Shown: positions 1 through 64,000 of the stretch, one piece after another
Position numbering within the stretch: the stretch's first letter is position 1
How the letters are laid out: each line of letters opens with the position of its first letter
Assembly: GCF_001638985.1 (NCBI RefSeq)
Contig: NW_017265139.1
Span: forward strand, 2,232,001-2,296,000
Length of the DNA stretch: 64,000 nt
From: Phycomyces blakesleeanus NRRL 1555(-)
Taxonomy: Eukaryota > Mucoromycota > Mucoromycetes > Mucorales > Phycomycetaceae
Direction: 5' to 3'
Notes under the pieces: generated by a model
The model's input: only the letters and a program-made list of their open reading frames with translations
Told to the model about the DNA's origin: nothing
Database searches by the model: none
Program-made: the position numbers and the translations under genes

Positions 1-1882
1 CGGGTAATCGCTAAATCCAGAGAAATGGAACGTGATTTTTTTTTTTTTTTTTTTTTTTTGCTTTTTATCACTATGGCAACAAGCTAGGATCTTTCGAAAC
101 AAAACAAAAAAAAGGAAGGAAAAGAAAAAGGAAAGGAAACACTATTACGCGAACCCTTTATTACTATTATCAATTTTATCTTTTATTCTTATTCTTATTA
201 CAAATTTTTATATAAACTGGAATACCAAGTATCATTATATACATATATAAAAGAGTATTGTATTATGCTTTTATATATTTATTCTGGTATTGCGTATTGC
301 GCCGCTTCATGAGCTCAGAATATTCGGAACAGTTAAGAGTAGTACATTTGATCACAATACAAAAGTAAACCAAACACAAAATAACTAGAATTAAACAGGT
401 TCCCAGCAAGATTATATACAGCTAAACATATTATACTTCTCTATGGTAACAAGCATTTTTTCTTCTTTGGTGACTCATTTATTACCAAGGATTATAAAGA
501 AATCCATTTAAAAGAGAATAAGATAGATTTGTAATATTTGAAAAGAAAGACAGAAGCATCGAATCGGTAATGTTTAAACACCGGGATTTTAATTTGCAAA
601 AAGCTGTGAAAGAAAGACATTATCCCCCAAGATTAATATGCTTTGGTTGATTTAATATCTAAGCATAGTTACACTTTGTACAAAAAATATTCTAGTAAAT
701 GGCTGTAACCAGTAGTAGCAGTAATAAGTGGGGTATAAACAGCTATATATCCTGAAAGACATAAAAGATTGAAGATGTTAACGGGTAAATGAAAAAGAAA
801 AAAAAAAGTACGTGTGACACCTGGCACATTATAATTCAAGTGACTGGCAATACTTGACGTGGCTTGAAGGAAGATGAGCTTGTGGAGGGTGAGGTATTAG
901 ACTTGGTCAGCAGAGGTTGGACAAGAACAAGGCAAACCAAGATTTGTTACGGGCCAGATAAACTACCGTAGAGAAAAAAAGACAAAATAGTGGAAGAAAT
1001 TATGGCCAAGATGTATATAATCTCCATTTTAATATTCTATTTTCTTGATGTCTCTTGATATCTTTAAGATGCTAAGTATTCAAGCTTTAAACGCATTGAC
1101 TTCAGCTGTATTACATCACTTGATGAAGTAGAGGACACCGACGCGGCTGAGTGATTGGCGAATATGGACAAGAATGGAAGTTTGAAATGTATTATTAATG
1201 TATTAATGTATTAGGTTGGAACTGTTTCCCTCTTCCCAATAGACATAGTCATGCGATATAACTTTATGACTAGAGTTTTAGACTTGCTGCTATCTCATAT
1301 GATCCAGCCCTGAAGCATACTACAAAAGGCAGTAATGTAAGCTTTTGAGCCCTGGGATATCTGAGATCAAAATATTCATTCTCTTTCTATATAGCTTTCT
1401 TGCTTACACATTCCTTACCTTTTCGTTTGAAATGTCCAAAGCTGTACGACTGTGGCGCAAAACACAGTCAGTGCTACGTCGAAACAAGATCCTTCGGTTG
1501 AGTGACCATAAGAGAGACACAAAGAAAGAGACATCAAGGCATTCTAAAATAAAAGGTAATATTCTCCTAATTGCAAGCAATAAAATAAAATACCAATGAA
1601 ATAAAACAAAACAAAGCCTATTTGTTCGCACCACACAGCAATTTATGCTCTTAACCATATACGCATATTAGTTTCTCCTCATCTTCTTCTTATATATATT
1701 AAAAATAACTCACAAAGCTAATAACTTTTGATCCCTAGCTCTGCTAATGAAGGATTGACCATCTTTTGGGATGGACTTCATACTTTATTTTCAAGATCCG
1801 ACAAACCATTCAAGGTCAAGTACTCTCCGCCTTTGCTCTCCTTTTTACTTTCCTGCTCTTCCACTTTTCACTCCTTTGGTCG
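1..1882. other. AT-rich spacer, no gene resolved
   Basis: This stretch has a long poly-T tract near position 39-59 and AT-rich sequence with short chance frames only. A more balanced patch at about 820-960 reads as short open pieces on the minus strand, but I could not link them into a gene. The last 200 bases are pyrimidine-rich and look like the promoter and 5' leader of the BTB/CAP-Gly gene. Confidence 0.5.
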
Positions 1883-4718
1883 ATGTTCGAGAAGGCGCCC
1901 CAGACATTAAAGAGTTCCCTGCATACAGTTGTCGACAATGCGAAAGAATATCTAGCTGACGTGTGCTTCAGATTTGCTCATGGCGATATTTGGGCTCATC
2001 GTGGTGAGTTAACACAAGCTCATTTGCCATTCCCCTACCATTCCCCCCCTCTCTCTTTCTCTCTTTTATACACACACATATAAATTATATGGCATTTTGT
2101 CATTTGGTCATCTAATTCCTCGGTTCTTAGCCATTCTACTCGCACGCGTTCCTCTAAAGGTGAGGCAACAACTGATGCCCACCCTAGATCACAATGTAAA
2201 TGAAACATGTCTCATGATCAACCTGTCCAAAGAAATCTCGCCATTGCTCTTCCAGTCACTCCTTAGATTTTGGTACACCTCCGAGTTGTATTCACCCTCG
2301 TCATTCGAATACAATTCGTCTACTACATCAATAAGCAGTACCCCCGCAACATCTGCAACTACAAGTACAGCCAGCTCATTATCGATCCTTAGTTCCCTTG
2401 AAGATATCCCTGGAATAATCACAAACGAATCCGAGATGTTGAAAGAACGCAAGGTTTTAGAAGAGAGACTAGCAGTCGGACTGTTGCCTGTCCATGACGA
2501 CAAAGAAACCGATTATGACCAGTTAGTTAAAGATTTAACAAATATGTCCAAGACTGAACTTGGGTCGGACGTAACCTTAAATCTCTTCCCTGCATCTGTG
2601 TATGCACTCCATTCTCCCGGAGACCGTAAAGGAATTCTACGCGACACATCGGAAGGCGGATTAGGGTCGTCTTTAGCCGCACATCGCTTCATATTGGCTG
2701 CCCGATCTTCATATTTTTACGCCATGTTCTGCACCGACTTTAGGGAATCGTCTTCATCCACTATCCATCTCACAGACGATATATTCTCACCTTGGATATT
2801 GCATGTACTCGTTCATTACTTCTACACAGATTCTATCGTCGTACCTCCTCTGCCATCAACTGCCTTACTAGCCTCCCCAGTCCAGCAACGTTTATCTCAC
2901 AAGAAACACTCTTTAAGAGTGCTACAGAAAACATTTTATGCTGCAGACTATCTTGGGCACGCCAGCTGTGCTGGTCAGGCTGTATTGCATGAGATGTCTG
3001 TTATTTGCCACGACTTTAAATGTGCATGTGCTGACTGCAGTGCCATTTTACCATCAATGTTATTGTTTGCCCACAAAAACAAAGCGAGTGTGCCAATCAT
3101 GCTGCCAGGTCTCATGTCACTCTACACAGATCCAGTGAGGTTACTGGCTCCCTTGTGGGCAGCAAAGCCGTTTTCTATTCTAGTAGGATCAATGGCACCC
3201 ACCGCAGTTGATCTGGTTGAACCAGAATCAACCATCTTTAGCAAGGCACCAGCTACAGACGACCAACCTACATTCATCAAAGATATGTCTGAACTGACAA
3301 TTGCAAATATTACTAAGCACAATTCTATCCATGTTCTTCACTCTCTTCATCTCTGTTTATCCCTCATACGTGGTCACGATCCTCTTTCGCATTGGTCAGC
3401 CCCTGCTTACGATCTACTCCAGCCGGTCGTCCGTCATACGGTGGCAATGATATCACAAAATTTTGATTACTATTGTGTAGAGTATCCTATCCTGTTGTCC
3501 TGTGTAGATGGCATCGGATTCGGATTCTCCGTAGACTTTCTCGAATTTCTTCTCACCCGAGTGCTCGAAGACGGTATCCAGGATGCCAACGCGGGAATAG
3601 TTTATCAGGGTATTATACGTGATCTTGTTGGCCGCCAAGAGGTTGTAAAAAATGTTGCTGTCGATGATGTGCTTATCAGTGCAAGACAACGATGTGCTGC
3701 ATATATTGCTCGCCGATGGACAAGCATCAAGGCCCAGCGCGGATTTAGAAAACTCGACAAAGAAACTCTTCAAAAGATGTCCGCTGATATTGGAGTACCA
3801 TATCGTGCCCTTAGTCGTCCATTTGATTCAGACTTCTCGGCCATTTTCAGTTTTAAGCCCAAAGCAGCCAAAGCAGCTCTCAAATCAAAGATGTCAGAGG
3901 TCGATAACAGCTCCACTCTATTCAAGACCTTGAGTCACACCCCTGGTTCCAATCGTCGTCTGTCCCTCGGTAACCTCCGTCCTCAGCGTTCCAATGGTGC
4001 TCTTAATGCCAAAGCCAGTCTGGATGCCAGTAGAATGCCAACACGTCCTAGATCCCATTCTACAGAATCAGTAAAGATAAATAGCATAAATGGTCATTAT
4101 GTTAACCAGACCTCTATGGATGCCATGTCCAGTCAGCCCCTTATCCATCTTCTCTCTCTCGAGACCAAGGCACGACACCAAGCACAAGAAGGTTCATTTG
4201 AATCACCGACACAGCACCGCCGTAACTCTGTCCGTTCGCTGGCCGACGAACTACTGCCGATGGATGTTGTGCCAATTGTTGTGTCACCACCTGGTCCAAG
4301 TGCCGCTTCCGTGCCACGAGTGACACGGCTGACATTTGAAATTCCTACCACTCCCCTCCGTGCCAAATCGCCTGTCACTTCTTACCTATCAACTCCTCAG
4401 GGATCGCGTAGAAGAGCACGATCTCCTCGCCGGCACAGATGGAACATTGGAAGCGAGAGTGAGGATGAAGATCTTAGAGTGACACCTGTGATCGGTGCTA
4501 AGGTTGAGCTTTTGCGTAGACCGCTACCCACACTTGGTAAAATCAAGTACATTGGCCCAGTGAGTTTTTCAAAGGGTACTTGGGTAGGTGTTGAGTTGGA
4601 GAGTCGTTTAGGTAACATGGATGGCTCTGTTGATGGCATACGTTACTTCCAAACCGATGCTCAGAGGGGTGTTTTTGTGAAGCCCGACGATTATAAGATT
4701 CTTTCTATGCCTGTGTAA
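1883..4718 (+). CDS. Tandem BTB/POZ protein with C-terminal CAP-Gly domain
   Basis: Two exons, 1883-2003 and 2131-4718 (GTGAGT donor, TTAG acceptor), give about 902 aa. The splice restores a BTB motif: ADVCFRFAHGDIWAHR runs directly into AILLARVP. BTB-1 spans about residues 27-100. BTB-2 spans about 183-310 and carries LAAHRFILAARSSYF and the VHYFYTDS end motif. After a long Ser/Arg-rich linker, residues about 827-901 form a CAP-Gly domain (GTWVGVELES, then GSVDGIRYF). BTB domains usually dimerise or recruit cullin-3, and CAP-Gly domains bind EEY/F tails of tubulin or EB proteins, so a microtubule-linked adaptor is the inference. The start is the first ATG in the frame of BTB-1. An upstream exon cannot be excluded. 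I know no named fungal gene with this layout. Confidence 0.8.
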
Positions 4719-5043
4719 AGTCACCTTTGTCATTCATTAGTCGTTCAGGAACCATTACTCTCTTTCTCTCTTTCTCTTCTTCCTTTTATAGCTGTTACGC
4801 TCTGTTTATTTTATTCCCTTTCTGTGATCAATACCCTTACTTTCTCTTTATTCTTCTTTATATATCAATTTACCTCTGTATATGTGACACTTTCCTTTCA
4901 TTTAACCTTCAATTGAATACCCCCATTTCAAATTCCCATTTTCGAGGACAGCTTTTCCTTCTTGTGTGGCTTAGTATCATCGCCGAATAAAGCAAAAAAA
5001 AACTGGCCCCCGCCAACACTACTTTCCCCTTTAATCCACAACC
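4719..5043. other. Pyrimidine-rich spacer between BTB gene and BRX1
   Basis: A CT-rich run fills 4735-4880, then a short A-tract at 4993-5000 is followed by a C-rich leader just before the BRX1 ATG. It looks like the 3' UTR of the BTB gene plus the BRX1 promoter. No separate gene is seen. Confidence 0.5.
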
Positions 5044-6270
5044 ATGGCCACCGTTTTTAAAGCAGCAGAGAAAGCAATTGCCAAGAGCGATGGCTCTAGC
5101 AAGACAAAAGACAAACGTGCCAACAAGCAGCGTGTGATGTTGCTGTCCTCGCGTGGTGTCAACTTCCGGTAAATATATGAAATAAAAAACAACAACTTAG
5201 ATCGCTCGTTCTCATCGCAGCTTTATATTCATTGAATTAATTATAGTCACCGTCATTTGCTCACCGATCTCGAAGGCTTTTTGCCCCACTCCAAAAAGGA
5301 TGCCAAGCTCGATACAAAGAACAACCTTTATGTACTTAACGAACTTGCTGAGCTCAACAACTGCAACAACGCTATCTTTTTCGAAGTACGCAAGCGACAG
5401 GATCTCTACCTGTGGATGTCCAAAACACCTAATGGTCCTTCCGTAAAATTCCATGTACAGAACTGTAAGTTTGGAAAAAACAAAAAAAAGTCGAAGAAAA
5501 TATTGCAGAGACGATAAAATAATATAGAGCTAAATAAACTAACTGTGTTTTGGATATACAGTACATACTATGGATGAGCTCAAGATGACTGGTAACTGTC
5601 TCAAGGGTTCCCGCCATGTCTTGTCATTTGATAAAACCTTTGATTCTGCACCCCACTGGTCTTTGTTGAAGGAGTTGCTTGCACAGGTTTTCAACGTCCC
5701 TAAGGGCTCACGGAGATCCAAGCCTTTTATCGACCACGTCTTGTCTTTCTCAATTGTCGATAACCGTATCTGGTTCAGAAACTACCAGGTAAGAATGATA
5801 AGCTGGCTACAAAAAAAAAGAGAAAAATAAAACTTATATTTTATATTATTATTATTTTCTTTAAAAAAAGATTGTCGAGAAGAACCAGTTAAACACTCCT
5901 GGCTGCACAACATTAGACAAGGGTGATATCTCGCTCATTGAGATCGGTCCTCGTTTCTGCTTGACAACAATTCGTATCTTTGAAGGTTCCTTTGGTGGAC
6001 CCACTGTCTTTGAGAACCCTGAATTCGTCCATCCCAACTTCGTAAGTCATCTCATGAATGAAAAAACAGTTTTCTTTTGTTGGGTTGTGGGTATTATGAG
6101 CAAATTTGGTCTTACAACTATTTTACTCTTTTTAGATCCGTGCCTCTGTCCGTAAGGAGAAGCTGAAGAAGTATCAGGACAGACAAAAGTCAATCGAGAC
6201 ACGCAAGGTCCGTGTCAAGGAAGCCGAGGGTCAGGAGAGCGAGTTGAGCGACAAGAGAGTGTTCGAGTAA
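5044..6270 (+). CDS. BRX1: Ribosome biogenesis protein BRX1
   Basis: Five exons (5044-5168, 5247-5464, 5562-5788, 5871-6041, 6136-6270) encode 291 aa, the usual length for fungal Brx1. BRX1 is a nucleolar BRIX-domain protein needed for 27S pre-rRNA processing and early 60S subunit assembly. Diagnostic stretches are KQRVMLLSSRGVNFRHRHLL, ELNNCNNAIFFEVRKRQD, MTGNCLKGSRHVLSFD, DNRIWFRNYQ and GPRFCLTTIRIFEGSFGG. The tail is basic, with KLKKYQDRQKS and KRVFE-stop. All introns are GT-AG. The gene runs tail to tail with the mitochondrial TyrRS gene, only about 100 bp apart. Confidence 0.96.
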
Positions 6271-6371
6271 AACCAAAAACAAAACTGTTAAATAAATTCA
6301 AATGTTCTATTATATATATATAAATTTCTAAAAAAAATGATAATAATAATGAAATTCAAATGGCCAATTTG

Positions 6372-8621
6372 TTATACAGCCTGGATTAAGTGATAAGAGG
6401 ATTTGCCTACACGCAGAACGCAGACTTCATTATCAATCCAGTCAGCCTCTGTCACTTTGTAACGAGGATCTATAACACGGACATTGTTGATATACATTCC
6501 ACCAGCCTTAATTTTCTTTTGTGCCTCAGCTAAAAGAACAAGTATAAAGATTGGTGAACAAATATTATGCTTTGTGAAAAGGGTATTACTTACACTTTGA
6601 CTGCGTGGCATTGGCAAGAGTTGCAAGAACATCGAGTCCGCACGATTCTATTTTGGACCGCTCAAACTTAGCCAGGCGGCTAGAGTCATCCTTGAAAGCG
6701 TCAAGAATCTCTCTACCGGTCAGGGTGCTCAAGTCACCACCAAACAACACTTGACTAGCCGTCTTTGCTTTCTGGACACCCTCACCTAGGATTATGTAAA
6801 GCGCCCAATTAGTTGTCGGCATTCACAATCCAAACATGTTCTTTAAATATTCAAACTCACGTCCATGAACTAGTTCAGTAGTTTCCATAGCGAGCTTCTC
6901 TTGAGCAATACGCTTTTCAGGGTTGGCCTATTGCACCCACACATTATGGAAGAAGTTATTATTTCGATTGTATTAATTTCTTTCCTTTTATTTTGTTTCC
7001 TTACTTGATGGGACTTTATGATATCATCAATCTCTTGTTGGTTCAAAAGTGTAAACATGGACAGGTATTTCCCAACGTCTGCATCAGCGGTTTTCATGAA
7101 GAACTATATATAAAAATATTCTATAGTAATAAGTATAAAATATAACTTTATTTTACACCATTTTTTTATTCTTTCTTCTTTTACCTGGTAAAAATCAAAA
7201 ATGCTAGTCATCGACTCATTAAGCCAGACTGCGTTACCAGCAGATTTTCCAAACTTATCACCAGAAGAAGTCAAAAGAAGAGGAATGGTAATACCATACG
7301 CCTTTTCTATTTCTTCAGATTCTCCTTGATCTTTTTTTCTGTTAATCATATCAATTCCAGCCGTGATATTTCCCCACTGATCACTGCCACCAATCTTGTT
7401 TTTTTTTACATAAAAAAAAGTCCACAAAGACAAAATAAATACATGTATAAATACATAGTTATATGCATACATATAAATTACCTGAATACGGCAACCATGA
7501 TATTTATGCAAGTACCAAAAATCGTAAGCCTGCAGCAGTTGATACGAGAACTCAGTGAAACTGATGCCCTGAGTAGTTTCGATCCGGGATTTGACACTAA
7601 TTAAAACAGAAAAATATTCGTATTCTCAATTTTTTTTTCATACTAACTTCCTTGATTATCTGACATACCTCTCTTTAGCCAGCATAGTGTTAACACGAGC
7701 ATACCGCCCAACATTACCCAAGAACTCGAGTGCATTCATTGAACTGAACCATTCATAGTTGTTCAACACCTTTGGGGTGACACCAGTTCCACTAAATCCA
7801 CGACGATTGGCATACTTATTTCCATTGGAGAAGAAGCGATGAATCTGTTCTTCAATACCCGCTACATTCACCCGGAGAATGTCTTCTGACAGTGGAATAC
7901 GTTCAGAGCTACGCCCTGAAGGATCCCCGATGCTACCTGTTGCACCGCCAACCTAGATAAATAAATAAAACATAAACACCCCCACCCCCACACAAATCCA
8001 AAATAAAATAAAATAAAATAAGATAAAATCAGTCCTAACTCCAAGTAAATATAGAGCAGTAAAAACTTGTGATTTCTTTGTAAACTCATGTGCTTAATTT
8101 CATTAATTGATCTCACAAGGGCAATGGTCTGATGGCCACGGATTTGGAAATGTAGTAGACCCATGAGTGTAACAAGATTACCAAGGTGGAGACTTTTGGC
8201 AGTCGGGTCTACACCACAGTATATAGCAGTGGATGTTTCTGTGTGTTGAGATATTTCAGGACTGATGTGCAGATCATGTATCAGAAAAAGAGAAAGAGGA
8301 AGAGAGAGAGAGAAACATTATATTTATTATTATGAGCAGTCCAGTATAAGAATAATTGTTTATGTATGTATGTATGCATGTATATATAAAAGTGTGTGTA
8401 TATGTGTGTGTATGTAGTGAAAAAATAAAGATAAAGATAAATATAAATATAAATATAAATAAATGTTTTAAGCAGTTTTCTTGCCTTGTGAGGTTGGCTA
8501 CAAGACCACGTTGGGTCATGTCAGTAATGACATTGCTATTTGTAGAATACTTCAAAGTAGTAAGGGATCTATTCAACAGTAGCACAGTTGGTCTCAGTAA
8601 TGACAGACGAGAGGAAAACAT
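6372..8621 (-). CDS. MSY1: Tyrosyl-tRNA synthetase, mitochondrial
   Basis: Nine exons, in coding order 8621-8485, 8261-8117, 7952-7669, 7596-7482, 7394-7185, 7103-7005, 6927-6861, 6785-6594 and 6529-6372, give 468 aa. It charges mitochondrial tRNA-Tyr. The bacterial-type class I fold shows as [17 protein letters not shown] (HIGH-like HLGN), [38 protein letters not shown] and a KMSKS-like DKFGKS. A C-terminal S4-like RNA-binding part holds [11 protein letters not shown]. The N-terminus is basic and rich in Ser, Leu and Arg without acidic residues, as in a mitochondrial presequence. The first intron (8262-8484) begins with GC, not GT; no GT donor fits the frame. The start is the ATG opening [11 protein letters not shown]. 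Confidence 0.95.
7999..8030. repeat. (AAAAT)n pentanucleotide repeat in a TyrRS intron
   Basis: A short run of AAAAT units sits inside the intron 7953-8116 of the TyrRS gene, next to a C-rich patch. Confidence 0.8.
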
Positions 8622-8844
8622 CCTGAGCCAAAATAGGAAAAGAGAGAGGGGTACTGTCAAATAACAAAAACAAAAATTGTACTCATTCGTTTTTCCTTTA
8701 TCATACACTCCGATGACGTCTCTGTAGAGATTTCATATAAAAATGTCTTCTCTATCTATAATTCTACGCATACACACACATACCCACACACACATACACA
8801 CGCCTATTTATATACTTTCTTTATCTTGATTTAATGAATAAAGA

Positions 8845-11315
8845 CTAGTTCTGTAGCAGACTGTGTACTACATGTGACACACGGAGATTCTTAAGATCAG
8901 TGTAGGTTTGTCCAGTACCAACAAAATAAATGGGCTGTCCAGTAATATATGTCATGGATAATGCAGCTCCAACCTAATAAATACACCGAGTTTTCAGTAT
9001 GCTACATGTGAAAAGCACAATAACATTAAAATCATTACCTTGTCATCAATTGTGTCAAACTTTGTCAGAATCATGCCATCGATATGGCGTGGATTCTGCA
9101 AACCCGAGAAATCCTTAAGAGCTTGGTTGAATTTGGTCAGTTGATCAACAGCCTCATTTCCAACCAAAGCTTCTCCCACAAATATAATCTTGTCTGGATT
9201 GTTTACTGAAACAAGCTTCGCAAGTGCACGCATCAGAGGCTCATTGTCCTGCATACGCCCAGCAGTATCGATCAGCACCACATCAAATCGATTAGCAGTA
9301 GCTATGATCCAGATATTTAAGGTTAGGCATCAAATAAAAAGATAATGATATCAGAAACCAACACATTCGCCAACGCCGAGATACTTTACCATAACTAATA
9401 GCATCTTTGGCAATTCCAGCAGAGTCTTTTCCATAGCCTCTCTCAAACAACTCAACCACACCACCGCCACTAGTCTGAAGGGCTCTTAGGTTACGTGCAT
9501 GGACTCGTAGCTGCTCAACCGCACCACTTCTGAAAGTATCACAAGCAGCGATCAGAACTTTGCAATTATTTTGCAACAACCAGAAGCACACCTTGCTGAG
9601 ATTGGTAGACTAATAGTATTTGTATTGGTTAATTTATTATCAATACAGCCATGCGACAATTGATTCAGAGCTACCTTTCCAACACCATTAACACCAATGA
9701 ATGAAATCACATATGGTCTTCCTTCCGCTCTTGTTTGTTCAATATCTCTCAAAATATCCAATGATGTCTTTGGAGTCAAAATTCGCTTTAATGCGGTTTC
9801 CATACTATTCTTTACAGCAGTAGACACACCTATAGCAGAAATCAGTTTTATATAATCAGTAAAAACCAACACATCATATTTTGACGAGTAGCCCTTACGT
9901 TCAAAACCACCTAGTTTCTTGCCCATCAAACTTGATCTAACACTTTGACAGAGATGCTCCGCAATTTCACTTGCCACATTCTTATTGATCAAATGCTCTT
10001 TCATTGTTGCCAACACAGGATCAAGGGTCTCGGCTGATAATTCTCTTTGGCCAGTAATGTTCTTGAGGAAAGAGAAAATACCACCGCTGGAGGATGATGC
10101 TTTTCCTTCCTCTTCCTCTTCCTCTTCATCTTCAGACTCTAGGACATCCTGGACCTCGTAAATTCCATCCTTGTTCTTACTGCCCAACTTGCTTTGATCC
10201 ATAAACTGAGCCGCAACAGTATCAGCATCGAGAGAATCGTCGTCTTCAGTCTTTTCCTTTGAATAATCCAATGTCTCCATTTCTCCTCGAGAGATTTGAC
10301 CTTCCCACACACGAGCTTGCTTTTGGGATTTCTTCTTTTTACCAGTATTGTCACTTTATACACAAACATCCATGTTATTTATTGCCGAACTTCTTCGTTA
10401 CAGCCTTATATTGACATACTCGTTCATATCCGGTGAAGGTGCAGGCGAGGTCTTTGCAGATACACGACCGCCCTTTCTGTTCTTGATACCTCCTCTTCCT
10501 CCAGATTGTAATTTGAGTGCTTTGATATTTTTTGTGATTTCATCCTCATCCACGGTGCGAGATGCTGTAGCTAACAGTTGAGTATTACTTGTTGCTACTT
10601 TTGATCCCTTGAGAGTATTTTCAAACTTTTTTGTCTCCTCGAATTTTCGTGGTGCTCGAGGTCGGTTCTAGAAAAGTGATTAGCTGCTGCTTTTGTACAA
10701 AAGAAAGTTGGATATCTTCAATTTTCGTATCCATATTCTTTTTTTTATACGTAATTCTCCATACACATACACACAAACGGCTATTATCTAAAGACAGCGT
10801 ATCTTACTTACTGCGTATTTTTCTTCGAGTTGTTTTAATACTTTTGAGAACACAGGTTCAAATTCATTATAGTCGGCACTTATGCCCTGGTTGTCGCCAA
10901 TTACTGAAGAATACATATCCAGGAACAAGCGTTTGACTGTCTCGAGAAGTTCATCGATATAAGCAAGCTGTAAGATTTTTTGGTATGCAACCTTTTACAC
11001 ACATACACAGAAAGACAGAAAGACAAACAGACAGGTAGAGATAGAGATAATCAAAGAAAAAAAAATCCATCAATAATGTGCTTATATACACATAGGAGAA
11101 AGTTGATAGAGGTTTACCACAAACACGAGGTCAACCTCATTGGCAAATGTCCATCTGAGTGCATAATTGTCCTTTGAGTAGGAAACGGTGCCTGCCCGTT
11201 CCTCAATTAGGACATTCTTAATGAGAGCATCTACAGGTGCACCTGAAAGAGGCGCGTAAGATTTTTGCCAGAGAACAAAGCCGCCCTTTGTTAAGATAGA
11301 GAAATGGTCAAGCAT
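8845..11315 (-). CDS. SRP101: Signal recognition particle receptor subunit alpha
   Basis: Eight exons, in coding order 11315-11118, 10991-10812, 10667-10420, 10353-9899, 9829-9675, 9609-9390, 9301-9039 and 8973-8845, encode 615 aa. It docks SRP-ribosome complexes at the ER membrane. The N-terminal SRX longin domain begins [16 protein letters not shown] and runs to about residue 126. A charged linker with an acidic EEEEEEE run follows. The C-terminal NG GTPase domain shows [15 protein letters not shown] (G1), [17 protein letters not shown] (G3), TKFD (G4) and GTGQTYTDL. The length matches yeast and animal SR alpha. It lies just downstream of the TyrRS start, in the same direction. All introns are GT-AG. 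Confidence 0.96.
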
Positions 11316-11557
11316 GATGATCAGATGAAACGAGATGTGCAGTGAAGTTGCGGAGTAGATTTGATTATAGTTTGGGGATAATAAGGTGACTGCACAAAAC
11401 CTTTGACGAGATAAAACAAAAAGGATCGACGTTCATTGGTGCAACATTTCCCAAAGAATTGTATAGTTTGTGTACTAGCAATGCTTTATTGTGCGATAAT
11501 ATAGGATTATTTTTTTGTAGGATGAATTGGAAAGGTATTTATATATAATATATAAAG

Positions 11558-13126
11558 CTATATAATTGTTCCTGGTGTGGGTATGAAGGGGCTGGTCTTG
11601 TTTTTGAACGTGTGTTCATTCCAGATAAACTCGGGGTGGATCTTCTTGTAACGGGTTGCACAACTCCAGTTGTTCCAGTCTAGGTAAAACAAACAGGGTA
11701 AGAGGTTTTCTTCTTTTTCTATCAAAGATGTCTCATTCACAGCAAGTTATTTACCAAAGTTCTCTTGTTTGTTGCAATGGCAAGATTTCTGGAGGTAGCC
11801 TTCTATAGGGCAGTGCATGAGAGGATTATGCTTGTAGCCAATGTCATTAAAGAAATGGACCTCAGATTTTTTCAGCATAAGTGCCACAGCCAACGAGTGA
11901 ACAGGCGCATCACCCCATCTAAGATGTATACATATTGAGTTGGGATACACTTAGTGTGTATATATTAAAGTTACGCACCTTTCGTAAAAGAAACCACCGA
12001 CCTTATCCAAATGTTCAAAGAACTTAATGTAGCGCTCACTACGCAAGAAATTAAGGGAACCAACCTAATCACAGAATAAAAATAAAACGTACCCGGTCTG
12101 TCAAAAATAGCTCTTATCTTAGCATTTGTCTTACCTCAAAGTTGGACCAGAAATGGCAACCATTGTAAGTCTTAAAGTTATCATCAGTAATCCATTCTCG
12201 GAGACTTTCTGGCCCAGTTTCCATGTATTCCGGATGGGCAGCGATAAACTTTTTGGTAGTCTCCCAGAGGGTAGGAATAGTAGCCATGTACTCTGTGAGA
12301 GAGATGGTCCACCCATACTTGAAATCATTGTCTTTCATAACCTTGAACACATCGTAATTTACATCACAGTAATATTCAATATCTGGTTCAAGGCGCCTAA
12401 TGAATTATATCAGCAAAAAAAACACAGATGACAGTTGTACATCTTATTTTACAACGCACCAGTAGTATTCAAATGTCTCTAGTAAAGGATGTCTAAAAAA
12501 GAAGCCAGACTGGAATCTGTATAGATGGTTGAGATTAATTAAAAAAATATTATACACACGAAAGGGTTGTGATTTGGGTACCTGCACATGTGGCGATAAG
12601 ATTCGCTACCACCATAAATGACCTTGTTGTCTTGCATGTTCTTACGACATTCTGCGGCATATGTCTGGTTGATGTGACTAGGATATCCCCACATGGATTC
12701 ATCAATTTTGCCATAGAAGGTCTGTCCTTTTGTTAGAGATGATGTGAGGGCAATAAATTCCTCAGAAAACTCTTCATCGTTGAGGAAAACATAGGGATAG
12801 TTGAATTTGCGGTTGAAGCGGTCTTCCATTTGGCGCATTGATTTTCTAATGCCATTTAGCTCTCTGTTTCGTGCCAGGACTACAAACACAGCATTTGCAC
12901 GGTCATATTTGACAGCTGCTGCTTGTTGATGGTTCCTTTCATTTTCCAAAAATCCTGCTTCCATGGCATCCGGAATCAATTGAGATTCTTCAGTGTCAGC
13001 CATTAGTGGTTTGAATACAGAGGTGCGATCTTGGCCTTCAGGAAAGTAGAACATTACGAATATGAAGAGGACAGCAAGGGCGGCCGCAATTTGGACACCC
13101 ACTGTCTGCCGTCGTTTAGACATCAT
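11558..13126 (-). CDS. Alpha-1,2-mannosyltransferase, KRE2/MNT1/KTR family (GT15)
   Basis: Six exons (13126-12582, 12516-12460, 12396-12135, 12064-11979, 11918-11755, 11679-11558) give 411 aa. It is a Golgi type II membrane enzyme that adds alpha-1,2-mannose to N- or O-glycans using GDP-mannose. A short cytoplasmic tail (MMSKRRQT) is followed by one membrane anchor at about residues 10-28. The GT15 catalytic domain shows [60 protein letters not shown] and a late [13 protein letters not shown] with HFFNDIGY. A second ATG one codon later is also possible. Which KTR paralogue it is cannot be told from this sequence. Confidence 0.95.
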
Positions 13127-13763
13127 GGAATGATGATTGAATGATTGAATGAGTGAATAAAAAACATATATTTATTTATTTATTTTTATATTTATATACA
13201 ATTTGTAAGAACGTTCATTGACTAGATCCTATTTATATATTGATATCTATTAAGTAAACGAAATCCTAAAAAAAGGTACAAGTAAGCTTCTTCTTTATTG
13301 AATGAATTTCCCAAAAAGAGAATAGCTCTTTTAATTGAATAATACAGATTGGGATTTGGTCGGTGTCTAATTGAAACAGCTTCTTAATTCAGCCCATGAG
13401 CAGTCTCTCTCTCTCTCTTACTATTAAGACGGCTTTTCTTGACCCAAAAATTTTTTTTCTGTCAATTTTTTTTTAAAGGTCAGATTTTTTTTTGAGTATA
13501 ATAAGCACAAGAGCTTTCTTCAGCTGCAAAATATTCCTTTTTCTTTCTCTTTCATAATTTCTTCTCTTGACTGGATTTTCATTTTCATTTTCATTTGCAT
13601 TTGCAATTCAAGCTCTGTATTCTGGTAAGTAATGGTCTTTCTTATTCTATGTGCCTAAAGACAATGATAAATTGGATTGAATCGCAAAGAAGAAAGGGGG
13701 TTATTACCATTATAAGAATACAAGGGCTTGGATTAAAAGCGTAAATCCAGTTTAGCCTTCATT

Positions 13764-13850
13764 ATGAAGTATAAAATATATGAAGGGGCTTTATTGGCTT
13801 GCATTTCTCGAGATTTCGATATGGTCTATACAGACAACACAAAATGGTAA
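13764..13850 (+). other. Exon-like 28-codon open frame, unidentified
   Basis: The frame opens with ATG (MKYKIYEGALLAC) and ends at TAA, or could end at a GTAAGA splice donor at 13847. Its composition is protein-like, but no downstream exon or known family could be matched. It may be a relic or chance. Confidence 0.15.
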
Positions 13851-14835
13851 GACATTCTTTTATTATTTTCACTATTTATTCTTGCCCACTTGTGGCTTAT
13901 CCTTTTTGGATATATATTATGATGATTAAGTTTTTAAAATGAGATGAGCTCCACACGCAACCGGGGTTCATCAATCTTATGATATTTTATTATACTTGCC
14001 CTCTCTGATAATATATATTTATATATAAAAGCAATTCATTCTTTGATTGTCTTGGACTATTTTAATTTTTTTTGTAAACATTATATTAATTGATTGTCCT
14101 GATAGGTAAACTGCACGTACTTAATATTTAATATTAGTTCATAAATAAAAGATATTTATTTCAATAAAAACGTTTTAAACAAAGAAAATATTTTCCTTCA
14201 GAATGTCATATAAAGTGCCATTTCTGTTGTTGTTTTTCTGTCAATATATAAAAGAAGGGGGGTTGTAAAAGACCAGATATTAAGGAATTTACAAGGGCTT
14301 AGTGAAAATTCCTCTGAAAATAAGCAAACAATATAGAATCATCTTGGTTAGATAAAATACACACTCTCTCTATCTTTAGGTTTGATTAGACTTAATCAAA
14401 AGCCTCGGTGGCTTTTTTTTGTTTCTAACCAGGGTCAAAGTATTTGTTATATAAAACTTGTATTCAATAAATTGAGTACCATTAAATATGGATATGAATT
14501 GTATGATGTTTTTAAGTAAATAAATAAAATTAGGTCTTTTGTGTATATATATATGTACATTTAAGTTTTCTTCAAATGTACTTGATTCGGTCTGTTATCA
14601 GATCTATACACTTATCAGTAGAGCAGAATGCTTACAGAATGCACACTTTTGACTCCTGTCATGTAGGTAGATCCTTATGTATGCCCTTGTTTGATAACAG
14701 CCCAAACAATACAAAAAGTACACTTGTAAAGACAATATTAATTATCGCTTTTTCATTTTCTTTTTTAACTTTTGGTTAAATCACATGATTACTATCTTCA
14801 AGCCCACAAATTCTGAATACCAGTTAGTTGAAGAG

Positions 14836-14836
14836 C

Positions 14837-14873
<37 letters not shown>
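14836..14873. repeat. (AG)n dinucleotide repeat
   Basis: A nearly pure AG run with one AAAG interruption lies about 80 bp before the SLC35F5-like start codon, probably in its promoter or leader. Confidence 0.9.
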
Positions 14874-14875
<2 letters not shown>

Positions 14876-14955
14876 AAAAACAATATATTAGAGTGGCTCA
14901 CCTCTGTTTATTAAGCTTAAGAAAGAAGATACTCTGATATATACATACAAAAATT

Positions 14956-16663
14956 ATGATAGAACAGTCTAGACGCCGGTATATTTGTGGTATTCTAATA
15001 CTTCTGGTCGTCGTCCTCATTTGGGTCTCATCTTCATTTACAATGAATGTTAGCATCAACTTTAACTCGGTCATCATCTCATCATCTTTGTATTAGAGTA
15101 TATTTGGCGACCAAAAATATAACAAGCCTTTTCTTGTCACTTATATCAATACCACGACATTTTCATTCTATCTTATTCCTCTTTTGATTTTCCGGAAAAA
15201 GAAACAATACCAACCAGAGGAGTAAGATAACAATAATAAAAAGAATCACATTCTCTATATTAGCTATTATAATATAAAACAGTGTAACATAGTATAGCAA
15301 AGCAAAGCACAATAAAGTATAGTATATTTTAGATAATGACTTTGATTGCATTGTGTATTCCAAAAGAATAGACTTGGAAGACTCGGCGCGTCTTCTTGGA
15401 GACCACGAGGTAAACAGAATATGGACAATAATAAGATAGTTCAATAAAATCCAATCCAATACAATCATCAATAGTCTGAAGACAACCAAGAATTCATCAA
15501 ACCTCAGAATCCACCACAAATACAACTCAAACTCTCGGATAAGGAAACCATAAAGCTTAGCTTAATGTTTTGTTTACTCTGGTTTGGTGCCAATTACACC
15601 AATAATGCTAGTTTGGCATACACAAGTGTAGGCAGTAGCACAATCCTATCATCCATGTCAGGTAGGTATATAGAGTCTTTGTCAATTTTACCTTGTCTAA
15701 TCGTAATCATCATCAAGGTCTATTTACTCTCGTGATAGGCGCAATATTTAAAGTAGAAAAAGTTACATGGATAAAAGTGGCTGCGATTTGTATTAGGTAT
15801 TTAATACTTTATTCCATACAGGCCACTAATATACAGATACCTACCTACCTACCTACCTACATACATACATACATACATACATACATACATACGTATATGC
15901 ATGAATACATACATATATACATATTAGCTTTTCTGGTGTTGTTTTAGTATCTTATTCTGATCAACTTGCAGAAGAGCATGCCGAGCATCCTTCTGCTCTA
16001 ATCGGTGATCTCTTGTCGCTCATGGGTGCTTTTTTCTATGGAGCATACACGACACTTCTTAAGCTTAAAATTGGAGATGAATCAAGAATCAACATACCTT
16101 TGTTTTTTGGATGTGTAGGACTTTTTAACTTTGCTCTGCTCTGGCCTCTCTTCCCAATCTTTCATTGGTTAAAAATCGAGACTTTTCAACTACCTATGAG
16201 CGGTAGCCTGTGGGCAATGATTGGGATCAATGCCTTTGTTGGCACCTTTTTGTAAGTCGATGATATTTTGTGATTATATAAATATTAAAATAAAAAAAAA
16301 GCAAGCCTAAATGATGAGATGGCTAACATTTTCTTTCATTCATTCATTTAGATCTGATTATTTGTGGATATTGGCTATGTTTATGACATCTCCGTTGGTT
16401 GTCACAATAGGTGTCTCATTAACAGTATGTAATATTCTGTACTATATTTAGGAACATATCCACCTCTAAGGTTTTTTCTGTTCTTTCTATAGATTCCTCT
16501 TGCGTTGATGGTGGAAATCATATTTAAGCACCATACACCAGCTATTCAGTATGCAATTGGTGCTATACTAGTCATAGTAGGATTCTTTATTGTGAACTTG
16601 GCTACATTATCTCTGGTCAAAAAAGAAGATAAAGAGTCAGCAGTAACAAACGAGATACAATAA
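14956..16663 (+). CDS. SLC35F5/THI74-like EamA membrane transporter
   Basis: Eight exons (14956-15048, 15097-15221, 15367-15409, 15475-15661, 15718-15796, 15928-16251, 16352-16424, 16493-16663) give 364 aa. It belongs to the drug/metabolite superfamily near animal SLC35F5 and yeast THI74/YML018C, whose substrates are poorly defined. Expected family stretches appear in order: RRRYICGIL with the first membrane segment, NKPFLVTYINTTTF, KLSLMFCLLWFGANYTNNAS, ILSSMSGLFTL, GVVLVSYSDQ, LLSLMGAFFYGAYTTLLK and SDYLWILAMF. About ten membrane segments are predicted, with a polar loop after segment two. The short exon 15367-15409 and the acceptor at 15475 are the least certain; 15516 would also keep the frame. 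Confidence 0.85.
15841..15892. repeat. (CTAC)5(ATAC)8 tetranucleotide repeat in intron
   Basis: Five CTAC units pass straight into eight ATAC units inside intron 15797-15927 of the SLC35F5-like gene. Confidence 0.95.
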
Positions 16664-18571
16664 GAATTCGAGTAATTCCATAGAAAATCAAATATATATA
16701 TATATAAATGTCACCAAGATATCATTCATTTCGACTATTTCTCATTATTTATGTGCAAAAAGTCAGATTTATGGTAGCAATTACCCAACAGTCTGCCTTT
16801 TGTTTGTTCGTTTGTTTGTTATATAAAGAAGTATCAATATACGCACAAATGGACAGCTTCTTGACTAATAATACAGAGAGAAAAAAATTAATTTGAGCAG
16901 ACATAAACATATTGTTATTATTATTCTAATCTTGTCACTATCTCCGTTTGTAAGAGTGGAAAGGCTGCAAAGTATGTAATTTTGCCTATATTTTTTGCAA
17001 AGTTTTTTTTTAACCAACCTTATGTATTCTGATATCTAGATTTCAAATAATGATAATGTAAAAAATGAAACAGTAACTCAAGTAATACGCTCTAAATTCA
17101 TACAGCCTATACTTTGAATATAATAATAATAACAATAAGAAACACTGTGGCATTACAACCGGATGACCAAGATTGTATCATGAGATACAAGTAGTATACT
17201 TACTTTCTTGAATATAAAGCCAATTCACAGTTTAAGTAATACAGTAGAAAGTCTTTAAAATGTATCAACACACAAGAGCACGCCTGAATCAAAGTAGAAA
17301 TAAAACAATAAAAGAAAAAGAAAAGGAAGAAAAAAAAAATGGCACAAATTAGACTAATCTGACCTGTTTAACATCCTGACTCCAATGCCTTTTCTTGCAT
17401 TGTGTCAAACCTTTGAAGGAACCATTTTCCGTTTATTTTGATTCCAAAATTGAACCAAAGACGACGCTGCTTCTTTCTTTCTCCTTTTCTTTTCAAAGTG
17501 AAAGACTTGTTAGTATTATACAAGGCATATACGACGGACATTTGGCATAAATAGACAAATGTAGAAATGTAGAAATAAATAAGTATTCTCGGATGCTAAG
17601 CAAAGGTTTTATTTTGTATCTTACACGATTATTCTTTTTAATTGCTGTGATTGTCTATTTGACTGAAATTCACGAGCGCTAACTTGTAATTGTACTCATG
17701 ATTTTTACTGCCCTAGTACCAAAATGAGCATGGACAAGGCGATCTATTTAAATAATGATGCTGATTTCAATCTAAATTCTGTACGTTTATTTTGGAAGTG
17801 CCAACATTTACGAAACGACAGACGCGTGGAGTAAAAGTGGTTGGTATCAAAATATTTGCTGTTCTTGCTGTTGTTGTTTTCGGTGGTGCTACTGTTGCTG
17901 CTGATTCTGCTGATGCTGCTGATGCTACTGAAGCATATGTTACATACACACAGATTCAAACGTGTAAATTAGGCGATCTTAACTGAGAATTACATCTCTG
18001 CTTACAAAAATGTATACATTAGGTTCCTAGATAGTATTTGAATAATACAATACTATATTACTGTAGCTAAAGAATTATACACTATTTTAGCTTATTGATA
18101 TTTATTAGAAGAAAAGAGTGACAACAAGCTGAAAAGAGAAGAAAAACATTATCCTCGATGTGGCAATGAAATGTCTCCCCCATTCTAATACAACCCAGGG
18201 CAAGAAATAAATCCGACAAAAATACCGTTTGTCAATTTGTTTTATTTTGTCGTTAATTAGTCCACTAAATCCAAAAATAATAATGATCTCGGTACTTTAT
18301 ACCAGACTGAAGTTTATTGTTCTACTGTTATTCATATAAAGAGCTACTATAATAGCTGCTACTATAAGAATTGTGTGCCACATTTACGGGATCGGTTTAT
18401 TGTGTATTAATTATCAGGAGGTAATAAGAAGAATTTTAAGGCAAGATGTATACATGTGTATATTTAAATACGTACACATTTATATATATGCTTAATCTAA
18501 TATCCTTGATTTCTATTTAATTGACATCTTTCTTCTGTTTTAGGTCCACTTCTTGTGTAGCAAGCCAGCAT
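16664..18571. other. Spacer between the two transporter genes
   Basis: Mostly AT-rich sequence. It contains a 58-codon ATG-to-stop frame on the minus strand (17368-17541) and a GCT/CAG-type trinucleotide tract at about 17860-17940. That tract is open on both strands because of its composition, and I do not call it a gene. The last 50 bases contain a possible 5' UTR splice acceptor (TTCTGTTTTAG) before the MFS start. Confidence 0.45.
17368..17541 (-). CDS. Hypothetical small basic protein, 57 aa
   Basis: A single uninterrupted ATG-to-TAA frame starts MSVVYALYNTNKSFTLKRKG and later holds LWFNFGIKINGKWFLQRF. It is strongly basic, with KGERKKQRR in the middle, and has no membrane segment. I recognise no family. 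AT-rich spacers of this size produce some open frames of about 50 codons by chance, so this is only a candidate. Its base composition is less AT-rich than the flanks. Confidence 0.25.
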   Translation of the reverse strand: MSVVYALYNTNKSFTLKRKGERKKQRRLWFNFGIKINGKWFLQRFDTMQEKALESGC

Positions 18572-20560
18572 ATGAGCACTCTAGAAAAAAATATAGAGGG
18601 TGACAGGACCGACTCCCTCCATGCAGAAGAAATATCACAAAGCAGCCAAGCTTCATACGTCCCACGCCAACTTGAGATGGATGAAGTCACCTTGTCAGAA
18701 TCAGGTGCAACCATGGTTGAAGAAAGCAATGTAATCCTCAAAACATACCCACAGGCCTGGCTTGCACTTTTTATTCTTGTCCTACTTCGTGTGTCTGTAT
18801 CTGTATTCCAATACACCTACAGTGTCGTGCCTGGACTTACTGCCGAGTATTTTAACGTCGGCCTTACAGCAATCAATTGGCTGGCAAATGTGCAAGGCGT
18901 TGTGTATGTGATTATGAGTTTATTTACAGGATGGATGTTCGAACATTTTGGTGTAAAGCGCACGGTAAATTATTCGCCTAGTTTTAATGTACATGTTGTT
19001 AAATATTTTATTTTCTAGCTTATGCTTTCTGCATTTCTCAGTGCCTTGGGGGCCGGTATTAGGTGCATTGCTGGCACATTTTCATCGCCCTCATACGCAC
19101 TCGCAATGGTGGGCCAGGTTATAGGTTCTTCTGCTGCACCATTGACGCTTAACATCATGACTATGGTAGTTATATTTATATATATTCAACAATCTAACTA
19201 TATATATATATATAAAGCAATACTCTTACCAGAAAACCCTCACTATTTTATTTTCAAGTTTGCCTCTACTTGGTTTACAGAAGATCGCCGTGCAACAGCT
19301 GGCATGTTTGTCGGTAGGTAGTCTGGATTGAGTTTATTTAACATGATTTTTTCATTTTACACTACTTTATTTACATTCTACACCATAGCCTCAAACTACG
19401 GAGGTATCCTAGGCATGTTTCTACTGCCAAATCTTGCCACCAGTGTAGACCGCATCTCTCTTGTGGTAAGTCGATACCAAACAAATCTTCCAAATCGAGA
19501 TAATACTGACATTAGTGTTATTAGGCCATGGTATCTGCATTGCTTTGCGCAGGTGTTTTTATACCCGTTATATTTATGCCCTCCAAACCACCTACTCCAC
19601 CTTCAATTATCCAAGAACAGGACAAGCCCTCGTTTTTCAAGGGACTTAGGATGTTGGGTTCCAACTACAACTTTTGGGTTATTTTTGCAGTGCACAGTAT
19701 CAATGTTGGTTTAAGCATTTCCTTTGGTACTTTATTTACCCAAATTCTTGCACCGTATGGATATACCAATATTCAAGCAGGACAGATAAATGCCGTGGCA
19801 TTCTTTGCGGGCACTTTGGGATGTTGTAAGTATACATAATCCATATTTTAGTAAGCAAGGCATCTAACGGGGTTTATCTTGATTTCTGCAGCTGTCGCTG
19901 GCCCCGTATTAGATATGACAAAACAGCATCTACTATTTCTGCGATTGATTGCTCCTATGGTGGTAATAACTGATATTGCGTTTATCTTCATTAGTAAGGA
20001 ATCAAAGATGTGAGAATCCAAATTCAGGATGCTTAGTGTACTCTTTCCATTCTAGTTCGTAAGGATGCCTATGCTGCAATTCTTTTCGTAATGGGAATGA
20101 ATCAATTTTTCCTTTCATTTCTTGTCCCTGTTGCAATTGAGATCGGTAGTGAAAGTATGTAAAGAAAACATCTATATATACAAAGAAAACATCTGGCATT
20201 TTTTCATATTATAATTATTACTTTGTAGCTTCTTATCCTGTCGCAGATGCAAGTACCAACTCAATCCTCTGGCAAGGAGCTCAGATATTTGGTATCATTC
20301 TGGTTTCTGCTATGGACGCCATGCGAGATACAGAAGGAACACCAAAGAACAACCTTTTTAACGCATTGATTCTTCAATCTGTATTGGCCGGTGTAATGAT
20401 GGCTCTTGCTTTTATTTTCCGGGGACGAATGAAGCGATCAGAGGCTATTGCTCTCGAGAAAAAGCGTCATGTTGAGCATTCTCAAAAGAAAGATGGAAAT
20501 CGACCCGAAAATTTTCAGAAAGAGACAACCAAGGAGGAGTCTTTGGCCATCTTTCCCTGA
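18572..20560 (+). CDS. Major facilitator superfamily transporter, SLC49 (FLVCR/DIRC2)-like
   Basis: Eight exons (18572-18964, 19019-19165, 19259-19313, 19389-19465, 19525-19825, 19892-19993, 20056-20154, 20229-20560) give 501 aa. A hydrophilic N-terminal tail of about 70 residues precedes twelve predicted membrane segments. The pattern YSVVPGLTAEYFNVGLTAIN, WLANVQGVVYV, GASIRC-like GAGIRCIAG and STWFTEDRRATAGMFVASNY resembles the SLC49 group (FLVCR1/2, DIRC2), which carry heme, choline or other small solutes in animals. The fungal substrate is unknown. The C-terminus is a charged tail rich in Lys and Glu. The start is the first ATG after a probable 5' UTR acceptor. Confidence 0.85.
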
Positions 20561-20947
20561 TAATTTTACTTTACACATCTTCTGTACCTTAGTTTCTATT
20601 GTATTTTCTTCTTTATTACAACACCCGCGTCTTCTAATGAATTATTTTCTTCTTTTTCTTCTTCTTATTCTATTATATTAAAACACACATTATTAAATAA
20701 AGGAACGGCTAATATAGAGCTATTATTTTTGCTTCTTTTTGTTTTTTTTTGTTCGTTCGTTCGTTCGTTCAATCGTTCGGTCGTTCGTTCATTGTTTTAC
20801 AGCACGTCTTCTTTTTTTTTAAAATGAAATTGTCTTGTCTGATTAAAGTAAATGTGTATAGGGACGGAGGGGAAAGGGGGAATTGAAGGGGAGAAAATGA
20901 TGTCTTGCTGTGTCTATAAGCACAAATGTTCTTTTGGTTCCAACCAC
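20561..20947. other. Convergent 3' spacer with GTTC repeat
   Basis: This lies between the ends of the MFS gene and the TXNDC9-like gene. It is T-rich and includes a (GTTC)n tetranucleotide tract at 20751-20795. No gene is seen. Confidence 0.6.
20751..20795. repeat. (GTTC)n tetranucleotide repeat
   Basis: Imperfect GTTC/GTCG units follow a poly-T tract in the shared 3' region. Confidence 0.9.
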
Positions 20948-21922
20948 TTAATCTTCATCAGACATGTAGGGTGCGATGCCACTCTGGAAGATCGATTTGG
21001 TTTGTGGTTTGGGCCCACTCTGGCCGTCTTTTTTCTTTAGTGCGCCTATTTTTGTTCGTATTTAATAATTTATGAAAATACCCACACGTTTCAAGAGAAT
21101 ATATATATACATCTGTCACTTACCCGAGTTATTTAACTTTAACTCCAAGAGAGATGTCTGGAAGCCATCCGAATTTCCAAGTTCATCAAACCCAATCAGT
21201 CTATCAATTACAAAAAACTCAGATTAGATACAGTCTCTTGAGAGTTCAAATAATTTTAATACATTATCATCCCTCTATTTATCCATCTCTTTCTTACTTG
21301 ATTTGGCAGTAACCATTAACCCACGCCATAACACATGGAAGTGTTTGAACCTGAAGCTTCTCTACTAAGAAAGGCGCGTTTTGAACATCAATTCGAATAA
21401 ATCGAGTACCATAATGTTTAGCAGCCAATTTCTACAGAGATACAGAGTTTAGAAGCCCATATAATGCGCAAACAGACATATATGCCTGTTAATTAGTCTG
21501 TATTACCTCCAAATGAGTGTCCATGATTTTACATCTTCTAAAGTCCTTGTGGAAAAAGTGACCAACGACATATTTTTCGGAAGTAGTAATATTCATAAAC
21601 TCCTTTTCATTGTCAATCTCGGTGTAGAGACCATGCTTGTTCTCGCTCATGGCCTGTCGTCTTTCCAATCTGGTACAATTATGCATCAGGATTTTGATCC
21701 AGATTACTATCTCCTCGTTACTTACTCTTCCTCAATCTCTTTGATGCGTTTTTCTCTCATGTAAGCCATGTGAGAGTCATCTTCATTTTCAAGTTCTGCA
21801 AAGAGAGCATCATCATCCTCGTAATCAGAAAGGTCGCGTGTACTATATATCCGTGTGAAAATAATTGATTCATGAGATTCTATTTCTCTTAAAGTTCTTG
21901 GATTATATTATTACTTTGACAT
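20948..21922 (-). CDS. Thioredoxin-fold phosducin-like protein (TXNDC9/PLP1 type)
   Basis: Six exons (21922-21915, 21842-21726, 21669-21507, 21431-21298, 21200-21124, 21045-20948) give 198 aa. The family binds the cytosolic chaperonin TRiC/CCT and helps actin and tubulin folding. An acidic, then basic N-terminal helix (RDLSDYEDDDALFAELENED, MREKRIKEIEEE) precedes a thioredoxin-like domain with YVVGHFFHKDFRRCKIMDTH, HYGTRFIRIDVQNAPFL and LIGFDELGNSDGF. As in TXNDC9, the redox CxxC is replaced by a single Cys (RRCK), so no oxidoreductase activity is expected. The initiator exon is only 8 nt (ATG TCA AA). The C-terminus ends in YMSDED. Confidence 0.9.
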
Positions 21923-22203
21923 GATGGAGCAATGGATCGTTGAGATGAAAACTCGCTTTAACAGGCAAGGTAACTCTATGTTTTTTCCTTGCAACCAAGC
22001 GCCGTCTCAAAATGCCATGCTTTTCTCAGTTCAGGGTCAAAAGCTCGATTTCTTTTTATAAAACTTAAAAGTTTGTATAATAATCTTTTACTATAGATAC
22101 TGCAAACATTCATACACTCATTCACACGCCATGTCTTATTATTTATTTTCGTAATACATTTTGTTTATTCATTTTTTTTTATAATATTATTAGATAATAA
22201 ACA

Positions 22204-24192
22204 CTACTCGCTCAAACCGACCAACTCCTTGCCCATCTTCTTGTCTAATCGACAGACGGGATAGTCCTTAATCATGGCAATGTTGACCTTATGGCCGAGC
22301 AAGTCACGGATGTTGGAAATACCATATTTAACCATGGTAGGGCGCTCAAGACCAAGACCCCAGGCAATAACACGGACATCCGGTGGTAAACCAAGAGGCA
22401 ACAACATCTCAGGACGGAACATACCAGAGTTACCAATTTCAACCCATTGCTTAAGACCCTCGTGATAAGAGAAAATCTCCATACTGGGCTCAGTGTAAGG
22501 GTTGTAGGTGGGCTTGAAGCGAATTTTGTCCATACCTAAGCGAATGCCCCTCTACCATTAGCTTATTATTTACACACATACCACCATTAATTGTAACATA
22601 CCCATCTTCTTGAAGAAGACATCCATGAAGCCGATCAAGTCACCAAGAGTCAAGTTCTTGTCAGCGATGACACCCTCGATCTGATGGAATTCAGCCAAAT
22701 GAGTGGCATCGACAGACTCGTTACGGAACACGCGATCAATAGAGAAGTACTTTGCAGGGTTGAATACACCTTCTCTCTTGGTTTTTTCAGCCAGCTGGTA
22801 AAGCATATAAGAACTGACAGCAGTAGTGTGGGTACGGAGGATAAGTTTGCCTGCGTCTTCCTCTTTCCATTTGTAGTTGTAACCAATGGAGCCAGTATCA
22901 CCACCATTTTCATGGGTAACCTTGATCTTAGCCATCAAATCACGGGGGAAACGGTCGGTGTTGGCAGGATCTTATTTGAAAAAAAAATCAGCACACACTG
23001 TTTTAAGCCCATTTATTACTCGATAAAACATTATATATGTAGCTTACCCTTGAGGAAGAATGTATCGTGAGCATCTCTAGCTGGATGCTGCTGGGGTTGG
23101 AAAAGAGCATCAAAGTTCCAGAAACTAGACTCAGCGAAGCAGTTGGTAGGCATCTCAGAGAAACCCATTTCAAAGAAAATTTCACGGAACTCCTGGCGCA
23201 CCTTCATCAAAGGATGAAGATGTCCACCGGAAGGAGGAACACCGACGGCATCAAAGTTGTACTTTTTAAAAGTGGCATTCTTCCATTCGCCACTATATGC
23301 AATGTAGTTATAAGAATACAATATGAGTATTGACAGAAACCCAACACACTTACGACTGGAGCATCTCATAAGTAATTTCGGTAGCTTCGTGCTTAATCTC
23401 AAGGGAGAAAGCAGGACCCTTGGTAACCTTGTAAGAGGTTGTTTTACTAAATATTACGCAGTTAGTTTATTGTTCTATGTTATTCTGCGAATAATGAGAA
23501 AATTAAGCCGCTCTTTTTTTACGCACTATTTGTCGGTGAGCTTTCTCTTCTTCAATTCAGCCAAAAGCTTGGCATCCTTATGGGTAGAAGTGTTCTTGAT
23601 TTCCAAAAGATCTTTCTGAGTCTGATCAACAATAGAATCTACCAAGCGAACAAGGTTTGCACCCTTCTTGGAGATCCACTTGTTTTTGAAAGCCTTTCCC
23701 TGTCCAATCTTGGCAGCCTCTCCAAGTCTAGCCTTTATTGACATGTGTATCAGAAAAAGAATCGACAAAATAATAACTGATACCTTCTTTTTTCTAATAA
23801 TATTTACACACACACACACACACTGTTTCTCTTTATCCTTACCTGGAGTTCAGCAATAGGGATACCTTGCTCACCGGAAGGAACAGCAGCGAAAACGCGT
23901 GCCTCATGACTTCCGTCTTTGGCGACTTGTTCACCTTCCTCAGTCAAAGTCCAGAATTCGAGTTCAATGGGAGAGTAGTCGACCATCTGAATTTTTTCCA
24001 TCAACATCTTTATTTTTCAAAGCATAACCAATTGTGCCTTACATCCTTCGACTTGAGACTGTTGAGTGCACCGAGGAAAGCAAGTTGGTCAATGGGCTTT
24101 CCATCAAACTTGATGTTCTTAGAGTCTTCGATGACCTGATTCTGGTCCAGGGTGGTCAGGACAAGTGTCTGCAACTCCTCAGTCGTCGCCAT
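22204..24192 (-). CDS. FRS2: Phenylalanyl-tRNA synthetase alpha subunit, cytosolic
   Basis: Seven exons (24192-24043, 24007-23843, 23732-23527, 23446-23354, 23292-23048, 22970-22602, 22535-22204) give 519 aa, the normal size for the eukaryotic catalytic alpha chain. With the beta chain it charges cytosolic tRNA-Phe. The N-terminal winged-helix region spans about residues 1-170 and includes [15 protein letters not shown]. The class II core shows [52 protein letters not shown] (motif 2) and [14 protein letters not shown] (motif 3). All introns are GT-AG. The coding sequence prefers C-ending codons, as expected for a well-expressed gene. Confidence 0.97.
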
Positions 24193-26142
24193 GGTGTGTG
24201 TCTTAGTGTCAAGGAACTTGAAGGTGAATTTCTAAAGTTTGCTGGTCTTTTTGCTTCTCCCTTGAGCTCAGCCACCCAATGACCGGCCTCTTTTGATCAA
24301 GAAAAAAAAATAAAAAAATAAAAAAAAATAGGATACAGGGTTCAATTTAATGGCAATGATTTACAGACACAAAGACACACTCATACATGTATTGTGATGT
24401 ATTTCGTCTTTAAAAATAATGATATATTGCCTATTTTTACATATTTATATCTATGCGATATTCGACCTAAGAGATTTTTGCGATAATTTATAAAGATCCC
24501 CAAAGACGGATCTTTGGGAGACGTCATCCAAAGGGCATTTTTCCTTTTTTAAGCACAATATTTCCTTTATTTTTTTTTAGAGAGAAAAGCATAATAGGAT
24601 TTGTGCCTGGTTGAGTAAATTACTACTCTCAAACATTTGAAGGTTGAATGTAACTCTAAGCATCTGAGATTATTTTTACACTTATTCCATTCTGCATAAT
24701 GGCGTATTATGCTTATTTACATTGCATGTTTTTCCCTTTAATTCTTACTTGATCTATATGCTTAACATTTTATTGTCTAATCCTCTCACACACACGCGTG
24801 TACAACCAACAGTATATTCAACAAACATGCTACTTTTTTTTTTAGAGAATAAGTCATGGCTTGGTAATTCTATAAAAAAAACCATGTATATAACATGATG
24901 AAAGAGAATTCACAGGTGTTTTGTGATGAATACAAGAAAATTATAACAACGTTTTCTGACGAAAAAACCGACGATATTTGAGTATATTAAAATCTCTATA
25001 AAATGCTTCTTCAACCAAACCAATCATTGTTTTATAATGCATTGAGAATGTGTAGTACTTAAAATATATCATTCATTTATTATCTGTTTAAGGATCAGAC
25101 TTAAACAAATTAAAATTAATGCTGTACACATAATTAAACTCAAGGACCGATAACCAAGTACTTTTATATTGATAGTATGCATGTTGTAATATTTTGTGTA
25201 AATGAAGTATAAATAAAATCAATGATTGATTTAGTTTTAAGGCTAATACTTTTGCTCACATGTAATAAATACATTCAAATATTATTCATTTTACAGCATA
25301 TTTCTCTATCGATAGATTGTATATATCCAAGCACTATCCTTCGTGCTCCAAGCCATCATTTGAAAAGTTTAAACAAGTACCCAACCTTTACTCATATCTT
25401 CGCTCTCAAACAACTTTAAATCTCCCAAAAAAAGTCCTTACAATTTATTTTTTTTACTAAAGTTGATTTTTTTTAACGTAATGGTAGCTGGAGCATGTTC
25501 TTCATTATCTTTATGATATATTATTATTGGGTCTATTAGAAAGAGAAAAGCCTGTAATTTTAGAATTCAACCTTCATATTTTTTGTGGCTGTTTTGAATA
25601 TCACGGTATTGTTGTGAGCCCTGAGTCAGCAACTGTGAGGAGTGGATTGGAATTAGCACTCAGTTCCAATACTCTCCAATCAGAAGCAACTACTTCAACC
25701 GCAGGCGTTGAGTGAGCAAAAGCGAGCAAAGGAGGAGCACTGCTCAGCAAGATACCGCAGTAAAAGGAACTTTACATAGAAACTAGGATACTGCGGTATC
25801 TCATAAAATAGTGTAAATATCACCAACATTATCATAAATAAACATTATCTTTCGTTTCCTTTAAAAGTTCTCTATTTCCTTTTTACTCTTTCAGCCAATC
25901 ACCGGCTTCCTCTTAGTGAGTTAATCCTAGTTTATTTTAGTATATATCTTTATCATTTGAAAACCCTAAATGTTCATGACAAAACGATTTAACACCCTTG
26001 TTAATTTGTCAGTAAGCTTTTTCTTTTAAAAAAAATTGAGTCATTTTTTCCCAAATTCTGGGATTGGTCATTTTCTTAAAAAAATTGGCTCGGGTTTTTA
26101 TTACAGTATAGCCTTTCTGTCTTAGTTTTGAAATAATAAACC
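24193..26142. other. AT-rich spacer with a GC-richer insert-like patch
   Basis: Most of this 1.9 kb is AT-rich with poly-A/T tracts and a CA run near 24786. A less AT-rich patch at about 25600-25800 contains a small palindrome (GAGCACTGCTC) and a perfect 13-bp inverted repeat at 25750-25801. Minus-strand coding-like scraps near 25330-25420 could not be joined. No gene is called. Confidence 0.45.
25750..25801. repeat. Perfect 13-bp inverted repeat with 26-nt loop
   Basis: AGATACCGCAGTA at 25750-25762 is matched by its exact reverse complement at 25789-25801. The arms are GC-richer than the surroundings. Confidence 0.85.
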
Positions 26143-26956
26143 ATGAGAGCCGTTTTGCAGCGTGTAACAAGAGCAAGCGTAACAGGTACTAAAAAAAACC
26201 TAACTTAAGTTTCGCGAGCTCTTAATTCAGAATAGTTGACCACCAGGTTGTTGGCTCAATCCAAAAGGGCATTTGCGTGTTGGTTGGGATCGCAACCGAT
26301 GATGTTGAGAAGGATGTGGATTACATGGTTAACAAGATTCTTAATGTTCGTGTATTCGATGACCAGGCCACAGGTACAATGTGGAAGGCTGGTGTTAAGC
26401 AAGCTGGACTAGAAATCTTATGTGGTAAGCTTAAAGGTTTCAATCAAATAGAAATTGATTTGCGGGTCGTAGACTGACATATATGTGTATATATAATCAA
26501 GTGTCACAGTTTACACTTCAGGGACAGACTACAAAAGGCAAGTAAAAAATAAACATAGTCGGGTATTTTCATATATGAATTATTAACTCCTTGAAAAATC
26601 ATATAGGAAATAAGCCTGATTTCCACAGGGCAATGAAGACAGGCGATGCCAAATCGATGTACGAATTGTTTTTAGGCAAACTAGGCAAAGCTTATGATCC
26701 AGCCAAGATTCAAGGTAACTTGAATGATTTTAAGAGCTTGGATCTTACTGTGTACACTTACAAGTTTTTACTAACGAAAATACCGATCTTTGAAAGATGG
26801 CAAATTCGGTGAGATGATGTCGGTGGAAATTATCAATGATGGTGAGAACATTAATGCTTTATAATTCGGAGCATTGGCTTACATATTCTTCAATTACTAG
26901 GCCCCATCACTTTAGAGTTGGACTCTCGAAAGTTCACTTATGATGATATCAATTAA
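26143..26956 (+). CDS. DTD1: D-aminoacyl-tRNA deacylase
   Basis: Six exons (26143-26185, 26236-26424, 26502-26537, 26607-26714, 26797-26841, 26901-26956) give 158 aa. It hydrolyses D-amino acids, and glycine from tRNA-Ala, off mischarged tRNAs as translational quality control. The sequence begins MRAVLQRVTRASVTVDHQVV and holds the two active-site signatures, SQFTLQG for the usual SQFTL and NDGPITLELDS for the cross-subunit Gly-cisPro motif GPxT. Intron 26538-26606 starts with GC inside a perfect AAG|GCAAGT context; no GT donor gives an open product. The gene converges with DED1, leaving about 210 bp between the stop codons. Confidence 0.95.
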
Positions 26957-27168
26957 TTTCATTATATTCTTTAATCAATAAAATAAATTCTTGAGAAATT
27001 AGAAGCCAAGTCATTAACAATTACCAATGTCTAGTCTTTGATTTATAGACATTGTTTTGTTTTTATTAAATAAACCCCTTTGATTTTCTTACTTTACATA
27101 TTCTTGTTTTCGCTATCTAGCTTTTGTTTGCATTTGATTCTGATTTTGATTTTGTCTTGTTCTTTATA

Positions 27169-29217
<2,049 letters not shown>

Positions 29218-29379
29218 TGTGTTTGATTAATGCAGCTGTGAGTTATGTGCAATAGTTTATTGTTCGAATTAATATTAATACCATCGTCACATTTTTTGCT
29301 TTATTATCCAGCGGCTCTTTAAACAAATATTGTGGAGCGACCATATTGGCAAATAAGCATAATATGTATTCTATTTTAT

Positions 29380-30968
29380 TTAAGTGAGGCTGGAAAGAGC
29401 TGAGAAGGAAGCCATATCGAGAGGGCGATTAAGAAAAGAGGAGTGAATAGGTAAAGGATTTTGTAGTTGTCTAAGGGGATATACACGAGAGACAGGTACA
29501 GAAGCCTGGTTTTTAGCTACACCCTGGTGAGATCTTTTAATTTCGTCTCTTCGGCGTACGACATAGGCCATCCACTCAGGGCTAATACGAGCATCAGATT
29601 CACTATCTGCAAACCGCCTGGTAATGTTTCCTACTTCTTCAGAGGTGGGTCTGTTATTAGGATGAGGTTCAAGACAGGCAATAATTAGATCTTGGTACCA
29701 GCGAGGTACACCAGGAATCCGCTCAATCCTGTAGACATTCGTATTACTTAGGAGGATTTCGGGGTCGGGAAAATTGATGCCTGAAATCAATTGCCACATC
29801 ATGATTCCCAAACTATAGACATCAGATTTTTCTGTGTAAATTCCTTGTCTGACTTCAGGTGCTATGTATGGTATTCGTCCATAATGCACCATGGCCTGTT
29901 GGGTGACTTTTGTAGCTTCATTTGAAGCTGTTGAGAATCGATAGTCAACTAGATGATAGTCGTCTCCGCATAGTACATTGCGAGGGTGTACATTACGATG
30001 GCACATTTTAATCTCATCGTGGAGACTTGCCATGTTCACTGCTAAACGTGTTACTGCGTACAATACTGCTGGCATACTGAATGGAATAGGTCGTCCGATA
30101 AAGTTCTCTAGGTTCCCCTGTTCCGCTAATGTTCCCACCATCATCAAATCGCCTGTGCTCTCACACACCGTCAATCCATGAAACAATAGAGCCAAAAATG
30201 CCCTTGATTGTACTACAATCTAAGCTTTTTTGTGTCCTTCATAAGTTCTAAATCTCTACCTTGATTCAAAAGGGTTTCGAATTGGTTACTATGATAATTA
30301 CCTCATTCAAAACCTTTTCATCCACGACCTTGAGCACAACAGGTCGGATATGTGTACCCTGAGCATAGCCACGGCCATCATCAGATATTCCCACACTAAC
30401 GTCGTAAGGAAGTCCAACCTCGGCTTCATATACAGCTGAAAACCCGCCTGCACCAATAAATACTAGATTAGAGAACCACTTCCAGGGATACCATCGCATG
30501 TAGCGTGCCAGTTCATGTTTGTAAATAGCTTCAATCGCCTTGTGACTTTTTGGATGAAAAGATTCAACCACACGAGAGACATTATTGTCACCAAGTACAA
30601 GAAGATTTTCGTATGAAAGTGCCTGTCGCCATGCAATATGCCAATGCTGTTCCAGAGTGTGTAAGACACACGTATGTGCCGGTAAAAACAATAATATAAA
30701 AATAATAATTATATCTTACCCAGTGGGTATCGAAGTGAATGTCTCGTAACGAGTATTTTTCAAGAGTGATACTATAAAGATCGAGGATTGCAGTGTGCAC
30801 AGTGCATGGTTGAGCAAATGCCGTTAGAAAGGGCACATGGAATTCAAGAGGATAAGCCGCAATGAGATTGTGAATGTCTTGAATTGTTTGGCTGACAAGA
30901 TCGGTTTTTACGATTTCTTCCTGGTAATGGTGATCAGGATGCAGCCTGTTGAGAGACGCATGATTCAT
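29380..30968 (-). CDS. Protein kinase-like protein, probable pseudokinase
   Basis: Three exons (30968-30720, 30646-30302, 30219-29380) give 477 aa. A helical N-terminal part of about 150 residues precedes a kinase fold: glycine loop GAGGFSAVYEAE, VLKVV with the ATP lysine, then CHRNVHPRNVL where HRDxKxxN is expected, VDYRFS where DFG is expected, IPYIAPEV (APE), SDVYSLGIMMWQ and NNRPTSEEV. The catalytic Asp of HRD is Asn and the DFG motif is DYR, while the ATP lysine, HRN asparagine, APE and the F-helix Asp remain. It may bind ATP but is unlikely to be a normal kinase. The HPRN-type loop resembles the expanded tyrosine-kinase-like families of Mucoromycota. Confidence 0.85.
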
Positions 30969-32743
30969 GGTGGTGTGTTTTGGCTTATTGGCCAACAAAT
31001 GAAATACTGTCAATGACCCAGGAATAACTGGTCTTTTTCAGTGTGACCTGTATTTGATCCAACACTATACCAAGACTGATTGGGACACTTGAAAAGAAAT
31101 TTCGTGCCCGACGGATCAACTTTTTATTGGAAAAATAACAACAATAGCTATAGCTTATTTTTGCTTACAGTTTGTGAGTCAAGTCAGGGTCATACCAAAT
31201 TATATAAGATACAATGGTGAGACGTATATGATCAATTAATTACGAAAGAATTCTTTAACAATATTGTAATTCACTGAAGGATACTTTTAATATTTACTAA
31301 AATCAGAAAACCGAATTAACAATTAAAATGACAGGTTGCGAGCTTGACCATGAAATATCCGCTAATCCTAGGGGGTAAACCTTTTATGATGAGAGTTGCC
31401 GTATCGATGTTACCATATCGCCTAAAGGTAACTTGTTATGTAAAGTTCAATAATTATATCTGGCCCCTAAAAATCCATAATTCTTATTACTATCATAACA
31501 AAGTTACTTTAATAGAGAAAGAGAGAGAGAGAGGATTTGCACCATTTTAGACAATTTAAAGGATTTCAGAAACAATTCTTGAAGATACTTTTCGAAAAAG
31601 CTACTTTTTTTATTCTATACTTTTATGGAAAAACAATATATACCTACTCACTTGTAAATATGACCTTTTGTTAATAAATCAATACGCTTTATCTTATATG
31701 TACATCGTATAATGTGTCATAGGATTCTTACATAAAATTACGAGACATTGATTACCATGTTTTAATCTATCGTATACTTTCATATCATACATACTATTTG
31801 ATTGTTTCTGTCATTTATTTTCCGTCTTATTTAGCATTATACAACCTTAAATGTTTCCGTATTACCCAAGATATAATTCATGAGCAGGTTATATCTGTGG
31901 GGACGAGTAAGAAACTTAGACGTCAAGGTTTTTTGAGATCAATAGAGTGATATTAGAAAATCCAGACAAGCAATCCAGGTATATGATGCTAGCATCTCCA
32001 TCCTAAAGCAAACCTACGATACTTCTCAAGAGCCTACTTCCAAAAGGGCTAATATTTCTGAGTCGGAAGACATTCTATGCGCTCATAGTTTCCCGTCAGA
32101 GCAACGTAAAAAATATGGTCTTTGTATGTCAATTGATCTTGAAAGAAGGTACTTGTTATACTGAGGGGGTGAAGAATTATGAAAAATTGATATTGAAACA
32201 TACGTATAAAAAAAGGGGGGGACGAAAAGTAGTGTTTAATTAAAATTCAACCTTAAACCAACCCTTAAATTCCCTCTCAAAAAAAGTTTGTACAAAGCTC
32301 CCACTAAAGTCCCTCTGTGTGTGTGTGTTTTTACCATAGCGTAATATCTTTATTTAAAGAAGAAAAATTGGCTCTATTATATGAAAATGAATATGGATAT
32401 TAATATGAAATCTACAGAAGCAACATTATTGATAATAGTTCCAAAAGCTTCAACTCGATCGAATACAACCACATTCTTTAATAAAACCAAATCTCGTCTA
32501 TATTCTGTTCAACATCAAAAACATTCTGGTGTACAAGTGAGACCTAAGTTTATATTGAGTTTCTGAAGAAAACTTGTTTATTTGATGTTTTCAATTGGCT
32601 TTATAATTTTCTTTTGTGATTGTGCGTGTAAATAGCAACCTGGCGTTTACATTAGAGATGAGATGACGGGAGTGAATATCAATTCACACATTAGAGGGAT
32701 GATAAGATGAATGGACAAGATAGTGAATGAATGAAAATGGTAT
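30969..32743. other. AT-rich spacer with one open coding-like stretch
   Basis: This is the upstream region of the kinase-like gene and the downstream side of calreticulin. It contains an AG run at about 31517-31532 and an open 73-codon frame at 31946-32164 (plus strand) with few convincing start codons. A short ATG frame at 32381-32566 looks like chance. No gene is called. Confidence 0.4.
31946..32164 (+). pseudogene. Possible protein-coding relic, unidentified
   Basis: The frame is open for 72 codons between two stops and has protein-like composition (SISILKQTYDTSQEPTSKR is part of it). Its only internal ATG is near the end, and no splice partners were found. It could be a decayed gene fragment or chance. 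Confidence 0.15.
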
Positions 32744-34140
32744 TTAAAGTTCGTCTTTGACGGGCTTCTTGGCAGCCTCGGGAATGGCCTCGATAATCTT
32801 CTGCTCGACCTCTTCCTTAATCTCGGCTACATTCTCCTTAACTTCTGCGGCGGCCTCATCGAGGTTGATTTCATCATCAAAGTTGAGTTCATCAAAGTTG
32901 ATCTCCATATCACCAGACTCGCCACCCTCCAAAGGCTTATCATCGGCCTCAGTACCAACAGCAGCTTGTTCAGCGTCTGCCTCTTCTTGTGCCTTTGCCA
33001 ATTCAGCCTCATGAACAGCCTTAGCTTCCTTCTCCTTGACAGCAAGATCGAGGGACTCTTGACGGATGGCCTCGGCTTCCTTGATATCATCAGTCACAAG
33101 GAAGTTATCGAACAAAGAACCGCTCTTGACCTGCCACAAATCGAGGCCGAGGTTTCCAAAGGTATAAGCGTAAATCTCATTGTCAACCTTGTATTCGGGG
33201 TTGTCAATCTCGGGGTGGATCCAGGGACCCTTGTAGTCAGGGTTGGGAATGCGCTGTGCGGCCCATGGGCCCTTGAAGTCAGGGTTAGGAACAGATGGTG
33301 CCTCCCACTCTCCATCCATCTCATCATCCCAGTCTTCAGGCTTGACGGCTTCGGGGTCAGCAAGGAACTCGGGAATAGAGTCGTAGTCAATGGGTTTTTT
33401 GTCTTCGGGATCGTCAATTTCATGCTCATCAACCCAGTCGGCGGGCTTGGAAGCACTAGGATCCTTGATGGTCTTGGGGCCAAGGAAATCCCAGTCCTCA
33501 ATCAATTCACCGGAAGCCTTCTCTTCACCATCAACAAGGATTTGGTAGGTCTGGTCAGGCTTTACGATAAGAGTGTATGTGTGGGTATCGACGTCGTTAG
33601 GTGCAGATACAGTCTTCTTGAGGTCATAGTTGACACCTTTGTAGTTGAAGATGGCATGAACCATTGCCTTGGTTCCGCAGAAGTCAGGGCCGAACATGAT
33701 GTTGTATTCACTGTCGCCGTTGAAAGTCTTGGGGTCAAACTTGTCAGAGAAGATCTATAGACAAAGATAAGTACTCGAGCATTTTACGGAATTGATCAAT
33801 CTTTATCTACCTTGACATAGTTTCCACCACAATCAATGTGCTGTTCGTTCTTGACATCGTACTGGATTACCAAGTCCTTACCCTTGTTGGTGAAAGGCTT
33901 GATAGGGGTCGAGGTAGCGTAAAAGCGGTAGTCCTCGGTAGTTCTCAGAGCATTGCTCTTGTTTTCGTCTGCAAACCACTTTCCGGTAGTGACCTCCAAC
34001 TTGCCAAGGTCGGCACGGTGGGTTGAAGGGGTCCAGCGTTGGGTCCAGTTTTCACCATCAGAGAAGGTCTCGTGAAGGAAGATTTCAGCAGAAGCAAGGG
34101 AGGCAAGGCCGAGTACAGTAGCAATTGTAAAAATCTTCAT
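32744..34140 (-). CDS. CALR: Calreticulin, ER lumenal lectin chaperone
   Basis: Two exons (34140-33811, 33754-32744) give 446 aa. It binds monoglucosylated N-glycans and buffers Ca2+ in the ER lumen. A signal peptide (MKIFTIATVLGLASLASA) leads the mature protein. The lectin domain shows KNEQHIDCGGNYVK and MFGPDFCG with the conserved Cys pair. The P-domain arm has type A repeats (IKDPSASKPADWVDEHEIDD, PEAVKPEDWDDE) and type B repeats (VPNPDFKGPW, IPNPDYKGPW). The acidic C-domain ends in the retention signal KDEL, with no membrane helix, which separates it from calnexin. A TATATAAA box and a UPRE-like site lie upstream. Codon bias points to high expression. Confidence 0.97.
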
Positions 34141-34200
34141 GGTATAAATTAAAGCAGAGAGAAAGAGAATACGGATTGTGTACTTGAGAGGACTCAATCC

Positions 34201-34208
34201 TTTATATA
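34201..34208 (-). promoter_or_regulatory. TATA box of calreticulin gene
   Basis: On the minus strand this reads TATATAAA, about 60 bp before the calreticulin ATG. Confidence 0.6.
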
Positions 34209-34228
34209 CAAAGCACGCGTGAACAAAC

Positions 34229-34236
34229 TGACGTGG
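34229..34236 (+). promoter_or_regulatory. UPRE-like element TGACGTGG
   Basis: TGACGTGG matches the unfolded protein response element TGACGTG(G/A) bound by ATF6/XBP1-class bZIP factors. It lies about 90 bp before the calreticulin ATG and just upstream of its TATA box. Confidence 0.5.
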
Positions 34237-35123
34237 CAGGCTGCTTTGCCTATGAATTTGAGCCAATAACAAGGGCGGTCCGTGGGTTGTCTTGATGGCA
34301 ACTCCGGATTGGCTGAGGCTGGGGCTGAGAAGTCTGTGTCATTGGTTTTTTTTAAATGAGTTTTTCCCTTCGCATGTTTAATAATATGTGCGCCGATGTA
34401 ACTCCAAAATTAGTAGCTTGCCCTTGGAGAATTTTACGTAAAATATAATTTATTTTTGCCCAATTAATTAACTCACAAAGAAACTAGTATCTGTTGAGAG
34501 TGGTATTGTGCAGTGAGAAAAGACATAGAGAAAGAAATAGAGAGAATGAGATAGTAAGAGATAAAGGGTGAAAAAGAGAGATTCTATCATTTAAGCTAGT
34601 GAACCTTGTGCCTGTGACGCACCTACAAGATATAAAGCTAAATTAGCTTTATATGTATATATATATTTCTAATTTGTAGCAATATTCTGATATGATAATG
34701 GTATTGGATACTATATGGTTTAATGATAATGTCCAGTTATTACTATGTAGGAAAGCTTCCTAAATGTTATTGACTCTTTATGTTTGTTAGGAAACAAAAG
34801 TACTCTAGTTAAGCGCAGTTCATGCATGAGAATAAGATATTCTCTCCATTGTTCTTGGTTCGTTAATTAGATACAATGTCGTTACCTTTTACTGTGTCAC
34901 ACATTTATATATAGACTAAGTAGGTTTGAATACTAGAGCTACTTTTTTGATATAATTGACATTAATGTCTTCATTTTATCATATTATATATATATATATA
35001 TATATACATTCACGCCCAGGAATACCTAAATTACAATCATATTCATATTCTATACGCGACCCTAATCCACACCATATGTACATTAGCCTACATAATCATC
35101 CTTGTGAGCATATGTATCATAAA

Positions 35124-35181
35124 TAAAACAAAACAAAACAAAGCAAAGCAAAGCAAAGCAAAGCAAAGCAAAGCAAAGCAA
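35124..35181. repeat. AAAAC/AAAGC pentanucleotide repeat
   Basis: AAAAC units change into about eight AAAGC units in tandem, followed by an A-rich stretch, in the upstream region of the ceramide synthase gene. Confidence 0.9.
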
Positions 35182-35604
35182 AAAAGAAAAGGTCTTGTTG
35201 CCTAATATAAATCATCTGTAAGATATATATAAGTACATATATAAAAGTGTAAGCGATCTTGAGTAACGTTTACTGTGTAACTGGCTATACTATGCATTTA
35301 TCTCGTTTGATAAATCTAAACATGCAAAGGGTATTTTTCTTTGCAGCCCTTGGCTTCTTTGAATGAGTACAAGGTTGAAGTTCTAGTCGGCGAAAATATT
35401 GCTTAAATTTTCGCAGGGACATATATTTAAAAACAAGTTATTTTTATATGACAATGGTGGCATAATCAGAACGTTATCCTTTTATAGAAGTATCTTTTTA
35501 TTGGACAAGTTAAGCCTTGGCTTCCTGTTATTTTTTTTTTCTACTTCCTATGTCTGTGTTCCACCAGAAGCAATTTTCTCTTCCTTCCTTCCTTCCACTT
35601 CACC

Positions 35605-36935
35605 ATGACAGGATCAATCCGATTGAAGAAGGCAGCAATCACTAAAGAAAAGGCACCGCAGAAGTCACTCTCAGAACGTGTTATCGACTTTGAACTAGGT
35701 AAGGATCCACAGAAAACAAGTACTCGACCTTTAACTTCTTTATTTCTTCTTCTCTTTAGAAATATCAGGGCTGGTCTCTTTAATTCTGGTGGCAGCTTAT
35801 TTGCTAGATATTCCCCTTGCGCGCAGATGCTTGTTTATATCGTATGAGTATGGCATAGACGCCTACGGAAAAGGCATATATGATATCTATTTCGTGAGTT
35901 TTTGGATCATTGCCTTTACTTTTCTACGCGCGGGTATGATGAAATACATCTTCTCTCCTATGGCAGGCTTGTGGGCTATTCCTTCAACAACTAAGCGCCA
36001 GAGAATCGCAGAACAAAGCTTTATCTGCTTCTACTATACTCTCTTTTGGTCCCTTGGAATGGTAAGTAATTCATAATGGGCTTAGTGCCAAGTGAAGGCT
36101 TTGTGGTGTAAGATCTTTACAGTGACACTTATTAAACGGAATGTAGTATATCATGTACAACAGCCCCCATTGGTTTGACACGACCCATTACTGGATTGAC
36201 TACCCGCACATCTTTATATCCCGCATCACAAAATATTATTACTTGATGCAAACTGCTTTTTGGTTCCAGCAGATTTATGTTCTCCATGTTGAAAAGAAAC
36301 GCAAGGACCACCTGGCTATGCTGCTCCACCATATCATCACAATAATTTTGCTGGTAGCCAGCTACTACACTAACTTTACTCGGATTGGCAACAGTGTTCT
36401 TTGTTGCATGGATCTCGCAGACGTCTTCTTATCAGTAAGTCATTGATTTATTTGATCCTTCTACTTGATCTAATTAGGAATCCAAGTTTGCGAAGATTCT
36501 CAAATACCTCGGTTACTCAAATGTGTGCGATGTTGTCTTTGGTCTGTTCGCCGTTTTCTGGCCTATAACTCGGCATGTTCTATTTTCTATTATTATCTGG
36601 TCTACAGCGGGTAATTACATTTTACAGTATATATATATATCACTCTTATATATTAACTGTTGCATCATATAGTCGAACCCCCGAAATACCTTGATATGCT
36701 ATGGGAGCCATCTAAGGGGAAATATTTTACACCATTTACCCAAAAGATTTATCTTGGCCTCTTTTTGCTCCTCAATATTCTGATGTTCTACTGGTTCCTG
36801 ATGATCATCAAGGTGATTGTCAAGGTTCTCCAGGGAAATAATGCAGAGGACACCCGGAGTGATGATGAGGATGAAGATGATAAGGAAGAGGATGATGTCA
36901 AAATAGTAGAACAACCAGTGAAAGAAAAGAGCTAG
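35605..36935 (+). CDS. LAG1: Ceramide synthase, LAG1/LAC1 family
   Basis: Five exons (35605-35698, 35760-36061, 36147-36434, 36478-36610, 36673-36935) give 359 aa. It N-acylates sphingoid bases to ceramides in the ER. A TLC domain spans about residues 85-310. The Lag1 motif is intact: HHIITIILLVASYYTNFTRI followed by CMDLADVFL and ESKFAKILKYLGY, with the His pair and the two Asp needed for activity. MYNSPHWF and several membrane segments agree. The C-terminus is a long acidic tail (DDEDEDDKEEDD), in which yeast Lag1 and Lac1 carry regulatory casein-kinase-2 sites. Whether it prefers long or very long acyl chains cannot be read from the sequence. The 3' end converges with PAN6. Confidence 0.95.
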
Positions 36936-37115
36936 ACTGCTCTGAGATCTGTTTCCTCCCAAATTCCCCTTCCAACATCCCTTCTACCTTGTATTATTCC
37001 TATCTTCCTTTTCCTTTTGTTTTGTATTCAAAAATAACTTAGACTACAAGGCACTTTATGGCTTGCTTTCTACCTTTCATTCTATTTGTTTGAGTATTGT
37101 TTTCATTTCATTTTT

Positions 37116-38342
37116 TTAGTTCACTAACAAGTTATCAATCAGGCGAGTCTTGCCTACATACACAGCTCCACTCATCACACAGCCTCCCTCCTTAAGCTTA
37201 TCTCCAACCTCCGAGAGATCAGACTTGTCATTGATACTGATGTAATCCAACTTGATCTCCCAGCCCTCGTTGAGTTTTTTAACCTTTTGACGTTCTTCTT
37301 CTACAACTGCATGGGCTGCCTTGATTAAGGATGATACATTATGCTCCCCTGCTGCATAAAGCTTTTCCATCTTCTTGAGGGCATTGTACAGTACAAGTGC
37401 ATGAGCACGCTGAGAAGGGGTTAGATAGGTATTGCGAGATGACATTGCTAGGCCATCCTCTTCGCGTGTCGTAGGGCAGATTTCCAGCTTGATAGGGAAA
37501 TGCATATCCCGGATCATGGACTTAATCACATAACACTGTTGGACTAATCAAGTAAGGTCATCCAATTGGTGTTTTGAGAATGCTTGTTCAACCCAAAGCT
37601 ATACTGTGGTTCTACTTACTATCCTTTTGGCCAAAGAATGCATTATCAGGCTGGACCTACATATATTTATACATAAAAAGCATACATATTAAGTTGGCTA
37701 TATTTTGTGTGTCAATACATGCATTACAAGGGGACTTACAATATTAAAGAATTTAGAAACCACAGTCGTAACACCTCGGAAGAAAGCCGGTCGAGTCTTT
37801 CCTTCAAGAATCTCAGAAATTCCTTTGACTTCTACAAAGGTACCCTTTTGCTTAGAGACATCCAAGTCAATCCCGGCTGGGTACATTTCTTCTACTTGGG
37901 GCACTAGTACAGCAGAAGCGACTCCGGGACCCAGAGAAGCTAATTTGTCTAAATCGGCTTGCAAAGTACGTGGGTAACTCGAAAGGTCTTCATGAGGTGC
38001 AAATTGAGCTGGGTTGACAAAGATAGTCAGTGCGACATGGTCACAGTGTGACTTGGCCGTTGAAACTAACACCAACAATAGACAGAACACTCAATGTCAG
38101 GAATACAATAACAAATTGTGTAGTAGACAATGCTCTACCTAATGCTAAATGACCCTTGTGAAGAGCACCCATAGTGGGTACATAACCCAGTGTCTTGCGG
38201 TCCAGCAAAATTTCGCGTCTCCATTGTCTAAAGTCTGCGATCTTGTTGAAGAGGCGAATTCCAGGGGGAATCTTGACTATATGTGTGTGAGTATAGCTAC
38301 AAAAAGGTGCTTTTAACGAGTTTGCTTACTTGCACTAGCCAT
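37116..38342 (-). CDS. PAN6: Pantoate--beta-alanine ligase (pantothenate synthetase)
   Basis: Five exons (38342-38330, 38276-38139, 38065-37740, 37656-37620, 37543-37116) give 313 aa. It joins pantoate and beta-alanine with ATP to make pantothenate, the CoA precursor. The nucleotidyltransferase fold shows PTMGALHKGH (HxGH motif), TIFVNPAQFAPHEDLSSYPR, VQPDNAFFGQKD followed by IQQ, and AMSSRNTYLTPSQR. The C-terminal domain is complete to VGKTRLIDNLLVN. The first exon is only 13 nt. The gene is divergent from the TMEM70-like gene, with about 170 bp between start codons, so they probably share a promoter. Confidence 0.95.
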
Positions 38343-38513
38343 AATGATCTCAATTGAAGTTTATCTGAATATTACGAATCGAACAATAACAGCAGCAATT
38401 GCAAGGGAGAGGGTATGAGGTACTATTCTCTTGAGGGGATCACTTGTTGTGACGCGACTTTTCCTGTATTTTCTTTTTGTCCGCACACAAAGTGGCATTA
38501 TTCGATCTTTCCA

Positions 38514-39212
38514 ATGCTCAATTGTCGTCTCCAATCCGTTCGTCCATTGACTTCTGTCTTGCGATCCCGCATTGTACATGCCACGTTTGGAACTACCCGT
38601 GCTCTTTCTACTAAACATGAGCCGGTCACTATCTATGAAGGACCTCTGGCCAATGTAGCCAAGAAGCTGAAATTGTTCTCCATTACCTCTCTTGGTCTTG
38701 GTACTGGCATTTCTCCTTTTATCTTTATGATTGACGTGCCAGTACCGTTCGTTGCCAAAGCCGCTTTGGCCGGTGCAGGTAAATTGAAATAGAGTTGCAA
38801 AGTATTACTAGCACGTTTTATGTATGATAAGCTAAAATAAAATCACTGTAAAAATACAATGACAGCTATTGTCACCAGTGCAGCTTCGACAGGTTTGATC
38901 CAGTGGGTCATGTCACCTTATGTTACCAAGATCACTACGACCTGCCCTGAACCTGTTCCAACCCAACTCACCTTGCACACCCTTAACTTCTTCGCAAAAG
39001 AGCATAAGACCACAGTACCTACCGATGTCCTTACGCCATCTACACGTATTTTCACCAGCTGGATGGTGACAGACCCTACAGTAGCAGAGGGTATGGTTGG
39101 GAACAAACCTGCTAAACCTAAGATGCTGTTTTATGTACATCCAGAACTATGCGAAGAGCCTGGAACCATGAAGGATATTGTCGACCAGGTGGGGATCGGT
39201 AAAGGCTTTTAG
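38514..39212 (+). CDS. TMEM70-like mitochondrial inner-membrane protein
   Basis: Two exons (38514-38778, 38866-39212) give 203 aa. TMEM70 and its relatives TMEM186 and TMEM223 help assemble ATP synthase and complex I in animal mitochondria. The basic N-terminus (LQSVRPLTSVLRSRIVHATF) looks like a presequence. The family signature IYEGPLANVAKKLKLFSITS is followed by two membrane segments with a short turn, at about residues 58-79 and 84-108, and a soluble C-terminal domain with KPKMLFYVHPELC. The function in fungi is inferred. A T9A8 palindromic tract begins two bases after the stop codon. Confidence 0.85.
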
Positions 39213-40869
39213 ATTTTTTTTTAAAAAAAATATAGACTATATAAAATACCTTGTTTTCAATAATAATAATAAAGTCAAAGAAAGAAAGAGAAAGATATTT
39301 AGATAACAAGTATGATGAAACATTATTTTTTGTGCCTTTTTGCCTTGCGCGTGAGATATACAATGTATAATCATAACCACTGGCGAGCGAAGTAATATGC
39401 ACATAGCATAAGTAACAATATCGCAATATTTTCTGTAAATGTTTCTCATAAACACCGGTAAAAGAGTTCTAATAATGGCTCTTGCTGTTACCAAGCAAAA
39501 TATCCAACGATATACTATATAGGACAAATAGTTTGGGTGTATAGTTGATTGTGGTGAATATCCAATCCAAAGCTTCATTAATTAAGATAAAAACAAGGAG
39601 GTTTAAGATAATACAGGTGAATTAAAACTCGATCGTACTGCACTTCTAATGGCATAAAAGTTGTATTACATGGTTCTTCAAACAACAAAACGAGTAATCT
39701 GTGATACAACTAAGCTTTTTGCATGATATGAGCGTAAATTCTGTTTAATAGTCTTCTATTTAAGTGGTATTAAGAGCATATAAAAAGAGTTTTGAGCTGT
39801 ACCTTTTTTCTTCTGTTTTTCCTTATAAGTTTTTGCTGAATATCTGATTTTATTTGGTGTGTAATATAATTGATCTGTACTTTTTTACCGTTTCCTACTG
39901 AAAGTGCGTAAACATATACAGTTGCTTCTTGGTATCAAATATGCGCATAAAAGTCTAAATTTAATTTCTACTATATACGTAGGGGTGTTCAACAGTCCTT
40001 TAAGCTTTTAGGCTCATACTTTTGGATTTAATGTTTTGAAGTTAATTTTGACCAATAATTTCTGTAACTTAAAGTCTAAAAGTCATTAATACTAGGGCTA
40101 AAAATCTTTTATTCTTTTAATTTATTAACAAGCCTCAACCACTATCATTTATGGACAATATCTTAAAAAGCTTAAGTCTAAAAGCTTAAAGGACTTTTGA
40201 AATCTCCTAATTTGGCTCAATCTCAAATTTAAATACGAGACTCATATCATAAAGAATATTATGACTTTATATTATTCTGGCTATACCGATGATTATCACA
40301 CACTTTATCAAGATTAATTCAGTCATGATTTTTCCTTTGATTAGAAAAATCGTGTAGTAAAACTTAAAAGGAACTCGGAATGTTGGAATTTAATTGATAT
40401 ATACGACTTGTCTTATTCAATATTTACCGAGTATATAAGTTCACTTAACGTTTACTCGTAAATGGTACCTTTTTTCTGTAAGTTTGAATACTTCATTAGA
40501 AAAGGTACTCCCAACACTACATACTTAGATTAATAGACATTAAAATAGATGTGAAAACAAATTCTTTAGACCAATTCATAATAACGGTTACGAAAGAATA
40601 TCATCATTAGGTTTTTGTGTGAAAAGAAGACTATCTAAGGAAAGATTTTTTTTTAAAAAAAACCCCCCAGTTTTTGAATCAATATTATGGATTTTGTTTT
40701 AAAAGAATGACAGGAACTAAGGTGAAAAAGAGTATTCGAAGGAAATTGGGATATGAAAAGAATAAAGGTTATTTAAGGGTTGGAAATGAATTAAAACGAT
40801 GGATCTACAACGAGTAATATACGACATAGTCTCTCGACTAAAACAAGGTGAATGGGAAGACGGTTCACG
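39213..40869. other. AT-rich spacer containing a MITE-like element
   Basis: No gene is seen. The spacer contains two T9A8 palindromic tracts (39214-39230, 40646-40662) and a 214-bp segment bounded by near-perfect 24-bp inverted repeats (39988-40201). Confidence 0.5.
39988..40201. mobile_element. MITE-like element with 24-bp terminal inverted repeats
   Basis: The left end 39988-40011 and right end 40178-40201 are reverse complements with one mismatch in 24 bases; both contain CCTTTAAGCTTTTAG in their respective orientations. The interior is AT-rich and non-coding, and repeats parts of the arm motif (AAAGTCTAAAAGTC near 40070). No clear target-site duplication flanks it. This size and structure fit a non-autonomous DNA transposon, but copies elsewhere cannot be checked here. 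Confidence 0.5.
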
Positions 40870-43800
40870 CTAGATGGCATAGAGTTGACAAATGAAAGGG
40901 CGTGGTAACGTTTGATTATGTCCCTTAGTGTGCTGTATGCAGAATATGCTGTTTGATTGTAAACAAGGTGGACCTATATAGCTGAGGATGAGATTATGTG
41001 TTTCTTTTATATATGTCTTAACTGTGTGCAATAGTACCTCAACTACAAGAGGGCGATGATTGAATTGTTCTTTGCATGGACTATCATTTTCGGGTGCTTT
41101 GTGAACCATATATCCACTCGCTAATGGTAACATCCAATCTTCAACCTCAGAATTTGGATCCATACATAATATGCCTTCTGAAATTTTCTCTCGCTTTCTA
41201 GAATATGCAACCCGATGGTTGAGCAACAATGCATGGGTATCCTCAACTTCACCATCAGTTGAATCAGTTGGGCGAGTACTATGTGTTGCATTAGCATTCA
41301 TACTCGGTGAATTATTTAAGATATCTGAGGATAGGACGCCTCCAGAGTTTGGTGTATGTGATTGTTCGTAGGGGATTGAGGTAGCATCCGCTGTTAGATG
41401 AAGGTACAATGTAGATTCCATATCAACACAGACAATCACTGCCTTTTCATCATTTGGAATAATATCCATCCATGCTAAATACACCACGTTAGTAAATATA
41501 TTTCCAAACAGTCTATTCACATACCTTTTAGCTCATCCTCAAACATGAGACCAATCTTGGCTATCACATATGTCCATGGAAATCCTGTCCTTCTTGATAT
41601 TTCCTTTGTTCTCCACCATGCCTCCTCAAACACAGCAGATAGACTACCATTCGAGTTTTTGATGCAGTCAAGAACAGAGAACTCAATTAACTCTCCCCGG
41701 TGATCTGTCCAGACAAGTATCATCCATCGGTGATCAATACTAAAGCAATAACCAAGATGCAACGAAGCATTGTCTTCTAAGATGATCGGAAACGAGTGAG
41801 GGCCTTCTTTGACAGAAAAGTTTATGGTTTCTGGTATCGGTTTGGCAAGCACAAATGGTGGTGTATAAAGCTCTGTAGCAGATTGAATTTCGTTATTACC
41901 AACCTTTAATTTACATAAAAGTATATATAAATGCATTAGCTATCAATTAATTTTTATCCGCTGCATATTAATAATATATACCTGACCATGGTTCCTGCCC
42001 ACGACAGTATGGCATTTAGTATATACAGAGAAAGCCACTTCCTTGAATCCGAATTTGAGATAACCACCAAATGATGTTGACCGTAAGATGTGTTCAATGG
42101 GTATCAGCTGCATCACAAGCCTTGCACGGTTTTTGTCTGTTGGTTTTGAAAGAGAATCTTGGAAAGTTTTCTGATATTCAACTACTAGTTTACGAAAACA
42201 GCGACTAAGTTCAAGATTTGCCGACAAGTGTGAAGATGGATTCACTATATATATCACAATGTGCATGTTTTCTGCATTTGCAGTTCTGAGCGCAGCTCCT
42301 AAATTTCGGCATTCTGCTGTATAGCTTCTTAGCTGTTGATCATCCCATGTCTCTTCTTGTAATCTGGCTATATTATTATTATTATTATTATTTTAAAGAA
42401 ATTAGCAAAACAAAGCAAAGTAGCAGTTTATCTCTAAAGCTTTATACTCACGTAATATTGGTACAGGAACAAGGCCACGGCGGTAATTTCCAATTTTTGC
42501 TGGATAGTGGGATCCGAGCAGGCAAGTATCATATACTGTACTTAATCCTCTAAAAAAATGGGAAACATTTGATTCCAGATCTTCGTTCTTGGGGAATACC
42601 ACAAAATAATTGATATTTTTTGGAGGAGAGTATGGTGCTAATCTCAGTTTCTCCCAAAATGTCAATAACTTTGGTGAACCTTCAAGAAGGTTCTCTTGGC
42701 GACTAACAACAATATTGGGTGGTATCAGGGTATCAAGGTTAGGCTCAGCTGGCCTTCTCTTCTTAATTTGATATTTTCCATATTTTGAGTGTGCTTGGTT
42801 TGTTTCTATATCGACATGTTTACTTGATGAGATTTTTTTATGACTGACCAAATAAGAAATATTTTAAAAGTTACCTGACAAGTCATAATACTGCTGGACA
42901 TTTAGAGGACCTTTAACGGATACAAAACTTGGTAAAGCCGGGTGATCCATTCCAGAAGGATATAAGCTGGTTTGATTAAACTTTCTTTGGTCAAATATAT
43001 CTGTGAGTATTATCTTGAAAGATTGTGTGATTCTAGTGTAGTCGCTAGCAAGGGAAGGAATATGCGATATGTCTACGTATATTACGAAAAGATGATAAAT
43101 ATTCAGTATAAATCTTTGTACGTATGATTTTTTAAAGTATATATTATTAATATTACCTCCATGAAGAGACTGTATCAAATCTCTGCGTCTAGCTACAATC
43201 ATCGTGGCAGACTCTCCTTCTGATATTTCACCTGCATTGGCTGATACTGCTGCTAGACTACCTGAAAAAGGATAGCCTCCCATAACCACTTGTTGAAAAA
43301 GAGAATCTAGTGCTCTGTAATCCTCTTCACACAAGGCTTCATTTGGTAGATGCACAGAATTCACAGGTCCTGGTACAACTGCTTCTGCAAAAGGGTGTGT
43401 GTATTCTGACCCCAGATCTTTTTCAAATAGTGGATATTTTTGGGTTTCACCTGGCTTAATCAATATACGGCTCACGAATATATCTTGTTCACATTTAAGT
43501 AAGCCCATATGCTTCTGTACAGTGATTGCATTGTTTGCTTTGGGTGTAGCAATGATATCTTTGGTGCCTGATTTTTCAATAGGCTTGACTTCGGTTTCAC
43601 TATCACTCTCGCTTTCGCTTTCATATGAGCTACTACTACTGGTATAGCAACTGCTACTGCTACTGCTAATTACATCCTCAAATTCTGTTTTTGGTTTTTT
43701 GATTGGACTAGACACAGTCTTTACAGAATTGTCATACGCTTTGTGTTGATGTTTTGGATGTCTGTCATCTAACCACTTCTGTACTCTCTTTTTTATGACT

Positions 43801-46717
43801 GGGATGTAGTCAGGACGATATATGTCTTGTTTTGTTTTCCGATTGGCGGTCTTGTTCTTTTCTGAAGGAGGTACGTACATAAACTTTCCACCATTGTAAT
43901 ACTTTGCGTCATTGACTCTCTCGGAAAAAATCACAGGGGAAAGTTCGGACTGTACAAAATACTGGTTAGAAACAACATCGAGTCCATGCTGTCCTGTCTT
44001 GGGAGTTATTGTAGAGGAAAATTGGTGGTTAGAAAACGACGAGTGATGATTATCCATTGTGTCTACATCAGTCATGAGTGTGTCTTCAGAGTCTAAAGCG
44101 AGATGACCTCCTGCTGTGTTTTCCATTAAAATTGAGCTGTCAATTATTGGTTTCGATTCGTCAAAAATACGAGTTGACTGGTCTATCATCATAGTATCTT
44201 CCATCATACTTCTTGATGCTGCAAAAAGCTCAGAGAAATCGAGCTCTTTTTCTTTCATTTCATTTTCCCCCAATCCTTTTTCTGTAAATGTGTCTATCAG
44301 TAAAAGAGTTGGGTCTGTTACATCCAAAGACTGTGCTTCTTGGATTCCAGTGGTCAGTCCACCATGAGCAGTGGATATGTACTCATCATGTCTATTGTTT
44401 GGGCCAGATTCGAAAAATTTGAAATCTTCTTCTGTCACAGAAAAATCGAAATTGTCGTAATCATCCAGATTGTCGTCCCCGCCCCAGCGATCAGGCATTC
44501 CATACATCATTGTGTCCATGCTATCAATACCGGCCATTCCGGCCATACCCCCGATGTCGAATCCAGAATCAATATCACCATTGCTCCCTGTCATTTCTGG
44601 GGCTAGATAATCCGAGTTGCTGCTAATCATTTCGTTCTGAATAGGTCCTGAAAGCAGATTCTGTAGGACACCGGCTTCATTGCTTGCAATAATTTCGTTG
44701 GTTTGCAAAAGGGGTTGAGTTGGCATATTTCTGCCCGCAGATTCAGATATATTAAATCCGTTTATATCAATGTTCTGTGATATTTCTAATCCTTGGATAT
44801 ATTCTCCACGCGTGTTGTCTTCTGAATTGGGTGTTGTGCTCTTGTGATCCGCTGAAATCAAGAGGTTGGGGGCTAACATTTGATTTGCATTTTCAAGAAA
44901 AAAAGTTGTTGCGAATTCTTTTAATGAAATTCCGGTGTAGTTCTCAAAGCTTTCTGAGATTCTGCTGTCAGTGTCTTCCATATCTTCTGCCATGTCGTTT
45001 GATACGGATTCGGCTTTTGGTCCAAGACTTGTAGGTGTCGCAAGTGACTTTGCTACCATGAGTGGGCTCGATAAGACTGGTTCTGCGAGCGCTTTCTTCA
45101 ATAGTTCTTGAGAACTACAGCCATCAGATGTCGACAAGACTTCAAATATGTTTGACATGACAATTTCTTTGGGGCCCATGTAACTCCAATAATTTATATG
45201 TCTTCTCAAACCGTCGATTCTTTGTCCGTATTCATCAGATACCATGGACATGTTTTGATTGTGCAACTTTGTAGTGTTTATTATATTCTCATTCCATGTC
45301 TGCCGACTCCATTTCTCACCCAGATCTTCGGTATAACCTTGATTGTAACGTAACGTGCTATTCATTCCAGCTGCTGGTGTCGAATGTTGTTGAGCTGATA
45401 CAGGTACAAATATAAGTGCTGTTGGATAAAGCACCAATTCATTTCGTAGAGTAAGGATGGTGGTTAATTGGGGAATAACTTGTGAGTTATTTTTGCGAAT
45501 TGGTCTAGAGATGTAGCGGACAGGTATAGAGAATAATAACGACCATTGCAATAGGACATTTGTTTCCAACTGTTGGGATATATCTTGCTGGGGTGCAATT
45601 TTAGCATACTCCCCTGAAGGACCTATCCGGACTATATTATGCGTAAGAATAACATTTCCAGAATCATAAAGAGACACCTTTTTTCTTTCTTTGGTTTTGT
45701 TTTACCCTTGAGATTTTCATTCTTTAAATCACTTATGTGTAGAGGTCTGATCCGCATCCGGCGTGGACTCGGTTGAATTATTAAATTTGTGCTGGCGAGG
45801 TATACGTTGTATGTGCAGCTTAGAACGGAGTCGACCATTTCATCAGTGCTTTCCTCAGGTGATAATTTCATTTCCATCTCAGTATCGTTATTATCAGGAA
45901 TATTTAGCGGAAACAGAAGAAAGTCTCCAAGAGGTATTGCGCCCTTTTGTTGTATTGACCTGCACAATTCCGTCAAGATACGGTGTTTGTCCTTCAACTC
46001 TAAGCTCGAAAGCTAATCTTACCATTGAATGACGCTCTGGATTGACTTCATAAATAGTTTATATTCCTCAGATACGGCAACAAGTGAACTAGATCCTACT
46101 CGAGGGTGTAAGGCAAGAGGTGAAGCCGTTGGTGAAACTCCTTTTGAGGACACATTTTCCCACGTGAACGATCCGACTTTAAGCTCTAAAATTGAAGAGA
46201 GAAATTATAATCTTGATTTAGATTTGATAAAGGGTGTGTGAGCCTTACCATCGAGTATACTCAATTCATAGTTAGAGTCTATCTTTCCAGTGTGTTTCTC
46301 ATCAAACCAAAATACCCAAAGTTCCAGTGGAACTATGTCTTGATCAGGATTTTGAGTCGGTGAGCTAGAACATTCGTTATTTTCTGATGCCATCCGCCAC
46401 ATGCACAAGATGCCGAGCTGGGTCAGGGTTTTGAATGTCTTGATCAGGATGTTCTCTGTTGGATCAAGAGGGTCACCATGGAATCCTGAATATGTTGGCT
46501 TTATATTTCCAGTTGTAGATGATTCCGAGGGCTCGCACTTGATGAAGTCTACTAGTGAGGATCGCTTACAGTGCTGACCATACACTCGGTAGCGAATTTG
46601 GGATACCCCGCTCTAGGAACAGACGAATGGGTCAGGGAGGGGTTTAGACCTGGGAATGATGAGTGTGCGGCCACTTACCACGATGAGTATGTTTGTTAAG
46701 CTAGAGTCTGTTAACAT
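40870..46717 (-). CDS. MED13: Mediator complex subunit 13 (Cdk8 module)
   Basis: Ten exons (46717-46679, 46612-46249, 46185-46023, 45959-45706, 45631-43157, 43072-42875, 42805-42452, 42367-41982, 41903-41525, 41474-40870) total 5217 nt, 1738 aa. MED13 links the Cdk8/cyclin C module to core Mediator and represses or tunes RNA polymerase II transcription. The N-terminus MLTDSSLTNILIVSGVSQIR and SVIQWSIQQKGAIPLGDF match Med13_N. The acidic middle holds DNFDFSVTEEDFKFFE. The C-terminal domain has the WWRTKEISRRTGFPWTYVIA stretch and ends in RPFICQLYAI. A Ser/Glu/Asp low-complexity run lies near 43600-43660. Several introns were placed by frame (notably 45960-46022 and 45632-45705). This is the largest gene in the window. 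Confidence 0.93.
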
Positions 46718-48293
46718 CAAGAATCTCCCAAAGGCTCATTTAAATGTATCTGACAGGAACCAAGAGGGGGTAGGATACTGAAGTTAAAGTCAGTAGTGAC
46801 ACCAGCTTGAGCTAGGCAGCAGTTCCAAGTTGAGTTGCGTCACGTACTGCAATTGGCTGGTGCAGCATGCGCATAGACAGTGTGTCGGAACCCAGACTTG
46901 GGCTTGAAACAGGAGCATATCACCGTTGTGGGTAAATCTTGTTTTACTTAATTTTTTATTCTTTGTTAGTCTTTAAGGCCAAACGTATCATTTAATCTAT
47001 ACTTTAATTCAGATGAGTACATAATACGATTTTGAGTCTTGATTACTGATGTTAATCTATTATTAATAAACCCTCAGTTTTCTGATACATTTTCAAGCTA
47101 ATTATGATTATGATTATGGTTTTAAAGTAAGACGAATATTATTTCAAGAGCAATCAATCATTCATTATGTTAATAAGAAATATCTGCTATACACCCTTTA
47201 ATTTTGGGTTTATCTGCTTTCAAAAAATGGTACAATATGTGTAAATAAATATACTCGATAAATATCCTTAAAAATATCTTGAAGATCTAACCTTGGTAAT
47301 GCCATGAAGTTAGCCCAAATTATGTGTAAGCCCAAATAAAAAAAATCTCTCTTATATATAAATATAAGCCATTTTGCACAAGATTCTCATTTGATTTATA
47401 GTAATAGCTCTTGTAATCTCTATCCGAGAATATATATATAAAGAGTCCTCTGAATTTTTCTTTTCAATATACAGATATACATAAAACAAAACAGACAAAT
47501 CTCATTGACTCTTGGCTTAGTAGGGGAACAAGTGCCTTGAACTTTATATATTTCGGAAAGCAGCCTTTACTACAGCTATAATATCGGACCAGAATTTGTT
47601 TTGTATGTGGTTAAAGACAAGAGAAATAATTCCTTCCAGAATATTGCGTTTATAATACTTTTTTTTCTTCCTTTCTTTCTATAGTACACTCCTCTTCTTG
47701 TAGTGTAAAATAACATACCAAATCTCGAAATTATTAATATGTATATATATCTTTATGAATTGATACAATATATAGATTTTTATTCTGGATGAATTTATAG
47801 ACAGCTATATGGACAAAACCTATCGCTTATATAGTGCTCTTCTTTGATATTTCCAGAATTTGTTAAAATACAAAACAATTAGAACTTTCAAAAAAATCTT
47901 CCAATGTCTTTGTTTATATTCATATATATTCGAGAAAAAAAAAGCCCTTTTTTCGAGGTTTATTTATTTACTACTGTTCTGTACATACACAGCTTATTTA
48001 TACAGTCTAATACCTGCTTAGCTGAGCTTTAGCTTATGTCTAGGTATTCTTTCTCGTTTGTCTTGCCTTTCGGCTTACTTGGCCCGAGCGGCTATTCTTA
48101 TGGCGAGCGTTTGGCTATGTTACACAGCCTATACCAAGGGTGTCGGAGTTTATGACGTATGAAATCCTTCCTCACCAACTGCCGCATGTATATATTTTTT
48201 ATTTTGTTACATTTCTTTTTCTTATTTTTTTATCTACACACACACATACACACAGACACACACTTCATTACCAACAATTAATCAATCTACAAC
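46718..48293. other. Divergent spacer between MED13 and RVS161
   Basis: The first 200 bases upstream of MED13 are GC-richer than other spacers and contain short palindromes such as GCATGC near 46867. The rest is very AT-rich, with a less AT-rich patch at 48040-48140 and a CA run at about 48235-48265 before RVS161. No gene is supported. Confidence 0.45.
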
Positions 48294-49553
48294 ATGAGTT
48301 TTCTGTAAATATATTCTCGCAGCTAAAATTCAAGTCATCTAATCTTTAACCGTTTTTTTAGTTCTGGATTCAAAAAGAACCTAAACAGAGCCGGTACTAC
48401 GGTGAGACTGACCCAACATGGAAACATCTTAAGACAAAACAATGACTGAACTAACAATGTAGCTCATGCAAAGAACCGGAATTTCAGACCGTACAATAGA
48501 CAGCGAGTTTGAAGAAGAATATGAACGATTCAAGACGTAGGTTACAAAGAATAACAAATAAAAGAAATTACTAAACGTCGTTGGTATTATCTAAAACAAC
48601 CTTTCAGACTTGAACAAAAGTCTGAAAAGCTGACTAAGGAGGCCAAGGGTTATCTGGATTCTCTACGAGGTAAACTTGCTAGAAATATAGTGGCTATGAA
48701 TGAATATAAGGTCAAGGTGTTTAACACCCAATTTAATTTACTTGGCAATAAGCCATGACAACTGCACAAACACGAATTGCACAAACGATTGGTCATTTCT
48801 ACGATGACTCGGCGCCCATGGGTCCTGCTGGGCACGAATACAAGAGAGCAGTAGAAAGACTTGACGAGGAAGCTCGAACAGAATTGGTAAAAAAAAAGTG
48901 AAAAAGAAAAGAAAAAAAGGCGCGAATGGGAGATCCAGAGTATATTGTATGCATATCTTTTAAGGTGTTCCTAAATGTTGCTGTTGTTGTTGTTGTTGTT
49001 ATTTTTTATTATATACATATAGGATGTTGCATTCCGTACCACTGTATTGGAACCTCTTACCCGTTTCTGCTCTTACTTCCCAGAAATTCACGAAGCTATC
49101 AAGAGACGCCAAAAGAAGTTGCTCGACTATGACAACCAGCGCTCTAAAGTTAGAAAACTTATTGATAAACCAAGTGAAGATCCTCAGCGTCTCCCTCTGG
49201 TAAGGAGATTACGCATATATATAAAGTTGTTTGGATATCCGAACAAGATTACTTACTTCCTTTTTTCTTATATTAATCAGGCTGAGCAAGAAGCTAATTT
49301 GGCTCGAGAAATGTACGAGAATCTCAATACTATCCTTGTAAATGATTTGCCAAAAATGGTAGAGCTAAGAGTACCTTATCTCGACCCTACATTCGAGGCT
49401 CTGGTAAAGTCACAGTTGAGATTCTGCCAGACAAGCTACGAACAGCTTGAAGCTTTGAGAAACCATTTCCCTCCAGAAAATGAGAAGGGAGATGGACGTG
49501 TTGACGATGTGCTCCAGCAGATGCGTGAGCTGACTATCTGTGGAAACTTTTAG
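48294..49553 (+). CDS. RVS161: BAR-domain protein, Rvs161/Hob3/BIN3 type
   Basis: Seven exons (48294-48304, 48362-48401, 48463-48536, 48608-48669, 48753-48886, 49023-49199, 49281-49553) give 256 aa. Rvs161 forms a curved heterodimer with Rvs167 at endocytic sites and during cell fusion. The whole protein is an N-BAR domain: SGFKKNLNRAGTTLMQRTG, SDRTIDSEFEEEYERFKTLE, KLTKEAKGYLDSLRAM, YKRAVERLDEEARTELD, TTVLEPLTRFCSYFPEIHEA and KKLLDYDNQRSKVRKL. It ends soon after the BAR domain, with no SH3 domain, which distinguishes it from Rvs167. The initiator exon is only 11 nt (ATG AGT TTT CT). Confidence 0.95.
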
Positions 49554-50225
49554 TTATATTTGAGAGACTGTTTACACTCTCTGTAGAGAACCATTTTAAT
49601 TTCATATATTCTTCTAGGAATGTTTTTACATTTTTTTTATGTTTTCAGTATCTATAAACTACTTACATTTATATTATATGATTTAAGCTATAAATTAAGA
49701 GCTATTATTACCCTAAGACCAGAGATTTATACATCAAATGTTTGGCTATGAATATCAAGAGAAATTGGTATTGCTCACCGGTTAAAATAACCACATCCAT
49801 GAACATAACCGTAAAATTGGGTAATATATATAAACTTTCTTATTTTCAAATGCCAAGAGATCTTTATGTTAAGTACATCTCCTACATAATATGGCTATTC
49901 TTTCTTTCTTTCTCTCTGTTTAAAACAATATCAATAATAATACTATAAGCTAGAAGAAGAGGAAGGTGTATATATACTATATGAATAGTCTTTAAATACC
50001 TTTTGCCTGGGATATTTTCACCGTGCTTAATTCACTACATTGTTATGGGTAGTTTATTCTGTTCAAGCAGCGACATTCTTTGTAGTCTGTACCCGCAAAA
50101 TATATAAAATTAATTAAAATAAAAAAAAGGAAAATAACGATGGTTGATCCAAAAGACATTACTTATCACTGGGAACTATGTATTTTTAAACTCGTTATAT
50201 ATAAAGCATTACAAGATATAACCGC

Positions 50226-50720
50226 CTATACACTGTATACTTTTAATATGTCAATATATTTAGCTTCACCTACAAGAAGAAATATAGTAATATTCAAATA
50301 TTTCAAAAGCCAAGTCTCTGACTTGATACAGACGATGTGTTGTAGGCCAAGTTTATAGACAATGTATTTAAATGCATTGCCATATGCTAGGGTCACTTTG
50401 TAGATATTTCTTCAATTGGTGTACATTAGTTAATGCGTCACGATTATAATCAGAGCATCGTTAAGATACCTTGTATAATAAAAGTCGCTTAAAAGGTATG
50501 ACTCCTAACTCATGCATTGCTGATATAATATCCAACTCTACCGGTTTATCAACCAATCCCGGTGGTATCAAACCGCTCATCTCTTTGAAAAAAAAAATAA
50601 GAAAAGTTGCTGCGGGAGTTGACTATAAAATTGGAATGTAATTTTCGTTATGTCTTGGCCAAGAATTTCAAGACTCTCAACAAGTTTTGGTGTCAAAGGG
50701 AGTATGTACAACGATCGCAA
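50226..50720 (-). pseudogene. Decayed protein-coding relic, family unknown
   Basis: Successive minus-strand frames read like protein: TPKLVESLEILGQDITKITF, then after a poly-T tract an ATG frame MSGLIPPGLVDKPVELDII at 50580-50461, then past a TAA NVHQLKKYLQSDPSIW, and after a frame change FKYIVYKLGLQHIVCIKS. One stop and at least one frameshift separate them, so a pseudogene is one reading. The other is a small two-exon gene (50580-50470, 50409-50368; 50 aa) with a 60-nt GT-AG intron. No family was recognised. Confidence 0.25.
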
Positions 50721-50902
50721 TTGTTAATTTAGTAACATGTTGTGTTTGAGTCTCTCTGTCTTTTGTTTTTTCGAAGCATATAATCCTCTTGATTTCTCCT
50801 CCTCATTTCACTTCTGCACGAACCTCACAATAGCTTCTTTTATTTTATTTTTTCATCCTACATCTTTCAGAATTTTACAATACCTTTCCTATATTATTCC
50901 TC

Positions 50903-50908
<6 letters not shown>

Positions 50909-50939
<31 letters not shown>
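50909..50939. repeat. (TA)n dinucleotide repeat
   Basis: A nearly pure TA run of about 31 bases. Confidence 0.95.
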
Positions 50940-50943
<4 letters not shown>

Positions 50944-51137
50944 ATTCACATTTGGCCACGTCTAAGAGCAAATGACTGCTACACGGTATCAAATGAAGTA
51001 CGATATCTTACCCAAATAACTATTGAATCTTTGAACTTTTTGGCAGTGATTTCAAGGTATTTTTTTTTAACAAAATGAAGCAATGCTTTACGAATTAAAT
51101 CCTTAAATAAATAAAAAAGGAATAAAGCGATAATTAA

Positions 51138-51320
51138 GCCGTATCAAAAACAAGGAAGATTTATCCAAAAGGAATTGCTTTAAACCAAACGAATACAAAA
51201 CCAAAGGTAGATTTTGAAGACAAGACGATACAACAAATAGATATACCATCAAAGACACCACGTTTATTAAAGTTTAAGCGAACCCGGATCGACTCCATTT
51301 TAATCCACAAGATTTCCTAA
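51138..51320 (+). pseudogene. Possible 3' exon relic, family unknown
   Basis: An open frame without ATG runs from just after a TAA to a TAA and contains KVDFEDKTIQQIDIPSKTPR. A second open piece upstream (about 50950-51057, with VRYLTQITIESLNFLAVIS) ends at a possible splice donor. The two could be exons of one decayed gene, but a phase-correct join was not established. Confidence 0.15.
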
Positions 51321-52150
51321 GCCATCCTTTAAATTAAAACGAACAATACATTGAAAATAAGAATCCAATATATATATATGTGCGTGTGTATATTGATTAT
51401 CGAGATAATTGTATAACCGAAGGCTTAATAATGCAATATACAAAAAATGCTCTTTCAATATATGCGACACTTTCTTTTCGATGAAAATACGGTACTTTCT
51501 TTCTTTCTTTTTTAGTGCAACATTTTATATATATATTTTTATTTATTTAGTGCAACATCATTTTGGAAAACACTGTACTTTACTCTGTATTACCTTGTAA
51601 TGAGAACGAAAAACTGAGTAAAGAATATATATATATACTATATATATTATATAAAAAGAGAATGGAAAATAAAATATAGAAGAAGCCATTATACAAATTG
51701 ATTCATTAACCACTTGTTTTTTGTTTTTGTTTTTTTTTTTGCTTTTTGCTAAATGCTTTTTGCTAAATGCTGTACACCTATATAATAAATAAGATAAAAT
51801 ACTAATAAATAAAACAATATTTTTTTGGGGTTTGGGAGATTTTGGTTTAAATAAGATACGGAAAAAAAACCTGCAATAAAATAAAGAAAGGAAAGAACAT
51901 AACCACAAATGGCCTATATACAAAAATTATATAGGCTCTAAAACGTGGCCAGGATTTGAAAGACAGAAGATATATGGAGTATAATAGTAGTGGAATTTGG
52001 TACGAGCGTGTGTGTTTGTGTGCTTGTGTAAGGGTTTGAGTTTGTGCTTGTGTAATAGTAAGTGTAGGTGTGTAAGTAAAGGTGTGAGATGTGGGTTTGT
52101 GTGGTTGTGTATGAGAGACATTTGGTAAAGGAAAAAATAAAGAAAAAGTG

Positions 52151-53440
52151 CTACATCAAAATGCAGCACTTGTCGCCGGATTGTTTAGCAGGTTTCTGTG
52201 CAGTAATTTGGTCCTTTGATGTTCCTCCTCCTACTCCTACTCCTCCTCCTGACACACCGCTGTTTCCTGCTCTGCGTGACGCTTGCTCCTGGTTGAACCG
52301 TCGGATATCACGTACTACTTCAAAGAATGCTTCGTCGACATTAATCCGCTGTTTTGCCGATGTCTCGATGAATCGGGACCCAAAAGACTTGGCCAGATCC
52401 TGGCCTTCTTTGGTGGACACCTGTCGATCGCCTTCAAGGTCACATTTATTGGCTACCAGCACCATCGGGAAGTAGTCTCGGTCTTTAACCCTGCAAATCT
52501 GCTGGTGGAACGTGGTAATTTCCTCAAAAGACATGCGGGATGTAATTGAATACACTAACAGAAATCCTTCACCGTTGCGCATGTATTGTTCACGCATTGC
52601 ACTAAAATATCATATTATAATATATTTAGTTTAGTTTAGTCTAGTCTAGTTTGGTTTGGTTTGTTACAGAACGCACCTGTATTCCTCTTGTCCGGCAGTA
52701 TCAAGCACATCAAGTAAGGCTGTCTCGGAGTCAATTGAACACTGTTTGCGATATGAATCTGATATCGGATAGCGTATATTGAACTTTAGAATCCAGCCGT
52801 ACAAAGAACAACCGAGATGTAGTCTCACAACGCGTACTCGGTCCCCTTCCCCTTCCCCTCTTGTCTATTGTCTATTGTTATGACTTCTCTCCTATTCACT
52901 CTTCTCCTATCATACAATATCCTCTTTTGTTCAATATATACAATTCTAGATGAATTACCTTCAATTGTAGGATCATACTCATCCACAAAATGCGATTGAA
53001 TGAACTGTATCGTCAATGCTGATTTTCCAACACCTATATATATATATTAAAGAAAATGATAAGAACATACATACACAACCAACCCCAGTTTGGTTATCAT
53101 TGTATATATTTTTATTAGTAAATATTCCATTTATTTTGTGCATGTTTTGATATATAGATATAGCACTTTACTGTAATGCCATACAAAATCGATTGAAATA
53201 TGTCAAGCCCACCCACAACCCCAATTCCACGTCTTTAAAAGGCAAGTATATTCGTTTGGGTTGTATTATATTGAATTGTCTTGTTGTATGGGTCTGTAGT
53301 CCTTCTTTCGTTGCTGTTCTTTGTGCGTTTGATCCGTCTACTATTCATAGTCCCACTAAATAGAGTTTGGTCAACTCACCACCACCTCCCACCATAACGA
53401 GTTTGTGCTCGCGTACTACACATGAAGCTTTCTTGGACAT
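52151..53440 (-). CDS. Ras-type small GTPase
   Basis: Four exons (53440-53380, 53033-52959, 52758-52677, 52601-52151) give 222 aa. It is a membrane-anchored switch, probably acting on adenylate cyclase or MAPK signalling and morphogenesis as in other fungi. G1 is GGGGVGKS, split by intron 1; the effector loop is [17 protein letters not shown]3 is [13 protein letters not shown]4 is NKCD; G5 is ETSAK. A Gly-rich linker precedes the tail DKCCILM, giving a CILM CaaX box for farnesylation with an adjacent Cys for palmitoylation. The effector region is that of true Ras, not Rap or Rheb. Introns 1 (346 nt) and 2 (200 nt) are long for this window. Confidence 0.95.
52627..52662. repeat. TTTAG/TTTGG pentanucleotide tract in Ras intron
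   Basis: Imperfect TTTAG, CTAGT and TTTGG units lie inside the third intron of the Ras gene. Confidence 0.8.
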
Positions 53441-54830
53441 AAAAGGCTGGTATATTTTCTAATGTGATGAGAAAGAGATGACGAGATTGAGAGGAGTGAA
53501 GAGAAAAAAAAAGACAGAGGAGAAGGTTGTAGGAGAGGAACAAAGGAGAGGAGAGAGAAAGAGAGAAAGGGATGCGGAACTAACTTTTTTGTTTTTTTTT
53601 TTTGGTTTTTTTTTTTTTGGGTTTACCACACCGCAATATATTGTGTGCAATTTCAAAATCAGTTTCGCTATTTAAAAAATATTACATATATATATATACT
53701 TTTGCGTCACAGAAACAAAAAAGATAGCAGATTTGTGTCCAGTTCAAAAATATATATATATTATAGTGAAAAAGCAAGCTGTATATAAATATATGTATCT
53801 ATGCATTTATGCATGTATGCATGTATGTATATATGTGAATAGCAAGAGTGAATAGAATAACTGGCCAGAGAACTCAGACATATAACACCAAGTAGATGCT
53901 TAGAGTCGATTTGTGAAAGACCTACAAGGCATATTATACACTCTATCAAAAGCCGATAAGTTTCGACTGATATCAATTAAGATTGAGCTCAAAAAATAAG
54001 AACAAAGGTACCTTGGTTTACACAGCTTGTTTGGATACATAATTATTATTAAATTATGGTGCAAATAATTCGATACACATATAAATTAGAAGTACTAGCT
54101 ATCACAATCTCATATTTTGATACTCGCTACACATAAAGCAGCGAAAAAATATCTCAGCCTAGCATACTCTAGCTCTTATTTGACAAACCATAATATCATA
54201 CCTTGTTGGTGACTTGTACTAATTAACTCCTTGGCCTGATTGCATATCCATTCGCTTATTTTCTATATATATTTCTCAATTTACTACATTGACAGTCAAG
54301 TATCTGTCAGTTTTTTCTAGAATTTTTTTTTATTTAAAGATTTCAAAACACCAATTGATTCCAGTCTTAACCACACAAAAGCCAGGTGTAGGTTACACTG
54401 TAATGATTGCATGAATTTGTGATGTTGTTGGTGCTGTTGTTGTTGGTGTTCAATAAATGTATTATTTAAATTCGAGAATAAAAGGCGTTAACTTGGCTTT
54501 TGTGCTATAGCTGCTTATTGATAAAACACAAAGAAAATTATGAAAGACAAATGCTAGGTTATATTAATATTGTACAAAAAAACAAACTCGTATTTATTTA
54601 TCTTGTATATGTTTGCCTTTATGTTCCCTAAGTATAAATTATTATTGCTATTATTATTACTATCAATTTACATACAAAAACTCAAAGTGTAGCTGATTAT
54701 ATCTTAAGGAGGAGAAAGGAAAGGAAAAGAAAAGAAAAGAAGGAAAAAGGGAGGAGAAGTAGGAAATATATATATGTGTGTGTGTGCGTGTACTGGGAGT
54801 CTTGTCCGTATAAAATCTTTGCCGTTTATT
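53441..54830. other. Spacer upstream of Ras
   Basis: The Ras promoter side has a purine-rich block (53500-53570) followed by poly-T tracts (53586-53618), then AT-rich sequence, a GTT/GTG-rich patch at 54421-54450 and a purine-rich block at 54700-54765 downstream of the thioesterase gene. No gene is seen. Confidence 0.5.
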
Positions 54831-56392
54831 TTATAGTTTACTGGCGTTTGCAGGGTCGTTTTCATTGTCCGTTTTTTGCTTTTCTAATATTTGACCCTTT
54901 TCAGATAAACGAACGAGACCTTCTTGTGCTGTTGTGGCAACCAATGTACCATCCCTGCTATAAATTTTGCCAAATGCAATACCACGACCTTCACTTGTAC
55001 GTGGACTGTGCATATCATACAAAAGCCTGTTTACAAATATTAGTCTTTTTTTTAAAAAAAAGAAAAAAAACAAGTCTTTCTGGATTGTACTTTACCATTC
55101 ATCAATACGGGCTGGTGTGTGAAACCAAATAGAGTGATCCAGACTAACTACCATTCCCATGGTGTCATAGACGTATCCATTGGCCCTTGCGGCAGTAATA
55201 ATAAGCCCACTATCAGAGGCATATGCAATTGAACAAGCATGAAGTTTGGCATCGTCACTGTCAAGCTTGTTATAAGACTTGAACCAGCGACGCTAATAAA
55301 CAAAAACAAAAAACAAAAAAAAATATATAATCAGAGCTAAATCTCTAGTGAATCTATTTATTTGCTTTACCTGTACTGCGCTTGGCTCAACAGTTCCTTT
55401 GAGCATTTCCTCGGTACTGTGTGTGTGGACCTCTCGATACTCTATAGGTGTAACCTGTATGATTATGGATGACACAACAATTGTTGAGCAACTCACATTG
55501 TCGGAGTAATTTATACTTACATCTTCGAGTCTCTTTTCAAGATATTGGCGGAATGCAGTGGGTAGATCATCAGCATTGAGCCATTCTCTTACTCTTTCGA
55601 TCTCTCTATACAGGCATCATTGCTATTAAATATTTAATTATTTAATATATACAAGTTGACTTACGAAGGCACATCTTCAGGCTTTTCCACATCTGGCATT
55701 GGCGCCTACCGATCAAATGGTTAGCGGACTCTAACACCCCCCACAATCACACGTGTAAAGAAAGAAAAGGAAGAAAGGGAGGGGATAATTTTACCTGATG
55801 CACTAATCGTATTCCTTGTTCCGGGGTTGCGAAGCTGAAGCTAGCAATAAAAATGGGTTTTCCTCTTTGGACTGCAGTGACTGATCGAGTAGCAAAAGTC
55901 TTTCCGTCCCGAAGTCGCTGTACCTTGTAGATTACTGGGATATCTGCATTGCAAGGCAAGATGAAATAGCTGTGAAGAGACTATTTCAAAGAAGGAGAGA
56001 ATGCTTAGCTATTACTATTCTTATGATTATTGGTAAAGTATTACATGAATCCGGAATTGGTCTCCTACGGTGCACCATGCCGAATTCAAAGCCTGAGCAA
56101 CAACCTAAAGTTTACGGGTGGATAAATAAATAACTTCTTGAACTACAATGATTTATTGCCACATGTGTATATATGTATATAAACACACCTGTCCACCAAA
56201 TGCACCGCGTGATCCTAGGGGTACCCACAGCTCTTTGCTCATGTACAGATTGGTATCAATTTCTTCTACTGCAATCACTTTTGCCATATCTTGGGAATAC
56301 TCCTTGGAGTTTCTACGGGCATCTTCCAATACAACACAGTCTGCTGTCTTCTTCTTGATGTCAAACGTGACTGTTCTTCTAGCGTGGCTCAT
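54831..56392 (-). CDS. TES1: Peroxisomal acyl-CoA thioesterase (ACOT8/TES1 type)
   Basis: Eight exons (56392-56189, 56104-56045, 55980-55795, 55705-55665, 55605-55521, 55454-55371, 55292-55096, 55026-54831) give 350 aa. It hydrolyses acyl-CoA esters to free acid and CoA in peroxisomes during fatty-acid breakdown. Two hotdog domains are visible: GSRGAFGGQVVAQALNSAW and IHSLHSYFILPCNADIPVIY in the first, and DHSIWFHTPARIDEWLLYDM with EGRGIAFGKIYSRDGTLVAT in the second. The protein ends in SKL, a perfect PTS1 signal. The length matches the family (316-350 aa). All introns are GT-AG. Confidence 0.95.
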
Positions 56393-56566
56393 GGCTAATG
56401 AATGTTTTATCGTCTCTTAAAAAGGAAGAGAATAAAAGAAGAAGAAAGAGAAAGGGAATAAAGACGACTAAGCGTATTTTCTCCACTTAATTTTACTTTC
56501 TATTATTATTTTTAAAGTAAGAATATATATAAATAAAATAAAATAATCATTTAGTCTTACAAACTT

Positions 56567-56606
56567 GAATTATAGATATTTTTTCCGTTAAAAATATCTA
56601 TAATTC
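56567..56606. repeat. 17-bp perfect hairpin
   Basis: GAATTATAGATATTTTT at 56567-56583 pairs perfectly with 56590-56606 across a 6-nt loop. It lies about 175 bp upstream of the thioesterase start codon. Confidence 0.85.
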
Positions 56607-57453
56607 ATGTTGGGCCTTTTTCAATACAGACACATCTACCAATCAAAAGGAGAATTATATTAGCCAATATCATCTCCTCCTTCCTCTCTTTCTTATTTTG
56701 TGCGCGTTTTTTTTTGGTGTGAGACCAGTACAGAATAAAGGGAATAATCCATTGACCTTCTATTAATGATAGTACTTATACACACAATATGTATATATGC
56801 AAGCCTGGTTCTGTAGAGCTAAATAAGGATCACGTGGAGTGGGACCTACATGTAAGCTTTGTCCAACAAAAAAAACAACTTCCTACCCTCTTGAAAACTT
56901 TGATTTTGTTGACAGGAATTGCCATAGGTCCAAAATGTCAATGGACAGAATGCCATTGAAAACACTCGAGCAAATCGTACATCTCTCTCTCTCTCTCTCT
57001 GTCAATTATAATACCAAAACTACACAATGCCACGCGTTTTATATCAGTGAAAAACAAGCTAACAAGTATGAGATACATCCCATAGAATTATAATTGAAAA
57101 TTACTAATTTTTTGGCAATGAAGAATTTTCAAGGTTTTATGTGTGTATGTGTGTATTTTCTTTTAAAAAAATTCTTCTTGTACCTTCTATATAGAATGGT
57201 AGCAATCTAGCAAAAATAAATACATGAATAAACTATAGCAACATGATTTGAAGTATATATATATATATTATAATATTGAATATACATTCAAATTCATTTC
57301 AGTTTGGAAGTATCCTCTCAAGTATCTGTAAAAATCAAGCTCAAATTCAAAACAATGTATGCTTAAGATGCACATACTTATATATGTATATTACTCAACA
57401 GTAATATGCCTCATACTATCCATATATTCCATTGTTATATAATTACAGGTTCA

Positions 57454-57612
57454 TTATCTTGTTAAAGCAACCCTAGTACGTATCTTCTGCAAATTTCTTG
57501 AAGTATTTGAGATTGATTTTAGGACGAGTATCTCAATGGGAACGTTAATTGTAAAGGTTTTTCTGCGAGCCACAATTATTGGAAACAAATTGACTTTTTG
57601 CAAATTGCTCAT
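57454..57612 (-). CDS. Hypothetical small protein, 52 aa
   Basis: An ATG-to-TAA frame begins MSNLQKVNLFPIIVARRK and ends in RTRVALTR. It is basic, has no recognised domain and could be a chance frame in AT-rich DNA. Confidence 0.15.
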   Translation of the reverse strand: MSNLQKVNLFPIIVARRKTFTINVPIEILVLKSISNTSRNLQKIRTRVALTR

Positions 57613-58955
57613 TTGATCTGGCTTTGGCTTGAATCAAGGCATTTACGATTAGCGTTATTATTTCTCTTTCTATACTACACTGCAAGTTATTAGAAGAAGA
57701 AAATATATTATGTTTTAAAGTAAAACATAAATCCTTTCAATTGCACAATTTGCTTTTGGTACAAGTTAGTTCTTGATCAGGAAATATAAAGCTACTTTAT
57801 ACCTGTGGTATACACACTGCAATTGAGTAAATCACAGACTCCACAACTAAATCCCTTGTTTCCTTCCTGCTAATGGACCTGGCAAGTTAATAATCTCCGG
57901 AACTGTTACACGCCAGGCACACGTACACTACACACTTGTTCAATAAAAGCCAGCTATTACACAACAGGGATTTGAATTATAAAGGATTTGAATAGTAATA
58001 GTAATAGATATAAATTATTTTATTTACTTGGTCCGTATTTCACAATAAAATGGACTTGCTCAGTTATTGTATTATACTCCATGGTACTGAATCCACAAAA
58101 GACCAATAAGCGCAAGGAAAGTGAGCATAAAATATTAATATGATGATGAGTCCGTTGAAGAAGGGGGCACATAATTTGGTTTGGTGTGTTGAGATTCTTT
58201 TTTGGTAGTTGGTCATTATCGAGGATTTAAAGGAGTCAGTAATCGAGATGATAGGTATACCAAAGACCGTATTATGAAATACGTACACTACTCGGTACAA
58301 GTAAAGGATTCTATAATAGCTTTAGTCTTGTGTATGTGCACAGGCTCAAACAGTTGATCTTCAAGGTCAGTATTATAAGTTTTTCTTTGTTATAAATAGT
58401 TGGAATGGCTTAATAGCTATGATACCAAAAAAAAATTGTAGTTCAGTCAGAAAATGCTTTTTTTTGCTGTTGCTATTATAATGAGTCAAAGGAGTATTAA
58501 ATCAACTTCTTTTCTGAACATCTTTTGTTCTCTTATAAAGTATTGATACAAACAAACAATACCGATAATAAAATAGAATAAAATGAGATTGTGCTTAATG
58601 ATTTATACATCCCGAGTATATATACTTTAATTAACTTCATACAATCTAGATATTAAGTTAAATTTAATACAGAGACACTTGGTATTACACGCTCTGAGTC
58701 TCTTTCTCTCTCCCTTTCTTAATTTCTCACTGGATATTTTCATGTCTGGCTATGTCAAATAAATGTTTCTTTTTCTCCATTTATATTTAGGATGTTTTAT
58801 TTTATTTGCCTCAATTGTTTATTTTTCAGATCTTATCTGGTTTCCAAAGTATACAGAATTTTCATACATGTATAAAAGCAAGGCATATTTACATCAAAAA
58901 TTCTCTTGCAATGGGTTAAAAAAGTCTAAGGTTCTGTGCACACTTGAATTCAACG

Positions 58956-59004
58956 CGATGCAATGCAATGCAATGCAATGTAATACAGTGCAATGTAATG
59001 CAAT
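58956..59004. repeat. TGCAA pentanucleotide repeat
   Basis: Four clean GCAAT units are followed by decayed copies (GTAAT, ACAGT, GCAAT). Confidence 0.9.
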
Positions 59005-60193
59005 AAGTGGCAAATGTAGTCTTGAAATCTCGGGTCATCACAGTACTGGGATGCTGGTAGGCTAAGAAGGAATGGATCATAATATTATTATTTGATTGTA
59101 TTCTATGTATATCTTTCCAGAGCTCAACTTTTATCTTTTATATTATCATTAATATTATTATTATTATTAATTGTATATTCCAATAAACTCCTACTAGATC
59201 AGATTGTTTCCCGCGAAATCCCGAAGAAAACATTAAGTTCAAGGCAATCAAAGGTTAGTGTTGTTGTTGTAAAGGTTGCTTTTGCAAAAAGTCGATATGT
59301 ATATAAATCGATCAATCAATTAAAGAACTATTTGGGCTGTAGAACAAATTACCTACTAAATTTATGTTGCTGGTATCTTTCAGGTACTTGAAAATAAAAT
59401 TATAATAATTATAATAGCAGTAGTAGCAGTATGAAATCAATGATGAAATTATTACTATTATTTTTTGGGTAATTTTCTAGCACCTTCTGTGCTAATTGAT
59501 GCTTAAAGAAGACAGCTCTGTTACGTTGTATATTATATAAACAAGTATAAAAGGGGGTTTCAACGATAGTTTATCCCAAGTTATTAGTAAGATGAACAAA
59601 AATTAAAAACAAATTAAAAATATAAATGTTAGGGCTGTATGGCTTATCTGATTTAAGCTGAAAAATCATAGAGGACCTACAACTGATGACTAAGTGTTTA
59701 GTGATTGATCCAAATTTTATTAAGATTTTCCAAGATGAGTTCTAAACGTGCAATTGTTTATGCAGAAAGTGTAAATAGATACAAAGCACTTTTGTACAGA
59801 AATGACTACAGGGGAAAGCTTTTTCTTTTAAAAAAAATGAGTAAAAATAAAGGGACCTTTCTTTTTTAATGTTGGAATTGATATGTGAATATCTGGGGCT
59901 TGAGACTCTGTGCTTATGAACACAAAAAGAAGTATATCTTATTTGAAGAAAGGTACCTTTTTTTTTTAAAAAAGAAAAAAAAAGAAAAAAGGTTGGGATG
60001 TGAATATATACATTTATAGGACGATGGTGGGGTGATGTCAACCCCATGCCTTAATTGTTGGCTTTAGACAAAACTCCGTCGATTCTTCATTTTTTTTTTG
60101 AGAAATATTATAAAGTGTAAAAAAAAACCCGTCTTTCACCGTCTTTACAGTTATTCTTACTCATTTTTTTTTGAAAAACTAAAACACATACAA

Positions 60194-61304
60194 ATGTCTG
60201 TTCTCGAACAAATCAAGCAGTTCACCACCATCGTTGCCGACTCTGGTGACTTTGAGAGTAAGTACAGTGCCAAAGACGACAAGTGTAGCGATACTCCTTT
60301 ATTCAGTTTGACTCAACAAACGCGTCCTTACTTCAAATAGCCATTGCTGTCTACAAGCCCCAGGATGCTACCACCAACCCCTCTTTGATTCTTGCTGCTG
60401 CCCAGAAGCCCCAGTACGCTTCCTTGATTGAGGATGCTATCGCCTACGCCAAGGGCAAGGGAGGGTAAGCTTTAGAATACCTACATCTTTAAATGAAAGG
60501 GCTGGGAAACTAAATAACTTTATTAGTTCTGATGAGGAGCAGCTTGAGGCCGCTACTGACAAGTTGTTGGTCAACTTCGGTAAGGAGATCTTGAAGATTG
60601 TTCCCGGTCGTGTCTCCACCGAAGTCGATGCTCGCCTGTCTTTCGACAAGGATGCCACTGTTGCCAAGGCCCTTACTCTCATTGCTTTGTACGAGGCCGA
60701 GGGTGTCAACAAGGACCGTATCTTGATCAAGATTGCCTCTACCTACGAGGGTATCCAGGCCGCCCACATCCTCGAGACCCAGCACAGCATCCACTGTAAC
60801 CTGACCTTGTTGTTCGGTTTCGCCCAGGCCGTAGCATGCGCAGAGGCTGGTGTTACCCTCATTTCTCCCTTTGTCGGACGTATTCTTGACTGGTACAAGA
60901 AGTCTACCGGTCAGACCTACGAGAGCCACGAAGATCCCGGTGTCCTTTCGGTCTCCAAGATCTACAACTACTACAAGCAGCACGGCTACAACACCATTGT
61001 CATGGGTGCCTCTTTCCGTAACACCGGCGAGATCGAGCAGTTGGCTGGTTGCGACTACCTCACCATCTCTCCTTCCCTTTTGGCTGAGATGCAGAAGGAC
61101 ACCAAGACTCTTGTCCGCAAGTTGTCCCCCGAGACTGCCAACGCTGTCTCCATCGAAAAGGTCTCTTACTTCCACAACGAGAAGGCCTTCCGTTGGGATA
61201 TGAACGAGGATGCCATGGCTACCGAGAAGTTGTCTGAGGGTATCCGCAACTTCGCCAAGGATGGTGTTAAGCTTGAGAACATGCTCAAGGAAAAGCTCCT
61301 CTAA
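60194..61304 (+). CDS. TAL1: Transaldolase
   Basis: Three exons (60194-60257, 60341-60464, 60527-61304) give 321 aa. It moves a dihydroxyacetone unit between sugar phosphates in the non-oxidative pentose phosphate pathway in the cytosol. The family signature [14 protein letters not shown] and the Schiff-base lysine region [16 protein letters not shown] are intact, as are [30 protein letters not shown] and [18 protein letters not shown]. Codons strongly favour C in the third position, unlike the AT-rich flanks, which indicates high expression. This bias also creates a long meaningless open frame on the opposite strand. Confidence 0.98.
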
Positions 61305-62259
61305 GAAAATCCTCCAATAACTAGATCTTATTATTTTTGCACATCAACTTCACTTCCTTACCCTCTCTACCACTCCAAATCTCCACGCTGTACAATAACA
61401 CCAATCCTTTCTATCTCTGTAAAAAAATGTGTACAAGTAAACGGCCACCCCTTTCAAGTGCTGTTTGTAACAATCACCAATACTAACAATAAAAATAAAA
61501 AATAAATAAAGTACACTCAAAATACAGCAAAAAATACAATATAATATGATATGCTATTGATCGATCCAATGGTTTAGTCTTTCTAAGAAGTAATATATTT
61601 GTGTGTCAAGGAGGCGCGTCTCTGTATACTTTATTTCCATGGTTACCGTGTCCTGTATTTTATATATATACACTATTTTATTCTGGGCTAAAATTCTACT
61701 ACCAAAAAAAAAGCTGTCATTAAACCTTGTTTAATCTGTCATTCAATTCAATCTGCCACTCATTCCTGTGGGTGTACTTTTTTTTTTTTTAGAAAAAAAA
61801 TTAGACACCAAAAATTGCTTGTTCTCAAAAAAAAAATCAACAATTGACCTTTTTCTTTTATTATTATTATTTTGTTATTAACGAGTCTATTCAATATCGT
61901 GTTTTGCCTTGTCGATAAATACTTCTTCCGATAACTTGGTTAAATTAGCTCACATTAGATACACCAGCAGTAAAATATTATTCTTAAATAATAATATTGA
62001 CATTTTTTTTTGAGAGCGATTATTTTAGCTTGGGTTTAGACTGGACGGGCGAGCAAATATATATATACATATCATGTATACATAAAAATTAAAATAAAAA
62101 AAAAGTAAATCCATGCCTAAAAAGATAAATGTGCGTCACCGATCTCAGTCTTGGTTCTATTTTTTTTATTGAAAAAAAAAAAGTCAAAAAGTAAAGCCGA
62201 TTGTTTTTTGTTTTTTTTTCTGTTTCTTTTTTGTTTTATTTTTCAATATTTCAAATATC
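61305..62259. other. Spacer between TAL1 and the TOM20 fusion gene
   Basis: This is the 3' region of transaldolase, then AT-rich sequence with many poly-T and poly-A tracts (for example 61779-61801 and 62160-62220). The last part is the leader of the TOM20 fusion gene. No gene is seen. Confidence 0.55.
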
Positions 62260-64000
62260 ATGGGCGTGAAACCACAGACAATTGCGCTTGCTACTGCAGG
62301 TGTGGCAGCTACAGCAGGTCTTGGCTACTTGATTTACTTTGATTACAAGAGACGTAACGACCCCAGTCTTAAGAAGAAACTGAGTAAATATTTACCGTCC
62401 CATAACAGAACAATAGCTTTCTTTTTACTTATTTATTTATTTATTTTTAAAAAAATATTTACTATTTAGGACGTGAGCGTAAAAAGGCTGCCAAGGAAAC
62501 CAAGAGCGCCGAAGAGGAAGCCAAGGCAAAGGCTATCAAGCTTATCGAAGACGTTATGGCTGCCGTAGACAAAGAAGTGTTCCCAGAGTCACCCGAAGAA
62601 AAGGAAAAATACTTTATGGCTCAGGTCGCAGCAGGTGAATCGCTCTGTAACCAAGGCGAGGCATTCTACAACGACAGTGTCCTGCCTTTTTACACTGCCC
62701 TCAAGGTCTACCCCGCTCCCCTCGAATTAATCATGATCTACCAAAAGACCATCCCAGAACCTGTCTTCCAAATCGTCGTCAGCATAATGGCTCTTGAAGT
62801 AAAGAAATAATCTTCTTTTTTTTTATAAATGCATAGGGTGTTTTTTTTTTAAAAAAAAGCAATGGTTTCTAATACCGATCTATTTAAATAGCAACAAAAG
62901 CGCCAGAACGGCTTCTACGAGCAGTTCCCTCCCAAGGAGACTCATGTAAAGATTGGTGAATTGCCTGCCGGTACCTCCCCCGAAGGAAAGCCCATCATTC
63001 GTCGTGGATTGGTTGCTGCTGAGGATATTGAGGAAGGACAGACATTGTACACCGAATCCCCAATGATCTCTGCCCTTCACCCAAGCCTCGAGGTAATTTT
63101 TTTTTACTAACACAAGTAGATTAGGCATAATTAAGAGAATGTGGGGAAAAGGAAAGAAAAAGAAATCACTTGTGCAAAAGCTTACTATAATTGTGTATGT
63201 AATTTATGTAGCGTACCTATTGCAACCACTGCTTGAAAAAGATTGATCCCGAACACCGTGTAGAGTGCACCAACTGTGACAGAGTTGCATTCTGCAGTGA
63301 AGAGTGTAAGACAGCTGCTACCGAGGGCTACCATCAATTCTTGTGCACCAACTCCAAGGTCCAAAATACAACCTCTGATGCCACCGCCGAACAGAAAGAT
63401 GAAGAACAATTAGAAACAGAGATTGCCGCTCTTGAAGAGGCTGCTGCCGAAGCAACAGCCGCCACAGCTGCCATTCCTGTGCTCTCCGAAAAGGAGAACG
63501 TGTTCCTCAAGTACGCACAGGAGAACAACGTTAAATACCCTCAGATGATTGCTCAATTCTTGTCCACCATGATTGCCGAAGAAAAGGAAAAGACAAAGGC
63601 TGGAAAGGCTGCCGAGTCAATGTACTCTGCCTGGGATCACATTGACAAGTACCGCTACTTGGATCTCTCTCCTTCAGAGGCCACCGTTACTGAGATGAAG
63701 ATGATCAAGGAATTGTTGGGCTCCAAGGTCCCAGGAATTGATGAGTTTTTGTCAGAGGAAATCTATCTGATGCTCAAGGGAAAGCTTGGTTACAATGCTT
63801 ATCCCATTCTTGCCACCGAGGGTGATGAGGTTGATGCAGAGGTAATTGAAACTCTTAAAGAAATAGCACATTATAATAGAAACTTGCTTGGAGTTGGAGT
63901 TGGGATGAAACCTATATACAAAAGAGAAAGGTCTAATGTGTATGTGTCTTTGATTTAAAAGGCTGCTTCCAAGGAACGTATTCGTGAACTTTCGGAAGAG
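62260..64000 (+). CDS. TOM20: TOM20 import receptor fused to SMYD-type MYND/SET domains (3' truncated)
   Basis: Exons 62260-62383, 62470-62798, 62892-63092, 63212-63841 and 63962 onward; the gene runs off the window after about 441 codons. Residues 6-25 are an N-terminal membrane anchor followed by RRNDPSLKKKL. The TOM20 receptor domain follows: AGESLCNQGEAFYNDSVLPF, ALKVYPAPLELIMIYQKTIP, PEPVFQIVVSIMALE and the TOM20 end motif FYEQFPPKETHVK. The same exon continues without a stop into SET-N (RRGLVAAEDIEEGQTLYTES), and the next carries a MYND zinc finger with all eight ligands (YCNHC, CTNC, CSEEC, HQFLC). The catalytic SET-C half would lie beyond the end. TOM20 normally ends after the receptor domain. 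Confidence 0.9.
62841..62858. repeat. T10A8 palindromic tract in intron
   Basis: Ten T bases followed directly by eight A bases lie in the second intron of the TOM20 fusion gene. Similar tracts occur at 39214, 40646, 55046 and 59958. Confidence 0.9.

Follow-up and report, generated by a model that had tools for sequence, protein, structure and literature searches.

TOM20 is a main presequence receptor of mitochondria, and knowledge of it in fungi comes mostly from Ascomycota. In Chaetomium, Tom20 is described as flexible, docking on Tom22 and using a TPR pocket at the cytoplasmic side to hold presequences (PMC12305020). A group of SET genes, Group 25, has been reported to carry a MAS20 domain upstream and to be absent from Ascomycota (PMC9692433, J Fungi 2022, section 3.4.3). 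Besides this account, our literature search, with subscription papers mostly outside its scope, found nothing on a TOM20-SET fusion. Here we describe such a gene in Phycomyces blakesleeanus and find that the architecture is real, conserved and little noticed. The product is probably an outer-membrane TOM20 receptor bearing a SMYD-type SET-MYND core, derived from an old, vertically inherited fusion and serving in Mucorales as a non-catalytic docking platform.

The window is a 64,000-nucleotide stretch of the P. blakesleeanus NRRL 1555(-) genome, whose assembly comprises 53.5 Mb in 60 contigs. The gene lies on the forward strand and its 3' end was read from the same contig (C6) beyond window position 64000, giving five exons at 62260-64180 in window numbering and a product of 500 aa. 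The four introns, at 62384-62469 (86 bases), 62799-62891 (93 bases), 63093-63211 (119 bases) and 63842-63961 (120 bases), are all GT-AG, and the exon coordinates first proposed proved exact. Exon 1 (62260-62383) contains the start codon and, as judged by sequence, Pfam and a helix predicted at residues 5-33 in the model of the fused protein, the membrane anchor at the N-terminus of TOM20 together with its basic stretch (aa 1-42). Exon 2 (62470-62798) encodes the helices of the cytosolic TOM20 part, with the TPR-like receptor domain. Here Pfam MAS20 matched aa 13-145 (62296-62780) at 150.5 bits against a cut-off of 27, and a test for the Tom20 fold was positive. Exon 3 (62892-63092), an open frame between an AG acceptor and a GT donor, encodes QQKRQNGFYEQFPPKETHVK...IIRRGLVAAEDI, comprising the end of the last TOM20-side helix (138-162), a fusion-specific linker FYEQFPPKETHVK, the first beta strands and the SET-N motif IIRRGLVAAEDI. 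Exon 4 (63212-63841) carries the MYND finger (aa 222-263, 63221-63346), a variable acidic, Ala-rich insert (aa 264-310) and the helical SET-I (aa 311-413). The complete eight-ligand finger anticipated in the exon after the junction is indeed there (C222, C225, C237, C240, C246, C250, H259 and C263), and Pfam zf-MYND matched aa 222-263 at 24.0 bits (cut-off 22.7). Pfam SET spanned aa 189-494 at 26.7 bits (cut-off 22.4), the SET domain being split by the MYND insertion as in SMYD proteins. SET-C and the stop are encoded by exon 5 (63962-64180, of which the window holds the part to 64000). Two SET-C motifs were to be looked for past position 64000: the terminal Tyr motif was found as GEELFAPY, containing Tyr494, while at the place of NHxCxPN stands the degenerate GQGADETTN. 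On inspection of the sequence, the NHxC active-site motif is absent from SET-C, with GQGAD at its place, and the protein lacks the cysteines of a post-SET CxCx2C zinc site, the chain stopping six residues past Tyr494. Directly downstream on the same strand is a gene resembling ribosomal protein uL2 (L009:3159-3920, window numbering 65159-65920), and upstream, also on the same strand, we judged by eye a transaldolase-like gene with two introns at 60194-61304.

The original prediction that TOM20 is here fused to a SET/MYND protein was confirmed at the sequence level by the in-frame splice, by a deposited P. blakesleeanus protein (P0001) that is 100% identical to the product over 500 aa, and by homologues, among them a full-length P. 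nitens protein with 87% identity. Its reading of the junction exon needs revision in one respect. The exon is open and contains SET-N as described, but FYEQFPPKE, taken for the last TOM20 motif, is a fusion linker: 184 of the 211 fused proteins contain the pattern, as against 2 of the 122 rows that are short or TOM20-only, each of the two a partial Coemansia protein. We therefore rejected FYEQFPPKE (FPPK) as a TOM20 motif; because the pattern is fusion-specific and the Pfam MAS20 match stops within exon 2, at aa 145, the junction exon encodes a fusion-specific linker and SET-N, not TOM20 proper. That TOM20 proper stops in exon 2 and the SET part starts in exon 3 is what an assembly or gene-model artefact uniting two adjacent genes would produce, and read-through into a neighbor seems to happen in this family, as Rhizopus P0049 has Pfam PF00181, the ribosomal family of the adjoining gene here. 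An artefact is nevertheless virtually certain to be the wrong explanation and was rejected, since the splice is in frame with GT-AG borders, a single predicted helix (138-162) bridges the exon 2/3 boundary, and the identical architecture recurs in many assemblies together with the linker pattern. P0049 (Rhizopus arrhizus, 521 aa) itself continues into sequence very similar to the uL2-like neighbor, so the gene neighborhood is probably conserved and the P0049 model probably spans two genes. Four other fused proteins, P0224, P0242, P0258 and P0279 (Leucogyrophana, Hygrophoropsis and two Suillus), also have Pfam PF04430, reflecting either a further fusion or gene-model read-through into a neighbor.

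A check for long TOM20 proteins in other fungi, advised at the outset, did reveal the fused architecture across many assemblies. Searching with the whole protein scored 7997 candidates, of which 106 matched at E<=0.001; searching with 22 diverse fused proteins yielded 315 matches, 120 of them listed. From both we kept 211 fused or partly fused proteins. These comprised 117 from Agaricomycotina, 53 from Mucorales, 22 from Zoopagomycota (4 Dimargaritales and 18 other Kickxellomycotina), 4 from Mortierellomycota, 3 from Glomeromycota, 2 from Endogonales/Bifiguratus, 2 from Blastocladiomycota, 1 from Calcarisporiella and 7 unnamed; in all counts genera were assigned to clades from general knowledge. 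Chytridiomycota, Tremellomycetes and Ustilaginomycotina were not seen among the matches listed. In several Mucorales, two or three fused proteins occur per species (P0014/P0045, P0021/P0049, P0004/P0031, P0010/P0053, P0029/P0039 and P0022/P0028/P0041), and the unequal decay of SET-C among these copies suggests further duplication.

Short forms were sought with a profile built from seven whole or partial TOM20 sequences, which gave 908 matches in the short size range, 120 of them listed. Those listed came from Mucorales, Ascomycota and Pucciniomycotina, with two partial Coemansia proteins, a Tulasnella fragment and unnamed proteins. Ascomycota among these 120 were short forms under 200 aa without the module. 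The expectation that TOM20 ends at 150-200 aa held for the listed short forms of Ascomycota and Mucorales and failed for Pucciniomycotina, whose rows range from 153 to 315 aa, and for the longer fused forms. Agaricomycotina contributed one short TOM20 to the 120, Tulasnella P0145; its TOM20 part is almost the same as that of the fused P0246, which suggests an incomplete gene model. Phycomyces itself also has a conventional 171-aa TOM20 on contig C8, identical to P0107 and sharing 62% identity with the fused protein over the TOM20 part (141 columns). At least 18 Mucorales species, by name, appear among both fused and short matches, so the two forms commonly exist side by side in this order.

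The catalytic sites of the added module, which had been suggested to act as a methyltransferase on incoming precursors, were counted across the 211 proteins, fragments included and the 122 short or TOM20-only rows (P0101-P0222, of 333) left out; the counts are of sequences, not independent events. Among the 53 Mucorales rows, HxC and the post-SET site are found in none, the terminal Tyr in 47 and an eight-ligand MYND finger in 51. His is kept and Cys lost in P0003, P0004 and P0059, Cys is kept in 0 of 53, and four rows (P0045, P0046, P0053 and P0056) have no SET-C. Outside Mucorales the sites are often retained: Agaricomycotina (n=117) have HxC in 116, Tyr in 83, the post-SET site in 115 and a complete MYND finger in 0; Dimargaritales (n=4) have all four features in all four proteins; and the other Kickxellomycotina (n=18) have HxC, post-SET and MYND in 16 each, with Tyr in 4. 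The corresponding counts of HxC, Tyr, post-SET and MYND are 4, 3, 3 and 4 in Mortierellomycota (n=4), 3, 3, 3 and 0 in Glomeromycota (n=3), 1, 2, 1 and 2 in Endogonales/Bifiguratus (n=2), 1, 2, 0 and 0 in Blastocladiomycota (n=2) and 3, 5, 3 and 4 in the unnamed proteins (n=7); the single Calcarisporiella protein has HxC, post-SET and MYND, with Phe for Tyr. A general either/or between MYND and the catalytic pair was considered and rejected: it holds for Mucorales versus Agaricomycotina and Glomeromycota and fails in Mortierellomycota and Dimargaritales, where HxC and MYND are kept together in 4/4 and 4/4, and in Blastocladiomycota, where 2/2 are without a complete MYND and without post-SET.

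These counts bear on whether the protein, anchored at the import gate, is an active lysine methyltransferase that modifies precursors, TOM subunits or ribosomal proteins. HxC, Tyr and the post-SET site occur together in 80 of 117 Agaricomycotina, 4 of 4 Dimargaritales, 3 of 3 Glomeromycota, 2 of 4 Mortierellomycota and 3 of 18 other Kickxellomycotina, and P0064, P0067 and P0068 combine NHxC, Tyr, post-SET and MYND, the only 3 of 211 to do so. Against an enzyme, the Asn of NHxC is present in just 12 of 117 Agaricomycotina, Phe replaces Tyr in 25 of these 117 and in 13 of 18 other Kickxellomycotina, and both HxC and post-SET are lost in the Phycomyces gene and likewise in all 53 Mucorales rows (four of them fragments). 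We consider an active enzyme an improbable explanation, and an intact SET methyltransferase is unsupported for the Phycomyces gene, in which the loss of the HxC pair and post-SET site argues against catalysis. Some SET proteins function with altered motifs; for this reason a dead SET domain in Phycomyces is something we infer. In other phyla, where complete SET motif sets are found in a minority, weak or full activity is possible to judge from the motifs. The fusion, its exons and the SMYD-like character of the module thus stand as predicted. A methyltransferase acting on incoming precursors is not supported for this gene, since it lacks the HxC pair and post-SET zinc site, as do the other Mucorales proteins examined. 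The zinc-dependent docking site offered as an alternative suits the Mucorales lineage better.

Loss of the active and post-SET sites would also be expected if the module were a passive leftover, tolerated at the TOM20 end and functionless in Phycomyces, with the receptor part alone mattering; short TOM20 copies manage without it, and a few Mucorales rows have no SET-C, though these may be gene-model fragments. Conservation argues otherwise. Among the Mucorales rows exceeding 425 aa (n=48), pairwise identity, our measure of constraint, averaged 0.57 for TOM20, 0.54 for SET-N, 0.52 for MYND, 0.56 for SET-I and 0.50 for SET-C, compared to 0.28 for the insert at 264-320 and 0.31 for the stretch 416-441. 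With SET and MYND conserved nearly as well as the receptor and all eight MYND ligands kept in nearly every Mucorales row, a functionless remnant appears unlikely, and the module, by this measure, is retained in Mucorales despite the loss of its active site.

A pseudo-enzyme platform on the import receptor is the better reading of the Phycomyces gene than an active methyltransferase. The cytosolic C-terminus of TOM20 would bear the SMYD-type SET-MYND core at the outer mitochondrial membrane and, since the module directly follows the receptor domain, would presumably place it in the cytosol beside arriving precursors. The Mucorales SET, having lost the HxC pair and post-SET zinc site, with the predicted fold preserved and the MYND finger intact, would form a non-catalytic platform adjoining the presequence-binding groove. 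The intact finger argues for docking in Phycomyces: the MYND finger, the former substrate cleft or both may dock a cytosolic partner beside the import pore, for example a precursor, a chaperone or a factor bound to the ribosome. Standard receptor work would be left to the short TOM20 that this genome also encodes.

To place the fusion in time, we compared a TOM20 tree (76 rows, 141 columns; a second version of 74 rows omitted P0145 and P0059, which has a very long branch) with a SET-part tree of 46 rows chosen from the 211 (331 columns). In both TOM20 trees, Ascomycota short forms lie beside Basidiomycota, Pucciniomycotina short forms adjoin Agaricomycotina fused forms, and the Mucorales short forms group with Mucorales fused forms. 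AU tests on the TOM20 tree rejected a single clade of fused rows (p 0.0012) and a single clade of short rows (p 9e-5), and with them an ancient split into fused and short paralogues. The root of this tree is unsure because the distant human outgroup attaches within Mucorales. The SET tree recovered Mucorales (100/100), Agaricomycotina (100/98), Mortierellomycota (100/100), Glomeromycota (99/97) and Dimargaritales (100/100) as clades. A single old fusion followed by several losses of the module is the simplest account of these sequences: most likely the fusion predates the split of the fungal phyla carrying it and was then inherited vertically, with the module lost in Ascomycota, in Pucciniomycotina and in the duplicate copy of Mucorales. 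If TOM20 had been joined to a SMYD gene repeatedly, and separately in different phyla, there would be no call for the several losses that a loss-only history needs, given that the listed Ascomycota and Pucciniomycotina are without the module, and the two trees partly disagree on deep branches. Blastocladiomycota pair with Kickxellomycotina in the TOM20 tree (90/96) versus Agaricomycotina in the SET tree (97/90), and Dimargaritales and Kickxellomycotina are united in the SET tree only. Repeated fusion is nonetheless very unlikely, as 22 diverse fused rows have a common linker and alignable SET parts, neither modelled protein continues beyond SET or post-SET into a SMYD C-terminal domain, and the SET parts form phylum-level clades.

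A bolder extension, which we regard as doubtful, is that the ancestral fungal TOM20 combined an import receptor with a SMYD methyltransferase of its own, which methylated precursors or translocase subunits at the pore. The trimmed Tom20 of Ascomycota, the basis of the fungal textbook model, would then be derived, the enzyme would be kept in Dimargaris, Mycoemilia and Spiromyces (also, with a degenerate MYND, in Pisolithus and Scleroderma), and Mucorales would have turned it into a pseudo-enzyme docking platform. The fusion occurs in several fungal phyla, and no fused protein among the matches listed came from the yeasts and moulds underlying the textbook picture. Should a TOM20 with a large SMYD-like module be in use in many other fungal phyla, an unexplored layer of import regulation would exist there. 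Since catalytic sites in this single protein family range from intact through half-lost to dead, a past coupling of methylation to mitochondrial import is directly testable.

Compared to known systems, the Phycomyces protein shares with fungal and animal TOM20 (Pfam PF02064, Chaetomium Tom20 9i7s) an N-terminal anchor, a YFDYKRR-type stretch, a TPR-like receptor domain and hydrophobic positions that can be aligned, but has ~340 additional C-terminal residues, unlike the listed Ascomycota rows, which are short (<200 aa). With SMYD proteins it shares the SET domain split by MYND, the eight-ligand finger and the terminal SET Tyr. It differs from SMYD1-3 in having no C-terminal helical (TPR-like) domain, the alignment ending near residue 256 of the 425-residue SMYD2 chain, no HxC and no post-SET zinc site, and in having a membrane receptor in front. 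A structure match to a Toxoplasma ring protein (9ya0) was set aside at an rmsd of 23.3. The SET proteins of the plastid RNA polymerase (8r6s chain L and others), which are not known to contain MYND or to act catalytically there, belong to a different complex. Group 25 (PMC9692433) has the same domain order, its description in the passages on this group offers neither a motif analysis nor a mitochondrial interpretation, and its reported absence from Ascomycota agrees with the short forms found in that phylum among our 120 listed of 908 matches.
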